From Candidatus Saccharimonadota bacterium (GTDB lineage: Bacteria; Patescibacteriota; Saccharimonadia; Saccharimonadales; Saccharimonadaceae): a stretch of DNA of 64,000 nt. Below the pieces are notes generated by a model. It was not told where the DNA came from. It did not search any database and worked only from the letters and a program-made list of their open reading frames with translations. Positions 1 through 64,000 of the stretch are shown in pieces. Position 1 is the first letter of the stretch, and every line of letters begins with the position of its first letter. The DNA is taken from assembly GCA_024402895.1 (NCBI GenBank), contig JAKSSX010000004.1, positions 1 through 64,000 on the forward strand, given 5' to 3'. Made by a program: the position numbers and the translations under genes.

Positions 1-206
1 CTCTAGTGTATCGGTTGTGGCCACCTGCTGCATTGCCGAGTAGCTATGTTCGGAATAGATAAGCGCTGAAAGCATATTAAGCGCGAAACTAACTCCAAGA
101 TAAGAATTCCCTATGACCTCCCAGAAAGATGATCTGGTTGATAGGCGCAAGGTGGAAGTATGGTAACATATGGAGCCGAAGCGTACTAATAGAGGCATTG
201 CCTTTT
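1..206 (+). rRNA. rrl: 23S rRNA, 3' end (partial)
   Basis: The sequence matches the conserved end of bacterial 23S rRNA: GCTGAAAGCAT near 66, GGTTGATAGGC near 137 and the CGTACTAATAGA segment near 182 occur in the usual order and spacing. The gene enters from the left edge, so its 5' part (and probably 16S) lies outside the window. The mature 3' end is estimated at about 205 from the alignment in memory and is uncertain by several bases. Confidence 0.95.
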
Positions 207-213
207 TATGTCT

Positions 214-251
214 CTTCTATTAGGATTTTGCTTGCAAAATGTTAATAGAAG
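214..251 (+). other. Stem-loop in the 23S-5S spacer
   Basis: CTTCTATTA (214-222) pairs with TAATAGAAG (243-251), and inside it ATTTTGC pairs with GCAAAAT, giving a long hairpin just after the 23S 3' end. A second hairpin (ATCTTAC / GTAAGAT) sits near 332-353. These are probable rRNA processing structures. The rest of the 207-391 spacer holds no tRNA or reading frame I can support. Confidence 0.5.
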
Positions 252-391
252 GAGTAGACTTAACTAGTAACTGATGTTCAATTTCATTAAGAAATTAATG
301 AATCATCAGAGTCAATTAAAATCCTAATTCACATCTTACATCGAGGTAAGATTCTAATACAGAGCCGTTCGTGTTTGGCTCGCCCTTAGAG

Positions 392-515
392 TCTTTCCTC
401 GGTGTCCATGGCGCCAGGGAAATACCTGTTCCCATTCCGAACACAGAAGTCAAGACTGGTCGCGGCGATTATACTGCTTTGCGGGAAACTAGCAAGATGC
501 CGAATTATACGAAAG
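392..515 (+). rRNA. rrf: 5S rRNA
   Basis: The block CCATTCCGAACACAGAAG (about 433-450) is the conserved loop B/C region of 5S rRNA, preceded by the GGTGTCCATGGCGCCAGGG segment and followed by helix IV/V sequence. CTTTC at the 5' side and GAAAG at the 3' side can form helix I. The ends are approximate because the 3' strand of helix I abuts the terminator stem. Confidence 0.9.
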
Positions 516-540
516 GCTACCTGAACGGGTAGCCTTTTGT
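515..540 (+). terminator. rRNA operon terminator
   Basis: GGCTACC (515-521) pairs with GGTAGCC (528-534) and is followed by TTTT. It lies directly after 5S rRNA and would end the rRNA transcript. Confidence 0.85.
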
Positions 541-576
541 CTTGTCAAAAAAATTTTGGTTAAAATATAACAATAA

Positions 577-608
577 AAATACGCCTCATTTCGAAGCGTA
601 TTTTTTTT
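577..608. terminator. Bidirectional terminator
   Basis: AAATACGC (577-584) pairs with GCGTATTT (596-603), with a T-run on the plus side and an A-run before it on the other. It can serve as the terminator of the minus-strand gene that ends at 615 and as a back-up for the rRNA operon. Confidence 0.75.
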
Positions 609-614
609 GTTTGC

Positions 615-854
615 CTAAGCCTGGTTTGATTCTTGGCTTGTTTCCGGTTCTGAATTTCCGCCTGAGACGGATTCGATGATCTTAGGAATGCCAATAATAG
701 CTGCGACAATAAGTCCTACAAAGGCTGCAATAATCAAGATACCGGACAAAATGACGATAACTTTAGAAGAAGCCTTCATCTTAGGGACGAAGTCTTTATT
801 CTTTGCTTCATATTCTGCTGGTACTTTATATGGTTTATTAGTATCAATGCTCAT
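615..854 (-). CDS. Small single-pass membrane protein
   Basis: I do not recognise this 79-residue protein. It has a charged, Lys-rich N-terminal segment (about 1-28), one hydrophobic helix (about 31-56) and a short Ser/Glu/Gln-rich tail, so a cytoplasmic N-terminus with a membrane anchor is likely. A TATAAT box on the minus strand (861-866) lies only six bases before the ATG, which implies a leaderless mRNA. A perfect hairpin with T-run follows the stop. It stands alone between the rRNA operon and a divergent gene. Real promoter, start and terminator support a genuine gene, but the sequence gives no function. Confidence 0.75.
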   Translation of the reverse strand: MSIDTNKPYKVPAEYEAKNKDFVPKMKASSKVIVILSGILIIAAFVGLIVAAIIGIPKIIESVSGGNSEPETSQESNQA

Positions 855-924
855 ACTTTAATTATAAAGCATAGACCTCATAATTAAAAATCTCACCCAG
901 AAGGGCGTGCTAAAATAAAAATAT

Positions 925-1266
925 ATGCAGATACATCTAGATCCAGAAATATATGAACAGGTTGCAAATGGTACGAAGAATGTCGAAGCGCGCGTGAATG
1001 ACGAAAAGCGTCAGCAGCTAAAAGCTGGCGATGTAATTGAGGTTTTAAAGCGCCCAGACGAGGTTGAGTCGCTTAAAGTTAAGATCACTGACCTAAAATA
1101 TTTCAAAGACTTTAGTGAATTGGCAGATAATTATCCGATTGAGCGCCTTTATTCGCCTAGTTTTACTAAAGAGGAATATGTTGCGCTATTTCCAAAGTTT
1201 TATTCCGATGAAGAAATCAATAAATATGGCACTGTAGCTATCGAATTTGAGGTTGTAAATGAATAA
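925..1266 (+). CDS. ASCH/PUA-like domain protein
   Basis: This 113-residue protein opens with a pattern (Met-Gln-Ile-His-Leu then a GTKNVEARVND segment) typical of ASCH domains, a PUA-like beta-barrel fold associated with RNA binding. A small segment with YSPSFTKEEYVALFP and a C-terminal strand complete it, and its length fits a single stand-alone domain. A TAAAAT box (911-916) ends eight bases before the ATG, so translation probably starts on a leaderless mRNA. The stop overlaps the start of the next gene (CYTH domain) by eight bases, so the two are translationally linked. The fold call is fairly firm; the RNA target is unknown. Confidence 0.75.
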   Translation: MQIHLDPEIYEQVANGTKNVEARVNDEKRQQLKAGDVIEVLKRPDEVESLKVKITDLKYFKDFSELADNYPIERLYSPSFTKEEYVALFPKFYSDEEINKYGTVAIEFEVVNE

Positions 1267-1843
1267 TGAGATTGAAGCTAGCTTTCTAGATGTAAATAAA
1301 GACGAACTTCGTGCAAAGCTAAAGGAGCTTGGTGCAGAATGCGTTAAACCTGAAGTTAAAATGCGTCGCAGAGTCTTCGATACTGGTCCAAATTCCTACG
1401 CGCGCGTACGCGATGAAGGTGGTAAAATCGTCATGACTTACAAGAATTTCGAAGACGAAGATTCGATTATGGGCGTCAAGGAAGTTAATCTAACTGTAAA
1501 TGACTATAATGATGCGATTAAATTCTTAACTGGCTGCGGCTTAAAGCAAAAAGCCGACCAAGAAACATATCGCGAAACTTGGATTCTAGATGGTACTGAA
1601 ATTACGATTGATACTTGGCCATGGATTCCATCATACACCGAGATTGAAGGGAAAAGTGAAGAAGCGGTTTGGGCTGTAGCGGAAAAATTAGGCTTCAAAA
1701 AAGAAGACGCCATGTTCGGTGCAGTTGATAAAATCTACAACCATTATTATGGCGTAGAGGATAGAATTGTTAATCATGAAACGCCGGTAATTAATTTCGA
1801 GATTGATCCGCCTGAATGGGCAAAAGCAAAACGCGAGCAATAA
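1259..1843 (+). CDS. CYTH domain protein (class IV adenylate cyclase / triphosphatase family)
   Basis: The 194-residue product shows the CYTH plan: an N-terminal acidic pair (Glu4, Glu6), alternating basic residues (KMRRRVF, YARVRDE), a VKEVNLTV strand and a late acidic strand ending in DTWPWIPSYTEIEG. Family members bind triphosphate with metal inside a beta tunnel and act as triphosphatases or adenylate cyclases. The signature ExExK is changed here: position 8 is Ser instead of Lys, so substrate use may differ. It is coupled to the upstream ASCH gene by an eight-base overlap. Its 3' end overlaps the convergent membrane protein gene by 53 bases. The family is clear, the exact reaction is not. 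Confidence 0.8.
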   Translation: MNNEIEASFLDVNKDELRAKLKELGAECVKPEVKMRRRVFDTGPNSYARVRDEGGKIVMTYKNFEDEDSIMGVKEVNLTVNDYNDAIKFLTGCGLKQKADQETYRETWILDGTEITIDTWPWIPSYTEIEGKSEEAVWAVAEKLGFKKEDAMFGAVDKIYNHYYGVEDRIVNHETPVINFEIDPPEWAKAKREQ

Positions 1844-2417
1844 TATAAGCTCCGCCAAGCATGCCAATTAACCAAGCAAAAGTAGCTAGGAGTGACTGAT
1901 CGTAGACTCTTAAGAATGGATATGGCCCAACCCAGTTATGGGTTAGATTCATAATTATCCCAACTATGGCATACGCTATTGTAGGTGAAAGCGCGAAAAC
2001 TGCTGATTTCTTCGGTAGTTTTTCTGGCGCAAAGAAACTTAACATAACGACGCCGAATATAGGGCATAAAGTATGTGTATAGAGCATTGCGCCGTTGGTG
2101 AGTAGCCACCATAAATCACCCATCATCCACGATAGAACAGTTAATACAACAATGAAAGTTACGGTTGTCGTGCAGATAGACATATATGAGAATAAGTTTG
2201 CGAAATGCGGAATAACCTTTCTTTTGCCGCGAAGAACCTGGGTAGTAAAGAAAATGTTAATCAAACAAGTTATTAAGAGAAAGAGATTACTTAACTGCGT
2301 ATAAAATTGAAATGTATCGCCTCTACGATTTGCGATAGCGAGGCTTAAACCAATCATCTCGAGCACCGCAATAACTGCATTGCAGGCTAGATAAAGTGCA
2401 TATTTTTTCTTGTTCAC
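1791..2417 (-). CDS. Polytopic membrane protein (Pr6Pr-like)
   Basis: A 208-residue protein with about six hydrophobic helices, starting MNKKKYALYLACNAV and containing the FQFYTQLSNLF segment that I associate with the Pr6Pr family of six-helix membrane proteins of unknown role. The start is GTG one base after the stop of the upstream P-type ATPase gene, so it is likely translated by coupling; no separate promoter is visible. The 3' end runs 53 bases into the convergent CYTH gene. Family assignment is from remembered pattern and is moderate; membrane topology is directly visible. Confidence 0.65.
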   Translation of the reverse strand: MNKKKYALYLACNAVIAVLEMIGLSLAIANRRGDTFQFYTQLSNLFLLITCLINIFFTTQVLRGKRKVIPHFANLFSYMSICTTTVTFIVVLTVLSWMMGDLWWLLTNGAMLYTHTLCPIFGVVMLSFFAPEKLPKKSAVFALSPTIAYAIVGIIMNLTHNWVGPYPFLRVYDQSLLATFAWLIGMLGGAYIIARVLLLPIQADQSRN

Positions 2418-2418
2418 A

Positions 2419-4794
2419 CTACGATTTCTTTGCTAAATTTACTGACTTAGAAGGATTGAGAAGTGGTGATTTCTTGATGAATTTCTCCCATAACCAATCG
2501 ATAAATAAACCGACGTAATGAAGTAGCGGAACGGATAGTAATACGAGAACTGAGACAATAATGATGGCCGGGATAGAAATCGCGGTAAGGCTGAATAGCC
2601 AAGGAATTACGAAGAAGCAGAAAGCGGTGCCGGAGATACATAGGATAATAATTGCGCGCTTGTACCAGTCTAGCGGCTTCTTTGCAACGCGATAAATCAT
2701 CTGCATGCTAACTGCTGCAAGCAGGATTGTCGCACATGTGCCGACTTCTTGAATTGGAAGATTGAAGATTTGGCCAAGAATGACCAATGCTCCAACGAGT
2801 ATGAAATCTGTTAAGCCGCCAGGAATAGAACGCTGCAAAATATTACTTACGAAGCGACCGCGAATTAAATCATGGTTTGGCGCCTGCGAAAGTAGGAAAG
2901 CTGGGATGCCGATTCCGAATAGACTTACGAGTGATACTTGAGATGGAACGAGTGGATAGCTAAGCGCGAAGATAATTGATATAACTGCGGTAAGAACGGA
3001 GAATACATTCTTTACTAGGAACAAACTACCACTGCGTTCTAGATTATTTACGACGCGACGACCTTCAGTCACGACGTCTGGCATACGAGCAAAATCAGAC
3101 TCGAGCAATACAAGCTGCGCCGCCTGTGCAGCTGCGTCACTACCACTAGCCATCGCTACGGAACAGTCGGCGTCGCGTAGTGCTAGAACGTCATTAACGC
3201 CATCTCCAGTCATCGCGACGATATGGCCATTATGCTGTAGGGCCTTAACGAACTTGCGTTTTTGCTCTGGCGTAACGCGACCGAAAACGGTATACTTCTT
3301 CATTGCTTCGGCGATTTCTTCGTCCGTAGTGAGCTTAGTTGCGTCGATATATTTGTCGGCGTTTACGATTTTTGCCTTCTTTGCAACCTCGGAAACAGTC
3401 AAAGGATTATCGCCGGAGATAACCTTAATTTCTACGCCCTGATCAGCGAAATACTTAAAGGTTTCTGGCGCATTCTCGCGAACTGGGTTCATGAGAGTGA
3501 TTAATGCAAGCGGGGTAACTTCTTTACTGAGTTTTTTGCCATTAACTTTGCCGTCATATTTAGCGACCAAGAGTACGCGATAACCCTTGCGACTATGCTT
3601 CTCGCACTCGCTGGAGATCTTCTTATAATCATCTCCTAGCAAGAATTCTGGCGCACCTAGAACGTAATTTTCGTCCTTAAAACTGACGCCGCTATATTTA
3701 AACTCAGAAGAGAAACCGGACACTGTCTGAGCTTTGCGATCGCTAGGCTTATCAAAATAGGCCTTAATCGCGGTCATAGTTGCATTGTCTGCTTTTTGCG
3801 CAGAAGCGAAATCACTCATTACTTCAAAGACCTTCTCGCGTGCAGTTTTATCGAGTGGGAAGTAGTCGGCGACGAGCATTGAATTGTCTGTAATAGTGCC
3901 GGTTTTATCTACGCAGAGTACGTCAACGCGAGCGAGCGTCTCAATACTCTTCATGTCGTGGAGCAATACTTTTTTCTGCGCTAACTTCATGGAAGAAATT
4001 GCCAAAGCGACGCTAGAAAGCAAGAATAAACCTTCTGGAATCATGCCAATAACAGCAGCGACGGCAGATTGAACTGCGGCCTGAGCGCCAGCCTGCTCGA
4101 AGAAATAACGCTGCACGAATAAGAAGCCGCCAATAGGAATAATAGCGATACCGGCAATCGTGACAATACGGTTGAGTGAGCGAATAATCTCGGATTGCTC
4201 TTTGGTTTTAATTTTCTTTGCCTGCAAGGTGAGCTTGGAAATATAAGAATCTGCGCCGACGGCGGTAAGTTGTGCACGGCATTCGCCGGAAACAATGAAG
4301 CTACCGGACATCAGATTATCGCCGGTTTTCTTCTTGATCTCGTCAGCCTCGCCAGTCAAAAGTGCTTCGTTTACAGAAACTTCACCGGAAAGAATCTTAG
4401 CGTCAGCAGGAATTTGGTTGCCGGCGCGAAATACTACAACGTCGTTTAGAACTAGCCATTCGGCGCTAATTTTACTTTCCTTACCTTCACGAATAACGCT
4501 AGCACTAGGAGCGTTAAGAATATTTAGACGATCGAGCGTGAGTTTTGCGCGAATTTCCTGAACGATACCAATTAAAGTGTTGGCAATAATAATCGGCAAG
4601 AATGTGATATCGCGCCAAGACTGGACCGAGATAAGTAGAATCGCAATGATCAAAAATACAAAGTTGAAATACGTAAAAGTATTGGAGGCGATGATTTTTT
4701 TGATGGATTTTGAAGGTGGTTTTACGGCAATATTTGCTTGGCCAGCCAAGCGAGCTTTGCGGACTTGTTCTCTTGTTAATCCAGTATTTTCCAT
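2419..4794 (-). CDS. P-type cation ATPase, CtpE-like (probable Ca2+ transport)
   Basis: This 791-residue protein carries all P-type ATPase signatures: LTGEA in the actuator domain (about 145-150), PEG in the membrane (about 253), the phosphorylated Asp296 in DKTGTIT and the TGDGVNDVLALRDAD hinge. The N-terminus has the Thr-Arg-Glu-Gln-Val-type opening of Ca2+/Mg2+ pumps, and the GSDAAAQAAQ-LVLLESDF region resembles mycobacterial CtpE, a Ca2+ uptake ATPase. There is no heavy-metal-binding N-domain and no CPC motif, so a soft-metal pump is unlikely. A TAAAAT box (4801-4806, minus strand) is six bases from the ATG, so the mRNA is leaderless. The Pr6Pr-like gene follows in the same transcript. 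The family is firm; ion identity is inferred. Confidence 0.9.
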   Translation of the reverse strand: MENTGLTREQVRKARLAGQANIAVKPPSKSIKKIIASNTFTYFNFVFLIIAILLISVQSWRDITFLPIIIANTLIGIVQEIRAKLTLDRLNILNAPSASVIREGKESKISAEWLVLNDVVVFRAGNQIPADAKILSGEVSVNEALLTGEADEIKKKTGDNLMSGSFIVSGECRAQLTAVGADSYISKLTLQAKKIKTKEQSEIIRSLNRIVTIAGIAIIPIGGFLFVQRYFFEQAGAQAAVQSAVAAVIGMIPEGLFLLSSVALAISSMKLAQKKVLLHDMKSIETLARVDVLCVDKTGTITDNSMLVADYFPLDKTAREKVFEVMSDFASAQKADNATMTAIKAYFDKPSDRKAQTVSGFSSEFKYSGVSFKDENYVLGAPEFLLGDDYKKISSECEKHSRKGYRVLLVAKYDGKVNGKKLSKEVTPLALITLMNPVRENAPETFKYFADQGVEIKVISGDNPLTVSEVAKKAKIVNADKYIDATKLTTDEEIAEAMKKYTVFGRVTPEQKRKFVKALQHNGHIVAMTGDGVNDVLALRDADCSVAMASGSDAAAQAAQLVLLESDFARMPDVVTEGRRVVNNLERSGSLFLVKNVFSVLTAVISIIFALSYPLVPSQVSLVSLFGIGIPAFLLSQAPNHDLIRGRFVSNILQRSIPGGLTDFILVGALVILGQIFNLPIQEVGTCATILLAAVSMQMIYRVAKKPLDWYKRAIIILCISGTAFCFFVIPWLFSLTAISIPAIIIVSVLVLLSVPLLHYVGLFIDWLWEKFIKKSPLLNPSKSVNLAKKS

Positions 4795-4848
4795 AGATAT
4801 ATTTTAACATGTCATTACGTTTAAGCTTCTAGTGATATACTAAGTAAT

Positions 4849-6072
4849 ATGACTGAGAAAACTGCGAAGAAAAATGAAACGAGGGAACTATATTATCAAA
4901 GTCCCGCGGTTGAACGTAAAGTAAATTTAACCACGACCGTTATCGTCGGTGCTGTCGCGCTATTTGGCGGCATTCTTTTGGGTGCTAACTGGGAAAAAAT
5001 TGACCCATATCTAAGCGGCAGAAAGCCAACCGAGGCGATAGATTTTTCATCCCTAAACACTGTGTATGAAAAACTTGCCGAAAACTACGATGGTACTCTC
5101 GATAAGACGAAAGTTATAGAAGAAGCTAAACGCGGTCTAGTAAATGCTGCTGGTGACGACTATACCTATTACCTTACTGCGACTGAAGCTGAAGAATTTG
5201 AAAAGGATCTTAATGGCGATGTTGGTGCTGGCGTTGGTGTTGAAATTGGCCAGCGTGATGGCTATGTAAAAGTTCTTCGTACTACCCCAGATAATCCTGC
5301 TCGCAAGGCTGGCGTTTTGGCTGGCGATATTATTTATAAAGCTGACGATGAAGATATTTCTGCTCTAAGCGTAGAAGACATTGCAAAGAAACTTCGTGGC
5401 GCGTCCGGTACGAAGGTCAAACTAACTGTTGTTCGTAATGGTGAGGAAAAATCCTTCGAGTTGACTCGCGAAACTATTAATAACGTTTCGGTCTATGCGG
5501 ATTACAAGGGTAAAACCGCAATTATTACAATTTCTCGCTTTGATCAGGATACTGGTCGCCTAGCAAGAGAAAAAGCCCAGGAAGCTATCAATAAGGGTTG
5601 TGATAAGTATATTATCGATCTTCGCGGTAATGGCGGTGGTTACGTCAGTGCTGCTAAGGAAGTTGCATCTCTCTGGATTGACGGTAAGATTGTTGTCGAA
5701 CAGAAATCTAGCAACGGTCTCTATAATGAAAAGACCTACGCAAATCGCGGACAGGCTATTCTCGCAGGCAAAAAGACTATCGTTCTAACTAATGGCTCAA
5801 CCGCTAGTGCAAGTGAAATTGTAGCAGGTGCGCTAAAAGACTACGGTCTAGCAACTTTGATTGGCGAAAAGACTTTCGGCAAGGGAAGTGTTCAGGCTCT
5901 TGAAGATTTCTTGAGTGGCGAGATGCTCCGTGTAACTGTTGCTAAGTGGTATACGCCAAACGGCAAAAATATCAATCATGAAGGTATTGAGCCGGATAAA
6001 AAAGTCGAGCGTAGCTTTGAGCAGATCAATAAAGATATCGATCCACAGCTAGACGCCGCATTGAAATATTAG
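4849..6072 (+). CDS. ctpA: S41 family C-terminal processing peptidase
   Basis: A 407-residue serine protease of the CtpA/Prc family. One membrane anchor lies at about 26-45, followed by a PDZ domain (about 120-200) that selects C-terminal tails. The catalytic domain has the GSTASASEI motif with probable nucleophile Ser320 and the FGKGSVQ motif with general base Lys345, at the spacing known for Prc. The protease domain would face outside and trim or degrade envelope proteins. A TATACT box (4836-4841) ends seven bases before the ATG. The promoter region is shared with the divergent P-type ATPase gene. Length and motif order match the family, with no missing residue. Confidence 0.93.
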   Translation: MTEKTAKKNETRELYYQSPAVERKVNLTTTVIVGAVALFGGILLGANWEKIDPYLSGRKPTEAIDFSSLNTVYEKLAENYDGTLDKTKVIEEAKRGLVNAAGDDYTYYLTATEAEEFEKDLNGDVGAGVGVEIGQRDGYVKVLRTTPDNPARKAGVLAGDIIYKADDEDISALSVEDIAKKLRGASGTKVKLTVVRNGEEKSFELTRETINNVSVYADYKGKTAIITISRFDQDTGRLAREKAQEAINKGCDKYIIDLRGNGGGYVSAAKEVASLWIDGKIVVEQKSSNGLYNEKTYANRGQAILAGKKTIVLTNGSTASASEIVAGALKDYGLATLIGEKTFGKGSVQALEDFLSGEMLRVTVAKWYTPNGKNINHEGIEPDKKVERSFEQINKDIDPQLDAALKY

Positions 6073-6106
6073 TTTGTGCTAAACTAGAAAGATAAAAGGA
6101 GGAATC

Positions 6107-7078
6107 ATGCCAGAGTTTGATGTTTTTCAGTGGGCGAACAATATCGATGAAATCAAAAACAACGTTTCAGTAGAACTATTTCTATTTAATAAAAACTACA
6201 CACCTTACAAGGTTCGCTACTCAGACGTCTTAATGCAGGCTATTCGTAGTCTCTTTATGCTCGAGGCAGTCGAGTATGTTATTAAAGAAGCTGATAAAGG
6301 TCTAGAATGCCGCGAATACGAGCTTTCCGATGGTGAAGATAAAGTTATTTATCGCATCGCGCTCGACAAAGTTGGCCGCGCAGAAACTCTCATTCATCTC
6401 ATCGAGAATGAATATAAGGATATTGCCTACTTTACTGATGATGAATATGAATTCAAGCGCATCAAGGGTATCGTAGCTAAGTTTAGTTATCCAGGCGAAG
6501 ATGGCAGCCAGAAGTCCTTCTATATCGCAAAGAATCTTACCGCGAGCGCAGCTCTTAAGGGTAAACTCAGCTGGGAGCTTAACGGTGAAAGTTTCGAACC
6601 TCTCACTGCGGATCTCGCAATCAAGGTTCCAGAGGGCAACGAAACTGCTATTGTTGATGGTCATATCGTAATCTTTAACCAGTCCAAGTTTGAAAAACTC
6701 TTCCAGTACGACTTTAAGCAGCAGCTTATCTCCGAGCAGAAAGCAAAAGAGCTTGAGGATGCTTATAAGCTTAGCTTCCCAGAAGGCCTCACTCTTAACG
6801 CTCTTCTCGAGGATAAAAAGCCTCTCGTAAAGAAGCTTCAGAGCGTCGAAATTGGCGAAATGACTCAAGAGCAGCTTCTCGATTATGCTGATGAAATGCA
6901 GCTCGAACTTATGACCGATGATGATAATAAAATCATCATCATGGACGATAAGGATCTCGGCATGTTTGTAAACCTTCTCAGCGAAGATTACTTTGTTTCT
7001 CCAGTAAATGGTCGTCGCTATGAAATTAAGAGCAAAAAACTCCTCGACGAACCAGAGGGCGAACCTCCACGTGGCTAA
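6107..7078 (+). CDS. DUF4868 domain protein (KwaB-like)
   Basis: A 323-residue soluble, acidic protein. The middle has the pattern DGHIVIFNQSKFEKLFQYD (about 184-202), and the C-terminus has LLSEDYFVSPVNGRRYEIKS (about 291-310). I recognise these as the core of DUF4868, the domain of KwaB in the two-gene Kiwa anti-phage system. No KwaA-like membrane partner lies next to it. Instead the gene overlaps a TatD-family nuclease by eight bases. It has a strong AAAGGAGG site just before the ATG and a TAAACT box near 6079, so unlike many neighbours it carries a short leader. The domain call is from memory of the family pattern; a defence role is inference only. Confidence 0.65.
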   Translation: MPEFDVFQWANNIDEIKNNVSVELFLFNKNYTPYKVRYSDVLMQAIRSLFMLEAVEYVIKEADKGLECREYELSDGEDKVIYRIALDKVGRAETLIHLIENEYKDIAYFTDDEYEFKRIKGIVAKFSYPGEDGSQKSFYIAKNLTASAALKGKLSWELNGESFEPLTADLAIKVPEGNETAIVDGHIVIFNQSKFEKLFQYDFKQQLISEQKAKELEDAYKLSFPEGLTLNALLEDKKPLVKKLQSVEIGEMTQEQLLDYADEMQLELMTDDDNKIIIMDDKDLGMFVNLLSEDYFVSPVNGRRYEIKSKKLLDEPEGEPPRG

Positions 7079-7847
7079 TTATCTAATTGATACGCATACT
7101 CATATTCATGACGATTCTGACCGTGGCGACATGGACGCTGCAAAGACTTTTTTGCATGCGCATGAGAATGGCATAGAAAAAATCATTACTATCGGCACTA
7201 GTCCAGCGGATTCCTTAAAAGCTAGGGATTTTGCCGAAGAATGGATGAAGCGCGGTGAGAAGATTTTCTGGACTTACGGCTATCATCCTAATGAATATGC
7301 CGAAAAAGACCGTGCAAATCTGCAGAATGACATAAAAATCGCTTCTGAGGCTATTAAAAGCACCCAGAACGTCGGTATCGGTGAAATAGGCCTAGATTAC
7401 CATTTTGACGGCTACAGCGCTGAAATGCAGCGAGAATTGCTTCTAGAGATACTTCAGCTCGCTCAGGATAATAAAAAGCCTGTCTCCTTCCATGTTCGCG
7501 ACGCATTTGAAGATTTCTGGCCAATCTTCGATAATTTTAAACTTCCTCCTTCGGTTATGCATTCCTTCTCGGATAGCAAGAAAAATCTCGAAGAGGCCCT
7601 TAATCGCGGCTTATATATTGGCGTGAACGGCCTATCGACTTTTGCCGATTTAGCGCACCCTCCTCTCGAGAGAATGATCTTCGAGACAGACGCTCCCTAC
7701 TTGACACCGAAGCCATTTCGTGGTACAATGAATATGCCAGGCTATGTCAAACATGTAGCCGAATGGGCAACCAATTACTACGAGGTTGATTTCGACAAAG
7801 TAGCAGAAATTACTACTGCAAATGCCGAAAAAATCTTCAAAATATAA
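7071..7847 (+). CDS. tatD: TatD family metal-dependent nuclease
   Basis: The product (258 residues from the GTG at 7071) is a TIM-barrel metallohydrolase: DTHTHIHDD at the N-terminus gives two metal His residues, followed by GEIGLDYH, HVRDAF, HSFSD and the late ETDAPYLTP motif. TatD proteins cleave DNA from the 3' side and act in DNA repair and degradation. An earlier in-frame ATG at 7008 would add 21 residues unlike the family, lying inside the preceding gene. The GTG immediately before ANYLIDTHTH is therefore preferred; it overlaps the upstream stop by eight bases. Family and catalytic residues are clear, and the coupling to a DUF4868 gene is the unusual part. Confidence 0.9.
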   Translation: MANYLIDTHTHIHDDSDRGDMDAAKTFLHAHENGIEKIITIGTSPADSLKARDFAEEWMKRGEKIFWTYGYHPNEYAEKDRANLQNDIKIASEAIKSTQNVGIGEIGLDYHFDGYSAEMQRELLLEILQLAQDNKKPVSFHVRDAFEDFWPIFDNFKLPPSVMHSFSDSKKNLEEALNRGLYIGVNGLSTFADLAHPPLERMIFETDAPYLTPKPFRGTMNMPGYVKHVAEWATNYYEVDFDKVAEITTANAEKIFKI

Positions 7848-7862
7848 AAGGGAGAGCTAGCT

Positions 7863-8126
7863 ATGTTCTATGAAGAGGATAATTCTGAATTTCAGTTGCC
7901 GATTCAAAATACTGCTGCATCGGCTGTAGTTTTTGAAGCTCCAAAAGCTCCAGTTTCTAGTGTCGCCGAAGCCGCAAAAGTAGAACCAGCTCAAAAACCT
8001 GCCCAGATCACTAATTCTTACACTCAAACAGACAAAATTTCGGATCAGGCACTTTTCGACGAATTGAATGCCGTATCAGAGGAAGTCTTAGCATGTCGCA
8101 ATCAAATCTTAAGCAAAATTTGCTAA
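7863..8126 (+). CDS. Small unknown Ala/Pro-rich protein
   Basis: I do not recognise this 87-residue protein. Its first 55 residues are low-complexity (Ala, Pro, Val, Glu, Gln), likely unstructured, followed by an acidic amphipathic helix ending in two Cys (CRNQILSKIC). A good GGGAG ribosome site precedes the ATG, 15 bases after the tatD stop, so it is the third gene of that transcript. Its 3' end overlaps the next gene by 34 bases in another frame. The ribosome site and the overlapping arrangement support that it is expressed. Confidence 0.6.
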   Translation: MFYEEDNSEFQLPIQNTAASAVVFEAPKAPVSSVAEAAKVEPAQKPAQITNSYTQTDKISDQALFDELNAVSEEVLACRNQILSKIC

Positions 8127-8446
8127 ATTTTTTACAAAGAAAACCAAACGCTGACGCACGCCGCAATGCAGCTGAGCGCGATTTAATTAACGCTGAATCT
8201 GCACTCGGTCGCACGCTTTTTGGTAACGTTGAGCCGGGTCATCAGCGCGAATTTTTCATGCATAAAAAGAATGTCTGGATTTGGCATGAAGATGGCAAGA
8301 CTATTCGTTATGAAGTTCGCGAAAATGGTGTCTATAAGAAAGTCGACGAGAATGGCTACCGTAAAGTAACCGGCGCCGAACTAGAGCATTTCCGCGCGGC
8401 AGCTAGCGCTTACTTGAAGCTTGTGAAGTCGCGGATTTATAAATAG
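8093..8446 (+). CDS. Unknown small basic protein
   Basis: A 117-residue basic protein that I do not recognise. It starts with an amphipathic Asn/Leu/Lys segment, then a helix with ADARRNAAERDLINAESALG, a predicted beta region around WIWHEDGKTIRYEVRENG and a C-terminal helix. It lies 34 bases inside the preceding gene, in another frame, and ends 44 bases inside the convergent permease gene. There is no signal peptide or membrane helix. The codon pattern resembles neighbouring genes, so it is likely real; function unknown. Confidence 0.65.
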   Translation: MSQSNLKQNLLNFLQRKPNADARRNAAERDLINAESALGRTLFGNVEPGHQREFFMHKKNVWIWHEDGKTIRYEVRENGVYKKVDENGYRKVTGAELEHFRAAASAYLKLVKSRIYK

Positions 8447-9641
8447 TCGCAATCGCAATTGGAATTACGATTGATTGAATTGCGATAAGCATTGTGCTCC
8501 AGTCTTCGTGGCCAAAGCAAATCACTGCTAGTAGCGGAATAAGGCTAAGTACGCGACCGAACGTAAGCCATAATTCGCCTAAAATTTGAATCTCGATTCG
8601 ATACGCATCATCGTGTATCGATTTTTTGAGCTCATTTTGATGGTAAATTGCGAAAATATTACTGCTATATAGTGAGTGGATTACGGAGTTTGTATAGATA
8701 AATAATGCGATTGCGATGACGAAATTTCCAGGGAAAAGGAAGGCGGAAAGTGGCAAAAGAATAGTTGCCGGCAAAAGTCCGTAAACGATGAAATCGCTTT
8801 TGACTGGAGATTTTTTCTTGAAGTGACGATAAATAAGTAGCAAAGCAATCGTAATAATTGAAGCTGCGGACTGAATGCCGCCGAGCTCGACGTTTGAACC
8901 CATTGAGCGATAAACGTTTAGCTGTGCAACGATGTCGTAAGCGCATCCCGTCATTGCGAAGCCGCGCAAAGTTTGTAGCCAAAGCGTGCGGCGCAAATCT
9001 TTGTGCGCAACTGCGTAATGTAGAGACTCTCTAAGCGAACGAGTCTGAATTTTGACTGGGCGAGTTGGGCGAAGCAAAATCGAAAGAAGTAACTGAACGG
9101 AAGAAATAATAAGAATAATGATACCGGCGCGTTCGTAGCCGGCGTCGCTAATTACGATGCCTAATACGACTGGCATGACAATTTTCGTAATCTCTACGAG
9201 AATCTGACGCGTAGTATAGAAGCGGTCGCGACGAGCATTGCTAACCTCTTTAATCTCGAGGAATTCTTTTGGGCGCCAATAAAGCTGAGCTTCGAGCGCA
9301 ACAAGAAAACCGATCAATAGAGGGAAGAATGGGAAATTTGGATTAATGAAAATCACGGCGAGAATTTGCAAGATGTTAAAGAACATACTTGTTCGCCAAG
9401 AATTAAGTGGATGCGCACGAAGAATATCGGCTAGTAGAACGCATAAGATACCATTAAAAGCATAATGCGAAAGCTCGTAACTTAAGAAGCTAACCGGAGA
9501 ATTTCTGAGCGAAACAGTAATCATGAATGACATCAAAAAAATGCCCATGAATGACGATTTACTGTTATATAAGACATCGACAGCAATCAAAATATTTTCA
9601 TTCGTTCGGAGTTTTTTGAACTTATGAAAAAGCTTATGCAT
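8403..9641 (-). CDS. MFS-like permease
   Basis: About 412 residues with roughly ten to eleven hydrophobic helices and a central basic cytoplasmic loop (LRPTRPVKIQTRSL), the layout of a major facilitator superfamily carrier; the substrate cannot be told. Two in-frame ATG codons lie close together. A minus-strand TATAAT (9650-9655) is only two bases from the first (9647) but eight from the second (9641), and leaderless starts here normally sit 6-10 bases after the -10 box, so I place the start at 9641. The 3' end overlaps a convergent small gene by 44 bases. No terminator is visible in that overlap. Confidence 0.7.
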   Translation of the reverse strand: MHKLFHKFKKLRTNENILIAVDVLYNSKSSFMGIFLMSFMITVSLRNSPVSFLSYELSHYAFNGILCVLLADILRAHPLNSWRTSMFFNILQILAVIFINPNFPFFPLLIGFLVALEAQLYWRPKEFLEIKEVSNARRDRFYTTRQILVEITKIVMPVVLGIVISDAGYERAGIIILIISSVQLLLSILLRPTRPVKIQTRSLRESLHYAVAHKDLRRTLWLQTLRGFAMTGCAYDIVAQLNVYRSMGSNVELGGIQSAASIITIALLLIYRHFKKKSPVKSDFIVYGLLPATILLPLSAFLFPGNFVIAIALFIYTNSVIHSLYSSNIFAIYHQNELKKSIHDDAYRIEIQILGELWLTFGRVLSLIPLLAVICFGHEDWSTMLIAIQSIVIPIAIATIYKSATSQASSKR

Positions 9642-9698
9642 ATTCATTAATTATACCCTAAAAACGCAAGAAAAATGCTTTTGAGGTATAATCTTGGT

Positions 9699-10847
9699 AT
9701 GATCTATCTCGACTATGCTGCGGCAACGCCGCTTTCAGAAAAAGCAAAACGCGCAATGCTGCCATATTTTGATGAGAAATTCTTTAATCCATCCGCTGCG
9801 TATTTGCCAGCAACGGAAACGCGCAGGGATTACGAACAGGCAAAAGCCGACATCGCTCACGTGATCGGCGCTAAGGCTGCTGATATTGTTATGACCTCCG
9901 GTGCAACTGAAGCAAATAGTCTAGTTTTTGCTTCAATTCCAAATGATGCGGAGGTATTAATTTCCGCAGTTGAGCATCCATCAATTCTTGAAAACGCAAA
10001 GCAAAAAAAGTATCAAACTATTGCCGTTGATGAATCTGGCCGCGTTAATTTGGACGATTTACGCGCGAAAATTACGCCACAGACTCAGTTAATTTCTATC
10101 TGCCTCGCAAGCAGTGAATTAGGCACAATCCAGCCGCTCAGTGACGTTGCTCGTATTGTTTTAGAAGAGCGTACTCGTCGTGCATTTGCTGGCGAAAAAA
10201 CGCCAATTTATTTCCATAGCGACGCGTCTCAAGGTTTGGGCCTAATGGAGGTTAAAGTTTCTCGCCTTGGCGTAGATCTTATTACGATTAATGCTGCGAA
10301 AGTTTACGGTCCAAAGGGAATTGGCGCGCTTTATGTCGGTCATAATGTCCGCCTTAATCCTCAAACTCATGGCGGCGGCCAGGAACTTGGTCTTCGCAGC
10401 GGTACCGAAAATGTTCCAGCAACAATGGCATTCGCCGCGGCTATCCTTGAGGCAGAGAAACATCTATTTGGCGAACGCAAACGTCTCAGTCTTCTACGTA
10501 ATAAGTTTAAGAAATTATTATCAGAAAAAATTGAAGGCCTAGAATTTTTAGGCAAAGAAAAAACTCAGCTCGTAAACTTTATGCCAATTAGCATTCCTGG
10601 TCTCGATGCTGAGCGTTTAATCTTTGCTCTCGAAGAGCATGAAGTTTATCTTTCAACTGGCGCGGCTTGTGCTGCAAGTAAAGGTGAGAAGTCTCCAACT
10701 CTACGCGCTATTGGACTAAGTGACGAGCAAATCGCAGGCTCTCTACGCATTACTCTTGGTCGTCCAACTACTGATGAAGATGTTGAGCGCGCAGCTGACG
10801 CGATTGCGCAAGTTGTTGCAAAAGAACGCGCTCGTATAAGCAAGTAA
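9699..10847 (+). CDS. iscS: Cysteine desulfurase (NifS/IscS family)
   Basis: A PLP enzyme that takes sulfur from cysteine as a persulfide. The N-terminus IYLDYAAATP, the ATEANSLV segment, the PLP-Lys in the INAAKVYGPKG motif (family usually has His before this Lys, here Ala) and the active-site Cys loop STGAACAASKGEKSP are all present. The start at 9699 is chosen because TATAAT (9687-9692) lies six bases before it and the family begins at this residue; an upstream ATG at 9675 would lie before the -10 box. With mnmA in the same window it probably feeds tRNA 2-thiouridine synthesis; no IscU or suf genes are seen here. Confidence 0.93.
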   Translation: MIYLDYAAATPLSEKAKRAMLPYFDEKFFNPSAAYLPATETRRDYEQAKADIAHVIGAKAADIVMTSGATEANSLVFASIPNDAEVLISAVEHPSILENAKQKKYQTIAVDESGRVNLDDLRAKITPQTQLISICLASSELGTIQPLSDVARIVLEERTRRAFAGEKTPIYFHSDASQGLGLMEVKVSRLGVDLITINAAKVYGPKGIGALYVGHNVRLNPQTHGGGQELGLRSGTENVPATMAFAAAILEAEKHLFGERKRLSLLRNKFKKLLSEKIEGLEFLGKEKTQLVNFMPISIPGLDAERLIFALEEHEVYLSTGAACAASKGEKSPTLRAIGLSDEQIAGSLRITLGRPTTDEDVERAADAIAQVVAKERARISK

Positions 10848-10851
10848 TTAT

Positions 10852-11610
10852 CTACCAGTGAACAAGGTGTTCGCCGAAAGCACCGCCACCGAAGGTGCCT
10901 CCGCTTCTGCGATTGCTTTCCTCACGAATTTCCTGAAGCACATCGCTGCCGCTCATGGCGTTGTCTTGTAATTGTTTAAGTTGTTCTTCGCTAATTTCTA
11001 AGCCATCTTCTTCGCTGCTGCCATCGCCATCTTCACTATTTCCATTCATTTCGGAAACAGTAGAGCCGCGTTTCTTTGAAATGCGCTCTTCGGCAGCTTC
11101 TGCATTCTTGTCTTTACCATTCTGATCATTTTTATTAGCGCAGCCATCTTCAAACAAAACGCCTTCTGCGGTGCTATACAAAACTAATGCCTGGTCGTAG
11201 TCTTTCTTAATTTTTGCTTCGTCAGCCTGAATCTCTAGGCTCTACGAGAGATTACCACGGACTTTGCTGATCTGTTCTTCTTGTGGGATATTCTTGCTAC
11301 TTTCTCGCGATTCGCTCTCGGCGGAATGGCCGTCGCCGTCTTTGAGATAAGCAGTGCCAGCGTTGTAATAGGCAATATACGGTTCAATAATATTACCAAT
11401 CTTCTGCATTTGGCTTAGAGAAATCGCAATTCCGGCGTCTTCATTTTTATAATTAATGCCAAAAAGGATATCGAAAACGCCTTGGCGCATAAAGAATAGG
11501 CTAGCTGCGAATAAGATGATAACCGGCGCAATCGCGATTGATAACATCTTTTTGCGACGTTTTTTGCGTACGCTATCTTGATCGATGATACTAGGGTCTA
11601 GATTGATCAT
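10852..11610 (-). pseudogene. BatC-like membrane/TPR protein split by an in-frame TAG
   Basis: Last gene of the Bat operon. The N-terminal half (starts 11610) has a membrane helix (about 24-42) and a YNAGTAYLKDG segment of TPR type, then reaches a TAG at 11242-11244. Translation in the very same frame continues after the stop with SLEIQADEAKIKKDYDQAL, again TPR-like, down to 10852 with acidic and Gly-rich sequence. No frameshift is needed, only one codon. Trp (TGG) would fit a TPR helix at that position, which suggests a TGG to TAG change. The start overlaps the upstream vWA gene by four bases (ATGA). Either a recent nonsense mutation or readthrough; a separate start at 11181 (TTG) is less likely. 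Confidence 0.7.
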
Positions 11611-12605
11611 TTTACAGCCTTTCTTTCGAGTAATAATTTGTCGGCAATCTTTAGTAAATCATAAATTAGAATCGCTACTAGTAAGAGTGCTGGAATCCAA
11701 TAAAGTTCATTGTCGACCTTTGTAGAGCTATCGCTCTTCTGATGTCTAGTTTCGGCATTGATGAAGCTCTCCGTTTTATCGAAGATGTCATTTGATGTGC
11801 TTCTGCGATAGTATGGTAGACCTAATGAGCTTGCGATATCCTGCATGGACGCCTCGTTAAGTGAAGAGTTGACCTGCATTTTAGTAGTTGGGTTAATAAG
11901 TATTTTGTCGGTAACCTCGTTATTGTAATCGATTTCATAGACAGGCGACGAAGTAGTTCCGCCATATCCGATTATTGCGCCACCACTTAATAGGTCTTTC
12001 AATTCTTCGTCAACAGTAACTGCGCTCTTGTCGCCACCATCACTCAAAAAGAACATGACATTGCTACGATCTGGAAAACGGCTACTGTATTTCTTGATGC
12101 GTTCTTTTGCGTAGCTCAAAAGCTTAGAAAGGTTGGTATCGCTCGAGACGGTACTATTCTTTGGTGAAAGACTATTGATATACGGAAGAACAGTATCAGC
12201 GCTGCTAATGAGTGGCATCGCCTGATAAATATTAAAATCTAGAGCAATAATGCTATATTTTGAGCCAGGGAATAACTGGACGATTTTTTTCATATCTTCC
12301 GCAACTTTCTGGAAACGGAAAGTAGAACCGGCATTCATATCGCGAGTTGCCATACTGCCGGTATTATCGACGACGAAATAGACATTAATATTTGTGAGCT
12401 CGCGTTCAATTTCAGTAGTACCGATAGCTGGGCGCATTATAGCTATAACCAATAATGCTACCATCGCGATTCTGCGGAATATTTTTGGCTGACGGAATTT
12501 GTTGTTGACTACGCAGAAAATTGCAAAAGCAGCTAATGAAATAAGTGCGATGATTGGGATAAAAATTGGTAGGCTGGTTGCAAAAATCATAACTTCAATC
12601 TCCAA
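11607..12605 (-). CDS. von Willebrand factor A membrane protein (BatB-like)
   Basis: A 332-residue protein with two N-terminal membrane helices (about 8-30 and 44-62), a vWA domain (about 70-280) and a C-terminal helix (about 300-320). The MIDAS metal site begins VDNTGSM, a DxTxS variant of the usual DxSxS, followed by a conserved FFLSDGGD strand. In Bat operons such proteins form a membrane-bound complex together with MoxR and DUF58 partners. It overlaps its upstream vWA paralogue by 19 bases and the downstream BatC-like gene by four, so all are translated in tandem. Function as in 'Bacteroides aerotolerance' clusters is by analogy. Confidence 0.85.
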   Translation of the reverse strand: MEIEVMIFATSLPIFIPIIALISLAAFAIFCVVNNKFRQPKIFRRIAMVALLVIAIMRPAIGTTEIERELTNINVYFVVDNTGSMATRDMNAGSTFRFQKVAEDMKKIVQLFPGSKYSIIALDFNIYQAMPLISSADTVLPYINSLSPKNSTVSSDTNLSKLLSYAKERIKKYSSRFPDRSNVMFFLSDGGDKSAVTVDEELKDLLSGGAIIGYGGTTSSPVYEIDYNNEVTDKILINPTTKMQVNSSLNEASMQDIASSLGLPYYRRSTSNDIFDKTESFINAETRHQKSDSSTKVDNELYWIPALLLVAILIYDLLKIADKLLLERKAVK

Positions 12606-13561
12606 ATTAAGAATAAGAATACAGCGAAGCAGACAGCCGAAATAATTAGCATAATGTCTGGCGAATCGTTGTAGGCAATCTCGACGGAGCCATCAAGCTT
12701 AGCGGCTTCCTGCTGAAGAATTTTGCGAACAATACTCTCGGTAACATTCTTCTCGAGTGAGAAATTGTGGACGTTATAGAAGGAGCCGCCAGTAAGAAGT
12801 ACGGCATTCTGGAAAAGTTTTTCCTCTACGTTATAAGCGCTAGCGCTGCCAATTGAGATGCCGTATAGCGTGATATCGTAACGCTTGGCATATCTTGCTG
12901 CCTGGTTAATATCTACGGTTTCTCCACTGCCGGCATAGTTATCAGTGGCTACGATAATACTTTTTGGGCGTTCATTATCTAGTTTATCGAGGTTACTAAT
13001 ACAGCCCATTACGCCATCACCAATTGCGGAAGATCTTGAACCCATAACGCTAGACGAATAGGCGTCAAAGTTCTTTGAGAGATCTAGGGCTAATTCGGAA
13101 ACTGCATCATAATCATCCGTGAGCGGAACTAGATTTGCGGGAACACCATCGAAAATAGTTAAGCCTAAGCGCTGACCACGCAATTGTCCGGCAATCTTTG
13201 CGAAGAATTCGAGGAGCTCTTTTTGGTAAGAATCCATGGAGCCGCTAACATCTAGACAGAGTACGATGTCGCGGTTTTTATTGCCATTCTCGCCTTCATG
13301 GCGAGTGATTGGCCTTGCTGCGACTGCAGTGATAGAGAATACTGATAGTAAGAAGGCGGCAGCGGTAAAAATCAAGAGCATGCGATATTGTTTCATTGCC
13401 TTGCGATATGCTGGCAATAATTTAATCGTCTTCGTGTGGGCGATTACTGCGGTACGCTTCAGGCTGCGATCGTTGCTGTGAATACGGTAGCGATACCATG
13501 CCGCAAAAATCACGATAGCGATTGCGATTGGCGGAATGAAGAATAACCAAAAATAACGCAT
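12587..13561 (-). CDS. von Willebrand factor A membrane protein (BatA-like)
   Basis: A 324-residue protein with helices at about 3-20 and 62-82, a vWA domain with a canonical MIDAS motif DVSGSMDSYQ, and a C-terminal helix (about 302-320). The domain order (helix pair, vWA, helix) matches BatA. The ATG lies right after the stop of the DUF4381-like gene with a GGGAG site before it. It and the next gene are clearly paralogous, as in other Bat operons. Metal-dependent protein binding on the outer face of the membrane is expected from the family; its ligand is not known. Confidence 0.87.
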   Translation of the reverse strand: MRYFWLFFIPPIAIAIVIFAAWYRYRIHSNDRSLKRTAVIAHTKTIKLLPAYRKAMKQYRMLLIFTAAAFLLSVFSITAVAARPITRHEGENGNKNRDIVLCLDVSGSMDSYQKELLEFFAKIAGQLRGQRLGLTIFDGVPANLVPLTDDYDAVSELALDLSKNFDAYSSSVMGSRSSAIGDGVMGCISNLDKLDNERPKSIIVATDNYAGSGETVDINQAARYAKRYDITLYGISIGSASAYNVEEKLFQNAVLLTGGSFYNVHNFSLEKNVTESIVRKILQQEAAKLDGSVEIAYNDSPDIMLIISAVCFAVFLFLIWRLKL

Positions 13562-13562
13562 A

Positions 13563-14042
13563 CTACTGCTCCCTCACAATCTGGCGAGCTTTCTCGGCGG
13601 CATTTGCTACTGAACCTTTTTCAAGCGTATCAAATTCGTCTGGATAATAACCATCAACTAGCTCGGCGAGCTTCTTATAGTTAGACTTCTTAATATCGCT
13701 CAAAGTCATAACGTCAGCATGAAAACCAAGTGCTTCATAGAAGAACAAACGAACGATTAAGCTAAGCTGTTGGTGGCACTGTGAAGCCTTCGTCTGACGA
13801 CGTTTGTAACGTTCTTCGGCTTCATTAATCATCTTGAGATATTTATCGCGCAGGACATTCATATTTACGATCTTAGGTTCGGAAACTTTTAGCGTGCTGA
13901 TAGTCTTAATTTCTTTTTTGCGAGTAGCGTAAATAATAGCAATAACAATTCCGATTGCTAGGCCCATGAAAAGCAAACCAATCATGAACCAAATTGGCGA
14001 ATAGGTAATTGGACCGTAGAATAGTGTTTTAGCGTCTGACAT
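13563..14042 (-). CDS. DUF4381-like membrane protein of the Bat operon
   Basis: A 159-residue protein with one membrane helix (about 17-40) and a cytoplasmic helical domain rich in Lys/Arg/Glu. Its place between DUF58 and BatA, together with this topology, is that of DUF4381-type proteins found in Bat/MoxR operons. The N-terminus overlaps the DUF58 gene by 14 bases, and one base separates its stop from the next start, so it is translated as part of the chain. Family assignment rests partly on position. Confidence 0.7.
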   Translation of the reverse strand: MSDAKTLFYGPITYSPIWFMIGLLFMGLAIGIVIAIIYATRKKEIKTISTLKVSEPKIVNMNVLRDKYLKMINEAEERYKRRQTKASQCHQQLSLIVRLFFYEALGFHADVMTLSDIKKSNYKKLAELVDGYYPDEFDTLEKGSVANAAEKARQIVREQ

Positions 14043-14916
14043 GTTTCTGCTCCTCTAGCATGTGAATGATACGTGGAATAGCGTGATTAGTGCTGTCAAC
14101 AAAGCAGCAAACGATACCCATGCGACGCAAAGTTTTCTGAATGCCAATGCGCTGCGCTTCGCGATATTCTTCCTCAGCCTTCGCAATTTTTTTGTTCTGT
14201 CTAAAGAAGCGAGAAATGTGCATTTTACCATCAACATCGACCGTATCGTAATTTGCCAAAATATTATTTGTCAGCGGTGAATCTTCGACGATAATAAACA
14301 TAATTTCATGGCGCGCATGAAGTCTGCGTACTAATTCTGTATCAATCTGACTTACGCCTTCAGCATCGCTAATGATCAACATGAAGCTACGTTCGCGATA
14401 GGTTTTAGTAACGTAAGTTAAGAGAGAATTAAGGTCGCTTGCTGGAGCGCTCAAACGCATGGACTTTGCGTATTTATCAAGGAAGTTCTCAATGTAAGCG
14501 ACGTCTTCCTTTTGAATATAGCGCTTGTTTTCACCCTTGTTACCGTAAATCATGCCAACCAAGTCGCCATGGTGCTGCGCAACGTAAGCCATTACGCCGG
14601 CGCAGAATGTTGCGACTTCTTGTTTGCTTTCGCCACTCGGCGCAAGCGTTGCCATAGTATTGCCATTGTCAGCAACGAGCAAAATATTGTGCTTACGAAC
14701 GGCGATATAGCGACGAATCATGGTTGTACGAGAACGTGCGGTTGCTTTCCAGTCGATATCCTTAATATCGTCACCATAGTTATATTCGCGCAAGTCATCA
14801 AAATCCAAGCTACGTCCTTTAAAGACGGAACCGTAATTGCCGGTTAGAACATTTCTAACGCGGCGCTGCGCAAAAATATCCATTTTCTTGCGCACTTTTA
14901 CGAGATAGCTTGGCAT
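14029..14916 (-). CDS. DUF58 domain protein
   Basis: A 295-residue protein with the hallmark DUF58 region: GRSLDFDDLREYNYGDDIKD (about 34-53) followed by IDWKATARS, then a vWA-like fold with LLVADNGNTM. In MoxR operons DUF58 proteins work with the AAA+ ATPase and vWA partners. A usable AAGGA ribosome site precedes the ATG at 14916, and the gene follows moxR by 25 bases. There are no membrane helices, so it is probably cytoplasmic. The identification is firm, the molecular role in this organism is not known. Confidence 0.92.
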   Translation of the reverse strand: MPSYLVKVRKKMDIFAQRRVRNVLTGNYGSVFKGRSLDFDDLREYNYGDDIKDIDWKATARSRTTMIRRYIAVRKHNILLVADNGNTMATLAPSGESKQEVATFCAGVMAYVAQHHGDLVGMIYGNKGENKRYIQKEDVAYIENFLDKYAKSMRLSAPASDLNSLLTYVTKTYRERSFMLIISDAEGVSQIDTELVRRLHARHEIMFIIVEDSPLTNNILANYDTVDVDGKMHISRFFRQNKKIAKAEEEYREAQRIGIQKTLRRMGIVCCFVDSTNHAIPRIIHMLEEQKHVRR

Positions 14917-14941
14917 TTTTCTTACTTTTCCTTGAGTTTAA

Positions 14942-15940
14942 TTATGGGGTTTGAATCTTTGAGAAGATAGCGTCGATGATAGCTTCTGGATGGACGTCGT
15001 CGGCTGCTGCTTCGAAGTTTAGGATAATGCGATGGCGAAGCGCGGCATGACGAAGTTGTTTGACGTCGTCTGGGGTTACATATGCGCGACCATTGATAAG
15101 AGCAATAGCCTGAGCAATCTGAAGAAGTGCGATACCACCACGTGGACTGACGCCGTACTCTACGTAACGAGCAAGATTTGCGTCGATTACTGCGCGTGGG
15201 TTGCGGGTTGCGGTGACGATATTGACGATGTAATTCTTGATAGCGTCATCAACTGCAATCATCTTGCGTAGCTGCTGTAATTTCTTGACATCTTCAATAG
15301 TGATCTTGTCGGTTGGAGCGAGATCTGCAGTAGTCTGACCGGAAATGGTGTAGTTCAAAATCTGCATTTCTTCGTCGCGGCTAGGATATTCAACAATTTC
15401 CTTCAAGAGGAAGCGGTCGAGCTGAGCTTCTGGAAGCTCATAAGTACCTTCCTGTTCGATTGGGTTCTGAGTTGCAAGAACCACAAATGGTTCAGGCATC
15501 TTGTACATAACGCCGCCAACGGAAACCTGACGTTCCTGCATGGCTTCGAGCATAGCGGATTGGGTCTTTGCGCTAGAACGGTTAATCTCGTCGAGGAGTA
15601 CGAAATTAGCATGAACTGGACCGATCTTAGTCTCAAAAGTACCAGAGTTATTGTTGTAAATCTGAGTACCGATAATGTCGCTTGGAAGCAAATCTGGCGT
15701 ACACTGAATGCGGCTAAAAGTACCATTTGCAGCTTCAGAAATAGTCTTTGCGGCAAGTGTCTTTGCAAGACCTGGAACGGATTCGAGCAAGACGTGACCA
15801 CCAGCAATAAGTGCGACTTCCATCGCGAGTTTTAGCTCTTGCTGACCAACAACTTTCTTGGAATATGCTGCGCTTAGTTTGTCGATAATAGCTTTTGCTT
15901 CGTTGAGCTGTGCTTCGCTCAAAGTGTTGCCTTGGTTCAT
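14942..15940 (-). CDS. moxR: MoxR family AAA+ ATPase
   Basis: A 332-residue AAA+ ATPase: Walker A in LLESVPGLAKT (a GxxGxAKT-type loop, usual for MoxR), Walker B in FVLLDEINR and sensor region VLATQNPIEQEGTYELPEAQ with DRF following. MoxR ATPases act as chaperones that load or activate vWA proteins, which are encoded just downstream. A GAGGAG site precedes the ATG. The stop of the upstream phosphoribosyltransferase-like gene is 13 bases away, so that gene is probably the first of the operon. All motifs are intact. Confidence 0.94.
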   Translation of the reverse strand: MNQGNTLSEAQLNEAKAIIDKLSAAYSKKVVGQQELKLAMEVALIAGGHVLLESVPGLAKTLAAKTISEAANGTFSRIQCTPDLLPSDIIGTQIYNNNSGTFETKIGPVHANFVLLDEINRSSAKTQSAMLEAMQERQVSVGGVMYKMPEPFVVLATQNPIEQEGTYELPEAQLDRFLLKEIVEYPSRDEEMQILNYTISGQTTADLAPTDKITIEDVKKLQQLRKMIAVDDAIKNYIVNIVTATRNPRAVIDANLARYVEYGVSPRGGIALLQIAQAIALINGRAYVTPDDVKQLRHAALRHRIILNFEAAADDVHPEAIIDAIFSKIQTP

Positions 15941-15953
15941 TGTTTCTCCTCTC

Positions 15954-16613
15954 TTATGCCCAATACAAACTTATATTATTTGCCATATTAATTTTGTCGT
16001 CTTCGGAATAATTGTCTGGTTGTTCGAAATAGTGTTCGTCGTCGAAGAAAGTATTCTGAAGAACATCCATGTAAGTACAGCCATCGGTATCAATTAGGAA
16101 TTTATCTGAAACTGCAGACGTAATGTTTCCAACTACGCCGGTGATTACTGTCGGCGTGTAAGCCTTCAGAATGTTTAAGGCGACTTGAATCTGGAATGAA
16201 GTCTGTAGAATATCTGCGTAAAGGAGCACATTGCGGTTGTTGAAGGCGGCCAGATTGAAATTTGGATTCGGGTCGCGTTCGCCGTTTATTTCGGAGAAGG
16301 CTTCACGTTTTCGTTCCTCGATGATGCTCATGAAGTCACTCGCGATATATTCGTATTCCGACTGTGAAATGTCTGGATTCAGTACGAATTCGCCTTTCGG
16401 AGTAATCGCTCCGAGATTGCGCGTAATATCGAACGGATCCGGAATTTCTGCGTACTGTAGAACGTAAATGTAAGCGTGAAGGTTTGCGGCGAGCTCGATG
16501 CAAGAGAGCAGTGAGCTCTTTTTGAGGCAGAAAATAATCGACTCATTATTCTTATACTGAGTCAATTTTGTAGCCAACTGATCACCTAATGCCTGACGGC
16601 TAGGATAGAACAC
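15954..16613 (-). CDS. Degenerate phosphoribosyltransferase-like protein
   Basis: A 219-residue protein beginning FYPSRQALGDQLATKL, the helix that opens many type I phosphoribosyltransferase domains, with a later NVLLYADILQTSFQIQVAL segment where the PRPP-binding loop (acidic pair then TG) would be. The loop lacks the usual Asp-Asp and Thr-Gly, so catalysis is doubtful. The start is GTG at 16613 with GGAGGTGGT just before it; a TAAAAT box (16641-16646, minus strand) lies upstream. It heads the Bat/MoxR operon, an unusual place for such a fold. It may be a regulatory or nucleotide-binding remnant. The fold call is moderate. Confidence 0.6.
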   Translation of the reverse strand: MFYPSRQALGDQLATKLTQYKNNESIIFCLKKSSLLSCIELAANLHAYIYVLQYAEIPDPFDITRNLGAITPKGEFVLNPDISQSEYEYIASDFMSIIEERKREAFSEINGERDPNPNFNLAAFNNRNVLLYADILQTSFQIQVALNILKAYTPTVITGVVGNITSAVSDKFLIDTDGCTYMDVLQNTFFDDEHYFEQPDNYSEDDKINMANNISLYWA

Positions 16614-16671
16614 ACCACCTCCACTAAATTACTTAAGTCTATTTTAGCATGCAAACAACGCTTATGTATTA

Positions 16672-16700
16672 TTGACTTTTTAGGAAAAGTATGCTATAAT
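16672..16700 (+). promoter_or_regulatory. Promoter, TTGACT-17-TATAAT
   Basis: TTGACT (16672-16677) and TATAAT (16695-16700) with a 17-base spacer. It drives the secreted Cys/Lys-rich protein gene, with a leader of about 40 bases ending in GGGAGGT. The element closely matches four other strong promoters in this window. Confidence 0.85.
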
Positions 16701-16747
16701 AGAAAGATGTAACTAGTCAACCTCGCACCCGAAGGGAGGTAGATAAT

Positions 16748-17182
16748 ATGAAGAAAATATTATCTATGCTAATGTTACTCGTTGTTTTAGCACTCGCTAT
16801 GCCTACTACTGTAGCTTACGCCTGCGACTGTGGTTGTTGCAAAAAGGAGGACACCAAAAAAGACACTTCTAAGAAAAAGACCAATCAGTTCGACAGCAAA
16901 ACAAAAGCACTCTTGAAACCAGTAAAAAGCTATGCGAAAAAGTACGGCTGGACTGTAGACACTTCAGTTTCCAAGAAGGAAAAAACGAAGCGCTATACAA
17001 AAGTTCATTTCGCCAACAAAACCACCCATGTTTATATGGATGTAACAATTCGCGCCGTTAAGAAATCGGGCAATGTTGCAGCTACATGGTGGTTTAAAGA
17101 TAAGAATGATGGCAAATGGTACCAAACCAGCTCTGACGGTATAAAATCCGTTCTAAAAAATTCCGGCAAAAAAGCCGCCTAG
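16748..17182 (+). CDS. Secreted Cys/Lys-rich small protein
   Basis: A 144-residue protein with a clear signal peptide (basic start, hydrophobic 6-20, cleavage probably after AYA at about 23-25). The mature N-terminus carries a cluster CDCGCCKK, then a Lys/Thr-rich linker and a small basic domain (about 55-140) with WTVD, TRYTKVHF-like strands and a TWWFKDKNDGKW segment. The cluster could bind metal or form disulfides. A consensus promoter, a strong GGGAGG site and a perfect terminator frame the gene as a single unit. I do not recognise the family; as an exported basic protein of a host-attached organism it may act at the cell surface, which is inference. Confidence 0.8.
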   Translation: MKKILSMLMLLVVLALAMPTTVAYACDCGCCKKEDTKKDTSKKKTNQFDSKTKALLKPVKSYAKKYGWTVDTSVSKKEKTKRYTKVHFANKTTHVYMDVTIRAVKKSGNVAATWWFKDKNDGKWYQTSSDGIKSVLKNSGKKAA

Positions 17183-17203
17183 GAACGCACATTCCTCATG
17201 TAT

Positions 17204-17230
17204 GGGCCGCACGAAAAGCGGTCCTTTTTT
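17204..17230 (+). terminator. Terminator of the secreted-protein gene
   Basis: GGGCCGC (17204-17210) pairs with GCGGTCC (17218-17224), with one wobble, and is followed by six T. It lies between this gene and the convergent mnmA. Confidence 0.85.
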
Positions 17231-17231
17231 C

Positions 17232-18257
17232 TTAGGCAATTATGCCGCCACCAATACAAACGTCGCCACGATAGAATACGACTGACTGACCTGGTGTGAG
17301 AGATTTTTGCTCTTCGGTAAAAGTGAGTTTACTGGTAGACGCATCGTAATCCGCGCTAACTAATGGAGCGCGATGGCGAATGCGTGCTTCGATATTGTGA
17401 CCATCGTCGCCACCGCGCAAAACAACATCTTTCAAAATAACTTCATTCTTCCAGAGCGAAAGAGCATTCAAATTGCGAGAAACATAGACAATGTTCGCAG
17501 TAATATCTTTGCGAACGACATAATATGGTAAACCGTCTTTAAGATTTAGGCCATGACGCTGGCCGAGTGTATAGTAAATTGCGCCATCGTGCGTACCGAC
17601 AACTTTGTCTGTCTCAAGCTCGCGAATTTCGCCCGGTTTCGTCTCGATAAATTCACCCAAAAAGTCGCGCATATTCGCCTCGCCAACGAAGCAAACGCCC
17701 ATCGATTCTGGCTTGTGCGCTACGGCTAGGCCGATCTTCTCGGCAAGCTCCTTAACTTCTGGCTTTAGCATGTTGCCAACAGGGAAAATCGTACGTTCAA
17801 TTACGTCTTCGGTGATGCGATAAAGGAAGTAAGTCTGATCTTTATTCTCATCATGAGCCTTCAAAAGCTGGCGACCAGCACAACGAGCGTAATGACCCGT
17901 CGCAATTGCCTCGGCGCCTTGCTCAAAAGCGGTCTCTGCGAAGAGCTTAAACTTGATTTCCTGGTTGCACATAATATCGGGATTTGGCGTATTGCCTTTC
18001 TGATATTCAGCAAGCATATAATCAACGACTTTCTGCTTGTAATCTGCCTCAAAATCGAAAACGCGGAAATCAATACCAAGTCTAACCGCGACGCGCTTTG
18101 CGTCTGCGAGATCTTCTGCCCATGGACACTTCATGCCAGGGAGATTTTTGCTCCAGTTTTTCATGTAAACGCCGATTACTTCGTGGCCTTGCTGCTGCAA
18201 AAGATAGGCACTAACTGCCGAATCGACGCCACCGGACATGCCAAGAAAAACTTTCAT
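17232..18257 (-). CDS. mnmA: tRNA-specific 2-thiouridylase
   Basis: A 341-residue MnmA/TrmU enzyme that thiolates U34 of tRNA for Lys, Glu and Gln. The ATP-pyrophosphatase loop SGGVDS is at 8-13, the catalytic cysteines are Cys97 (DIMCNQEIKF) and Cys189 (GVCFVGE), and the GHYAR motif is present. Length is typical. TATAAT (18265-18270, minus strand) ends seven bases before the ATG, so the mRNA is leaderless. The sulfur donor is probably the cysteine desulfurase encoded at 9699-10847. All key residues are intact. Confidence 0.96.
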   Translation of the reverse strand: MKVFLGMSGGVDSAVSAYLLQQQGHEVIGVYMKNWSKNLPGMKCPWAEDLADAKRVAVRLGIDFRVFDFEADYKQKVVDYMLAEYQKGNTPNPDIMCNQEIKFKLFAETAFEQGAEAIATGHYARCAGRQLLKAHDENKDQTYFLYRITEDVIERTIFPVGNMLKPEVKELAEKIGLAVAHKPESMGVCFVGEANMRDFLGEFIETKPGEIRELETDKVVGTHDGAIYYTLGQRHGLNLKDGLPYYVVRKDITANIVYVSRNLNALSLWKNEVILKDVVLRGGDDGHNIEARIRHRAPLVSADYDASTSKLTFTEEQKSLTPGQSVVFYRGDVCIGGGIIA

Positions 18258-18334
18258 TAAAAATATTATATAATCTTGTGGGCATTAGCGCAATATCTCT
18301 AGCGTGAACAGGGAAAATATGTTAAAATATAGAT

Positions 18335-19489
18335 ATGTTTGTTGATACGGCGAAAGTTTATATTAAAGCCGGCAAGGGTGGCAACGGAGCTATCTCTTTC
18401 CGACACGAAATCTATATTCCTAAAGGTGGCCCAGATGGCGGCGATGGCGGCAAGGGCGGCGACGTAGTTTTTGTTGCAAGCAAAGACTGCGATACTTTGA
18501 TTGATTTTCGTTTCCAACCAAAACTTATCGCCGAGGATGGCAAGGCTGGTTCTGGTCAGAAGTCCAGCGGCAAATCCGGCAAAGATCTTATTGTTGAGGT
18601 TCCAATCGGCACTGTCGTAAAGCGCGACGGCGAGATTGTTGCTGATCTTACTTTTGACGGCGATCGTCAGATTGTCGCTCATGGTGGCGACGGCGGTTAT
18701 GGCAACTGGCACTTCCGCAGCTCCACTCGCCAGACTCCAAAAATCGCAGAGCTTGGTAACCCGGGCGAAGTTTATGACGCAGAACTAGAGCTCAAGCTCT
18801 TGGCTGACGTTGGTCTTGTTGGCTTCCCAAATGCTGGCAAGTCTACTTTCCTTTCCGTCGTCAGTAACGCAACTCCAGAAATCGCAGATTATCCGTTCAC
18901 GACCATTACTCCAAATCTTGGCGTAGCAAAAACCGATGACCATAGCATTCTTATTGCGGATATTCCTGGTCTTATCGAAGGCGCTTCCGACGGTAAGGGT
19001 CTCGGCGACCGCTTCCTTCGCCACGTCGAACGCACGAAGGCTCTCCTACATCTAGTCGATGTTTATTCCGAAGATGCCGGCAAGTCCTATAAAGACATTC
19101 GTTCTGAGCTAGAGAAGTACTCTTCCGAGCTCGCAAGTCGTCCGGAAATCGTTGCACTCACTAAGTGTGAAGGCCTCGACAAAGAACTTATCGATATGCA
19201 GATGCAGGCAATCCTTGCGCAGAATCCAGAAGCAAAAATCTTCGCAATTTCCAGCTCTGCTCATCAGGGTCTAACTGAAGTTTTGCGCGAACTATGGCAG
19301 ATCATCGAAGCAACCAAGCATGTCGACGAGCCAGAAGAAGTTGCAGAAGAAGACGAAGATATTCCAGTTATTACTCTTGAAGTTAAAGAACAGAAGCATC
19401 GCGCTCATCACAATAAATATCAGCTCGGCGAGCGCAACTCGATCAAAGAACTTGGCGTAGATTCTGACGACGATTATATTGACGAGTAA
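18335..19489 (+). CDS. obg: Obg/CgtA GTPase
   Basis: A 384-residue ribosome-associated GTPase. The glycine-rich Obg fold (about 1-157, with GGPDGGDGGKGG) precedes a G domain with GFPNAGKST (G1), the DIPGLIEGA switch and a TKCE motif in the position of NKxD (Asn replaced by Thr). The C-terminal 55 residues are an acidic tail followed by a short basic/acidic segment in place of the usual OCT domain. TAAAAT (18323-18328) ends six bases before the ATG: leaderless. Family identity is certain; the short tail and the variant G4 motif are visible oddities. Confidence 0.96.
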   Translation: MFVDTAKVYIKAGKGGNGAISFRHEIYIPKGGPDGGDGGKGGDVVFVASKDCDTLIDFRFQPKLIAEDGKAGSGQKSSGKSGKDLIVEVPIGTVVKRDGEIVADLTFDGDRQIVAHGGDGGYGNWHFRSSTRQTPKIAELGNPGEVYDAELELKLLADVGLVGFPNAGKSTFLSVVSNATPEIADYPFTTITPNLGVAKTDDHSILIADIPGLIEGASDGKGLGDRFLRHVERTKALLHLVDVYSEDAGKSYKDIRSELEKYSSELASRPEIVALTKCEGLDKELIDMQMQAILAQNPEAKIFAISSSAHQGLTEVLRELWQIIEATKHVDEPEEVAEEDEDIPVITLEVKEQKHRAHHNKYQLGERNSIKELGVDSDDDYIDE

Positions 19490-19512
19490 TCTCGCTTATG
19501 CTAAGATAAGTA

Positions 19513-19672
19513 CAAGCTGGTACGCTCTGCGGGGTTCCACTGAAAAATGTGGACAGTGTGGAGACTTGATACAAAAATAAAAACAGCGGATTAAAACAAA
19601 CATTTGCTTGTGCCCCAGGGTGGGCGCGTAGCAGCCCAAAGAAAGCCCCTCCTAGTGAGGGATTTTCTTTTT
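19513..19672 (+). ncRNA. Candidate structured RNA of unknown family
   Basis: The 273 bases between obg and asnB hold no convincing gene but have RNA-gene features. A -10-like TAAGAT lies at 19502-19507. GCTG/TACG (19516-19524) pairs with CGTA/CAGC (19627-19635) to close a domain of about 120 bases, and GGGG (19531-19534) pairs with CCCC (19613-19616) inside it. An internal hairpin CCAC/GTGG follows at about 19537-19552. A CCCTC/GAGGG stem with a T-rich run ends it at about 19672. The end-paired rod shape recalls 6S RNA, but no signature sequence of 6S, SRP, tmRNA or RNase P is recognisable. Confidence 0.5.
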
Positions 19673-19762
19673 GTCGTAGTCGCAATTTTGCTTATGAAAA
19701 TCGAAAACGTTATATACTATAAGAAGAGATGAAAATCATCTAACAGAAACGGAGTTGTTTGA

Positions 19763-21583
19763 ATGTGTGGTATAGCTGGAATTTTCTCAAATAAGTCGAT
19801 CGACCGTGCCGAACAAAGAATCGGCAAAATGTTGGACAGCATCAAATATAGAGGCCCAAACAACTCGTCTTATGAAATCTTAAATGATCGCTGCGTTTTG
19901 GGGCATGCTAGATTGTCGATTATCGATCTAAGTAGCGTTGCAAACCAGCCAATGACCAGTAATGATGGCAATTTTGTCATTGCTTTTAATGGTGAAATTT
20001 TTAACTTCCAAGAGATTAAAAGCGAGCTAGATTATTCCTTCAAAACCAATGGCGATACTGAGGTAATTTTGGCCTCCATTCAGGAAAAAGGTCTCGATTG
20101 GTTCCTATCTAAAGCGAACGGTATGTTTGCTTTTGCGATTTACGACAAGAAGAATGAGCAGCTTACTATTGTTAGAGATAGATTCAGTATTAAGCCTCTT
20201 TTCTATTATAAAGATGACGAGAACTTTATCTTCGGCTCAGAGATTAAGTGCCTTTTGAATAGTGGCTTCGTTGAGGCGATTTTCAACGAGAGCGCAGTTG
20301 ATGAATATCTCGGCAATAGAATGGTGCGCGAGCCATTTACTTTCTTCGAGAATATTTATCAGGTCAACGGCGGCGAATACATGGTAATCGACAAAGATTT
20401 GAACGTTACGACGAAGAAATACTACGAATTGCCAAGGCAGAATTTTGACACTGAATACAATGAAGAGGAAATCATTAAAGAAACCACTGCTGAGGTTGAA
20501 AAAGCCTTAAAAAGATGGACTATTTCCGATGTTAAAGTTGGCGCCTACTTGTCTGGCGGTGTCGATTCTAGCCTCACTTCGGCTATCATGGCATCCGACG
20601 AGAATCTAAAAGACAAACTCCATACTTATACGATTGGCTTTGAGGATAATAATGAGTTTGAATACTCGAAAATTGTTGCCGATAAATACAATATCGACCA
20701 CAAAAACATTTTGATTAATTATGACGACTATGTAAAAGAGTGGGATAGATTGATTACTTATAATGATGCGCCACTTGCGGTTCCTAATGAGATTCCGCTT
20801 GCAATTATGTCTACTGAGCTAGCAAAAGATATCACAGTCGTGATTTCTGGCGAGGGTGCAGATGAGCTATTTGGTGGTTATGGCAGAATTTACAGATTGC
20901 CTTTTGACTATAAAAACCATCAGTATAGCGGCAGCTTCTATGAGAATTTGACGAAGAAATATGAATACGTTCCTCGCGAGTTGAGAGATAAATATCTATT
21001 AACGAACTTCGAATATCGCAAATATTTTGACGACAAAATTAGCGGCGAATTCGAGAATTATTCAAACGAAGAAAACATTTTCAGATTCTTCCAAACCTAT
21101 CATATTAAGGGCTTGCTCAAGAGAGTAGATATGACTACGATGCAGGCTAGCGTTGAGGCTCGCCCGCCGTTCTTGGATCACGAATTAATTGAATTCGTAA
21201 ATACGAAAGTTCCTTACGAATTGAAACTTAAATGGGTTTCAAAAGAAGCCGAAGAGGAAGCAAAAGGCTTAGAATCTAATAATTATAGTGAGAATTTGGA
21301 CGTTCCGAAGTATATTTTGAAAAAAGTTTCCGAAAAATATTTGCCAAATGAGATAATATATAGGAAAAAAGTAGGTTTTCCTGTTCCTTTAACTGAATGG
21401 TTGCCAAATATTGGCGAAATTGCCAAAGCAGAATTGAAAGATTCTCAGTGGCTAAAAGGCGACAAGATTGACGAATTAATCGATGAATCAAAATCGAACG
21501 CCAAGGCAGGACAAATCGTTTGGATGTTTATCAATATCGAAATGTTTAGGAAAAAATATTTTAATAAAGAATGGAGATACTAA
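19763..21583 (+). CDS. asnB: Asparagine synthetase (glutamine-hydrolysing)
   Basis: A 606-residue two-domain enzyme: N-terminal Ntn glutaminase with nucleophile Cys2 (MCGIAGIF) and the RGPNNSS and FNGEIFN motifs, then an ATP-pyrophosphatase synthetase domain with LSGGVDSS and SGEGADELFGGY. It makes asparagine, or amidates another acid, with glutamine as nitrogen source. A GGAG site precedes the ATG, and the cytidylyltransferase gene follows after one base. Arginine is mostly AGA here while neighbours use CGC/CGT, and leucine TTG is frequent, which suggests acquisition by transfer. In this pairing a surface-glycan amidation role is possible, but unproven. Confidence 0.93.
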   Translation: MCGIAGIFSNKSIDRAEQRIGKMLDSIKYRGPNNSSYEILNDRCVLGHARLSIIDLSSVANQPMTSNDGNFVIAFNGEIFNFQEIKSELDYSFKTNGDTEVILASIQEKGLDWFLSKANGMFAFAIYDKKNEQLTIVRDRFSIKPLFYYKDDENFIFGSEIKCLLNSGFVEAIFNESAVDEYLGNRMVREPFTFFENIYQVNGGEYMVIDKDLNVTTKKYYELPRQNFDTEYNEEEIIKETTAEVEKALKRWTISDVKVGAYLSGGVDSSLTSAIMASDENLKDKLHTYTIGFEDNNEFEYSKIVADKYNIDHKNILINYDDYVKEWDRLITYNDAPLAVPNEIPLAIMSTELAKDITVVISGEGADELFGGYGRIYRLPFDYKNHQYSGSFYENLTKKYEYVPRELRDKYLLTNFEYRKYFDDKISGEFENYSNEENIFRFFQTYHIKGLLKRVDMTTMQASVEARPPFLDHELIEFVNTKVPYELKLKWVSKEAEEEAKGLESNNYSENLDVPKYILKKVSEKYLPNEIIYRKKVGFPVPLTEWLPNIGEIAKAELKDSQWLKGDKIDELIDESKSNAKAGQIVWMFINIEMFRKKYFNKEWRY

Positions 21584-21584
21584 A

Positions 21585-22070
21585 ATGGGACAAAATATCA
21601 TTGGCTACACTGCTGGCGTATATGATCTATTTCATATCGGTCATTTGAATCTTTTGAAGAATGCAAAAGGCATGTGCGACAAGCTAATCGTAGGTGTCAC
21701 TGTTGACGAACTCGTCCAGTATAAGGGCAAGAACGCAATGATTCCTTACGAGGATAGAGCAGAAATCGTCAGATCCGTAAAATATGTCGACGCTGTCGTT
21801 CCTCAGTCCGACATGGATAAGCTAACTATGTGCAAGAAGCTAGGCGCATCATATCTATTCGTTGGTGACGACTGGTATGGCACAGAAAAGTGGCAGAAAT
21901 ACGAAGAAGAATTTGCAAAGGAAGGTATCAAGATTATCTACTTCCCATACACTAAGGGCATTTCTTCAACTAAGATTACCGAGGCTTTGAAACAGGTCAG
22001 AGGCTGGTCCGATGATCCAAAGCCAAATTCGAAGCTAAACTTTGACGCTGGCGATACGAACGTAAAATAA
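21585..22070 (+). CDS. TagD-like cytidylyltransferase
   Basis: A 161-residue nucleotidyltransferase of the glycerol-3-phosphate cytidylyltransferase type: YTAGVYDLFHIGHLN carries the HxGH motif, VGDDWYG and the late GISSTKI motif complete the active site. It would join CMP to a polyol phosphate for surface polymers or lipids. The ATG at 21585, one base after the asnB stop with a GGAG site inside asnB, is preferred to in-frame starts up to 100 bases earlier inside asnB. It shares the AGA-rich codon pattern of asnB. A strong hairpin terminator follows. Confidence 0.88.
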   Translation: MGQNIIGYTAGVYDLFHIGHLNLLKNAKGMCDKLIVGVTVDELVQYKGKNAMIPYEDRAEIVRSVKYVDAVVPQSDMDKLTMCKKLGASYLFVGDDWYGTEKWQKYEEEFAKEGIKIIYFPYTKGISSTKITEALKQVRGWSDDPKPNSKLNFDAGDTNVK

Positions 22071-22084
22071 GTCGAAGCAAACAA

Positions 22085-22111
22085 AAAATCTCCTCGAAAG
22101 GGGAGATTTTT
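22085..22111. terminator. Bidirectional terminator between tagD-like gene and tsaC
   Basis: AAAATCTCC (22085-22093) pairs with GGAGATTTT (22102-22110) around a short loop, with T-runs on both strands. It serves the plus-strand asnB pair and the minus-strand tsaC, whose stop codon it overlaps. Confidence 0.85.
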
Positions 22112-22700
22112 AGTGATATCTTACGATGAGTAGGCCGCCGGCGCGAACCTGACGTGGCTCCGGTTCGGACCAGTCGATAATTGTGCTTGGGAGACTGCCA
22201 CCTGCGCTACCATGAACGATGCCATCGATGCTTTTTAGGCGCTCGTGAACTTCGCTAGAGTGTAAGCAAGGTACTTCGCCGCGAGGGTTTGCGCTGGTTA
22301 CTAGGAGCGGACCAGTTGCGCGAAGAAGGTCTAGCATGTATTTATGTGCTGGAATGCGAATACCGACTTTGTCGAAATTATCGAAGTAAACGTGGCGGAA
22401 TTCTGGGTGTTTCTTGAGAATTAAGGTTAATTCGCCGGGGAAGTGGCGGCGCGCAATATTCATATGATGACGGTCGACTTGCGCGTAGTTTGGAATGTCA
22501 TTCACGCTAGGAAGCATGATTGTAAGGATTTTGCCGCTACCGACTTGGCGATCTTTGAGCTTCAAGAGCTTTAGAATAGCTTTTTCGTCGTCTAGACGAA
22601 CAGCGAGGCCGTAAACAGTTTCGGTTGGAACTGCCAAAATACCACCCTGATTAAGGGTAGCGATTGCGCTAGCTCTATCTTCTTGTGAAAATGACCTCAT
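22110..22700 (-). CDS. tsaC: Threonylcarbamoyl-AMP synthase (TsaC/YrdC)
   Basis: A 196-residue YrdC-fold protein: GGILAVPTETVYGLAVR at the start, KLKDR, then TSANPRGE and a late GSLPSTIIDW segment. It makes threonylcarbamoyl-adenylate for the t6A37 modification of ANN-decoding tRNAs. The open frame extends 60 codons further upstream, but a consensus promoter sits at 22710-22738, and the ATG at 22700 is nine bases after its TATAAT, so I use that start. Length then fits the short TsaC form without a Sua5 domain. Confidence 0.92.
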   Translation of the reverse strand: MRSFSQEDRASAIATLNQGGILAVPTETVYGLAVRLDDEKAILKLLKLKDRQVGSGKILTIMLPSVNDIPNYAQVDRHHMNIARRHFPGELTLILKKHPEFRHVYFDNFDKVGIRIPAHKYMLDLLRATGPLLVTSANPRGEVPCLHSSEVHERLKSIDGIVHGSAGGSLPSTIIDWSEPEPRQVRAGGLLIVRYH

Positions 22701-22709
22701 AACATTGTT

Positions 22710-22738
22710 ATTATAGCACACTTTGCCAAAAAAGTCAA
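22710..22738 (-). promoter_or_regulatory. tsaC promoter, TTGACT-17-TATAAT
   Basis: On the minus strand TTGACT (22733-22738) and TATAAT (22710-22715) have a 17-base spacer that contains GGCAAAGTGTGC, similar to the GCAAATCTGTGC spacers of two other promoters here. The start codon lies nine bases beyond the -10 box. It is back to back with the leaderless gpmI promoter (TATAAT 22764-22769). Confidence 0.85.
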
Positions 22739-22775
22739 GAAGAAAGCGCTTAAGCTCGGATGCTATAATAAACTT

Positions 22776-24359
22776 ATGGATAAAAAGAAACTTCACTATG
22801 ATGGCCCAGTTGTCCTCGTTGTTCTCGATGGCGTCGGTATTCGCGAAGACACTAGTTTTAATGCGGTCAAAAAAGCTCATCTAGAAACTTATAATCACCT
22901 TATTGAGGATTATCCTTGCGCAGCAATTCATGCTAGCGGCAAATGGGTAGGTATTCCTGAAGGCGATATGGGTAACAGTGAAGTTGGTCATAATGCTATG
23001 GGTGCTGGCGAGATTGTTCTTCAGCGCAGCGCTGCTGTCGAAGAGGCAATTATGAACGGCAAGGCTTTCGGCGAGCCAGTCTGGCAAGATACTGTCAAGC
23101 ATATTAATGACAATCAATCTACTTTGCATTTCATGGGTATTTTTAGCGACGGTAATGTCCACTCTAATATTGCTCATCTCGAAAAAATGCTCGAACAGGC
23201 TCAGAAAGACGGCATCCAGCGCATCCGTATTCACGCGCTTATTGATGGTCGCGACGTTCCGCCTCAGAGTGAGCCGAAATATATTCAGCGCATCGAGAAA
23301 TTTGTAGAAAATCTCGGCAATCCGGACTATAGAATCGCTAGTGGCGGTGGCCGTATGGTTATTACTTGTGACCGCTACAATAATGACTGGGGTATGGTAG
23401 AGCAGGGCTGGCGCACGCACGTTCTTGGTGAGGGTCGCCAGTTTGCTAGCGCAACTGAAGCTGTTGAGACCTATCGCGCAGAGAAGCCAGGTCTTCAGGA
23501 TCAGTACATGCCAGCTTTCGTTGTCGCAGAAAACGGCCAGGCTATCGGCACTATCAATGATGGTGATGCAGTTATTTATCTAGATTTCCGCGCAGACCGC
23601 GCTATCGAAATTACTCAGGCCTTCACTTACGATGATTTTGAATTCTTCGATCGCGTTCGCCGTCCAAATGTTCGCTTTGTCGGCATGACTGAGTATAACG
23701 AAGATTTACATGTTCCTCAGTATACGCTCGTTCAGACTCCAGAATTCAAGCATTCGCTCGCTAAATATCTTTCCGGCGCCGGCTTCCGTCAGTATGCTAT
23801 TTCCGAAACCGTAAAGTTTGGTCATATTACTTATTACTTCAATGGCAACTCTTACGATAAGATTCCTGGCGAAGTTGAAGAAGAAGTCGCTTCCTACAAA
23901 GAGCCGTTCAATACTCGCCCATGGATGAAGTCTGCAGAAATTACCGACAAGCTCGTTGCTGCAATCGAGAGCGGTGAATATGATTTCTTACGCGTAAACT
24001 ATCCTGGCGGCGATATGGTTGGCCACTTTGGCGAACTTGAGCCAACAATTATCGCGATGGAATCAATTGACGTCTGTCTAAAACGTATCGTTGAGGCTGT
24101 AAATAAGCTCGGCGGCATTACGATTATTACCGCAGACCACGGCAACGCTGAGGAACTCATCGATGAGCACGGAAGTCCAAAAACTTCCCATACCACCAAC
24201 AAGATTCCGTTCGCACTTGTTGATGAAACTGATAATCGTAATCAATATCAAATTAAGCAAGGTGAGTTTGGTCTCGCAAATGTCGCTTCAACTATCGCAG
24301 ATTTGCTCGGTGTTGAGCCTGACGAGGCTTGGTTGCCTTCAATAATCGAGATAAAATAA
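22776..24359 (+). CDS. gpmI: 2,3-bisphosphoglycerate-independent phosphoglycerate mutase
   Basis: A 527-residue alkaline-phosphatase-superfamily enzyme converting 3-phosphoglycerate to 2-phosphoglycerate. The metal site begins VVLDGVGIRED, the phosphoserine nucleophile is Ser68 in GDMGNSEVGH, and RFADR-like (LDFRADRA) and TADHGNAE motifs follow in order. TATAAT (22764-22769) ends six bases before the ATG, so the mRNA is leaderless. Together with ldh it marks glycolysis as the retained energy route. All motifs intact. Confidence 0.97.
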   Translation: MDKKKLHYDGPVVLVVLDGVGIREDTSFNAVKKAHLETYNHLIEDYPCAAIHASGKWVGIPEGDMGNSEVGHNAMGAGEIVLQRSAAVEEAIMNGKAFGEPVWQDTVKHINDNQSTLHFMGIFSDGNVHSNIAHLEKMLEQAQKDGIQRIRIHALIDGRDVPPQSEPKYIQRIEKFVENLGNPDYRIASGGGRMVITCDRYNNDWGMVEQGWRTHVLGEGRQFASATEAVETYRAEKPGLQDQYMPAFVVAENGQAIGTINDGDAVIYLDFRADRAIEITQAFTYDDFEFFDRVRRPNVRFVGMTEYNEDLHVPQYTLVQTPEFKHSLAKYLSGAGFRQYAISETVKFGHITYYFNGNSYDKIPGEVEEEVASYKEPFNTRPWMKSAEITDKLVAAIESGEYDFLRVNYPGGDMVGHFGELEPTIIAMESIDVCLKRIVEAVNKLGGITIITADHGNAEELIDEHGSPKTSHTTNKIPFALVDETDNRNQYQIKQGEFGLANVASTIADLLGVEPDEAWLPSIIEIK

Positions 24360-24363
24360 AAGC

Positions 24364-25059
24364 ATGAACGCATTGGGAATTATTATTGCTGCGAATATAG
24401 CTGCAACTTTTGTAACTTTTTGTGGACTTAAGCTCTTCGATATCGGAAGCGATCTTGCGGACATTATCCGCAAATATGGCGTTTTTCTCGGTATCGTCTT
24501 TGCGATCGTAGCAATATTTAATTTCCTTCTTCCAGACACCTTAGATTTGCTTGATGGAAGTTATACTATTTGGACTGTAACCGTCAGTATGGTGGCCTTT
24601 GCTTTTCTAGAATTCTTAACTAATATTGCGAAGCATACTTTGCTAATACCGAAGCGCAAGAAATCTCGTAAACGTGGACGTATGTCGAAGCTTTCCGTCG
24701 CCGCTATTGCTGCGATGGATATTGCCTTTGGCTGTATTGCTGGCGCGGCTGCTGGTATAAGCTTTACTTTGCATACTGGAACTGGCTTTATGGTTTTATG
24801 TGCGCTAACTCTTCTTCAAATTATTTCTAAAGTTGCTAGTATTCGTCGTTATCAAGACGCAGGCTTCACTCGCAAGGAGAATATAACCGTTCTAGCGTTA
24901 TCTCTTTGTGCTTCTCCGATTGTTGCTACGTTGGTTAGCATGTGGGCACATGAGCGTTATCGCCATATTGGCGTCTTCATGGCTGTAGCGATTGGCTATA
25001 TTGCGTATATCTGTTTGTACCACCTAGTATGTATTGTAAAAAAGTACAAAAAATGTTAA
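24364..25059 (+). CDS. Polytopic membrane protein, unknown
   Basis: A 231-residue protein with about six hydrophobic helices and a basic cytoplasmic loop (KRKKSRKRGRMSK, about 98-110). It begins four bases after the gpmI stop with no clear ribosome site, so it is probably read by coupling. There is a scattering of Ala/Gly helices but no HSxxxG or similar transporter signature that I can name. The galU promoter overlaps its 3' end. Function unknown. Confidence 0.7.
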   Translation: MNALGIIIAANIAATFVTFCGLKLFDIGSDLADIIRKYGVFLGIVFAIVAIFNFLLPDTLDLLDGSYTIWTVTVSMVAFAFLEFLTNIAKHTLLIPKRKKSRKRGRMSKLSVAAIAAMDIAFGCIAGAAAGISFTLHTGTGFMVLCALTLLQIISKVASIRRYQDAGFTRKENITVLALSLCASPIVATLVSMWAHERYRHIGVFMAVAIGYIAYICLYHLVCIVKKYKKC

Positions 25060-25072
25060 AATAATAAACGTT

Positions 25073-25912
25073 ATGCAGATCAAAAAAGCTATTATTCCAG
25101 TTGCAGGCTGGGGTACTCGTCGCCTACCTATTACTAAGGTAATTGAGAAGGCTATGCTTCCTATCGGAAACCGTCCACTCGCAGATTACGTCGTCGAGGA
25201 TTGCGCGAAAGCCGGCATTGAGGAAGTTTATATTGTTATTGATGAAAAACCTTTTTCTCAGATTAAGGCTTATTATGAAGAAAACGCGAAGCTAAACGAT
25301 TATCTTGTTGCTCGCGGCAAAGGCGACAAAGTTTCCGTCGCTGACACTCAGCGTCCAGGTATGACTATTCATTTCTACTGCCAGAAAGATGTCGATACTC
25401 GTTACGGTTCTGCTTGCCCAGTTGCTCAGGTTGTCGAAGAATTCGGCATCGATGAACCTACTGTTGTTCTTATGGGCGACGATTTTATCTATAATGCTGA
25501 CGGCTCTTCTGATCTCGCACGTCTTATGGAATCTATTCAGACTATCGATGACTCTGCAATGCTTGCTACCGAAATCGACCCTAACGATGTCGAAAAATAT
25601 GGCGTCCTCAAAGTTGACGATGGTGTTCTAACTGGCATCTACGAGAAACCAAGGAAAGAGGAAGCTCCAAGTAATCTTATTAATATCAGTAAATACATTA
25701 TGTCTCCAGCGCTTCTAAAGCGTATCGTAGATTATTGCCATGAAAACGATTTTGGTCCTGGCGATCAGGAATATCTCATCACTGATCCAATCATAGATCA
25801 TATCAAAGCTGGCGAGAAAATCTACGTTAAGCCAATTCAGGGCGAATACCTTGATGGTGGTTCAGAGGCTGGTTGGCTACACGCAAATAACGTTGTTTGC
25901 GGCGGTAAATAA
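25073..25912 (+). CDS. galU: UTP-glucose-1-phosphate uridylyltransferase
   Basis: A 279-residue GalU: the nucleotide loop AIIPVAGWGTRRLP, the KAMLPIGNRP motif and VLMGDDF metal site are present, as is a typical EKPR loop. It makes UDP-glucose for glycans or glycolipids. One substitution stands out: family consensus GxGTR is WGTRR here, still functional-looking. TAAAAT (25057-25062) ends ten bases before the ATG, and the DUF167 gene starts at the last base of its stop codon. Confidence 0.93.
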   Translation: MQIKKAIIPVAGWGTRRLPITKVIEKAMLPIGNRPLADYVVEDCAKAGIEEVYIVIDEKPFSQIKAYYEENAKLNDYLVARGKGDKVSVADTQRPGMTIHFYCQKDVDTRYGSACPVAQVVEEFGIDEPTVVLMGDDFIYNADGSSDLARLMESIQTIDDSAMLATEIDPNDVEKYGVLKVDDGVLTGIYEKPRKEEAPSNLINISKYIMSPALLKRIVDYCHENDFGPGDQEYLITDPIIDHIKAGEKIYVKPIQGEYLDGGSEAGWLHANNVVCGGK

Positions 25913-26130
25913 TGCGAATTTCAGTACGCGTTAAACCTGGCGTTAAGGGTGCAACGCGTTTAGAACAGCAAGAAGACGGCAGTTATGTCGCCTTTTTGCA
26001 TGCTCGTGCTCATGATGGGGAGGCAAATAAGGCCCTCATTGAGCTAATTTCTGACGAATTTAAGGTTCCAAAAACCACCATCAGTATTGCTGTTGGTCAA
26101 AAATTTAAATCCAAAACTATTGAATTCTAA
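25912..26130 (+). CDS. DUF167 (YggU family) protein
   Basis: A 72-residue DUF167 protein: VRVKPGVKG opening, the AHDGEANKALIELIS helix and the VGQKFKSKTIEF end are characteristic. Function is unknown in all bacteria. Its ATG uses the final A of the galU stop (TAATG), so it is coupled to galU. It meets the convergent rarA gene end to end with no spacer. Confidence 0.9.
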   Translation: MRISVRVKPGVKGATRLEQQEDGSYVAFLHARAHDGEANKALIELISDEFKVPKTTISIAVGQKFKSKTIEF

Positions 26131-27306
26131 TTACAAAAACTTCTCGTCTTTAATCTCGTCGGGAAGATAATTTTTGTCGGAATGGAAACCGGCTTCCCAT
26201 TTGTAGCCCGCGCCAAAACCGAGGTCTTTCATGAGCTTAGTTGGTGCATTACGTAGCCAAATTGGTACCGGTAGATTCATTGTGCGGTCGGCGACTTCTG
26301 CGGCTCTATTGTAGGCTTCGTGCGACTCGCGAGATTTCTTTGCCTTTGCAAGCGCGACAGCTACGTGAGAAAGAATAATCTGACTTTCTGGCATGCCGAT
26401 ACGTTCGACGGCCATAAAGGCGTCTAGTGCTAGGCCGAGTGCGCCATTGCCGGCTAGACCAATGTCTTCGGAAGCGAAAATAACCATGCGACGTGCGACG
26501 AACTTTGGATCTTCGCCGGCTTTTAGCATGCGTGCAAGATAATAAAGTGTCGCATCAACGTCGCTACCGCGCATCGATTTAATGAAGGCGGAAATATTAT
26601 CGTAATGTTTGTCGCCCTTCTTGTCATAGCCGGGAACTTTGCGACCGGCCGCTTCAAGCACTTCCTGGACGCCGACTTTATCAGATAAACTGAGCGCTAA
26701 TTCTAAATCGCCTAGCGCAGAACGAGCGTCGCCGCCAGATAATTCGGCAAGATAATCGATTGCGGCCTTAGTGACGCGCTTAGTCGCTTTTTCGGCTTTA
26801 ACTGCGCGATTTAGTACGGCGATAATATCATCTTTACTAAGATGCTTAACGACTACAACGCGGCTGCGCGATAAGAGCGGAGAAATAACTTCGAAGCTCG
26901 GGTTCTCGGTCGTTGCGCCAATTAAAGTAATAAGGCCAGACTCAACATGCGGTAAAAACGCATCTTGCTGTGCCTTATTGAAACGATGAATTTCATCTAC
27001 AAAAAGCACGGTACGCTGCTTGAGATTCCAGTTACGTTTTGCAGCTTCGACAACTTTCTCGACATCTTTTTTGCCGCTCGTAACAGCAGAAATCTCGACG
27101 AAATCCGCCTTAAACTCATGCGCAATAATGCGCGCCAAAGTCGTTTTACCGGTGCCAGGAGGGCCCCAGAAAATAATATTTACCGGTTCCTGCTTGCGCA
27201 CAATTTCCGTCAAAATCTTACCATCGCCAATAATATCGCTCTGACCAATCACCTCGTCGAGGCTCTTTGGGCGCATGCGTTCAGCTAATGGAACTCTATT
27301 GTCCAT
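26131..27306 (-). CDS. rarA: Replication-associated recombination ATPase RarA (MgsA)
   Basis: A 391-residue AAA+ clamp-loader-like ATPase: Walker A GPPGTGKTT at 48-56, Walker B VLFVDEIHRFN, the GATTENPSFE sensor and the C-terminal tetramerisation domain with AVALAKAKKS. It works at stalled forks. It is the last of a three-gene minus-strand operon and overlaps the double-Nudix gene by 11 bases. Length and motifs are standard. Confidence 0.96.
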   Translation of the reverse strand: MDNRVPLAERMRPKSLDEVIGQSDIIGDGKILTEIVRKQEPVNIIFWGPPGTGKTTLARIIAHEFKADFVEISAVTSGKKDVEKVVEAAKRNWNLKQRTVLFVDEIHRFNKAQQDAFLPHVESGLITLIGATTENPSFEVISPLLSRSRVVVVKHLSKDDIIAVLNRAVKAEKATKRVTKAAIDYLAELSGGDARSALGDLELALSLSDKVGVQEVLEAAGRKVPGYDKKGDKHYDNISAFIKSMRGSDVDATLYYLARMLKAGEDPKFVARRMVIFASEDIGLAGNGALGLALDAFMAVERIGMPESQIILSHVAVALAKAKKSRESHEAYNRAAEVADRTMNLPVPIWLRNAPTKLMKDLGFGAGYKWEAGFHSDKNYLPDEIKDEKFL

Positions 27307-28294
27307 ATTTTTCCTTCAAAGCTTCGCGTGCTGCGCGCAAAATTGCAAGCTCGCGAGCGGTAAAGAATTTTGCTTGATAAATCATATCGGTCGTGTCGAT
27401 TTTTTCGACTGCAGCAATTGCGTCATCGATAGTATCGAACCATTCTAGCTCGAAACCATCTTCTTCTTCGTCTTCCATGAGGCTATTGCCGACGAACTCT
27501 GTTGCGCGAGCTAAATATGCGTAGGAGATATTATATTGACCGAATTTGTGGCGAGTCTCGTGAGTATAACCAAGCTCGCAAAGTGGTTCGATTTTGTAAC
27601 CCGCCTCTTCGATAACTTCGCGATCGAGAGCTTCGGAAATCAACTCGCCGTCATCAATGCCGCCACCAGGAAGCTTATAATAGCCGCGCTTCGTTGCATT
27701 AATCATTGCGACGCGATAATTCTCATCAACTAAAACCGCGCGAGCTGCTGTGCGCTCTGCGAAATCGGCTTCATTCTTATCTTCTGGCAAGCCAAAATCG
27801 CTGTCGCGCAAGCTAACAAGGCATTTTGTTGGCGCAATATCTACGCGATAATCCGTAAAAGTGTCATTTTCGTTGAAATGGAAATAGGCGTCGACTTTGT
27901 TGCCGCGCAAAACTTCTGGCATCCAATGCTCGTCGTCGCCCCACATTTTATCGTATGGAAGCTCGGAAATCGCATGCCATTCTGGCTTAATTTCGTCAGT
28001 TTCTTCTGGCTCGCCTTCAAAATCTTCACTCATGAAGACGTGCATAATATTTGTTTCTGGAACACCTTTGAAATAAAGATCGCGAAAGATAATTTGGCCC
28101 ACTTTTTCGCAAGAATTTACGCGAATACCTACCTCTTCAAAAGTTTCGCGAATCGCCGCATTGCGAGGAGTTTCGTCGGCTTCAACTTTGCCACCAGGGC
28201 AGTTAATTTTGCCCATTCCGAAACCACGTTTTTTGACACCTAATAATAGCTTTTCATCGCGCTTTAAGATCATTAAAGTTAGATGTCGAATCAT
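27296..28294 (-). CDS. Tandem double-Nudix hydrolase
   Basis: A 332-residue protein made of two Nudix domains. The first (about 1-150) has a complete Nudix box, GGKVEADETPRNAAIRETFE followed by EVGI, and MTH1-like flanks (KKRGFGMGKINCPGGK), suggesting oxidised purine triphosphates as substrate. The second (about 170-330) has its own full box, GGGIDDGELISEALDREVIE then EAGY. Both keep the catalytic REXXEE core. AGGAGG precedes the ATG. It sits between a PPDK-like gene and rarA, with overlaps, in one operon. The fusion of two active-looking domains in one chain is unusual; substrate of the second is unknown. Confidence 0.88.
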   Translation of the reverse strand: MIRHLTLMILKRDEKLLLGVKKRGFGMGKINCPGGKVEADETPRNAAIRETFEEVGIRVNSCEKVGQIIFRDLYFKGVPETNIMHVFMSEDFEGEPEETDEIKPEWHAISELPYDKMWGDDEHWMPEVLRGNKVDAYFHFNENDTFTDYRVDIAPTKCLVSLRDSDFGLPEDKNEADFAERTAARAVLVDENYRVAMINATKRGYYKLPGGGIDDGELISEALDREVIEEAGYKIEPLCELGYTHETRHKFGQYNISYAYLARATEFVGNSLMEDEEEDGFELEWFDTIDDAIAAVEKIDTTDMIYQAKFFTARELAILRAAREALKEKYGQ

Positions 28295-28302
28295 GGCTCC
28301 TC

Positions 28303-28977
28303 CTATGCGTTTAGTAATCTAGTTCTTAAGATATATAATACTCCATTTACGAAGGCCCAGTCTAGGCTAACAGGGGCGCCAATTGCTTTTTCGGCTTTGC
28401 GTACGGCACGATAGAGCTGCTGTGCTTGGTCGGCGTCAAGCATAGATTCTTCCTCTTCGCTCTCTAGCTCAATCGAGCCGTCGCGTTTGTCTACGATAAT
28501 CATTTCATTTTCGTCATCGTCTGTATCGTCGAGCACGCTGTTATTTGCCCAAAGACGTGCCTCGATTACAATCTCATCCTCGGCTTCCGTATATGGATTG
28601 CAGGAGTGGATTTTGCCGCAAAACTCACCATCAAGAAATTCCTGCACTACGATAGCGCTCGGATTCCAGCGGCGCTCGGCGTTAGTTTGCATATAAGTAA
28701 TAGTTTCAATTAATTTATCACGTTCGATTGGCGCAAGAGTTTCAACTTCACTAGTGTTTGGGACTGGGGATGCGCGCAAAACAACCTTAGAAACCTCGAG
28801 CTTATCGAACTCGCGTAAAATCTCGTTGCTAAGGCCATAACCAACGTGTTTATCAATCGGTACGATAAAGCCGCGCGCCATATTTAAACCAGCACGCTTC
28901 GTCTTTACTAAAAGGGATCCTAGTTGGCCGACGACTTTAATATCGTCGCTAGAATCGAGCATTAATAGATTGCCCAT
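28303..28977 (-). CDS. PEP/pyruvate-dikinase N-terminal (ATP-grasp) domain protein
   Basis: A 224-residue protein resembling the ATP-binding half of PEP synthase/pyruvate phosphate dikinase: LGSLLVKTKRAGLNMARGF opening, VVLRASPVPN, an IVVQEFLDGEFCGKIHS strand pair and a C-terminal LDWAFVNGVLYILRTR. The phospho-His and PEP domains are absent, so full dikinase chemistry is not possible; a small kinase or binding protein is likelier. TATAAT (28985-28990, minus strand) ends seven bases before the ATG. It heads the operon with the double-Nudix protein and rarA. Confidence 0.7.
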   Translation of the reverse strand: MGNLLMLDSSDDIKVVGQLGSLLVKTKRAGLNMARGFIVPIDKHVGYGLSNEILREFDKLEVSKVVLRASPVPNTSEVETLAPIERDKLIETITYMQTNAERRWNPSAIVVQEFLDGEFCGKIHSCNPYTEAEDEIVIEARLWANNSVLDDTDDDENEMIIVDKRDGSIELESEEEESMLDADQAQQLYRAVRKAEKAIGAPVSLDWAFVNGVLYILRTRLLNA

Positions 28978-28999
28978 AACCTATATTATAGCATAAGTA

Positions 29000-29028
29000 T
29001 TGACTTTTTAGCAAATCTGTGCTATAAT
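29000..29028 (+). promoter_or_regulatory. Promoter, TTGACT-17-TATAAT
   Basis: TTGACT (29000-29005) and TATAAT (29023-29028), spacer 17. The stretch TTGACTTTTTAGCAAATCTG is almost identical to the one at 61784. It is close to the divergent leaderless promoter of the PPDK-like gene and is followed by a leader of about 75 bases before a GGAGGT site. Confidence 0.85.
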
Positions 29029-29109
29029 CGTCTTTACAGGTTGTGTGATTGAGGTTCGGAGCCCAAACAAAAACAACTGAGTTCATTATTATTTTTGGAG
29101 GTGCACGCT

Positions 29110-29760
29110 ATGGCAAGAAAGCGTACAACAAGAGAGCAGAGAATTGAGAATTTGAGAACAGAGATTAATGGCGCAGCAGAGACGGTTAGTACTGAATCCG
29201 CAAAGCGTCTTATCGAGTTGCTCGATTCCGTCATCTCTGAGCAGAAGGCAACAATCGCAGAGAAGGAAGCAGCAATCGCTGAGAAGGATGCGACAATCGC
29301 TAAGAAGGATGCTGAGATCGCTGAGAAGGCTGGAATTATCGAGGCTTTCGCTAAGGAGCGCTTCGAGCATCTCAAGACTGATGAGTACATCCATTATCTT
29401 GAAACCGCTCTCACAGCAGCCAATAAGGAGGCTGAAGAGAAGAAGCAGCAGCTCAAGCAGAAGGAGTCAGTAATCGCCGAGAAGGATGCGACCATTGCAT
29501 CATTACAGGCAAGACAGCCTCAGCAGACAAGCAAGCCTCAGGTTCAGGTTCAGCAGCAGAAGCCTCAGCAGACAAGCAAGCCTCAGCCTCAGCAGAAGCC
29601 TCAGGGCGGCGGAAAGTTTTTCCGTCCTGCCGGAGACATTTCTGGCGGTTCGGGCGTTCAGCAGTTGATTTCTGAGGGAAAGAAGGCTGCCGCTATTAAG
29701 CAGGTTGAGGATCCGCTCGATGCAGCAGTTGAAGCATTTCTCTCTGGTACTGACAGCTAA
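29110..29760 (+). CDS. Gln-rich coiled-coil protein, unknown
   Basis: A 216-residue soluble protein. Residues about 45-80 are tandem seven-residue units of the type ATIAEKE/AAIAEKD/ATIAKKD/AEIAEKA, a long parallel coiled coil, with another unit later. Then comes a Gln/Pro/Lys-rich low-complexity stretch (about 130-165) with repeated QQTSKPQ, and a compact C-terminal helical end. The ATG at 29110 is chosen because GGAGGT lies eight bases upstream. AAG, GAG and CAG dominate its codons and AGA is common at the start, unlike nearby genes. Strong promoter, leader and a near-perfect terminator suggest high expression; a filament- or scaffold-like role is a guess. Confidence 0.8.
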   Translation: MARKRTTREQRIENLRTEINGAAETVSTESAKRLIELLDSVISEQKATIAEKEAAIAEKDATIAKKDAEIAEKAGIIEAFAKERFEHLKTDEYIHYLETALTAANKEAEEKKQQLKQKESVIAEKDATIASLQARQPQQTSKPQVQVQQQKPQQTSKPQPQQKPQGGGKFFRPAGDISGGSGVQQLISEGKKAAAIKQVEDPLDAAVEAFLSGTDS

Positions 29761-29790
29761 GCTAACTCTATCCAAGGTACTTTTCCATTA

Positions 29791-29826
29791 AAAAACCTCC
29801 GTGGTTCGCCACGGGGGTCTTTTTTA
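29791..29826 (+). terminator. Terminator of the coiled-coil gene
   Basis: ACCTCCGTGG (29795-29804) pairs with CCACGGGGGT (29809-29818) around a TTCG loop, followed by TTTTTT. A very stable intrinsic terminator. Confidence 0.92.
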
Positions 29827-29839
29827 TGTCTTTTTTAGG

Positions 29840-30580
29840 CTAGGCCTTGAAGATGCTCTTGATGTCGTTTGGGAGCATGATTACGGTCTTCTGGCTTGGA
29901 TCGGAAGAAATCTTCTCGAGAGTCTGAAGAGTACGAATCTGGATACCACCTGGAGTGTGAGCGAGAAGCTGAGCTGCTTCAGCGACGGATTTAGCTGCGG
30001 ACTTTTCACCTTCTGCTGCGATGATTGCTGCGCGGCGTTCGCGTTCTGCCTCTGCCTGCTTTGCCATTGCGCGCTTCATATCGCCAGGAAGCTCAATGTT
30101 CTGAAGCTTAACGTTCTCGATGTCGATACCCCATTTATCAGTTTCTTTATCGACAATCTCTTTAATCTGAGCGGAGATTTCGTCGCGCTTGGAAAGAAGT
30201 TCATCAAGCTCGAAGTTACCGGTAATATCGCGAAGTGCAGCCTGAGCAAAGTTGGTGGTTGCATAGACGTAGTTAGTAGTTTCAAGCAAAGCTTTTGCTG
30301 GATCAAGCACGCGGAAATATACGATAGCATCTACGCCGACGGTAACGTTATCCTTAGTAATAACCTCCTGTTTTGGAACGTCGATAGGTGTAGAACGAAC
30401 GTCGACGCGAGAAATGGTCTGCATGTAAGGAATAATTACGCGAAGACCAGGATTCTTGATGCCGCTGTATCTACCGAGAGTGAATACGACACCACGCTCA
30501 TACTGACGAATGACGCGGCAGCCTGGCAAGATGATTAATAATATTACGAATACAATGATTCCGATAATTAGTTCTGGCAT
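29840..30580 (-). CDS. Slipin (SPFH/Band 7 protein)
   Basis: A 246-residue stomatin-like protein: one N-terminal hydrophobic hairpin (about 3-19), then an SPFH domain with QYERGVVFTLGRY, RVDVRSTPIDVP and the helical AMAKQAEAERERRAAIIAAEGE segment, ending in a short ILKS-like tail. Slipins organise membrane microdomains and often partner with NfeD; no NfeD is adjacent here. AAGGA precedes the ATG. It is the last gene of the superoxide reductase/DsbA operon, 15 bases after the DsbA stop. Confidence 0.93.
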   Translation of the reverse strand: MPELIIGIIVFVILLIILPGCRVIRQYERGVVFTLGRYSGIKNPGLRVIIPYMQTISRVDVRSTPIDVPKQEVITKDNVTVGVDAIVYFRVLDPAKALLETTNYVYATTNFAQAALRDITGNFELDELLSKRDEISAQIKEIVDKETDKWGIDIENVKLQNIELPGDMKRAMAKQAEAERERRAAIIAAEGEKSAAKSVAEAAQLLAHTPGGIQIRTLQTLEKISSDPSQKTVIMLPNDIKSIFKA

Positions 30581-30595
30581 TTTATCTATCCTTTC

Positions 30596-31315
30596 TTATT
30601 TTGATGCAAGGCCAGCATCCATTAATAATTTAACTTGCTTATAATCGTTGTCGGTATTCCAGTTACCATAGAAACCGTCCGCGACATACTTATCGAAAAC
30701 GAAGCGAGGGACGCCGCCGTTAACTTTTGTCTTTGCCTTCTTGGTCATTTCGTCAACCTCGGCAGTTGTTTCTCCGTTCTCAATACAGGTCTTCATAGAT
30801 TCCGTATCGAGATCTTCAATGCTATCTACGAAATCATAGAAATAACTTGTTGGGAGATTAGGAATTCTCTCACTATCGCGATCTACGCCGATGCCGCGAG
30901 AATGGTAATCTCTGTAGATTTTTGCGAGTAATGCATAGTAATAGTTCCAGAAATCGCCTTGCTTTGCTGCGCAGTATGCGCCTTGTGCTGCTGGACGGCT
31001 ATTCTGAGAATGACCATTCTCGTAATTCATATCGGTAACGCGAATTTCGAAGAGGATGTTGTTTTCCTCGATATAGTGCTTGTCGAAATCATCCATATTA
31101 GCAGCGACAGCATCGGAGAATTTGTCGCAGTATGGGCAGAAAATGTCCGTATACATAACAAAGTGATGCTTGGCCGTCTCTGGATCGCCTTTTGTCATTG
31201 CGTTATTCCAGGCGGTCATATCGATAGGGGATGGATTTAGCGAATTGAAAATCACTAAAGCACCCAAGAAACCGATAATGGCGATTAGAATGCCGACTCT
31301 AATTGCTTTTTGCAT
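30596..31315 (-). CDS. Membrane-anchored DsbA-like thiol oxidoreductase
   Basis: A 239-residue protein with an N-terminal anchor (about 5-24) and a thioredoxin fold of the DsbA/Thioredoxin_4 type. The active site is DIFCPYCDKF, Cys60 and Cys63, and the cis-Pro loop is GGVPRFVFD. The catalytic domain should lie outside the membrane and make or shuffle disulfides. AAGGAG precedes the ATG, which overlaps the upstream membrane-protein gene by 17 bases. No DsbB or VKOR is recognised nearby; the CPSC membrane protein just upstream is the natural candidate partner. Confidence 0.88.
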   Translation of the reverse strand: MQKAIRVGILIAIIGFLGALVIFNSLNPSPIDMTAWNNAMTKGDPETAKHHFVMYTDIFCPYCDKFSDAVAANMDDFDKHYIEENNILFEIRVTDMNYENGHSQNSRPAAQGAYCAAKQGDFWNYYYALLAKIYRDYHSRGIGVDRDSERIPNLPTSYFYDFVDSIEDLDTESMKTCIENGETTAEVDEMTKKAKTKVNGGVPRFVFDKYVADGFYGNWNTDNDYKQVKLLMDAGLASK

Positions 31316-31910
31316 GTTTCTCCTTATATTTTTTATTAGTTACGATGATGTAATTGATATAGCCTAGGCTAATAATAGAGAAGATAAGTAGACCAAATGC
31401 CGCGATTGAGAAAATTTGACTCAAAGCGTCACCTAGGGCGACTGCGCCGGCACCGGCAATTGCGGATAGTAATGGAGCGAGTAGACCGATACCGCAGCTT
31501 GGACAACCCAAGGCGATGAAGCCTAGCAAAGCGCCAATTCCGCCCGTACTTGCGCCGTTGAGGGATTGTTCTTTCTCTCTATTTTTCCAGGCAAAGATTA
31601 ATTGAGCTACGATGATACTCTGCAGTAGCGATAAGAGAATGATCGAAACGCCATAAAACGAACTAAAATTCTCTAAAATAGCGGGGAAAACTCGCCCAAT
31701 TACTTCAAGCTTTCTGTCGATAGCGAGACCGGACCAGACTAGCTGCCAGTTGCTACTACCGTCACGAAAGAAGGTTAGGAAATAAACGAATATTAAGAAG
31801 CTTAGTAAAAATACGCAAAGATATTTTGGCTGTTTAAGAATATAACCAGTACTAACTAATGCGAATTTACTACGATCAGAAATCGTTTCGATTACTTTTC
31901 TGATTGCCAT
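31299..31910 (-). CDS. Polytopic membrane protein with an intramembrane CPSC motif
   Basis: A 203-residue protein with about four to five hydrophobic segments (about 31-50, 73-106, 122-158 and 165-190). The third carries ALGCPSCGIG, Cys136 and Cys139, a CxxC pair in or near the membrane. I do not recognise the family by name. It is translated by overlap with superoxide reductase (19 bases) before it and DsbA (17 bases) after it, so all three are made together. A redox relay between cytoplasm and the external DsbA, in either direction, would fit, but this is inference. Confidence 0.75.
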   Translation of the reverse strand: MAIRKVIETISDRSKFALVSTGYILKQPKYLCVFLLSFLIFVYFLTFFRDGSSNWQLVWSGLAIDRKLEVIGRVFPAILENFSSFYGVSIILLSLLQSIIVAQLIFAWKNREKEQSLNGASTGGIGALLGFIALGCPSCGIGLLAPLLSAIAGAGAVALGDALSQIFSIAAFGLLIFSIISLGYINYIIVTNKKYKEKHAKSN

Positions 31911-32284
31911 AGGCCGTGAATATTACAAAATGCGTATGCGCGAACCTTACCATTGCCAGACATCTTGGAGAAGGTAACTACTGGCGGGGTAGTAAGACCA
32001 AGCTTCTGAATCTCAACGCGCTGACCGTCAGTAAGAGCAATCCACTCAATGCGATGCTCTGGGCTCATTGGGTGAAGCTGGAGACCTACCTGAACCTCAG
32101 TGCTGTTTTGGCTAATATCTACGATAGGCGCATGCTTTTCGCTGCCTTCAGTACCGTGAATATGATCTAGGATTTCCATGTCAGAGCCACAGCAATTTGG
32201 GCGGACGTTTGGATCGATCATGACAAACAATAAATTACCGCAAGTATTGCAGCGATAAAACTTTAAACCTTCTGGGTTATCCAT
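31892..32284 (-). CDS. Superoxide reductase (desulfoferrodoxin, 2Fe type)
   Basis: A 130-residue two-centre desulfoferrodoxin. The desulforedoxin-like site has Cys12, Cys15, Cys31 and Cys32. The catalytic Fe(His4Cys) site has His51, His71, His77, Cys120 and His123, preceded by the Glu49-Lys50 pair known to gate superoxide in this family. It reduces superoxide to peroxide without making oxygen, a hallmark of anaerobes. GGAGG and a TAAAAT box (32306-32311, minus strand) lie upstream. It heads an operon with the CPSC membrane protein, DsbA-like protein and slipin. All ligands are visible. Confidence 0.96.
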   Translation of the reverse strand: MDNPEGLKFYRCNTCGNLLFVMIDPNVRPNCCGSDMEILDHIHGTEGSEKHAPIVDISQNSTEVQVGLQLHPMSPEHRIEWIALTDGQRVEIQKLGLTTPPVVTFSKMSGNGKVRAYAFCNIHGLWQSEK

Positions 32285-32447
32285 ATACCTCCTTAATTAC
32301 TTTTTATTTTAGCGCACTTTTACGGTAAAATCTACTCAATCATGGCTATAATATTTCACACTAAAATTAAGAAAAGTCAATAGATTTTACGATTCCACCC
32401 CTGTTATTTTCTAAAAAATCATAAAATAAAACAGAAAAAAGTCAATG

Positions 32448-32570
32448 TTGACGGTAATAGCGCTAATGTATAGAATAATAGGCAGAAGGTGTGATATCGG
32501 ACGAAAAGTTGAGAGATTCGCCGGATATCAAGTAAATAGGCCCTAATCTGCGAAGGGGCTTATTTTTTAT
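32448..32570 (+). ncRNA. Candidate small RNA or riboswitch-like element with its own promoter and terminator
   Basis: The 309 bases between the divergent genes at 32284 and 32594 contain a promoter TTGACG (32448-32453), 17 bases, TAGAAT (32471-32476), giving an RNA from about 32483. TGATATC (32492-32498) pairs with GATATCA (32524-32530), with inner GG/CC and CGAA/TTCG pairs around an AAGTTGAGAGA loop. A terminator AATAGGCCC/GGGCTTATT plus T-run ends it at about 32570. GCAGA-AGG (32482-32489) could instead pair with CCT-AA-TCTGC inside the terminator stem, a mutually exclusive fold. The remaining upstream part (32312-32447) is A/T-rich and shows no gene. Confidence 0.5.
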
Positions 32571-32593
32571 GTTCAATTGTTTATAATGATGTC

Positions 32594-33133
32594 ATGCAGG
32601 ACTTTAAGACTTTAGAGGGAGCTACCGCGATCTTTCAGTCGCTAAATGCTCTCGGACAAGAAAATAATATCTTCTTATTGCGCAGAGATACGCAGCATGA
32701 GATTAGTGGTAACGCTATGGCTGCGGGCGCGGCGGCTGGTATGGCAGCAGTTGTCGGTATAGGCTTCGCTCGTGGTAAAGATACTAGCTCGACAGCTACG
32801 GTTTTAGATGATGGTGCTGATTCGTTGCTTGTAAATGCTACTGAGAGTGGCATGTATTTTATCGCTCTTAAGAGAACCAGTGGCATAACTCTTGCTGGCT
32901 TCACTTCGGTTGATAAAATGGAGCTAGTTCCGAATCAATGCCAATTCGTAAGTTACGCCCAGATGAATAAGTTTGTAGTAAAGAACTTTAGCTTCATTCA
33001 AAAGAAGATTCAGAAAGTCTATATTACCTACGATAATGATATGACTATGTTCTTGATCGGCCGCACCGTAGAGAAAGAGCTTCCATATCATGAGGCAAAC
33101 TTTGCGAAATTTGTAGCTAAGTTTAAAAAATAA
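32594..33133 (+). CDS. Unknown protein with a glycine/alanine-rich segment
   Basis: A 179-residue protein that I do not recognise. A short hydrophobic Ala/Gly-rich stretch (about 39-60, SGNAMAAGAAAGMAAVVGIG) could insert in a membrane or be a flexible linker, the rest is a mixed alpha/beta domain with YMFYIALKR-like strands. TATAAT (32582-32587) ends six bases before the ATG, so it is probably leaderless and independent of the RNA element just upstream. A hairpin terminator follows at 33143-33175. Start, promoter and terminator support it as real. Confidence 0.7.
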   Translation: MQDFKTLEGATAIFQSLNALGQENNIFLLRRDTQHEISGNAMAAGAAAGMAAVVGIGFARGKDTSSTATVLDDGADSLLVNATESGMYFIALKRTSGITLAGFTSVDKMELVPNQCQFVSYAQMNKFVVKNFSFIQKKIQKVYITYDNDMTMFLIGRTVEKELPYHEANFAKFVAKFKK

Positions 33134-33142
33134 TAGAAAAAT

Positions 33143-33175
33143 AAAAGCCATTCTACCAAAGAGTGGCTTTTTTAT
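33143..33175 (+). terminator. Terminator
   Basis: AAAAGCCATTCT pairs with AGAGTGGCTTTT around ACCAA, with a T-run, shortly after the gene that stops at 33133. Confidence 0.8.
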
Positions 33176-33191
33176 GATAGAATTAACTCAT

Positions 33192-33262
33192 GGTGCGTTG
33201 GCGGAGCAGTTACGCAGAGGTCTGCAAAACCTCGTAGACCAGTGCAACTCTGGTACGCACCT
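33192..33262 (+). tRNA. tRNA-Cys (anticodon GCA)
   Basis: Acceptor GGTGCGT/ACGCACC, D-arm GCGG/ACGC with loop AGCAGTT, anticodon arm GAGGT-CTGCAAA-ACCTC and T-arm ACCAG-TGCAACT-CTGGT. CCA is not encoded (discriminator T, then CCAAG does not follow directly). Two elbow positions are unusual: position 18 is A instead of G, and position 55 is G instead of T. Confidence 0.9.
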
Positions 33263-33284
33263 CCAAGATTATTTAGGTCAGTTG

Positions 33285-33371
33285 GCCCGAGTGGCGGAAT
33301 TGGTATACGCGGCAGACTTAAAATCTGCTTCCTTTACCGGATTATGAGTTCGAGTCTCATCTCGGGCACCA
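33285..33371 (+). tRNA. tRNA-Leu (anticodon TAA)
   Basis: Acceptor GCCCGAG/CTCGGGC, anticodon loop CTTAAAA between GCAGA and TCTGC, long class II variable arm, T-arm ATGAG-TTCGAGT-CTCAT. CCA is encoded at 33369-33371. Its D-loop keeps G18G19 and its T-loop is canonical, unlike the flanking tRNA-Cys and tRNA-Gly. Confidence 0.95.
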
Positions 33372-33450
33372 CGACTTTTAAGATGGCTATATATTTAAAA
33401 GCTAAAATAACTAGCATTTTAAATAAGACCGTGTTATAATCAATTCAGTT

Positions 33451-33526
33451 GCGGGTTTAGCTCAGTTGTTAGAGCGCTTCCTTGCCAAGGAAGAGGTCGA
33501 GAGTTAGAGTCTCTTAACCCGCACCA
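33451..33526 (+). tRNA. tRNA-Gly (anticodon GCC)
   Basis: Acceptor GCGGGTT/AACCCGC, D-arm GCTC-AGTTGTTA-GAGC, anticodon arm CTTCC-TTGCCAA-GGAAG, T-arm GAGAG-TTAGAGT-CTCTT, CCA encoded (33524-33526). Position 19 is T instead of G and position 56 is A instead of C, so the usual G19-C56 elbow pair appears as U19-A56. A TATAAT box lies about 12 bases upstream (33435-33440). Confidence 0.93.
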
Positions 33527-33537
33527 TTCAAAGAAAT

Positions 33538-33560
33538 TCACCGAAAGGTGATATTTTTTT
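33538..33560 (+). terminator. Terminator after tRNA-Gly
   Basis: TCACC (33538-33542) pairs with GGTGA (33547-33551) around a GAAA tetraloop, followed by a run of T. Confidence 0.8.
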
Positions 33561-33576
33561 GTTATCATCTTGGTAT

Positions 33577-33801
33577 ATGGCAAAATTCAGTGATTTCTAT
33601 AAAGAAAACGATAGCGATCAAATATGGTGGATAGATAATCTTGATACTATTGGTGAATATTTGTTTAGTTTCGACAAAAAGAAAATCTATAATTTATTTG
33701 CTGACTATCCGCACAATCTGACAAAAGAGCAAAAAGAAATATTTGATAAAGAAAATCCATACTGGGCAGAATTTTTCTCTGATAGAAGTAGTCGGCAATA
33801 A
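33577..33801 (+). CDS. Small DUF7675-like acidic protein
   Basis: A 74-residue acidic/aromatic protein: AKFSDFYKENDSDQIWWIDN, then a FSFDKKKIYNLFADYP segment and FDKENPYWAEFF. I recall this pattern from small stand-alone proteins annotated DUF7675, of unknown function. The ATG at 33577 is preferred to one six codons earlier because it begins the conserved part and lies shortly after a TTATCAT-like -10. Its 3' end is close to the Pif1-like gene promoter. Confidence 0.6.
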   Translation: MAKFSDFYKENDSDQIWWIDNLDTIGEYLFSFDKKKIYNLFADYPHNLTKEQKEIFDKENPYWAEFFSDRSSRQ

Positions 33802-33838
33802 AGCCGGGATTGATAGCTGCAGGAAGTATAATAAAAAC

Positions 33839-35158
33839 ATGGCAAAATGGCTAGAAAAAATTCTGAGCAATATTCCGAATCATAACGACGATATTGATAC
33901 TTCCGGCCTCACTAAGTTGCAGGCGCAGGCTTTGACTGCAATGGCGCAAGGTAAAAATGTTTTTCTTACTGGCGGTGCAGGTACCGGCAAGTCGCATGTC
34001 TTGAAAAGATTTCTAAAACTTCGCGAAAAAGGCCATTTTATTGTCGCTTGTGCGCCTACTGGCATTGCGGCGCTAAATCTCGAGTGGGGCGTAACGGTTC
34101 ATAAGGCCTTTAGCGTGCCAGTTGGTGAAATTGCCGATTATCGGCGCATAACCGAGGCTGCTTTTGGTCCAAAAAGTTACGTAAAGCGTGCCGATACAAT
34201 TGTGATTGATGAGATTTCTATGTGTCCAATCGATGTTTTCGATTACGCGATGGCATGGCTTCATGAAATCGAAGAAGAACGCGGTAGAGAATTCCAAATT
34301 ATTGTTTGCGGCGACTTCTTTCAGCTTCCGCCAGTCATGAGTGACGGCAAAATCGAGCTCCTAAGAAACGTATATGAAGATATTGAAAGCGGCTTCTGCT
34401 TTGAGTCGCATTATTGGCCGGAACTAAATTTTGAAACGTATAATTTAACCGAAGTTATTAGGCAAAAAGATCCTGAATTAATTGAGATGCTCAATCGCGC
34501 CAGAATCGGCGACACGAGCTGTCTTGATTACTTCAATAATATGGTCATTGATGAATTCTACGAACCGGGCGACGACGTAGTTTTGTCTGGCAGAAATAAT
34601 GCGGTAGATAAAATCAATAATGAACGTCTTGGCCTGATTGATTCTGAAGCGCAGACATATAATATGCAGGTTTACGGCGACGTTCCGCTTTCGCGCGTTA
34701 ATTTTGTTGATACTCTAACACTAAAAGTCGGCGCACGCGTGATGGCTATTACGAATGATAATGCTGAGTATGCTTACGTAAATGGCTCGATTGGTACTGT
34801 AACTTCGCTCCACGACGATCACGTTAGCGTGCGTTGGGATAACGGCGAAAAGAGTGATATATATGCCGAAGAAATTGAGGTCAAAGAGCCTTCCTATCGC
34901 AATGGCGAATTTACGGCATCTATCAAGGGCAGCTATGTCCAGATTCCATTGAAGCTATGCTATGCGATTACGATCCATAAAAGCCAAGGCCAAAGCATTG
35001 ATCGCTGCGTGATTTTCCCGAATAGTTTCGAAAAAGGTCAGCTCTATGTCGCGATGTCGCGTTGTACGAATGCGGAGCATCTTCATTTTGCGACACCAAT
35101 CAAAGAATCGGACTTGCGTGTTTCGCAGGCGGTTATTGATTTTTATGACTCACTATAA
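33839..35158 (+). CDS. Pif1/RecD-like helicase
   Basis: A 439-residue superfamily 1 helicase: Walker A GGAGTGKSH (motif I), APTGIAALN (Ia), IDEISM (II), GDFFQLPP (III), a LTEVIRQ segment (IV) and the C-terminal AITIHKSQGQS (V) with YVAMSRC (VI). These are Pif1-family motifs for 5'-3' DNA unwinding, for example through G-quadruplexes or at forks. The start at 33839 follows TATAAT (33827-33832) by six bases, so an in-frame start 32 codons upstream, inside the preceding gene, is rejected. Complete and intact. Confidence 0.92.
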   Translation: MAKWLEKILSNIPNHNDDIDTSGLTKLQAQALTAMAQGKNVFLTGGAGTGKSHVLKRFLKLREKGHFIVACAPTGIAALNLEWGVTVHKAFSVPVGEIADYRRITEAAFGPKSYVKRADTIVIDEISMCPIDVFDYAMAWLHEIEEERGREFQIIVCGDFFQLPPVMSDGKIELLRNVYEDIESGFCFESHYWPELNFETYNLTEVIRQKDPELIEMLNRARIGDTSCLDYFNNMVIDEFYEPGDDVVLSGRNNAVDKINNERLGLIDSEAQTYNMQVYGDVPLSRVNFVDTLTLKVGARVMAITNDNAEYAYVNGSIGTVTSLHDDHVSVRWDNGEKSDIYAEEIEVKEPSYRNGEFTASIKGSYVQIPLKLCYAITIHKSQGQSIDRCVIFPNSFEKGQLYVAMSRCTNAEHLHFATPIKESDLRVSQAVIDFYDSL

Positions 35159-35201
35159 TCTTAATGCTTGTGTATAATATAGAGAGAAATAAGGAAAAAA
35201 T

Positions 35202-36263
35202 ATGAACCAACATTCACGCTTTAATTTACCTATTTGTCTAGCCGTCGAGGATGATGCTTTTCGCCGTTCCGATGAAATCGTGCGTAGCTACATGCCGGAG
35301 TTGGTTGGTAATAAAACCCTTATTATTTCTGAGCCATTTTTGATTGAGACTTTTAATACTAAGATTCATGAAATTAGTGCAGATTTCAATAATGCGGAAA
35401 TCTATGCGATCAATAGTGCTAGCTTTGATGAGGCAGCGGTAATTGCAAAGAAAGTTTGCGTAGAAAACTTCAAAGTAATTATTGGTTTCGGCGGCGGCCG
35501 CGTGCTTGATACGGCAAAGTATGCAGCGCATATTAGCAAGGCTGCGTATATTTGCATGCCTACTTCGCTCAGTAGCGATTCTATTGCTTCGCCGCTAGCT
35601 GTTTTGGAAGTTCATGAAAAGACTCGCAAGACTTTCTCCTGTAAAATTCCGACTGCAATTATTATCGATACTGAAATGATCGCAAATGCTCCGCGCGAGC
35701 AAACTCTCGCCGGTATTGGCGATACACTCTCCAAGCATACCGCTTTGTATGACTGGAAGATTTCCGCACGCAAAACCGGCACCCATATCGAAGACTTTGC
35801 TTATGCGCTTAGTCGTATGAGTTTTGATTCTGTTTACCATTGTGATCAAAAAGATATGACTAGCAGGGTGTTTATTCGTATTCTTTCTCGCGCACTCGTA
35901 ATGGGCGGCCTTGCGATGGAAATTGCTGGTTCTTCGCGTCCATGTAGTGGTAGTGAGCACCTTTTTGCGCACGCGATTGAAGAATATTATCCAGATATTA
36001 AAATCTCTCACGGCATTGCAGTCGCGCTCGGAAGTATTGCAGCTTGTATTTTTCAAGGTCAGGACGAGACTGGTTTGATTGAATTCGCAAAAATGTATGG
36101 CATCGATATTAATCCAGAAAGCTATGGCATTGATAAAGATATGTTTGCTGATATTTGGGACAAAGCTCGTACGGTTCGTTCCGGTAGAATTACTATTCTT
36201 AGTGAGACCGAACTTAATAGGAACTGGCTCGATAGTATCTACGACAGAATGGCGAACGCGTAA
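35202..36263 (+). CDS. Glycerol-1-phosphate dehydrogenase-like (EgsA/AraM type)
   Basis: A 353-residue member of the iron-alcohol-dehydrogenase/G1PDH group. GFGGGRVLDTAKYAA forms the nucleotide loop, MPTSLSSDSIASPLAVL is characteristic of glycerol-1-phosphate dehydrogenases, and metal ligands appear in SGSEHLFAHAIEE and ISHGIAVALG. The reaction reduces dihydroxyacetone phosphate to sn-glycerol-1-phosphate, the archaeal lipid stereoisomer, also found in some bacteria. A HAD phosphatase starts at the last base of its stop, and a 2H protein follows, so the three form an operon. Substrate is inferred from the family. Confidence 0.85.
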   Translation: MNQHSRFNLPICLAVEDDAFRRSDEIVRSYMPELVGNKTLIISEPFLIETFNTKIHEISADFNNAEIYAINSASFDEAAVIAKKVCVENFKVIIGFGGGRVLDTAKYAAHISKAAYICMPTSLSSDSIASPLAVLEVHEKTRKTFSCKIPTAIIIDTEMIANAPREQTLAGIGDTLSKHTALYDWKISARKTGTHIEDFAYALSRMSFDSVYHCDQKDMTSRVFIRILSRALVMGGLAMEIAGSSRPCSGSEHLFAHAIEEYYPDIKISHGIAVALGSIAACIFQGQDETGLIEFAKMYGIDINPESYGIDKDMFADIWDKARTVRSGRITILSETELNRNWLDSIYDRMANA

Positions 36264-36901
36264 TGAAAACTGGTTTAATTTTCGACATGGATGGTACGCT
36301 TTGGAATCCTTCCGAAGCTGCCGCGAAATCCTGGAGTGAAAAAGTCCGCCAGCTTGGTTATAATCGCCCGGATATTACTAAGGAAGATTTTATGGGCATT
36401 ATGGGCGCTACGATGGATAAGGTTGCTGAAGCATTTTTTGGCGACCTTCCCGAAGAGGAGCGTTTGAATTTACTTAGCGAATGTGGCAAGCATGAAAACG
36501 AATATCTCAGAACTCATGACGGCGGCGCATATCCGGAATTGAAAGAGACTCTTGATGTTTTGTCTCAGAAATATGACTTATTTATCGTCAGCAACTGCCA
36601 AAGTGGTTACATTGAGGCCTTCCTCGAATTCAATAATTATGGCGATTATTTCAAAGATATTGCTTGCTATGGCGATAATCTAAAAGTAAAAAGCGAAAAC
36701 ATCGCGCTAATTGTCGAACGTAACGGCATTGAGAATGCGTATTATATTGGCGACGTTCAAGGTGATTATGATTCCTCGAAAGCGGCTGGCGTAAAATTCA
36801 TTCACGCAGCCTATGGCTTCGGCGAAATCGATGATGTCGTTCCGAAAATCGATAAAATCAGTGATCTTCCAGCGCTAATGGAAAATATTTTGAATGTATA
36901 A
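36263..36901 (+). CDS. HAD superfamily phosphatase
   Basis: A 212-residue HAD hydrolase: nucleophile motif FDMDGTLW, motif II IVSNCQ, Lys near VKSEN and motif IV YIGDVQGDYDSSKAAG. The cap domain is the helical phosphoglycolate-phosphatase type. It is read from a start overlapping the dehydrogenase stop (TAATG), which makes a polyol phosphate a reasonable guess as substrate, though not shown. Confidence 0.9.
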   Translation: MKTGLIFDMDGTLWNPSEAAAKSWSEKVRQLGYNRPDITKEDFMGIMGATMDKVAEAFFGDLPEEERLNLLSECGKHENEYLRTHDGGAYPELKETLDVLSQKYDLFIVSNCQSGYIEAFLEFNNYGDYFKDIACYGDNLKVKSENIALIVERNGIENAYYIGDVQGDYDSSKAAGVKFIHAAYGFGEIDDVVPKIDKISDLPALMENILNV

Positions 36902-37307
36902 TAAAGCAAAAAGAATTATTTATACGGGATTATTTATTGAGAAAAATTCTTTTTATAATCTTTTTCCGGCGAAACTTGCGAAAGAAATAGAATATCCACA
37001 CGTGACGGTTTTCTTCAAGCCAAAAGGTAGTGAAGTGCATCAAGAATTGTTTGGCGAAAAAGCGACGATTACCGTGACCGGCTATGGTTGCGACGAGAAG
37101 AACGAGGGCTTTTCTGTTAAAATTAATGCGCAAAATCCAGAGCTACAAAAGCTTTGTGACGGCATTTTAGTTCCACATATTACGATTTCCGTAAGCGAAG
37201 ACGGCAAGCCTGTTGATACGGGCAAACTCGAGTTTGAAACAAGGGAACAAGTTAGCATTGAGGCAACTTTTGGTGCCTTTACGACTGGCGGCCTAATTTT
37301 GCGCTAA
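36894..37307 (+). CDS. 2H phosphoesterase-like protein
   Basis: A 137-residue protein with two HxT/S motifs, YPHVTVFFKP (about 36-45) and VPHITISVSE (about 93-102), the pair that defines the 2H phosphoesterase superfamily (cyclic phosphodiesterases and RNA ligase-associated enzymes). The spacing, about 57 residues, fits. The start overlaps the HAD gene by eight bases. The partner genes do not reveal its substrate; RNA 2',3'-cyclic phosphate is a family possibility. Confidence 0.7.
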   Translation: MYNKAKRIIYTGLFIEKNSFYNLFPAKLAKEIEYPHVTVFFKPKGSEVHQELFGEKATITVTGYGCDEKNEGFSVKINAQNPELQKLCDGILVPHITISVSEDGKPVDTGKLEFETREQVSIEATFGAFTTGGLILR

Positions 37308-37387
37308 CTTTACAAAATAGCGTAAGTATGATATAATAAAAAAATATGGCCTTTCGGGGCCAAATTTGTACCTTGGAGGAAAAGATA

Positions 37388-37822
37388 ATGGATAATCCGA
37401 ATTTATTTACTATCCACATTACGATTGGCGAGGAGATTGTAAAATTCTTCCCGAAAGAATCGATTGTAGCGATAGGCTTTACGGAATTTGATGATCAGGG
37501 AGACCCACAGCAGCCAGCGGGCATAATTTACGACAAGGAAGAGAATGGCGACCCCGACGAAAGATCATTTAGTCGCGTTGGCAGTGTAATACTCTCGACG
37601 AAACGTGGTTGTGCTCCTGAAAGCGATATTCCAGCGTTGACTTTGGAGATTAAGAATTCGGACGGTGATGTATATGGTCTCATTTCGGTTCTGGTTTACG
37701 CAGATCACTTTGGCGAAGCGGATACTGGTGTTCCTGAATGCGAAATCAGGGAGCATGTTTTAACTTACCTGAAGAGTGAAGGAGTCAGAGTAGGCGAAGT
37801 CTACGGAAATCTCTATTATTAA
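37388..37822 (+). CDS. Unknown acidic protein with strong ribosome site
   Basis: A 144-residue acidic beta-rich protein (IVAIGFTEFDD, VGSVILST, YGLISVLVYADHFGEAD) that I do not recognise. TATAAT (37332-37337) lies eight bases before an ATG at 37346, which would give a leaderless start 14 codons earlier, but TTGGAGG (37373-37379) lies eight bases before the ATG at 37388, and a GGCC/GGCC hairpin lies between. I prefer 37388; the two starts cannot be separated by sequence alone. A perfect terminator follows. No membrane or signal segment. Confidence 0.7.
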   Translation: MDNPNLFTIHITIGEEIVKFFPKESIVAIGFTEFDDQGDPQQPAGIIYDKEENGDPDERSFSRVGSVILSTKRGCAPESDIPALTLEIKNSDGDVYGLISVLVYADHFGEADTGVPECEIREHVLTYLKSEGVRVGEVYGNLYY

Positions 37823-37826
37823 TTCG

Positions 37827-37858
37827 AGCCCCAGATTCTACTCTGGGGCATTTTTTAT
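37827..37858 (+). terminator. Terminator
   Basis: GCCCCAGA pairs with TCTGGGGC around TTCTAC, with a T-run, directly upstream of the htpX promoter. Confidence 0.9.
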
Positions 37859-37879
37859 TGAGCGTGCTATAATAAAGAT

Positions 37880-38744
37880 ATGGCAATTTCCATGCGCAAA
37901 CAAATCGCGCGGAACAGACGCAATACTATTCTTATTATCTTAGTTTTTGTGGTTTTTATTTCATTGCTTGGTGGCCTTTTTGCGTGGCTCTATAATGACA
38001 TTACTGTTTTATGGGTTAGTGCGATTATTTCCGGTGTTTATGCTTTGATTCAGTATTTCTTAGCTGATAAGCTGGCAATTTTAGGTACTGGCGCACGCCA
38101 AATTGAGAAGGTAGAGAACCCTCGTTATTACAAAATTATCGAAGGTTTAGCAGAAGATGCAAAACTTCCAATGCCAAAGGTGTATATTATTGACGATCCA
38201 GCACCAAATGCGTTCGCAACCGGTCGCGACCCGCAGCATGCTTGCGTTGCGGCAACTACTGGTTTGCTAGAAATTATGGACGACAAAGAACTTCGTGCTG
38301 TTATGGGACATGAAATGTCTCACGTAAAGAATTATGACATTCGTGTTAGCTTGATTACGTTTGGTTTAGCCTCTATTGTCGGTTTAATTTCCGACATGGG
38401 GCTCCGCATGCTCTTCTGGAGTGATCGCGACGAGGAGGATAACTCTCCGGTTGGCGTTCTATTTGCGCTAATTACGATGATTCTTGCGCCAATTGTCGCA
38501 ACGATGATTCAGTTAGCGGTCTCGCGTCAACGCGAATACCTTGCGGACGCGTCGTCTGCTTCGTTAACCGATACGGACGACATGATAAATGCGCTTCGAA
38601 AGCTCGACACGCATAGTCGACCGATGCGTCAGCAAAACGTTGCCGCGGAAGCCCTCTTCATAGCAGAGCCGTTAAAGAAATCCGTTATCAGTAAATTATT
38701 CTCAACTCATCCACCACTAGAATCGCGCATAGAAAGGCTAGAAA

Positions 38745-38758
<14 letters not shown>
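37880..38758 (+). CDS. htpX: HtpX membrane zinc protease
   Basis: A 292-residue M48 protease: two N-terminal helices (about 17-37 and 41-62), PNAFATGR, the zinc motif HEMSH (His144, Glu145, His148), a further pair of helices (about 155-170, 192-212) and the third ligand region REYLADA. It removes damaged membrane proteins. TATAAT (37868-37873) ends six bases before the ATG. It overlaps the next membrane-protein gene by 14 bases. Confidence 0.95.
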
Positions 38759-41790
<3,032 letters not shown>

Positions 41791-41817
41791 TTAGCACTCT
41801 TGCATTTCGAGTGCTAG
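41791..41817 (+). promoter_or_regulatory. CIRCE operator upstream of clpC (HrcA site)
   Basis: TTAGCACTC (41791-41799), nine bases, GAGTGCTAG (41809-41817): the CIRCE inverted repeat with one mismatch. The spacer begins TTGCAT (41800-41805), which is 17 bases before TATAAT (41823-41828), so the -35 box sits in the loop of the operator. HrcA binding would block RNA polymerase and release under heat or misfolding stress. The operator starts directly after the ligA stop. Confidence 0.93.
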
Positions 41818-41835
41818 TTGCCTATAATAGTGTCT

Positions 41836-44310
41836 ATGGTAGACGAATTCAGTGAAATTATGAATCATCTCAGCGAAAATGCACGCTTTGCGTTGCAGAA
41901 AGCTGACTTTTATTCAAAACGTTACAATCAAGGTTACATGGGTACCGAGCATCTTTTGATGGGTATTATGGCGCAGGATACTTCAACTGGCGCAAAAATC
42001 CTATCAAACGAGGGCATTGATCTCGATCAAATCGAGCGCGCACAGGGCAAGCCTGCTGCGGACGTTCCAGCTGCGCCTATGGCTATGATGTCTCTTTCTG
42101 AGGCTACTGTTTTGACTTTGCGCATGTCTCTAAATTTTGCTCGCGAAAACGGTCTAGATATTGTTGGCACGGAGCATATCGTCTACTCGCTCTTGCGCCA
42201 GCCAAATTCTCGTGCGAGCGTCTTATTAAATCAGCTTCATGCTGACCTAGATAAAATTGCTAGCGATATTGAAGATTTAATTGAAAAGCAGGCCGACGAA
42301 GCTAAGCTTGAAAAACAGAAACGCAAGGCTGGTAAGCGCGCTTCATTCCGCTGGCTTACAAAGTATGGCGTAGATTTGATTGAAGAAGCAAAGCTCGGCA
42401 AACTCGATACTGTAATTGGCCGTGATCAAGAAATTGAACGTGCGGTTACGGTCCTTTGTCGCCGCACAAAATCTAACCCAGTCCTCATTGGCGAGGCTGG
42501 CGTTGGTAAAACTGCTATCGTTGAAGGTCTTGCGATGCGCATTGCAAAGAATGATGTCCCTGGCGCACTTATCGGCAAGCGTATCTTCCAGGTCGACCTA
42601 AGTTCTGTCGTTGCTGGCACTAAATTTCGTGGTGAATTTGAGGAACGCATTAAAGGTATTATTGATGAAGCGGTTAGTGACGACAGTGTAATCCTATTTA
42701 TCGATGAGTTGCATCTTCTTTCTGGCGCTGGTAGCTCCGAAGGCAGCATGGATGCGGCGAATATTTTGAAGCCTGCACTTGCTCGCAATAGTCTAAAATT
42801 AATCGGCGCAACCACGCTTGATGAATATCGCAAAAATATCGAGAAGGATAAAGCACTTGCTCGTCGCTTCCAGACCGTTATGGTTAATGAACCATCTCCA
42901 ACTATTACACTTCGCATTTTAAAGGGCATTAAAAAACACTACGAAGACCATCATCAAGTTAAGATTTCTGACGAAATTCTCGAAGAAGCAATCAATCTTT
43001 CTGAGCGCTATATTTCTGACCGTTTTATGCCGGACAAAGTTATTGATGTTATCGATGAAGCTAGTGCAATCGCACGTGTTTCGCTCGATAAAGCTGGCGC
43101 AAGTATCTACAAGAAAAACAAAATCGAACTTGCTGATTTGCAGCAGAAAATTGAAGACGCTGCTGAGAGCGAAAACTACGAAAAAGCTGCAGAATTTAAG
43201 ACTCGCGCTGCTCAGTTGGAAGCTGAAATTAAGAAGCTCGAAAAGAGCAACAAAGACATCGACGCTGCGCCTGCTGTTACGAGTGAAAATCTCGCAAGCG
43301 CAATTAGTTTGAAGACCGGTATTCCGGTTAGTCGCGTTCGTGGTTCCGAACAAGAGCTTTTAATGAACCTTGAAAAGCATCTTCAAAAAGATATTATTGG
43401 CCAGGATGTTGCGATTAAGGTGACTTCAAAAGCCATTCGCCGCGGTCGTTCCGGCATTGCAAATATTCATCGTCCAATCGGCTCATTTATCTTCATGGGT
43501 CCAACTGGCGTTGGTAAAACTGAGCTCGCAAAAACTATTGCACGCGAAGTATTTGGCGGCGATGATTCTTTGATTAAAATCGATATGTCCGAATTTGGCG
43601 AAAAGCACAATGTTTCTCGTCTCGTTGGCGCGCCAGCTGGTTATGTCGGCTATGATGATGGCGGTAAGCTTACTGAACAGATTCGTCGTCGTCCATATTC
43701 TGTAGTTTTGTTTGATGAGATCGAAAAAGCACATCCAGATGTCTTTAATATCCTTCTTCAGATTCTCGAAGATGGCACTTTGACTGATGGTCAGGGTACG
43801 AAAGTTAAGTTTAATAACTCGATTATTATTCTAACTAGCAACCTTGGCGCAGAAGACATGTATCGCGAAGCAGAAATGGGCTTTGCTGCAAAGAATAAGA
43901 AAGACAAGAAGGCTCTCGAAGCTGAGCATGAGGCAAACGAAGCTGCTGCTATGAAGGCTCTTCGCAAGTTAATGCGTCCAGAACTCGTAAACCGTTTTGA
44001 TGCAATCGTTACGTTTGGCGCACTCAGCGAAAAGAATGTTGAAACTATTTTCAATAACATGATTGCGGACTTGAAGAAGCGTCTCGCAACTAAGTCTATT
44101 GGTCTAGAAATTACTCCAGCCGCAAAGAAGCAGCTTATCGAGAAGGGCTATGATGCAAAGAATGGCGCACGTCCACTCCGCCGTACAATTGAAGATGAAG
44201 TTGAAACTTTGCTTGCAGATAATATTCTTTCCGGAGTCCTTGATAAGGGGGATATCGCTAAAATCGACTTTAAGAAAGATACATTTACTCTAGTTAAGAC
44301 GCGCGAATAA
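41836..44310 (+). CDS. clpC: ClpC-type AAA+ unfoldase
   Basis: An 824-residue Clp ATPase: N domain (about 1-150, two repeats with MGTEHLLMGI and VGTEHIVYSL), first AAA+ with GEAGVGKTA (about 218), a UVR-type middle segment (about 431-470, SENYEKAAEFKTRAA), second AAA+ with GPTGVGKTE (about 554) and C-terminal D2 small domain. The UVR motif marks ClpC instead of ClpA or ClpB. It feeds unfolded proteins to ClpP. The start at 41836 is seven bases after the -10 box, so the mRNA is leaderless. CIRCE control is shared with clpP. Confidence 0.95.
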   Translation: MVDEFSEIMNHLSENARFALQKADFYSKRYNQGYMGTEHLLMGIMAQDTSTGAKILSNEGIDLDQIERAQGKPAADVPAAPMAMMSLSEATVLTLRMSLNFARENGLDIVGTEHIVYSLLRQPNSRASVLLNQLHADLDKIASDIEDLIEKQADEAKLEKQKRKAGKRASFRWLTKYGVDLIEEAKLGKLDTVIGRDQEIERAVTVLCRRTKSNPVLIGEAGVGKTAIVEGLAMRIAKNDVPGALIGKRIFQVDLSSVVAGTKFRGEFEERIKGIIDEAVSDDSVILFIDELHLLSGAGSSEGSMDAANILKPALARNSLKLIGATTLDEYRKNIEKDKALARRFQTVMVNEPSPTITLRILKGIKKHYEDHHQVKISDEILEEAINLSERYISDRFMPDKVIDVIDEASAIARVSLDKAGASIYKKNKIELADLQQKIEDAAESENYEKAAEFKTRAAQLEAEIKKLEKSNKDIDAAPAVTSENLASAISLKTGIPVSRVRGSEQELLMNLEKHLQKDIIGQDVAIKVTSKAIRRGRSGIANIHRPIGSFIFMGPTGVGKTELAKTIAREVFGGDDSLIKIDMSEFGEKHNVSRLVGAPAGYVGYDDGGKLTEQIRRRPYSVVLFDEIEKAHPDVFNILLQILEDGTLTDGQGTKVKFNNSIIILTSNLGAEDMYREAEMGFAAKNKKDKKALEAEHEANEAAAMKALRKLMRPELVNRFDAIVTFGALSEKNVETIFNNMIADLKKRLATKSIGLEITPAAKKQLIEKGYDAKNGARPLRRTIEDEVETLLADNILSGVLDKGDIAKIDFKKDTFTLVKTRE

Positions 44311-44334
44311 AGCGTTTATGCTAAAATTAGCTTA

Positions 44335-45432
44335 ATGGATCAAAAAGATCAGGCTAATATTACTGAAACTGAAAATGGCATTGTTTTTGCTGAGCCGATA
44401 ACTGAAGAAAAGCAGCAGGAACAACCAAAACACAAAAAGAATGAGTCTAAAATTGTTAGTCTCATTCTAGCCATAATGTTCGCATTTTTAGCTGGTTTTG
44501 CGGCTTCGCAAATAGATTTTACTGCCGTTTCAGATTCCATTGCTGGCAGCAATTGCGAAATCAAAGGCGAGCTTGCTGATTTTGTTGACCAACTCAAGCT
44601 AACAAAAGATGGTATGCGTGTCCTAAAAGCGTCTTGTCCACAAATTCAACAAAAAGATGTATTTAATGAGAACTGCTCTAACACCGGTATTTCAAATGCA
44701 ATTGTTCTCGGTTGCTATGGCGCAAAAAAGGACAAAATCTACGTCTATGAAATCAAGGACGAAAATCTAAAGGCCGTTGGAAAGTCGGTCTTAGCTCACG
44801 AATTGTTGCATGCAATTTGGGCGCGTGCTAGTGGCAGCGAAAAACGCAAGTTGGAGGCTGACCTGGATAAAATCTACGACGAAAATGAAGAGGTTCGTAA
44901 GAGCATGTCTATTTATTCGAATGAAAAAGATGCGAGCGAGCTACATTCTGTTATTGGTCAGTCAGTTAGCGAAGATAAAATGACAGAACAACTACGAGCG
45001 CATTATGCGAAGTATTTTAGTGATCATAGTGTAATTATTGGTTTTTACGATCAATATTATTCACTATTCGGCGGCATGCAGCAACGTATTAATGAGCTAA
45101 AAGAAAAGATTGAAATTGAGATGGCTGCAAGCAACGAAGAAGTAGCGAAGCACAACAGTGCTACGGCGACCTTTAAGGCGGACGTGGATTCATTCAACGC
45201 CTGCGCAAGAACTAGGGGTTGTTTTAAGACGCAAGAAGCGTTTGATGCGGAATATAACTCCTTGAATCAACGTCGCGAGCAATTAGCGACAGATCAGCAA
45301 GAATTGGCAAAGAAAAGAAAAGAAATTAATGCATTGATTTCTGAGTATAACGAGAAAGTTGCTAATCTAAATAAGATTCAAAACAGCATAAATAGCAAAT
45401 ACGAGCCAGTCGAAGATTTAGAAACAAACTAG
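44335..45432 (+). CDS. Membrane-anchored putative zinc metalloprotease with coiled coils
   Basis: A 365-residue protein with a cytoplasmic charged N-terminus, one helix (about 39-60), an external domain containing VLAHELLHAIWARA (HExxH: His155, Glu156, His159) and a C-terminal coiled-coil half (about 240-355, RINELKEKIEIEM and NSLNQRREQLATDQQELAKK). Four or more Cys lie in the external part. The zinc motif supports a protease, but the third ligand is not clear. TAAAAT (44322-44327) gives its own leaderless promoter. It lies between clpC and clpP, and the clpP CIRCE overlaps its stop. I do not recognise the family. Confidence 0.75.
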   Translation: MDQKDQANITETENGIVFAEPITEEKQQEQPKHKKNESKIVSLILAIMFAFLAGFAASQIDFTAVSDSIAGSNCEIKGELADFVDQLKLTKDGMRVLKASCPQIQQKDVFNENCSNTGISNAIVLGCYGAKKDKIYVYEIKDENLKAVGKSVLAHELLHAIWARASGSEKRKLEADLDKIYDENEEVRKSMSIYSNEKDASELHSVIGQSVSEDKMTEQLRAHYAKYFSDHSVIIGFYDQYYSLFGGMQQRINELKEKIEIEMAASNEEVAKHNSATATFKADVDSFNACARTRGCFKTQEAFDAEYNSLNQRREQLATDQQELAKKRKEINALISEYNEKVANLNKIQNSINSKYEPVEDLETN

Positions 45433-45455
45433 CACTCTTGCATTTCGAGTGCTAG
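45429..45455 (+). promoter_or_regulatory. CIRCE operator upstream of clpP (HrcA site)
   Basis: CTAGCACTC (45429-45437), nine bases TTGCATTTC, GAGTGCTAG (45447-45455): a perfect nine-base inverted repeat with the same spacer as the clpC site. TTGCAT (45438-45443) is 18 bases before TATAAT (45462-45467). It overlaps the stop codon of the upstream metalloprotease gene. Confidence 0.95.
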
Positions 45456-45473
45456 ATATTCTATAATGGAACT

Positions 45474-46058
45474 ATGAAGAATTATTTGGTTCCTACAGTT
45501 GTTGAAGAGAGTAATCGCGGCGAGCGCGCCTATGATATCTACTCTCGTCTTTTGAAAGAACGTGTGATTTTTATGGGAGAGGAAGTTAATTCTGCGACTG
45601 CAAATATTGTAATCGCTCAGCTTCTTCATCTTGCCTATGAAGATCCTAAAAAAGATATTAAGCTTTATATTAACTCTCCTGGCGGCTCCGTCTATGATGG
45701 TCTCGCAATTATCGATACTATGAATTATATTCAGCCCGACGTTCAGACTATCGGTATTGGCCTACAAGCTTCCATGGGCGCAATGTTGCTCTCGAGCGGC
45801 GCAAAAGGTAAACGCTTCGCATTGCCAAATGCTCGCATTATGATTCATCAGCCAAGCTCTGGTACTGAAGGCAAGATTACCGATCAGGAAATTGCTCTTA
45901 AAGAGGGCATTTACCTCAAGAAAGTTCTTGCTGAGATGATGGCAAAAAATACTGGCAAAAAGTATGAGCAAGTTGTCGAAGATATGGAGCGCGACAATTG
46001 GATGTCCGCAAAAGAAGCCATGGAATATGGCATTATTGACGAAGTTATTGAAGGATAA
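45474..46058 (+). CDS. clpP: ClpP protease subunit
   Basis: A 194-residue serine protease subunit: [10 protein letters not shown], catalytic Ser100 in [10 protein letters not shown], His125 in MIHQPSSG, and the [11 protein letters not shown]-like segment ([18 protein letters not shown]) with the third acid residue. It forms the 14-mer chamber served by ClpC. TATAAT ends six bases before the ATG, downstream of a CIRCE element. A strong bidirectional terminator follows. Confidence 0.96.
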
Positions 46059-46069
46059 TTTTAAACAAA

Positions 46070-46106
46070 GAAAAACACCCGAGTTTCCGGTACTCGGGTG
46101 ATTTTT
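46070..46106. terminator. Bidirectional terminator after clpP
   Basis: CACCCGAGT pairs with ACTCGGGTG around TTCCGGT, flanked by A-run and T-run. It ends clpP and the convergent minus-strand gene. Confidence 0.92.
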
Positions 46107-46112
46107 TATTCA

Positions 46113-46805
46113 TCAGTTCTCAACAGGTAATTCGGCGTCACAATAATAGCTAGCCATCTCGGCCATAATAAGACCGTCGATTTCTGCGACCTTATCTTCG
46201 GGTGCTGTAAGAACTCGAATTTCTCGCCATAAATAGTCGAGCTCATCGAAGCCGATGATAAAATCTTTTTCGCCTGCGGTAGCTTCGGTTGTGAAATCTG
46301 TTGCGGACTGATGATTATAGGCTTTTATCCAAGTCTCATCACTTTTTCCGACAGATATTGAATCGCCGTTTATGAAACCTCTTGAATCATAGAAGATTTC
46401 AATTTTAAACGTCGCTTCATCTGAATATCCGATAGGAGTAATGATGATCGAATCTTCTGAAACTAAGTAACTGCATCCTGCCGTCTCCGCGACTCTAGCA
46501 AAATCGAATTTTTCTCCTGTATAGAAATCGACTTCGCGCTTGTCCTTGAAAGCGTCAAACGATGCTTCTTTACTCTCGTGGGTTTTGTCGACGGCTTCTG
46601 ACTTTACGATGGTAATAATTTCTACCTCGTCGGGAGTGTCGGCAATGGGGTTCAATGGTGCTGTGAGCGGTTCTTCGTCGATAACGGTTACCGATTTTAT
46701 AGCTGAATAGCCGCTTTTATGCAAATCATAAAGAAATATTGCTGCTAATGTAAGTAGCGATAAGCAGCACACGAGTAAAGCCAAATATGCTCTTTTGTTA
46801 CTCAA
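46113..46805 (-). CDS. Membrane-anchored or secreted acidic protein, unknown
   Basis: A 230-residue protein with an N-terminal helix (about 7-27, possibly a signal anchor), a linker rich in Asp/Glu/Pro, and an external domain with YTGEKFDFARVAE, LVSEDSIIITPIGY and a DELDYLWREIRVL helix. It has three Cys in the exported part. The start is TTG at 46805, supported by GGAGGTG seven bases before it. A TTGACT-17-TATAAT promoter (46892-46920, minus strand) gives a leader of about 80 bases. I do not recognise it. Confidence 0.7.
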   Translation of the reverse strand: MSNKRAYLALLVCCLSLLTLAAIFLYDLHKSGYSAIKSVTVIDEEPLTAPLNPIADTPDEVEIITIVKSEAVDKTHESKEASFDAFKDKREVDFYTGEKFDFARVAETAGCSYLVSEDSIIITPIGYSDEATFKIEIFYDSRGFINGDSISVGKSDETWIKAYNHQSATDFTTEATAGEKDFIIGFDELDYLWREIRVLTAPEDKVAEIDGLIMAEMASYYCDAELPVEN

Positions 46806-46891
46806 ATAAACGCACCTCCTGTAGCAAGCTAAGATTCCAAAAAATTTTCCGGATAAAATCTAAAAGAACCTTGCATAACGCTAACCTTCTA

Positions 46892-46920
46892 ATTATACCA
46901 TAAACGGAAAAAATAGTCAA
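46892..46920 (-). promoter_or_regulatory. Promoter of the exported acidic protein
   Basis: Minus strand TTGACT (46915-46920), 17 bases ending CCGTTTATGG, TATAAT (46892-46897). The spacer shares CCGTTT.TGG with the promoter at 49399-49427. It is back to back with the radA -10 box (TAAACT 46928-46933). Confidence 0.8.
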
Positions 46921-46939
46921 TAAGTGATAAACTATAGAT

Positions 46940-48301
46940 ATGGCAAAATCCAAAGCAAAATTCGTCTGTCAAAACTGTGGCGCGAGCTTCATTAAATGGG
47001 CTGGGCGCTGTGAAAATTGTGGGGAATGGAATACTTTATTGGAGCAGGAAGTTCCGACTGAAGCGGAGGCGAAATCCGCCCTCGCAAAAGGTGCGGTTTC
47101 TGGCAAAAAACTTGCGGCTGTTTCGATTAATACAATCGAGCCTTCCGATGCTGGCAGTCGCCTAAAGACCGGTTTTGCGGATTTTGATACGGTTCTTGGT
47201 GGCGGTATTTTGCTTGGAGGCGTTGCGCTCCTCGCTGGCCAGCCGGGCATTGGTAAATCTACGCTTCTTATGCAGATTTGCGCAAACGTTTCTAATAAAA
47301 ATCACAAGGTTTTGTATGTTTCTGGCGAGGAATCCGCAGGGCAAGTTAAGCTTCGTGCTGTGCGTCTAGGCGCGGCTTCCGATCAGCTTCATTTTGCTAG
47401 CTCGGCATCAGGCAATGATATTGCGAAAACCATCGAAGAAGGCGATTACGAGCTTGTTATTGTCGACTCGATTCAGACTTTGAGCCTTGCAGAAATCTCC
47501 TCTGCGCCAGGCACAGTGAGTCAGGTTAGCAACTGCGGTAATCTTATTATTCGCGCCGCAAAAAGTAGCAATACGGCGGTAATTATTGTTGGCCACGTCA
47601 CGAAGGACGGTACGCTCGCTGGCCCAAAGGTCCTCGAGCATCTCGTTGATGTTGTTTTGAATTTTGAAGGCGATCGCTACGGTGGTTTTAAGACTGTTCG
47701 AGCCGTCAAAAACCGCTTTGGTTCTACAACTGAAGTTGCGATTTTTGAAATGTCTGCCGATGGTCTTGAAGAAGTTAAGAATCCTTCCGAGGCTTTGCTT
47801 TCTGAGCGTCAAAATACCGATGGTAGTATTATTATGGCGACAATTGAGGGCGCTCGTCCGCTTCTTGTCGAGATTCAGGCGCTCGTTAATCCTACGAGCT
47901 TCGGCTATCCAAAACGCACGGCGAGTGGTTTCGATTTGAATCGCCTAAATCTTCTTATTGCGGTACTAGAAAAGCGCACAAAGCTTAAACTTCAGGATAA
48001 AGACATCTTCATTAACGTTGTCGGTGGTATGAAATTGAACGATTCTGCGGCAGATTTGGCAATCTGTATGGCGATCGCAAGTGCTGCAGCTGGCAGAAAA
48101 CTCGACGAAAAAGTTGTCGTCTTTGGCGAGGTTGGTCTTGGCGGGGAAATCCGTTCCGTTATTGCGCCAGATCGCCGTATTGCTGAGGCAAAGAAGCTAG
48201 GTTTTAAGAATGCAATCGCGCCAACGACGATTAAGGATAAGTTCGTCCTTCCAGTCAAAGACCTTCGCTCGGCACTAGTCAATTATATGAACAATAAATA
48301 A
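46940..48301 (+). CDS. radA: DNA repair ATPase RadA
   Basis: A 453-residue RadA/Sms: zinc finger Cys10, Cys13, Cys24, Cys27, RecA-like Walker A GQPGIGKST (100-108), the RadA-specific KNRFGSTTE motif and a C-terminal Lon-like domain. It extends branches during recombination and natural transformation, which agrees with dprA in the same window. TAAACT (46928-46933) ends six bases before the ATG. Confidence 0.96.
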   Translation: MAKSKAKFVCQNCGASFIKWAGRCENCGEWNTLLEQEVPTEAEAKSALAKGAVSGKKLAAVSINTIEPSDAGSRLKTGFADFDTVLGGGILLGGVALLAGQPGIGKSTLLMQICANVSNKNHKVLYVSGEESAGQVKLRAVRLGAASDQLHFASSASGNDIAKTIEEGDYELVIVDSIQTLSLAEISSAPGTVSQVSNCGNLIIRAAKSSNTAVIIVGHVTKDGTLAGPKVLEHLVDVVLNFEGDRYGGFKTVRAVKNRFGSTTEVAIFEMSADGLEEVKNPSEALLSERQNTDGSIIMATIEGARPLLVEIQALVNPTSFGYPKRTASGFDLNRLNLLIAVLEKRTKLKLQDKDIFINVVGGMKLNDSAADLAICMAIASAAAGRKLDEKVVVFGEVGLGGEIRSVIAPDRRIAEAKKLGFKNAIAPTTIKDKFVLPVKDLRSALVNYMNNK

Positions 48302-48340
48302 CTTGCATCTGACCCTAATCTGTGGTAAAATAAGCCCAAT

Positions 48341-48607
48341 ATGATTACTAAAGATAACAAAGCTAAAGCTATTGCGAAGCTTGCCCGCAGCGACAAAGAT
48401 GTCGGCTCCCCAGAGGTTCAGGTTTCTGTTTTGACCGAACGCATCAAGGAAGTTACCGAGCATGTCAAGGCAAACAAGCATGACTTTATGGCTAAGCGCG
48501 GTCTCATCCAGATGGTTGGTCAGCGCAAAAAGTTGCTAAAGTATCTTGAGAAGACTGATTTCGAGACTTACAAAGCAACCGTCGCCAAACTTGGTCTCCG
48601 CAAATAA
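48341..48607 (+). CDS. rpsO: Ribosomal protein S15
   Basis: An 88-residue S15: GSPEVQVSVLTERI, LTEHLK-like TEHVKANKHD and the RKKLLKYLEKTD segment are all there. It binds 16S rRNA in the platform. TAAAAT (48326-48331) ends nine bases before the ATG. A terminator follows directly. The usual rpsO-pnp order is kept, but an unrelated minus-strand gene sits between them. Confidence 0.97.
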   Translation: MITKDNKAKAIAKLARSDKDVGSPEVQVSVLTERIKEVTEHVKANKHDFMAKRGLIQMVGQRKKLLKYLEKTDFETYKATVAKLGLRK

Positions 48608-48611
48608 TAAG

Positions 48612-48650
48612 AAATCCGACCCACGATATCAGGGCCGGATTTTTTTCGTC
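48612..48650 (+). terminator. rpsO terminator
   Basis: AATCCGACCC pairs with GGGCCGGATT (one bulge) and is followed by a T-run. Confidence 0.85.
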
Positions 48651-48663
48651 TTACAAAAAGGCA

Positions 48664-48693
48664 TGAAAAAGGCCCGCGAATGAGCGGACCTTA
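48664..48693 (-). terminator. Terminator for the convergent gene
   Basis: AAGGCCCGC pairs with GCGGACCTT around GAATGA, with an A-run that reads as T-run on the minus strand, just past the stop at 48714. Confidence 0.75.
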
Positions 48694-48713
48694 TTGGGGG
48701 TGCGTGTAAGATT

Positions 48714-49304
48714 TTAAATAACTAAAAGCTCACTGAAATCCATGGAAATTTCATCAAGAACCTTTGCTGCGGACTTTGTACTCGCCGTTGCAATCTGATC
48801 CGCGAAATACTGCATTAAGAATTCTTTCGCTTTAACCATGTTGGCGTTTCTGAACGAAACATCTGCGTCGTGACGATATCTTATTCCTCTCTCGTATTCG
48901 CAGTAGCCCTGGCATGAGTCGAGCTCAAAGCAAATATGATCTCCGCGATCGTAGATTGAAGGCAATACTACGTTTCGCTTGAGGTAGTCCTTTCTGAATG
49001 GAACCCAGACGTTCTCGATGAAGATGTTACGTCCTTTGGAGTCTGTCTCGGTAATATTAGGGACTGCTGTTTTGTCCAACTTAAACATGATGCGGCTAAT
49101 GAGTGATTCGCCGTCAACATCAGCGATTTCTTCGATAAGTTCGCAAGGCGCAATAAGTACATCTGTGGAACCTATATTATGGCTCACGAATATGCTGGCT
49201 CTACGCCCATTTCGGATACTTTCAAACTTCTCTGCAAGTTCATCCTTGCTGTGATTACCTGCGATGGCAATCTTGGTTCTAGATACTTCTGTTAAATCTA
49301 CCAT
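48714..49304 (-). CDS. Unknown soluble protein with strong ribosome site
   Basis: A 196-residue protein, no membrane segment, that I do not recognise. It mixes a beta region (RRASIFVSHNIGSTDVLIA), an acidic middle, and a C-terminal helical part (VKAKEFLMQYFADQIATAS). The segment CQGYCEYERGIRYRHD holds a close Cys pair. GGAGGT lies about ten bases before the ATG, and the promoter TTGACC-17-TATAAT (49399-49427, minus strand) makes a leader of about 90 bases. It lies between rpsO and pnp on the other strand. Confidence 0.7.
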   Translation of the reverse strand: MVDLTEVSRTKIAIAGNHSKDELAEKFESIRNGRRASIFVSHNIGSTDVLIAPCELIEEIADVDGESLISRIMFKLDKTAVPNITETDSKGRNIFIENVWVPFRKDYLKRNVVLPSIYDRGDHICFELDSCQGYCEYERGIRYRHDADVSFRNANMVKAKEFLMQYFADQIATASTKSAAKVLDEISMDFSELLVI

Positions 49305-49398
49305 TATTTTAATTACCTCCTTCGGAAAATGGCTGTCTCTGTACTAGCGGTGTTGCTTGCTTTTTGTCCTCTTACAATTGACGAAAAGCACATCTATA

Positions 49399-49427
49399 AT
49401 TATACCACAAACGGCTTAAATGGTCAA
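49399..49427 (-). promoter_or_regulatory. Promoter of the gene at 48714-49304
   Basis: Minus strand TTGACC (49422-49427), 17 bases with CCGTTTGTGG, TATAAT (49399-49404). The plus-strand pnp -10 box TATAAT (49435-49440) is just outside it, so the two promoters are back to back. Confidence 0.8.
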
Positions 49428-49459
49428 TGTATGCTATAATATAGGCATAAATAACAAAT

Positions 49460-49519
49460 CGAGAAAATGATAGATATTTTCTCGCAATTACTTGCGACAG
49501 AATACTTATTATTTTCTCG
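49460..49519 (+). promoter_or_regulatory. Switch-like leader of pnp
   Basis: CGAGAAAAT (49460-49468) can pair with ATTTTCTCG at 49476-49484, or with an identical ATTTTCTCG at 49511-49519, which touches the AGGAAAGG ribosome site. A small CGCAA/TTGCG hairpin lies between. The alternatives would expose or mask the ribosome site. Confidence 0.5.
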
Positions 49520-49534
49520 AGGAAAGGCAATTTG

Positions 49535-51721
49535 ATGGACATCATCAACCCAAGCGGTAAGAAAACCTTCAAGCTTGAGACTGATTTTTGCGGCCGCAAA
49601 CTTGGTCTTGAAGTGAATCGTGTCGGTTTCCGTACCACTTCATCAGTACTCGTTACTTACGGTGATACAGTCGTTCTCGGCTCTGTCGTCGTCGGTACTA
49701 AGCCAGTAGTTCAGGATTTCTTCCCACTATCTATCGATTACGAAGAAAAATACTACGCTTCTGGCAAAATCAGCAGTAGCAAATTCATCAAGCGCGAAGG
49801 TAAGCCTTCCGATAACGCAGTCCTAGTTGGTCGCCTTATCGATCGCCCAATCCGCCCACTATTTCCAAAGGGTTATCGCCAGGAAATTCAGGTAGTTACA
49901 ACTGTTCTATCTATGGATCCTAGCTTCCGCCCAGACGTAATTGCAATGATTGCAGCATCTAGCGCACTCATGCTCGCTGGCGTTCCATTTGACGGTCCTA
50001 TCGCAGGTCTCCGCATTGGTCGCGTAAACGGCGAATATAAGGCATTCTTGAGCCCAGAAGAACGTGAAGCTTCCGATCTTGATCTCGTTGTCGCTGGTAA
50101 AGATTCCGGTATCACCATGGTTGAAGCTGGCGCAAACGAAGTCCCTGAGGATGTTATCGTTGGCGGTCTCGAATGGGGTCTAAAGATGATTCAGCCTGCT
50201 ATTGAGCTCCAGAACAAACTCCGCGAAGAGGTTGGCGTAGAAGAGAAAGAATATACTCTCATTCTTCCTAACGAAGAATATCAGGCTAAGGTTGATAACT
50301 GGATGGAAGGCAAACTTGGTCCAGAACTCCGTACTCAGAACACTATCGAGCGCAACAATCTTATCGACGAAATTCGTTGGGCAATGCACGATGAATTCTG
50401 CCAGGAAATCACCGACGAAGAAGCTGGCATCACTGATAAGATGACCGAGGAAGAGAAGATTAATGCTCGCACGCATTATTATGATGAGCACTTCCGCGCT
50501 GAATATAATGATGCGTTCGAACTCGCTGTTAAGCATGATGTTCGCAAGCATATTATCGAAGACGGCATCCGTCCAGATGGTCGCAAACTTAACGAAGTTC
50601 GCCCACTCAGCTCTCAGGTTGGTATCTTGCCACGCACTCATGGCTCAAGCCTCTTTACCCGTGGCGTAACTCAGGCTATGAATATCGTTACTTTGGCTCC
50701 GCTCAGCTATGCACAGCTAGTTGATACTATGGAAGTTACCGACGGTACTCGCCGTTACATGCATCACTACAACGCACCTGGCTATACTGTTGGTGAAATT
50801 TCTCGCCTCGGTAGCCCTGGACGTCGTGAAGTTGGTCACGGTTACCTCGCAGAGCGCGCACTTATTCCAGTTCTTCCTAGCGAAGAGGAATTCCCATACG
50901 CAATCCGCAGCGTCACCGAGATTATGTCTCAGAACGGTTCTACCTCAATGGCAGCAACTTGTAGCTCATGTTTAGCACTTATGGATGCTGGCGTTCCACT
51001 GAAGCGTCCAGTTTCCGGCGTTGCTATGGGTCTCATGATGGATGGCGATAAGCCTTACGTCTTGACCGACCTTATGGACGCAGAAGACTTTGCTGGCGAT
51101 ATGGACTTCAAGGTTACCGGTACTACCGAAGGTGTTACTGCACTTCAGATGGATATGAAGGTTCATGGTCTCCCAGTAGAGGTCTTGAAGCAGGCTATTG
51201 CTCAGGCACATGAAGGCCGCATGTTCATCTTGAATCATATGCTTAGCGTCCTCGAAGGCCCACGCGACCATATCAGCCCATACGCTCCTCAGATTGAGAA
51301 ACTCATGGTTAACCCAAATAAGATTGGCGCAATCATCGGCAAGGGCGGTGAAATGATTAATAAGATCACTTCCGAGACTGGCGCAGAGGTTAATATCGAA
51401 GAGAATGGTCTTGTCACTATCGCAGCATCTGACGCTGACAAGATTCAGAAAGCTCTCGATTGGATTAAGTCTCTCGTAGAAGAGCCAGAACCAGGTAAGA
51501 TCTACAAAGGTAAAGTTGTTTCCATTAAGGACTTCGGTGCTTTCGTAAATATTCTTCCTGGCATCGACGGTATGCTTCACATTTCTCAGATTTCTGAAAA
51601 GCATCTCGATAAGGTTACTGACGTGCTCCACATGGGCGATGAAATCAAGGTTCGCCTTGATGCGATCGACGATAAGGGTCGTCTCAGCCTATCAATGAAG
51701 AATGTTGATCAGAATGCTTAA
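49535..51721 (+). CDS. pnp: Polyribonucleotide nucleotidyltransferase (PNPase)
   Basis: A 728-residue phosphorolytic 3'-5' exoribonuclease: two RNase PH domains (first about 10-230, second about 330-560, with GTRRYMHHYNAPGY-like core and the EIMSQNGSTSMA active-site region), an all-helical linker, then KH (PNKIGAIIGKGGEMI, about 590-605) and S1 (GKVVSIKDFGAFVNILPG). The ATG at 49535 follows AGGAAAGG; a TTG just upstream is a possible but less likely start. It has a leader of about 90 bases with alternative hairpins. It degrades mRNA and matures RNA ends. Confidence 0.97.
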   Translation: MDIINPSGKKTFKLETDFCGRKLGLEVNRVGFRTTSSVLVTYGDTVVLGSVVVGTKPVVQDFFPLSIDYEEKYYASGKISSSKFIKREGKPSDNAVLVGRLIDRPIRPLFPKGYRQEIQVVTTVLSMDPSFRPDVIAMIAASSALMLAGVPFDGPIAGLRIGRVNGEYKAFLSPEEREASDLDLVVAGKDSGITMVEAGANEVPEDVIVGGLEWGLKMIQPAIELQNKLREEVGVEEKEYTLILPNEEYQAKVDNWMEGKLGPELRTQNTIERNNLIDEIRWAMHDEFCQEITDEEAGITDKMTEEEKINARTHYYDEHFRAEYNDAFELAVKHDVRKHIIEDGIRPDGRKLNEVRPLSSQVGILPRTHGSSLFTRGVTQAMNIVTLAPLSYAQLVDTMEVTDGTRRYMHHYNAPGYTVGEISRLGSPGRREVGHGYLAERALIPVLPSEEEFPYAIRSVTEIMSQNGSTSMAATCSSCLALMDAGVPLKRPVSGVAMGLMMDGDKPYVLTDLMDAEDFAGDMDFKVTGTTEGVTALQMDMKVHGLPVEVLKQAIAQAHEGRMFILNHMLSVLEGPRDHISPYAPQIEKLMVNPNKIGAIIGKGGEMINKITSETGAEVNIEENGLVTIAASDADKIQKALDWIKSLVEEPEPGKIYKGKVVSIKDFGAFVNILPGIDGMLHISQISEKHLDKVTDVLHMGDEIKVRLDAIDDKGRLSLSMKNVDQNA

Positions 51722-51743
51722 TCTGTAAAAGCATAAACATTTA

Positions 51744-51782
51744 AAATAACCAGGATTTTATTGCATAATCCTGGTTATTTTT
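51744..51782 (+). terminator. pnp terminator
   Basis: AAATAACCAGGATT pairs with AATCCTGGTTATTT around a short loop, followed by T. Confidence 0.92.
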
Positions 51783-51826
51783 GTGCTAATATTATATTAA
51801 ACATAACTTAAAGGAGAATAGTTATT

Positions 51827-52519
51827 ATGGCAACTCAACCCGTGGTTGATCCTGTCAAAATGCCTTCTGTAAAGGCAGACAACAAAGTCATCGCAACTAT
51901 CAACGCAGTAAGCCTCACGCTCGCTACGTTCATGGGCTGGATGACTATCTTTGCAGCAATTGCAAGCTTTACTAAGAAAGGTTGGAGTGTTGGTATCCCA
52001 TTCATCGATATCATCCTCGGCGCAAACGCTGGTCACCTTGGCTACGTATTTGCAACCGGCCTTCTAACTGTAGTATTTGCAGTTATTGGTCTTATTACTG
52101 CTCGCAAGATCACTGACATCAACGCAATGAAGAGCTCCTGGAAGTGCGTACGCAACTTCTTCGTACTCGTAGCTTGCGCTGAGGTATTCAAGATGGTCGC
52201 TCTTGCTATTTACGCTCTTTGCGGTCTTGGCAAGAAGTCTGGCGTTGATCAGGGTTATCTCTGGCTCAACGGCTTCCTATCAAACGCTCTAGCAGCCGCA
52301 GCAGCAGTTGCTGTAGTATTTGTATCCAACGCAATCGCAGCTGGTAAGACTCAGGTTCTAAGCCTTATCCGCTTCATCGCTCTTGGTGTTGCTTCCGTAG
52401 CACTTATCCTAGCTGTAGTCTCCATGTTCGTAAACTTCTACGGCAAGAAGAGCAGCAGCAGCTATGATCTCGAAGATGCTTTGGATAGCGCAAGCAGCTG
52501 GCTTGATTATCTAAAATAA
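51827..52519 (+). CDS. Polytopic membrane protein, unknown
   Basis: A 230-residue protein with about five hydrophobic helices (about 22-48, 70-92, 106-130, 150-172, 180-205), a small-residue-rich composition (Ala, Gly, Val, Ile) and a Ser-rich tail with DLEDALDSASSWLDYL. AAAGGAG precedes the ATG with good spacing, and the gene sits alone between two strong terminators, hence an independent, probably well-expressed unit. Codons are the highly regular type seen in pnp. I do not recognise the family. Confidence 0.78.
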   Translation: MATQPVVDPVKMPSVKADNKVIATINAVSLTLATFMGWMTIFAAIASFTKKGWSVGIPFIDIILGANAGHLGYVFATGLLTVVFAVIGLITARKITDINAMKSSWKCVRNFFVLVACAEVFKMVALAIYALCGLGKKSGVDQGYLWLNGFLSNALAAAAAVAVVFVSNAIAAGKTQVLSLIRFIALGVASVALILAVVSMFVNFYGKKSSSSYDLEDALDSASSWLDYLK

Positions 52520-52536
52520 TCAGTTGAGTTTTAATA

Positions 52537-52567
52537 AAAAGAGAAGCGCATATGCTTCTCTTTTTTA
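52537..52567 (+). terminator. Terminator
   Basis: AAAGAGAAGC pairs with GCTTCTCTTT around GCATAT plus T-run, immediately upstream of the ftsK promoter. Confidence 0.9.
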
Positions 52568-52585
52568 TGTTATAATTTAAGATAT

Positions 52586-54817
52586 ATGGCACAGAAAAAG
52601 AGAGGTAGAAAACGCAAGTCGGCTAAAGAAGAAGCTCCAAAGCATGAGCTTCCGGGCGGTTTTTGGCGCCAAGCGCTTGCAATTGTATTCTTAGTTATTG
52701 CAGTAACTTTTGTCGCGATGTGGTTTGGCGCAGGCCAGAACGCAGTCTTTTTGCAAGTTGTAAAAGATTTCTGTGACAAGGCATTTGGTTTTACTACTTA
52801 CTTATTCCCATTCATTTTGACTTATATTTCCGTCATGATTTTCCGCGCACCAAATAACCGTGTCGATACGAGTGTTTGGGTCGCTTCGACTCTCATGATT
52901 TTCTGGTTCTGTGGTATTTTTGGCGTCGGCAGTTACGGCACTCCAAGCAATACCGGTGGTGTAATAGGCGAATATATGAATAATTTCGCAGTCCGCAACC
53001 TCGGCAGCGGTGTTTCAATTATGATTTATATCGTTTTAATTCTCATTACTGCGCTCTTCATGTATGCGGAAACTCCACTTGCGCTCTTCCGTAAAATCGC
53101 TGCTATCTTCAAGACTAGCAAAGACAGCGAAGATGCCGAAAATGCTCGCATAATGCGCAAGAATAAAGAAAAAGACGTCGAAAAAGATAAAACTAGTGAC
53201 CTTAAGATTGTTGCTAATGTAGAAACTGTTGATCATGGCGCAGCCGAACCAAAGCCTTCACTCTTTAAGACGAAGGGAATGGCAGAAGTTAAAACTGCTC
53301 CAGAAGAACCGATGGCTCTCGTTGCTGTCTCTGATCCAAACTGGAAGATGCCTCCTATGGATCTTTTGAATCGCAAAACTACTCCGGCTGATCCGGGCGA
53401 CACCGAAGCTAATGCTCGTATTATTAAAGATACTCTCGCTCAGTTCGATATTGACGTTACTGTTGATGGCGCAAATCTTGGCCCGCGCATTACTCAGTAC
53501 ACGCTTCGTCCACCTGCAGGCATCCGTGTTAACAAGCTTTTGCAGTATGATAAGAACCTTGCTATGTCGCTTGCGGCGGATAAGATTCGTATTGAGGCTC
53601 CAATTCCACGTACAAACATGGTCGGTATTGAGGTTCCAAATATTACGCCAGCTAGCGTTGGCCTTCATGAGCTTCTTCGCGCAACTGAATGGCGCAAGAT
53701 GGCTAGCGAAAAACCACTCGCATTTACTGTAGGTAAGGATATTGCTGGTCAGGTTGTCGTTGGTGATCTCGCAAAGATGCCTCACCTTCTCATTGCTGGT
53801 ACTACTGGTTCTGGTAAGTCCGTCATGACTAACGTTTTGATTAGCTCATTGCTTTACCATAATTCTCCAAGCGATTTGAAGCTTATCATTGTCGACCCTA
53901 AGCAGGTTGAAATGGCTGCGTATGAAGATATTCCTCATCTTTTGACGCCAGTTATTAACTCTACCGATAAAGCACTTAGTGCTATGAAGTGGGCAGTTGG
54001 CGAGATGGAGAAGCGCTACACAATCATGAGCAAAGAGCGCGTCAAAAATATTATCGACTATAACACGAAGATGGCAGACCAGGGTGGTACTGTTACGATT
54101 GCTGACGAAGATGGCAATCCTCAGGAACATAACAATGGCAAGATGCCATATATCGTCGTAATCGTAGATGAGATGGCGGATCTTATGATGACTGCCGGTA
54201 AAGAGCTTGAAATGCTAATTGTTCGCATTGCTCAGAAGGGCCGTGCTGCAGGTATCCATCTCGTTCTCGCAACTCAGCGTCCAGAAGTCAAGGTTGTTAC
54301 TGGTCTTATCAAGGCTAACATTCCTGGTCGTATTGCATTCGCAGTTAACAACGGTGTTGACTCCCGCGTTATGCTCGATGCTGTCGGTGCGGAAAAGCTT
54401 CTCGGCTCTGGCGATATGTTATTCTTGACTACTGAAATGATGGGCAAACCTCGTCGCGTTCAGGGTGCCTTTGTTAGTGATAAGGAAATTGCAAAGATTA
54501 CTGATTTCTTGCGCCAGCAGGCTCCACCACAGTATAACGACGAAGTTATTTCTCAGTCTGTTTCCGTTCCTGGTATGCCAGGCTCTGGCGGCGGCAGTAT
54601 GGGCGGTGGCGGTGACGTCGAGCGTCAAGCTGCAGAGATTGCAATTCGCGCTGGTAAACTTTCTACGTCACTTCTTCAGCGTCAGCTACATATCGGCTAT
54701 GGTCGCGCAGCGTCAATTATCGATGAACTCGAAGCAAAGGGTGTTGTTGGCCCGGCAACTGGCGGCAATAAGCCACGCGACGTTTTGATTACGTCTATCG
54801 AAGAATATCCAGGATAG
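52586..54817 (+). CDS. ftsK: DNA translocase FtsK/SpoIIIE
   Basis: A 743-residue translocase: N-terminal membrane part with about four helices (28-50 to 150-170), a charged linker (about 175-260), then the RecA-like motor with Walker A AGTTGSGKSV (about 405-414), Walker B VIVDEMADL and a C-terminal gamma winged helix (HIGYGRAASIIDELEAKG). It pumps DNA through the septum at division. TATAAT (52571-52576) ends nine bases before the ATG. Confidence 0.96.
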   Translation: MAQKKRGRKRKSAKEEAPKHELPGGFWRQALAIVFLVIAVTFVAMWFGAGQNAVFLQVVKDFCDKAFGFTTYLFPFILTYISVMIFRAPNNRVDTSVWVASTLMIFWFCGIFGVGSYGTPSNTGGVIGEYMNNFAVRNLGSGVSIMIYIVLILITALFMYAETPLALFRKIAAIFKTSKDSEDAENARIMRKNKEKDVEKDKTSDLKIVANVETVDHGAAEPKPSLFKTKGMAEVKTAPEEPMALVAVSDPNWKMPPMDLLNRKTTPADPGDTEANARIIKDTLAQFDIDVTVDGANLGPRITQYTLRPPAGIRVNKLLQYDKNLAMSLAADKIRIEAPIPRTNMVGIEVPNITPASVGLHELLRATEWRKMASEKPLAFTVGKDIAGQVVVGDLAKMPHLLIAGTTGSGKSVMTNVLISSLLYHNSPSDLKLIIVDPKQVEMAAYEDIPHLLTPVINSTDKALSAMKWAVGEMEKRYTIMSKERVKNIIDYNTKMADQGGTVTIADEDGNPQEHNNGKMPYIVVIVDEMADLMMTAGKELEMLIVRIAQKGRAAGIHLVLATQRPEVKVVTGLIKANIPGRIAFAVNNGVDSRVMLDAVGAEKLLGSGDMLFLTTEMMGKPRRVQGAFVSDKEIAKITDFLRQQAPPQYNDEVISQSVSVPGMPGSGGGSMGGGGDVERQAAEIAIRAGKLSTSLLQRQLHIGYGRAASIIDELEAKGVVGPATGGNKPRDVLITSIEEYPG

Positions 54818-54834
54818 TATGTTATACTATCAAT

Positions 54835-56076
54835 ATGAAACTTAGTCAAACATTCGTAAAAACGACCAAAACTGCTCCTGCCGACGAAGTTAGTGAGAGC
54901 GCAAAACTTTTGATGCGCGCCGGTTATATCTATAAAGAGATGGCTGGTGTTTATGATTTCTTGCCACTTGGCATGCGTACTCTTGATAAAATCATTCAGA
55001 TTATTCGCGAAGAAATGAATGCTATTGGCGGTCAGGAACTCCGTATGACTAGCTTGCAACCGCGCAATGCATGGGAAGCGAGTGGTCGCTGGTCTGATGA
55101 CGTTATGGATGTTTGGTTTAAGACTAAACTTAATGCTGGCGGCGAGGTTGGTCTCGGCGCAACTCATGAAGAGCCGCTTACGAATTTGATGAAGTCTTAT
55201 ATCTCTAGCTATAAAGACTTGCCAGTTTATGCATATCAGTTCCAGACTAAGTTCCGTAACGAGCTTCGCGCAAAATCCGGCATTATGCGTACGCGCGAAT
55301 TTATGATGAAAGACCTTTATAGCTTTAGCAAAGATCGCGCTCAGCATGAAGAGTTCTATGAGAAGTGCGCAGAGAGCTATAAGAAAATCTTTAATCGTCT
55401 CGGTATCGGCAATGATACCTTCCGTACTTTTGCGAGCGGCGGCGCATTTAGTAAGTATTCTGATGAATTTCAGACTCTTTGCGAAGTAGGTGAAGATATT
55501 ATTTATCTTGATCGCGAAAAAGGTATCGCAGTTAACGAAGAGGTTTATAACGATGAAGTCTTGGCTGATCTTGGCTTAGATAAGTCTAAGCTTGAGCAGT
55601 GCAAAGCAGCTGAAGTTGGCAACATCTTCACTCTCGGCTATCGTTTCTCGGATGCTCTTGACCTTAACTTTAACGACGAAGATGGCAAGCGTCAGAAAGT
55701 ATTCATGGGTAGCTACGGCATCGGTCCTAGCCGCGTTATGGGTGTAATCGCAGAGAAACTTAGCGACGATAAAGGTCTCGTCTGGCCAGAAGAAATCGCT
55801 CCATACAAGTATTACATCGTAGCAATCGGCGAAAAAGCAACCGAGATTGCAGAAGATCTACATAATAAAGCACCTGAACAAATTATCTTCGATGATCGCA
55901 AGAATGCGCGTAACGGTGAAAAGTTTGCTGATGCGGAGCTTCTAGGTATTCCATATCGCGTCGTAATTAGCGATAAAACTCTTGCAGAAGACATGGTCGA
56001 AATCAAGAAACGCACTGATTCTGAAACAAAACTCTTGCCATTAGCAGAATTTATTGTTAAACTAGGGCAGAAGTAA
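54835..56076 (+). CDS. proS: Prolyl-tRNA synthetase lacking the editing insert
   Basis: A 413-residue class II synthetase: motif 1 (MAGVYDFLPLGMR), motif 2 (FRNELRAKSGIMRTREFMMK), motif 3 (GIGPSRVMGV) and a C-terminal anticodon-binding domain. Bacterial ProRS usually has an INS editing domain of about 180 residues between motifs 2 and 3; here only about 120 residues separate them and no INS is seen. The enzyme is therefore of the small form known from some alphaproteobacteria and mitochondria, and could not edit Ala-tRNA(Pro) in cis. TATACT (54823-54828) ends six bases before the ATG. Confidence 0.95.
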   Translation: MKLSQTFVKTTKTAPADEVSESAKLLMRAGYIYKEMAGVYDFLPLGMRTLDKIIQIIREEMNAIGGQELRMTSLQPRNAWEASGRWSDDVMDVWFKTKLNAGGEVGLGATHEEPLTNLMKSYISSYKDLPVYAYQFQTKFRNELRAKSGIMRTREFMMKDLYSFSKDRAQHEEFYEKCAESYKKIFNRLGIGNDTFRTFASGGAFSKYSDEFQTLCEVGEDIIYLDREKGIAVNEEVYNDEVLADLGLDKSKLEQCKAAEVGNIFTLGYRFSDALDLNFNDEDGKRQKVFMGSYGIGPSRVMGVIAEKLSDDKGLVWPEEIAPYKYYIVAIGEKATEIAEDLHNKAPEQIIFDDRKNARNGEKFADAELLGIPYRVVISDKTLAEDMVEIKKRTDSETKLLPLAEFIVKLGQK

Positions 56077-56120
56077 CAGTAAGTTTTTCCTATTTTTCTG
56101 GGGCAGAGGAGGATTATTTT

Positions 56121-56567
56121 ATGGCAAAGACAGTCAGCATTACAGCCGCTGGTCGCGCAGATCTTGAGAAAGAGCTTGAATCTCTAAAGGCACGCCGTCC
56201 AGAAATCGCAGAGAAGATCGCAACTGCGCGTTCTTATGGCGATTTAAGCGAAAATGAAGATTATACGGCAGCTCGCGGTGAACAGAAGGTCATCGAGGGT
56301 CGTATTCTTGAAATCGAAGATATCCTTCTTCATGCAAAGATTATTGAGTCTGGCAAAAAGGAAAAAGTTGCCATGGGTTCAACCGTCACGTTGGAATCTG
56401 ATGGCAAGAAAAACACTTATACGCTTGTTGGCGCCGTCGAAGCAAATCCGCTCGAGGGCAAGATTAGCAACGAATCTCCAATCGGCGTAGCAATATTTGG
56501 TAAAAAAGTTGGCGAGGAAGTAAAGCTTCCAAACGGAAAGACTTTTAAAGTCACCGAAATTAATTAA
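56121..56567 (+). CDS. greA: Transcript cleavage factor GreA
   Basis: A 148-residue GreA: N-terminal coiled coil with the catalytic acidic tip ARSYGDLSENEDY and a C-terminal FKBP-like domain (ESPIGVAIFGKKVGEEV). It rescues backtracked RNA polymerase. GAGGAGG lies ahead of the ATG. A terminator hairpin follows. All expected residues present. Confidence 0.96.
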   Translation: MAKTVSITAAGRADLEKELESLKARRPEIAEKIATARSYGDLSENEDYTAARGEQKVIEGRILEIEDILLHAKIIESGKKEKVAMGSTVTLESDGKKNTYTLVGAVEANPLEGKISNESPIGVAIFGKKVGEEVKLPNGKTFKVTEIN

Positions 56568-56591
56568 GCATCCTCACCAGGTAATGTTAAC

Positions 56592-56622
56592 AAAATGCGC
56601 TAACCAAAATTAGCGTATTTTT
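56592..56622 (+). terminator. greA terminator
   Basis: AAAATGCGCTAA pairs with TTAGCGTATTTT around CCAAAA (one mismatch), with T-run. Confidence 0.8.
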
Positions 56623-56654
56623 GTGTCAAAAATTTTAAGAGAGGTGGAAAATCA

Positions 56655-58451
56655 ATGACAAAAACATCTGAAAAGGAGAAAAAGACGGCTTTCCGTCGAA
56701 CTCTCCATTACTACTCAATTGTATTTAAGAAATACAAATTCTACACACTTGGTGCACTTATCGCGACACCGCTTGTCGTTTTAGTCCGCACCACGCTCAT
56801 TCCGCTCATTTTTGCTAATATGATCGATCGCGTATCGGCGGGCATTTCAAATGATCAAATCATTCCAGAACTTTTACCTCAAGCTATCGCCTTGCTCGCA
56901 TGCCATATCTTCGGCTCATGCATTATTGGCTGGCTTCGTATTTACTGGGTATGGAAGATGGAATTGAAATCTATGTACGACCTTGCAACTATGTGTTTCG
57001 ACACGGTTTGTACGCAGTCCATGCAGTTTCATTCTGATCGTTTCTCGGGCTCACTTGTTTCGCAGACGAACAAATTTATTGGCAGCTTCGAACGTTTCTT
57101 TGACGTCGTGATCTTTGACATTTTATATCTCATTTCGATGACTGCTTCGATTATGTTCGTTCTTGTTTCGCGCGCACCATGGTTCGCATTGGGCTTGGCG
57201 GTATTTATCGTCCTCTATATTCTTTGCTCAGCGCTAACCTTCAAAAAGATTTCGCATCTTAGCCGCGAATGGGCAGAAGCAGAGAATAAACAGACTGGTC
57301 AGCTCGCTGACTCTGTTTCAAATATTCTCTCGGTTAAGTCTTATGGTCGCGAAGCGCACGAACGCCGTCGCTACGCAAACTTCAACCGCGCTAGCATGAA
57401 CGCCGGCTTCGCTCAGATGAACGCACATATGAAGCGCGATATCGGATTCAACTTAGTAAACGTTGGCATCATCGCAATTATCGTTGCATTCATGATGGTT
57501 GGTCGCCCAATCTTTGGCCTTTCCGTTGCTACCTTGATTCTTATCGTAAACTACTCGATGTCTATCATGGGTGAACTTTGGAATGTTAATAACATTTTCA
57601 AAAACATCAACCGCGTATTTGGCGATGCTTATGAAATGACCATGATTCTTGATACTGAAAAAGCTGTTGTTGACGTACGCGGCGCAAAAGAGCTCGCAGT
57701 CGACAAAGGCGGTATCGAATTCGAGAATGTTCGTTTCCAGCATCATAATGCAAAGAATGCAATCTTCGAAAACTTCAATCTAGATATTAAACCGGGCGAA
57801 CGTGTCGGCCTCGTCGGCATTTCCGGTTCCGGCAAGACTACTTTGACCAAACTGTTACTTCGCTTTGCGGACGTAGAGGCTGGTTCTATTCGCATTGATG
57901 GTCAGGATATTGCTAAGGTCCAGCAAGTATCTTTGAGAGAAGGAATCGCATATGTTCCTCAGGAAACTGCACTATTCCATCGTTCAATTTCCGAGAACAT
58001 TGCTTACGCGCGCCCAGACGCAACGCAGGAAGAAATTATACGCGCTGCTAAGCTTGCAAACGCTCATGAATTCATTAAGGATTTACCTGATGGATATGAC
58101 ACGCTTGTTGGCGAACGCGGCACAAAACTTTCTGGCGGCCAGCGTCAGCGTATTGCAATTGCGCGCGCAATTCTAAAAGACGCACCTATTCTGGTACTTG
58201 ATGAGGCAACCTCTGCGCTTGACTCTGAGTCTGAAACGCTTATTCAGGATGCTCTCGTAAAGCTCATGAAAGGTCGCACGAGTATCGTAGTAGCACATCG
58301 CCTTTCGACGATTGCTAGCCTCGATCGCATCATTGTCTTGGAAAACGGTAAAATCATCGAGCAGGGCACGCATGCTGAGCTCGTAGCAAAGGATGGCGCA
58401 TACAATAAACTATGGTCCCGTCAGACCGGCGCCTTCCTCGACAGTGAATAA
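56655..58451 (+). CDS. ABC exporter (fused membrane and ATPase domains)
   Basis: A 598-residue half-transporter: six-helix membrane domain (about 30-320) followed by the ATPase with Walker A GISGSGKTT (about 388-396), Q-loop YVPQETALFH, signature LSGGQRQRIAIARA (about 491-504), Walker B ILVLDEATSALD and H-loop VAHRLST. It should work as a homodimer exporting lipid, peptide or drug. GAGAGGTGG precedes the ATG. There is no peptidase domain. The substrate cannot be told. Confidence 0.93.
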   Translation: MTKTSEKEKKTAFRRTLHYYSIVFKKYKFYTLGALIATPLVVLVRTTLIPLIFANMIDRVSAGISNDQIIPELLPQAIALLACHIFGSCIIGWLRIYWVWKMELKSMYDLATMCFDTVCTQSMQFHSDRFSGSLVSQTNKFIGSFERFFDVVIFDILYLISMTASIMFVLVSRAPWFALGLAVFIVLYILCSALTFKKISHLSREWAEAENKQTGQLADSVSNILSVKSYGREAHERRRYANFNRASMNAGFAQMNAHMKRDIGFNLVNVGIIAIIVAFMMVGRPIFGLSVATLILIVNYSMSIMGELWNVNNIFKNINRVFGDAYEMTMILDTEKAVVDVRGAKELAVDKGGIEFENVRFQHHNAKNAIFENFNLDIKPGERVGLVGISGSGKTTLTKLLLRFADVEAGSIRIDGQDIAKVQQVSLREGIAYVPQETALFHRSISENIAYARPDATQEEIIRAAKLANAHEFIKDLPDGYDTLVGERGTKLSGGQRQRIAIARAILKDAPILVLDEATSALDSESETLIQDALVKLMKGRTSIVVAHRLSTIASLDRIIVLENGKIIEQGTHAELVAKDGAYNKLWSRQTGAFLDSE

Positions 58452-58473
58452 AAAAGATGGTAAAATATAGATT

Positions 58474-59913
58474 ATGGCAACTCTAAAAGATTTTCGCGAT
58501 GAAAGAATTCGCAAACTTAATGAATTAAAAGAAGCAGGCATTGATCCATATCCTGCACATTCCAATCGCGACACTAAGATTGGTGATATTTTAGAGCAGT
58601 ACGAATCTTATGCTGACAAAGACGTATGTGTAGCTGGCCGTATTGCTAGTATTCGCAGCTTCGGCAAGCTAGCATTCGTCGTCGTCGAGGATAACTCTGG
58701 CAAAATCCAGGTCTTCCTAAAAGATGACGCAGCAAAATTTACAAAGAAACTCGACACCGGTGACTATCTTGAAGCTGCCGGCAAAGTTGGGCAAACCAAA
58801 ACTGGCGAAATATCGGTATTCTGCGATATGCCACGTATTCTAACGAAGGCGCTACGCCCTCTTCCTGGCCGTGATGGCTTTACTAACAAGGAAGAGCGCT
58901 TGCGCCGTCGCTACGTGGATATGGCAGTAAACCCAGAAGTTCGCGAGCGCTTTGTGCGCCGTGCAAAATTCTGGACCGCAACTCGCCAGTTTTTAAATGA
59001 CCACGGTTTTGTTGAAATTAATATTCCAGTTCTAGAAACTACCACTGGCGGTGCGGATGCAAATCCATTTGTTACTCATATGGACGCGCTTGATCAGGAT
59101 TACTTCCTCCGCATTTCCCATGAGCTTCCTTTGAAACGCTTGATTGGTGGTGGCTACGAACGCGTTTATGATATTGGTCCTCGCTTCCGCAATGAAGGTA
59201 TGGATGAAGAGCATCTTCCAGAGCATATCGCTATGGAGTCTTATGCTGCATACCAGGATTACGAAGAAGGTATGGATCTTTACGAAGAAATGATTAAATA
59301 TGTCTGTAAAGAGACTTGGGGTACGCTTCAATTCGAGCATGAAGGCATGAAGGTTGATCTCGACTGCAAATGGCCACGCATTAGCTACGCAGACATTCTA
59401 CGTGAGAAGTTTGATGTAGATGTATTCAATCCTGACCTAGACCAGGTAAAGAGCATTTTACGTCAAAATGGCGTCAAATACGACGATTCTATGGGTGCTG
59501 GCCGCTTGTTAGACTATCTTTGGAAGATTATTCGCAAAGAGTCTGCAGGCCCATTCTGGCTCATTCATGAACCAGTAGAGCTTTCTCCTCTTGCAAAGAA
59601 GCATGAGGCGGATCCACGCGTTACTGAGCGCTTCCATCCAGTTATCTTCGGTACCGAAATGGGTAACGGCTACTCAGAGCTTAACGATCCACTCGACCAG
59701 CTCGAACGTTTCGAGAAGCAGCAAGCTATGCGCGATGCCGGTGATGCTGAAGCTCAGATGCTCGATATGGACTTCGTTGAGATGTTGGAATACGGTATGC
59801 CTCCAACTTGTGGTTGGGGTAACTCAGAGCGCAACTTCTGGCTCTTCGAAGGTGTTTCCGCACGCGAAGGTGTTCCATTCCCACCAATGCGCCGTGACGG
59901 CAATAACGATTAG
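58474..59913 (+). CDS. lysS: Lysyl-tRNA synthetase, class II
   Basis: A 479-residue LysRS: N-terminal OB anticodon fold (VAGRIASIRSFGKLAF), class II core with the RRRYVDMAVN segment, motif 2 FRNEGMDEEHLPEH (with HLPEH in place of the usual TRHNPE, a subtype trait) and motif 3-like end GCGWGNSERN. TAAAAT (58461-58466) ends seven bases before the ATG. A strong hairpin terminator follows at 59920. Identity is firm. Confidence 0.94.
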   Translation: MATLKDFRDERIRKLNELKEAGIDPYPAHSNRDTKIGDILEQYESYADKDVCVAGRIASIRSFGKLAFVVVEDNSGKIQVFLKDDAAKFTKKLDTGDYLEAAGKVGQTKTGEISVFCDMPRILTKALRPLPGRDGFTNKEERLRRRYVDMAVNPEVRERFVRRAKFWTATRQFLNDHGFVEINIPVLETTTGGADANPFVTHMDALDQDYFLRISHELPLKRLIGGGYERVYDIGPRFRNEGMDEEHLPEHIAMESYAAYQDYEEGMDLYEEMIKYVCKETWGTLQFEHEGMKVDLDCKWPRISYADILREKFDVDVFNPDLDQVKSILRQNGVKYDDSMGAGRLLDYLWKIIRKESAGPFWLIHEPVELSPLAKKHEADPRVTERFHPVIFGTEMGNGYSELNDPLDQLERFEKQQAMRDAGDAEAQMLDMDFVEMLEYGMPPTCGWGNSERNFWLFEGVSAREGVPFPPMRRDGNND

Positions 59914-59919
59914 TTTTAC

Positions 59920-59961
59920 AAAAGTGCTAAAACATAATACTTATGCTTTAGCACTTTTTTG
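59920..59961 (+). terminator. lysS terminator
   Basis: AAAGTGCTAAA pairs with TTTAGCACTTT, followed by T, between lysS and dprA. Confidence 0.9.
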
Positions 59962-59981
59962 TTTGCCGTTAATATGTAGCT

Positions 59982-60074
59982 ATGAATTATTCTAAAACCA
60001 CAATAAATCAACCATTTCTAAAAAGCCTCGAGTGTTGCGGGCGTGATACTGAAGTAAATCAGCCGGTTGAATGA
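59982..60074 (+). other. Upstream in-frame segment of dprA ended by TGA
   Basis: An ATG at 59982, seven or so bases after an AT-rich -10-like TTAATAT, opens 30 codons that end at TGA 60072-60074. The very next codon continues, in the same frame, into the DprA sequence LWYQGKIPEKR. The segment has INQPFLKSLE, which resembles the short region before the DprA Rossmann fold. A CGA to TGA change would explain it. Confidence 0.5.
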
Positions 60075-60845
60075 TTGTGGTATCAGGGCAAAATTCCAGA
60101 GAAACGGCCGCCGGTTGTCGCAATTGTGGGCGCTCGGCGCTGTACGAAATATGGCGAAGAAATAGCTTATCGCGCAGCCTATGAACTTGCAAAACACGGC
60201 GTAGTGATTGTGAGTGGTATGGCATATGGAATCGATGCTTGCGCTCATCGTGGCTGCCTGGATGCTGGTGGTATAACAATTGCGATATTAGGAACGGCGA
60301 TAGATAACTTATATCCACGCAGTAATTTTGGCTTATCGCAACGCATTTTAGAAAAGGGTGCAATCATATCTGAATATGCGCCAGGATTCGAGACGCGCGC
60401 ATATAATTTTCAGATTAGAAATCGCATCGTTTCTGGGTTGGCTGATGCGGTATTAATAGTCGAAGCGGCGCCCGGTTCCGGGACTTTTGGTACTTATGAT
60501 TTTGCCTTAAAGCAGGGCAAAGATATTTTTGCGGTGCCGGCCGATATTACCAGACCGATGTCTGCGGGCGCAAACGAAATGTTGCGCAATGCGGCGCATC
60601 CATATCTCGACGTTTCAGATATTTTGTCGTGTCTAGGAATAAGCTACACGGCTACGGAGCGCGACTTGTCGGGCCTTAGTGATATAGAACAGAAAGTCTA
60701 TAAGCTAATATTGGAGGGCGTAAAAGATGCCGACGAAATAGTGGCGAGATTGGATATTTCGGCTATGGATTTCAACTGCGCTATCACGACTCTTGAGCTA
60801 GAAGATTTTGTTGTTCCACTTGGTCAAGGCTGGGGTCCGCGATAA
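60075..60845 (+). CDS. dprA: DNA processing protein DprA, N-terminal part cut off
   Basis: About 256 residues with the DprA/Smf core: VAIVGARRCTKYGEE, IVSGMAYGIDACAH, ILGTAIDNLYPRSN, ISEYAPGF, FQIRNRIVSGLADAVLIVEA and GTFGTYDFALKQGKDIFAVPA, then a C-terminal winged helix. DprA loads RecA on incoming single strands during transformation. The frame is open from directly after a TGA (60072-60074); a TTG at 60075 could start it, otherwise a longer protein from 59982 is interrupted. The conserved domain itself is complete, so function may survive. No ribosome site is obvious. Confidence 0.85.
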   Translation: MWYQGKIPEKRPPVVAIVGARRCTKYGEEIAYRAAYELAKHGVVIVSGMAYGIDACAHRGCLDAGGITIAILGTAIDNLYPRSNFGLSQRILEKGAIISEYAPGFETRAYNFQIRNRIVSGLADAVLIVEAAPGSGTFGTYDFALKQGKDIFAVPADITRPMSAGANEMLRNAAHPYLDVSDILSCLGISYTATERDLSGLSDIEQKVYKLILEGVKDADEIVARLDISAMDFNCAITTLELEDFVVPLGQGWGPR

Positions 60846-60869
60846 TGCTTATGCTATAATATATGTATT

Positions 60870-61781
60870 ATGGCAAACAAAGTAATGATTGTTGGTACAG
60901 GTAATGTCGGCATGAGCTACGGCTATGCTCTTGTTCATCAGCGTACTGACGTAAACGAATTAGTTTTAGTAGATATTAATACCGAAGACGCTGAAGGTGA
61001 AGCAATCGATTTGCGTGACTGTCTCGCAGTAGCTCCAAGCTATCTAAAGATTTATGCTGGTACTTACGCTGACGCTCGCGATTGCGATATTATTGTCATT
61101 ACTGCGGGTATTCCTCAGAAGCCAGGCGAATCTCGCATGGATCTTCTCAAGAAAAATGCAGTTATCTTTAAGGATATGATTGGTCAGATTATGGCATCTG
61201 GCTTCGATGGTATTTTCCTTATCGTTAGCAACCCAATGGATGTTTTGACTTATCTAACCTGGCGCTATTCTGGTCTTCCTCCAGAGAGAGTTATTGGCTC
61301 TGGCACTGTTCTTGATACTGCTCGCTTGCGTTATCGCTTGTCTCAGCGTCTACATATTCATCCAAAGAATATTCACGCGTATCAAATCGGTGAGCATGGC
61401 GATACTGAGTTCGCTCTTTGGAGCTGCGCAACCGCTGGTGGTCAGCCAATTATGGATTTGATCAATAATGATGATCGTATGGCTATTGAAGATTATGCTC
61501 GCAAAGAGGCGTACACGATTATTGAAAAGAAGGGTGCTACCTACTATGGTATCGGCTCATGCTTGGCAATGATTACTAACTGTATTCTTGGCGACGAGAA
61601 TCGTATTCTTACAATCAGCAACTATGATGAACTCAGCGATACCTACAACGGTTATCCGGCAGTTCTAGGCCGCAATGGCGTTGTTCGCCGCTTAGGTCTT
61701 CAGATTTCTGCAGACGAGCAGATTCGTCTCAATGGAAGCATTCGTGCTTTACGGGAAGCTATCAAAGAAGTCTCTGAATAG
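60870..61781 (+). CDS. ldh: L-lactate dehydrogenase
   Basis: A 303-residue NAD-dependent dehydrogenase: GTGNVGMSYGYAL binds NAD, the specificity loop is GIPQKPGESRMDL with Gln83 (lactate type; malate enzymes have Arg) and Arg89, and the catalytic His176 lies in GEHGDTE. It would regenerate NAD+ by making lactate, the end of fermentation with gpmI. TATAAT (60855-60860) ends nine bases before the ATG. Intact. Confidence 0.93.
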   Translation: MANKVMIVGTGNVGMSYGYALVHQRTDVNELVLVDINTEDAEGEAIDLRDCLAVAPSYLKIYAGTYADARDCDIIVITAGIPQKPGESRMDLLKKNAVIFKDMIGQIMASGFDGIFLIVSNPMDVLTYLTWRYSGLPPERVIGSGTVLDTARLRYRLSQRLHIHPKNIHAYQIGEHGDTEFALWSCATAGGQPIMDLINNDDRMAIEDYARKEAYTIIEKKGATYYGIGSCLAMITNCILGDENRILTISNYDELSDTYNGYPAVLGRNGVVRRLGLQISADEQIRLNGSIRALREAIKEVSE

Positions 61782-61783
61782 TA

Positions 61784-61866
61784 TTGACTTTTTTGCAAAT
61801 CTGTGCTATAATTATAACAATACATTACTTCAAAGATGACCACTCGGTAGGGGAGTGGTTATTTTT
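61784..61866 (+). promoter_or_regulatory. Strong promoter followed at once by a terminator (attenuator or tiny RNA)
   Basis: TTGACT (61784-61789), 17 bases, TATAAT (61807-61812) would start RNA at about 61819. Within 50 bases ACCACTC (61839-61845) pairs with GAGTGGT (61853-61859) followed by T-run. The four-codon frame ATG ACC ACT CGG TAG lies on the terminator's left arm. The downstream PIN-TRAM gene has its own TAAAAT box (61895-61900). Confidence 0.6.
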
Positions 61867-61906
61867 GTGGTTTGCTAAAATGCAAAAATCATTATAAAAT
61901 ATTGAA

Positions 61907-62680
61907 ATGGAATTATTCATAGTAATTTTACTTCTCGTAATATTCGCAGAAGTAAGCGCGCTCGCTGCGCGCGAGTTTACGCGTAAGCGTATGCCGGCAA
62001 AGAATAGCCGCAGAAAATTATTTGTAGATACCTCCGCCCTTATGGATGGTCGTATCTTGTCAGTTGCGAAGGCTGGATTCCTTGGCGACGAAGTACTAAT
62101 CCCACGCTCAGTTATTCGTGAGCTTCAGCTTCTAGCTGATGGTAGCGATAGTGAGAAACGCACTCGTGCACGTTTTGGCCTAGACATTGTGAATGAGCTA
62201 GAGCGTGTCGAGCTAGCGGACGTTGAAATCTATCATGATGAGGGTGATCGCGTTAAAGTTGACGAACGTCTCATTGAGCTAGCAAAAGAAAATCACGGCA
62301 TCATCATGACGAACGATTTTAATCTAGCTAAAGTTGCTACGGCTGAACATATCGACGTAATTAATATCAACGAGCTAGCACAAGGCTTGCGTAGCGAATA
62401 TCTCCCAGGCGACAAGCTAAGTGTAAAGATTATCTCAGCTGGCGCCAATCCACGTCAGGGTGTAGCGTATTTACCGGACGGCACAATGATCGTCGTGGAT
62501 GAAGCTCAGAGATATGCCGGCAAAAATCAGTTCATCGAAATCGAATTCGTCCGCTATCTACAAACTGCAGCCGGCAAAATGATGTTTGCAAAACTTTCGG
62601 AACAGAAACGTATTCAGAAAGAACAAAAGGCTCCAAAGAAAACTGCAACCGGTCGTAAATATCATAAAAAGACCAAATAA
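61907..62680 (+). CDS. PIN-TRAM domain protein (YacL-like)
   Basis: A 257-residue protein: short N-terminal helix (about 2-20), PIN domain from LFVDTSALMDGRIL with later acidic residues IMTNDFNLAKV, a TRAM-like beta domain (LSVKIISAGANPRQGVAYLPDG) and a basic tail. YacL family members have more helices; only one is present here. A membrane-tethered RNase role is suggested by the domain. TAAAAT (61895-61900) ends six bases before the ATG, a terminator follows. Confidence 0.88.
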   Translation: MELFIVILLLVIFAEVSALAAREFTRKRMPAKNSRRKLFVDTSALMDGRILSVAKAGFLGDEVLIPRSVIRELQLLADGSDSEKRTRARFGLDIVNELERVELADVEIYHDEGDRVKVDERLIELAKENHGIIMTNDFNLAKVATAEHIDVININELAQGLRSEYLPGDKLSVKIISAGANPRQGVAYLPDGTMIVVDEAQRYAGKNQFIEIEFVRYLQTAAGKMMFAKLSEQKRIQKEQKAPKKTATGRKYHKKTK

Positions 62681-62711
62681 AAAGAATCGGGTGAAAGCCC
62701 GATTCTTTTTT
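62681..62711. terminator. Bidirectional terminator
   Basis: AAAGAATCGGG pairs with CCCGATTCTTT around TGAAAG, with A- and T-runs, between the PIN-TRAM gene and the convergent PBP gene. Confidence 0.92.
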
Positions 62712-62718
62712 GTAGCAA

Positions 62719-64000
62719 TTACTTGCTCCAGTTTGCAGTATCGCTGTAACCTGCGGTATCTGATACGCGTACAGAAGCGCTCGTTGGCTCTTCTGAGCTA
62801 TCGTAAGTAACGGTTCCGCTGGATTCAATGTCGCCACTCTTAACTGCCGTGCCGTTGACGCTAATAGTGTAATTCTTTAAGTAATAGCGACCATTGGTCA
62901 AGTTTGCAGTAACTGTCCAAGTGCCATTTCCGTTATTTCTGACGGAGATAGCTGCACTTGGTTTGAGATCCGCGCAAGAGTGAACATCGTCTTCGTTTTC
63001 AGTGTCATAACCGCCAGCGTAGTAGATTTCCTTCTTGGTCATTGGATCAATCATCTTAGAAACGGTAACTTCAATGCGTGCTTCAGGTGGAGTACAATCA
63101 GTAGCCTTCTTCTTTGAAACGGAGTCAAAGGTCATGGTTACATTAGTAATACCGGAAGACTTAGTCTTGTTATACCAGCTTGGCCAAATATCGGTCTTGC
63201 CGTTAACGGTCATATGCTGCATGCCAGATGGTTCTTCGATTTTATCGCCAGACTTCCATTTACCGTCTGCGCCATAGACCTCAGAGTGGACGCGGTCCAT
63301 GTAGTTTGCGCTAATCTTGAAAGCGACATCGTGGCTACCGGTAGGCATAGCCTTGCCGTCGTGATTACCATTCCAAATCGCAGTAGCGAGAACGGTTGAA
63401 TAAGAGAGCAGCCAAGAGTCCTTAGCTTTGCCGGCACCGTTATCAGTTGTACCGGTCTTTGCTGCGAACCAAGTCTTGTTGCTATAGAAGCCAGGTGCGG
63501 TCGCTAAACTGCCGAAGGTATAGCGACGAGCAGGAGCATCGGAAAGAATGCTGGTAGTCATATAAGCAACCTGAGCGTCAACAACACGAGTACCTTCAGT
63601 ATCGGACCAGGATTCAATTACGTCATCAGTAGCGTTCTTGACTTCAAGAATGTAAGAAAGGTCCTTGTAAACGCCACCACGCGCAATTGAAGCATATGCG
63701 TTTGCGTGCTCAACTGGGCGAACACCACAGCCACCACCGATCGCCATAGAGAGACCAGCTGTTTCACCGTTAGCACAGTAAGAAACGTCGCCGAGCTTGT
63801 GAGCGATATCGAGGCTGTTTTCAATACTATTAATATATAGAGCCTTAACGGCAGGGATGTTCAAGGAACCTGCTAGTGCCTGACGAATTGTAGTGTCGCC
63901 ATAGAACTTGCCAGATGCGTTGCGGATAGAACATCTACCAACGTTGCCTGAACAATAAAGTTTGTCGATATTTTCATCGCGTAGAACGGTGCCAGGCCCG
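62719..64000 (-). CDS. Penicillin-binding protein, transpeptidase part (partial)
   Basis: The C-terminal 426 or so residues of a penicillin-binding protein whose start lies beyond the right edge. TTIRQALAGSLNIPAVKALY holds the SxN motif, AAKTGTTDN the KTG motif, and the class A end region is followed by a Ser/Thr-rich beta domain (VRNNGNGTWTVTANLTNGRY, then SASVRVSD), perhaps a fibronectin- or Ig-like fold. Upstream of 63864 the frame stays open to the edge, with two Cys (CSGNVGRC). It crosslinks peptidoglycan outside the membrane. Class A is likely but the glycosyltransferase domain is not in view. Confidence 0.9.
   Translation of the reverse strand, partial: GPGTVLRDENIDKLYCSGNVGRCSIRNASGKFYGDTTIRQALAGSLNIPAVKALYINSIENSLDIAHKLGDVSYCANGETAGLSMAIGGGCGVRPVEHANAYASIARGGVYKDLSYILEVKNATDDVIESWSDTEGTRVVDAQVAYMTTSILSDAPARRYTFGSLATAPGFYSNKTWFAAKTGTTDNGAGKAKDSWLLSYSTVLATAIWNGNHDGKAMPTGSHDVAFKISANYMDRVHSEVYGADGKWKSGDKIEEPSGMQHMTVNGKTDIWPSWYNKTKSSGITNVTMTFDSVSKKKATDCTPPEARIEVTVSKMIDPMTKKEIYYAGGYDTENEDDVHSCADLKPSAAISVRNNGNGTWTVTANLTNGRYYLKNYTISVNGTAVKSGDIESSGTVTYDSSEEPTSASVRVSDTAGYSDTANWSK

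Follow-up and report, generated by a model that had tools for sequence, protein, structure and literature searches.

Two of three tandem tRNA genes in a Saccharimonadia genome carry changes at the D-loop/T-loop elbow that alter a tertiary contact on both of its sides. These genes very probably encode ordinary, essential elongator tRNAs in which the elbow has been kept by compensatory change. The contacts concerned, G18-Psi55 and G19-C56, maintain the L shape of all tRNAs. Textbooks give both as constants, and the usual explanation is structure together with reading by the ribosome, RNase P, and modifying enzymes; reviews hold U55, G19, and C56 to be universal or nearly so. The window, meaning the whole 64,000-nucleotide stretch that was analyzed, is contig C16 of a 785 kb genome in 21 contigs (88% complete) from an organism of the class Saccharimonadia. 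By ARAGORN, Rfam, and direct reading of the sequence, the genes for tRNA-Cys(GCA), tRNA-Leu(UAA), and tRNA-Gly(GCC) lie in tandem on the plus strand, with the following features:

33192..33265, plus strand: tRNA-Cys(GCA) (ARAGORN; RF00005, 48.6 bits), sole copy found genome-wide, CCA encoded
33205..33211, plus strand: D-loop of tRNA-Cys, AGCAGTT (A14 G15 C16 A18 G19 U20 U21), with A18 at 33208
33243..33249, plus strand: T-loop of tRNA-Cys, TGCAACT, of UGNRA type (U54 G55 C56 A57 A58 C59 U60), with G55 at 33244
33285..33371, plus strand: tRNA-Leu(UAA) (ARAGORN; RF00005, 60.3 bits), canonical elbow, control within the cluster, CCA encoded
33451..33526, plus strand: tRNA-Gly(GCC) (ARAGORN; RF00005, 70 bits), sole copy found, A73, CCA encoded
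33464..33471, plus strand: D-loop of tRNA-Gly, AGTTGTTA (A14 G15 U16 U17 G18 U19 U20 A21), with U19 at 33469
33504..33510, plus strand: T-loop of tRNA-Gly, TTAGAGT (U54 U55 A56 G57 A58 G59 U60), with A56 at 33506
33538..33558, plus strand: terminator-like hairpin and T run 3' of the tRNA cluster, a putative terminator (consensus scan only)

In standard numbering, tRNA-Gly(GCC) has U19-A56, still a Watson-Crick pair but not G19-C56, exactly as the initial annotation had read it. The other readings made there, A18-G55 in place of G18-U55 in tRNA-Cys(GCA) and a canonical tRNA-Leu(UAA) between the two (D-loop AATTGGTAT, T-loop TTCGAGT), were borne out as well. The window tRNAs exceed the RF00005 family cut-off, with stems intact and CCA present. 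Minimum-energy folds of the single genes gave imperfect cloverleaves, which carry no information on tertiary contacts. The initial annotation had also held that the changes were not a sequencing-wide error, and the same paired swaps do occur in hundreds of unrelated, independent assemblies, with stems and CCA intact. This excludes chance and sequencing error; nothing was found in favour of assembly error or pseudogenes either, which can be given almost no probability.

In the class, tRNA-Gly(GCC) was sought with an open pattern in which the D-stem and anticodon loop were fixed and positions 18, 19, 55, and 56 were free. With an 8-base D-loop, the pattern had matches in 57 of 195 class genomes, while a loosened form had matches, partly by chance, in 188 of the 195; the true matches listed were all U19-A56 or A19-U56. 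Position pair 19-56 was tabulated for tRNA-Gly(GCC) in 99 class genomes (28 families, 63 genera) and was U-A in 73 and A-U in 26, with no G-C and no mismatch, and both states were present within genera g3 and g8. A tree of 73 TruB proteins, drawn from the genomes under comparison, gave at least seven switches of the Gly state, only two of them on supported branches; switch counts on this tree, built from a single fast gene, are approximate. A canonical G19-C56 pattern for tRNA-Gly(GCC) was matched in just one of 393 class genomes, and that gene (G476:C23:42-93) is located at the edge of a contig of only 4.2 kb. Its position 73 is the bacterial-type U73, where the class has A73; the gene is most likely foreign and was rejected as a genuine canonical tRNA-Gly(GCC) of the class. 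A Saccharibacteria-type tRNA-Gly was seen in the bin of another Patescibacteria family (G716:C252), on a contig that is likely foreign. Outside the class, Patescibacteria matching the pattern mostly had G19-C56 (18 of 19).

A control scan of 84,980 species genomes left A or T free at 19 and at 56, so that half of the possible outcomes were mismatched, and returned at least 119 loci. Among the matches listed, ARAGORN identified tRNA-Gly(GCC) in 118 loci, and all 118 were A-U or U-A. Outside the Saccharibacteria, the listed matches included Bdellovibrio and its relatives, Bacteriovorax, Labilibaculum, Crocinitomix, and further Flavobacteriales, each with A19-U56 and U73. In Labilibaculum filiforme, the six tRNA-Gly genes of GCTC type that were found (three GCC, three UCC) all had A19-U56, while tRNA-Ala had G19-C56. 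Recurrence in Bdellovibrionota and Bacteroidota suggests that the favouring factor is a property of tRNA-Gly.

The genome-wide tRNA set was gathered via Rfam RF00005. In the window's genome, tRNA-Ala(UGC) (L011) and tRNA-Ala(CGC) (L018) have A19-U56 and tRNA-Ala(GGC) is canonical. Among 79 tRNA-Ala genes from 61 class genomes, 19-56 was G-C in 65 and A-U in 14, never mismatched, and the swap was scattered over all three anticodons; in contrast to tRNA-Gly(GCC), tRNA-Ala moves between G-C and A-U. The remaining class I tRNAs were canonical in eight genomes, tRNA-Pro and tRNA-Arg too. In 380 Patescibacteria, an open scan for tRNAs of any kind that have G18 but lack G19 gave 62 matches, almost all Gly(GCC) and Ala, with one Thr and one Val, and 19-56 was Watson-Crick in 61 of the 62. 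The exception, a tRNA-Val(GAC) with C19 and C56 (G623:C7, L282; D-loop AGATGCTTA), is the sole uncompensated 19-56 found. A tRNA with anticodon GGU (Thr) and A19-U56 occurs at G306:C8:19131-19182 in another Patescibacterium. When the tRNAs near scanned loci were de-duplicated and tallied, 130 had canonical D- and T-loops, 86 were non-canonical in both, two had a canonical D-loop with an odd T-loop (one of them a numbering slip), and none had an odd D-loop with a canonical T-loop; the Gly(GCC) genes in this tally were partly chosen by the search pattern, while the Cys, Ala, and other Gly genes were not.

The initial annotation had stated that both sides of a contact are altered in each case and had proposed covariation of 19-56 and 18-55 in relatives as the check. 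Both were confirmed: the alignments of Gly, Ala, and Cys genes contain no uncompensated case, save two tRNA-Gly from outside the class with C55 and G18. The inner contact is not absolutely locked everywhere. In the window's genome, tRNA-Gly(CCC), near 105118 of C12 (L033, L281), has C55 with G18 in the T-loop TCCGACT, which makes Psi55 impossible, and isolated Gly and Phe tRNAs elsewhere have C55 too.

For tRNA-Cys, 134 genes (42 families) were compared, covering the class and the phylum Patescibacteria at large. Every gene had either G-U (94) or A-G (40) at 18-55, and both states occurred inside eight families and seven genera. All 40 of the A18 genes have U54 G55 C56 R57, and the lone tRNA-Cys of the 134 without G19 has A19-U56. 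By mutual information over 93 distinct sequences and 1035 column pairs, 18-55 ranked second, behind the stem pair 28-42 and ahead of the anticodon-stem pairs 27-43, 30-40, and 29-41. Third was 16-59, a further elbow contact, with C-C and U-U as its main combinations and with coupling to 48; in the window's tRNA-Cys these two positions are 33207 and 33248. The Cys state switched at least 13 times on the TruB tree, with six switches forced by strongly supported branches alone, and in independent pairs 55 tracked 18 in six of six (sign test, p 0.03); the switches within genera do not depend on this tree. No coupling of the Cys and Gly states was seen in independent pairs.

Loss of TruB, the Psi55 synthase, was considered as the cause and rejected, as TruB_N was found in 76 of 80 genomes. 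The same count bears on relaxed selection, by which small genomes that had lost elbow-modifying or elbow-reading factors would tolerate such changes. Patescibacteria genomes are reduced and the changes are frequent in them, but Gly, Ala, and Cys have no uncompensated intermediates, other tRNAs are canonical, and the Gly swap is present as well in the 3.3-5.2 Mb genomes of Bdellovibrio and Labilibaculum, so that this explanation is improbable. In three genomes of genus g3 (G018, G068, and G073; L276-L278), the TruB_N match is in two pieces within one frame, as if the domain were interrupted by an insertion. In G062, from the genus of the window's genome, a 46-base match recurs nine times in near-identical form, spread over several contigs; this multi-copy repeat may be a mobile element.

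Staphylococci have non-proteinogenic tRNA-Gly with anticodon UCC, present as extra copies, whose weakened elbow lets them escape EF-Tu. From this precedent, the initial annotation had hinted that the altered elbow could mark a specialised tRNA used outside translation, and it had suggested looking for a second, canonical tRNA-Gly(GCC). Such a tRNA could serve, for example, in building peptidoglycan bridges, and the affected species is indeed a tRNA-Gly. None was found in the window's genome (88% complete) or in complete relatives: one tRNA-Gly(GCC) was found in the former and one in the latter (G012, single contig). In the 53 long open reading frames of the window, GGU and GGC make up 1157 of 1259 glycine codons (92%). 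A cell-wall-only role is strongly disfavoured because the sole GCC gene found would have to serve the 92% of glycine codons that need GCC. tRNA-Cys, tRNA-Ala, and the Gram-negative Bdellovibrio also share the feature, and the elbow contact has been retained instead of being lost. On anticodon (GCC, not UCC), copy number, and codon demand, a cell-wall tRNA was rejected, and a non-translational role of any kind is very improbable. The staphylococcal tRNAs and this one are alike in being tRNA-Gly with an altered D-loop at 18/19; here the anticodon is GCC, the gene is the sole copy found, and the pair is restored. As far as sequence can tell, the window tRNAs are working tRNAs needed for the codons of the genome.

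The favoured reading, ordinary elongator tRNAs with a compensated elbow, involves two different substitutions. One concerns the outer pair 19-56, which tRNA-Gly(GCC) and part of the tRNA-Ala genes have swapped for U19-A56 or A19-U56, with Watson-Crick pairing retained. The surface read by the L1 stalk, RNase P, and others is the face of the 19-56 pair (PMC4810234), and this flat face, on which elbow readers stack, should persist after the swap. In tRNA-Cys, the inner contact G18-Psi55 is swapped for A18-G55. In UGNRA loops, an A from outside the loop enters the stacking gap and commonly contacts the G, giving a composite GNRA fold (PMC2258182). The tRNA-Cys loop U54 G55 C56 A57 A58 fits UGNRA, the consensus of T-loops in rRNA and riboswitches, with A18 presumably as the inserted outside A, in the place between 57 and 58 where tRNA inserts residue 18. 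The covariation of A18 with G55 supports a putative contact of A18 with the loop G. By this geometry, which is predicted, tRNA-Cys appears to use the rRNA and riboswitch form of the same trap, and it would be without Psi55, there being no U to modify. Normal function in translation would be expected for both.

Compensation alone does not account for why tRNA-Gly(GCC) never returns to G-C. Passing from A-U to G-C by way of G-U should be easier than passing from A-U to U-A by way of a mismatch, yet the class repeatedly does the latter and never the former. This pattern, like the absence of G19-C56 from tRNA-Gly(GCC) of the class, suggests that a weak (A/U) pair is selected for, or that G19 or C56 is selected against. 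One form of such selection would be tuning, in which a weaker A/U pair at 19-56 offsets the strong, G/C-rich codon pairing of tRNA-Gly(GCC) and tRNA-Ala, on the ribosome or with EF-Tu; another would be an anti-determinant against an elbow-reading protein, and in either form the 18-55 change in tRNA-Cys would be a separate matter. The swap is nearly confined to Gly and Ala, G19-C56 is missing from tRNA-Gly(GCC) of the class despite repeated interchange of A-U and U-A (the one match in 393 genomes being the gene with U73 on the 4.2 kb contig), and the change recurs in Bdellovibrionota and Bacteroidota, with tRNA-Gly swapped and tRNA-Ala canonical in Labilibaculum filiforme. Against this, tRNA-Pro and tRNA-Arg are canonical despite G/C-rich anticodons, and most bacteria retain G-C in tRNA-Gly. 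Taken as a whole, the tuning or anti-determinant explanation is possible but more doubtful than persuasive, and either role in tRNA-Gly(GCC) is a guess. A broader proposal is that tRNA-Gly(GCC) has been selected throughout the class to avoid G19-C56 and yet keep a weak Watson-Crick pair, by tuning or as an anti-determinant, that this happened independently in Saccharibacteria, Bdellovibrionota, and Bacteroidota, and that tRNA-Cys has repeatedly turned its T-loop into a UGNRA trap lacking Psi55. This combined account is put forward tentatively, as one that could well be correct though somewhat more apt to be wrong.

No paper found in the open-access literature names the exchanges A19-U56, U19-A56, or A18-G55. 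Selections of suppressor tRNAs with random D- and T-loops reportedly exist and may have reached similar solutions in the laboratory. The sequences compared here amount to a natural experiment in which a joint that ranks among the most conserved in biology has been swapped repeatedly, and the covariation separates two needs: the pairing matters and the letters do not, save in one tRNA that seems to forbid G-C. They also supply ready natural variants with which to test which features are recognised by elbow readers and whether Psi55 is important to a given tRNA. Some caution is needed in annotation, as tRNA models trained on constant positions give such genes low scores.

The altered tRNAs can also be set beside other known systems. 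Like the canonical bacterial elongator tRNA (RF00005), they have the cloverleaf, sole-isoacceptor status among the genes found, encoded CCA, U8, A14, U54-A58, R57, and an elbow made of 18-55 and 19-56; they differ in having U19-A56 (Gly) or A19-U56 (Ala) for G19-C56, and A18-G55 (Cys) for G18-U55. The tRNA-Cys shares with the UGNRA T-loop, or type R1 lonepair triloop (PMC2258182), the sequence U54 G55 N R57 A58 and an A located outside the loop (A18) and covarying with the loop G, but the setting is a tRNA, whose loop is otherwise U-Psi-C-R-A with G18. Eukaryotic tRNA-Ala with unusual 15/48 and 54/58 (PMC7566577) similarly shows coupled changes of tertiary pairs that are specific to lineage and isotype, although the positions differ and the pairs described there were reported as unseen in bacteria.
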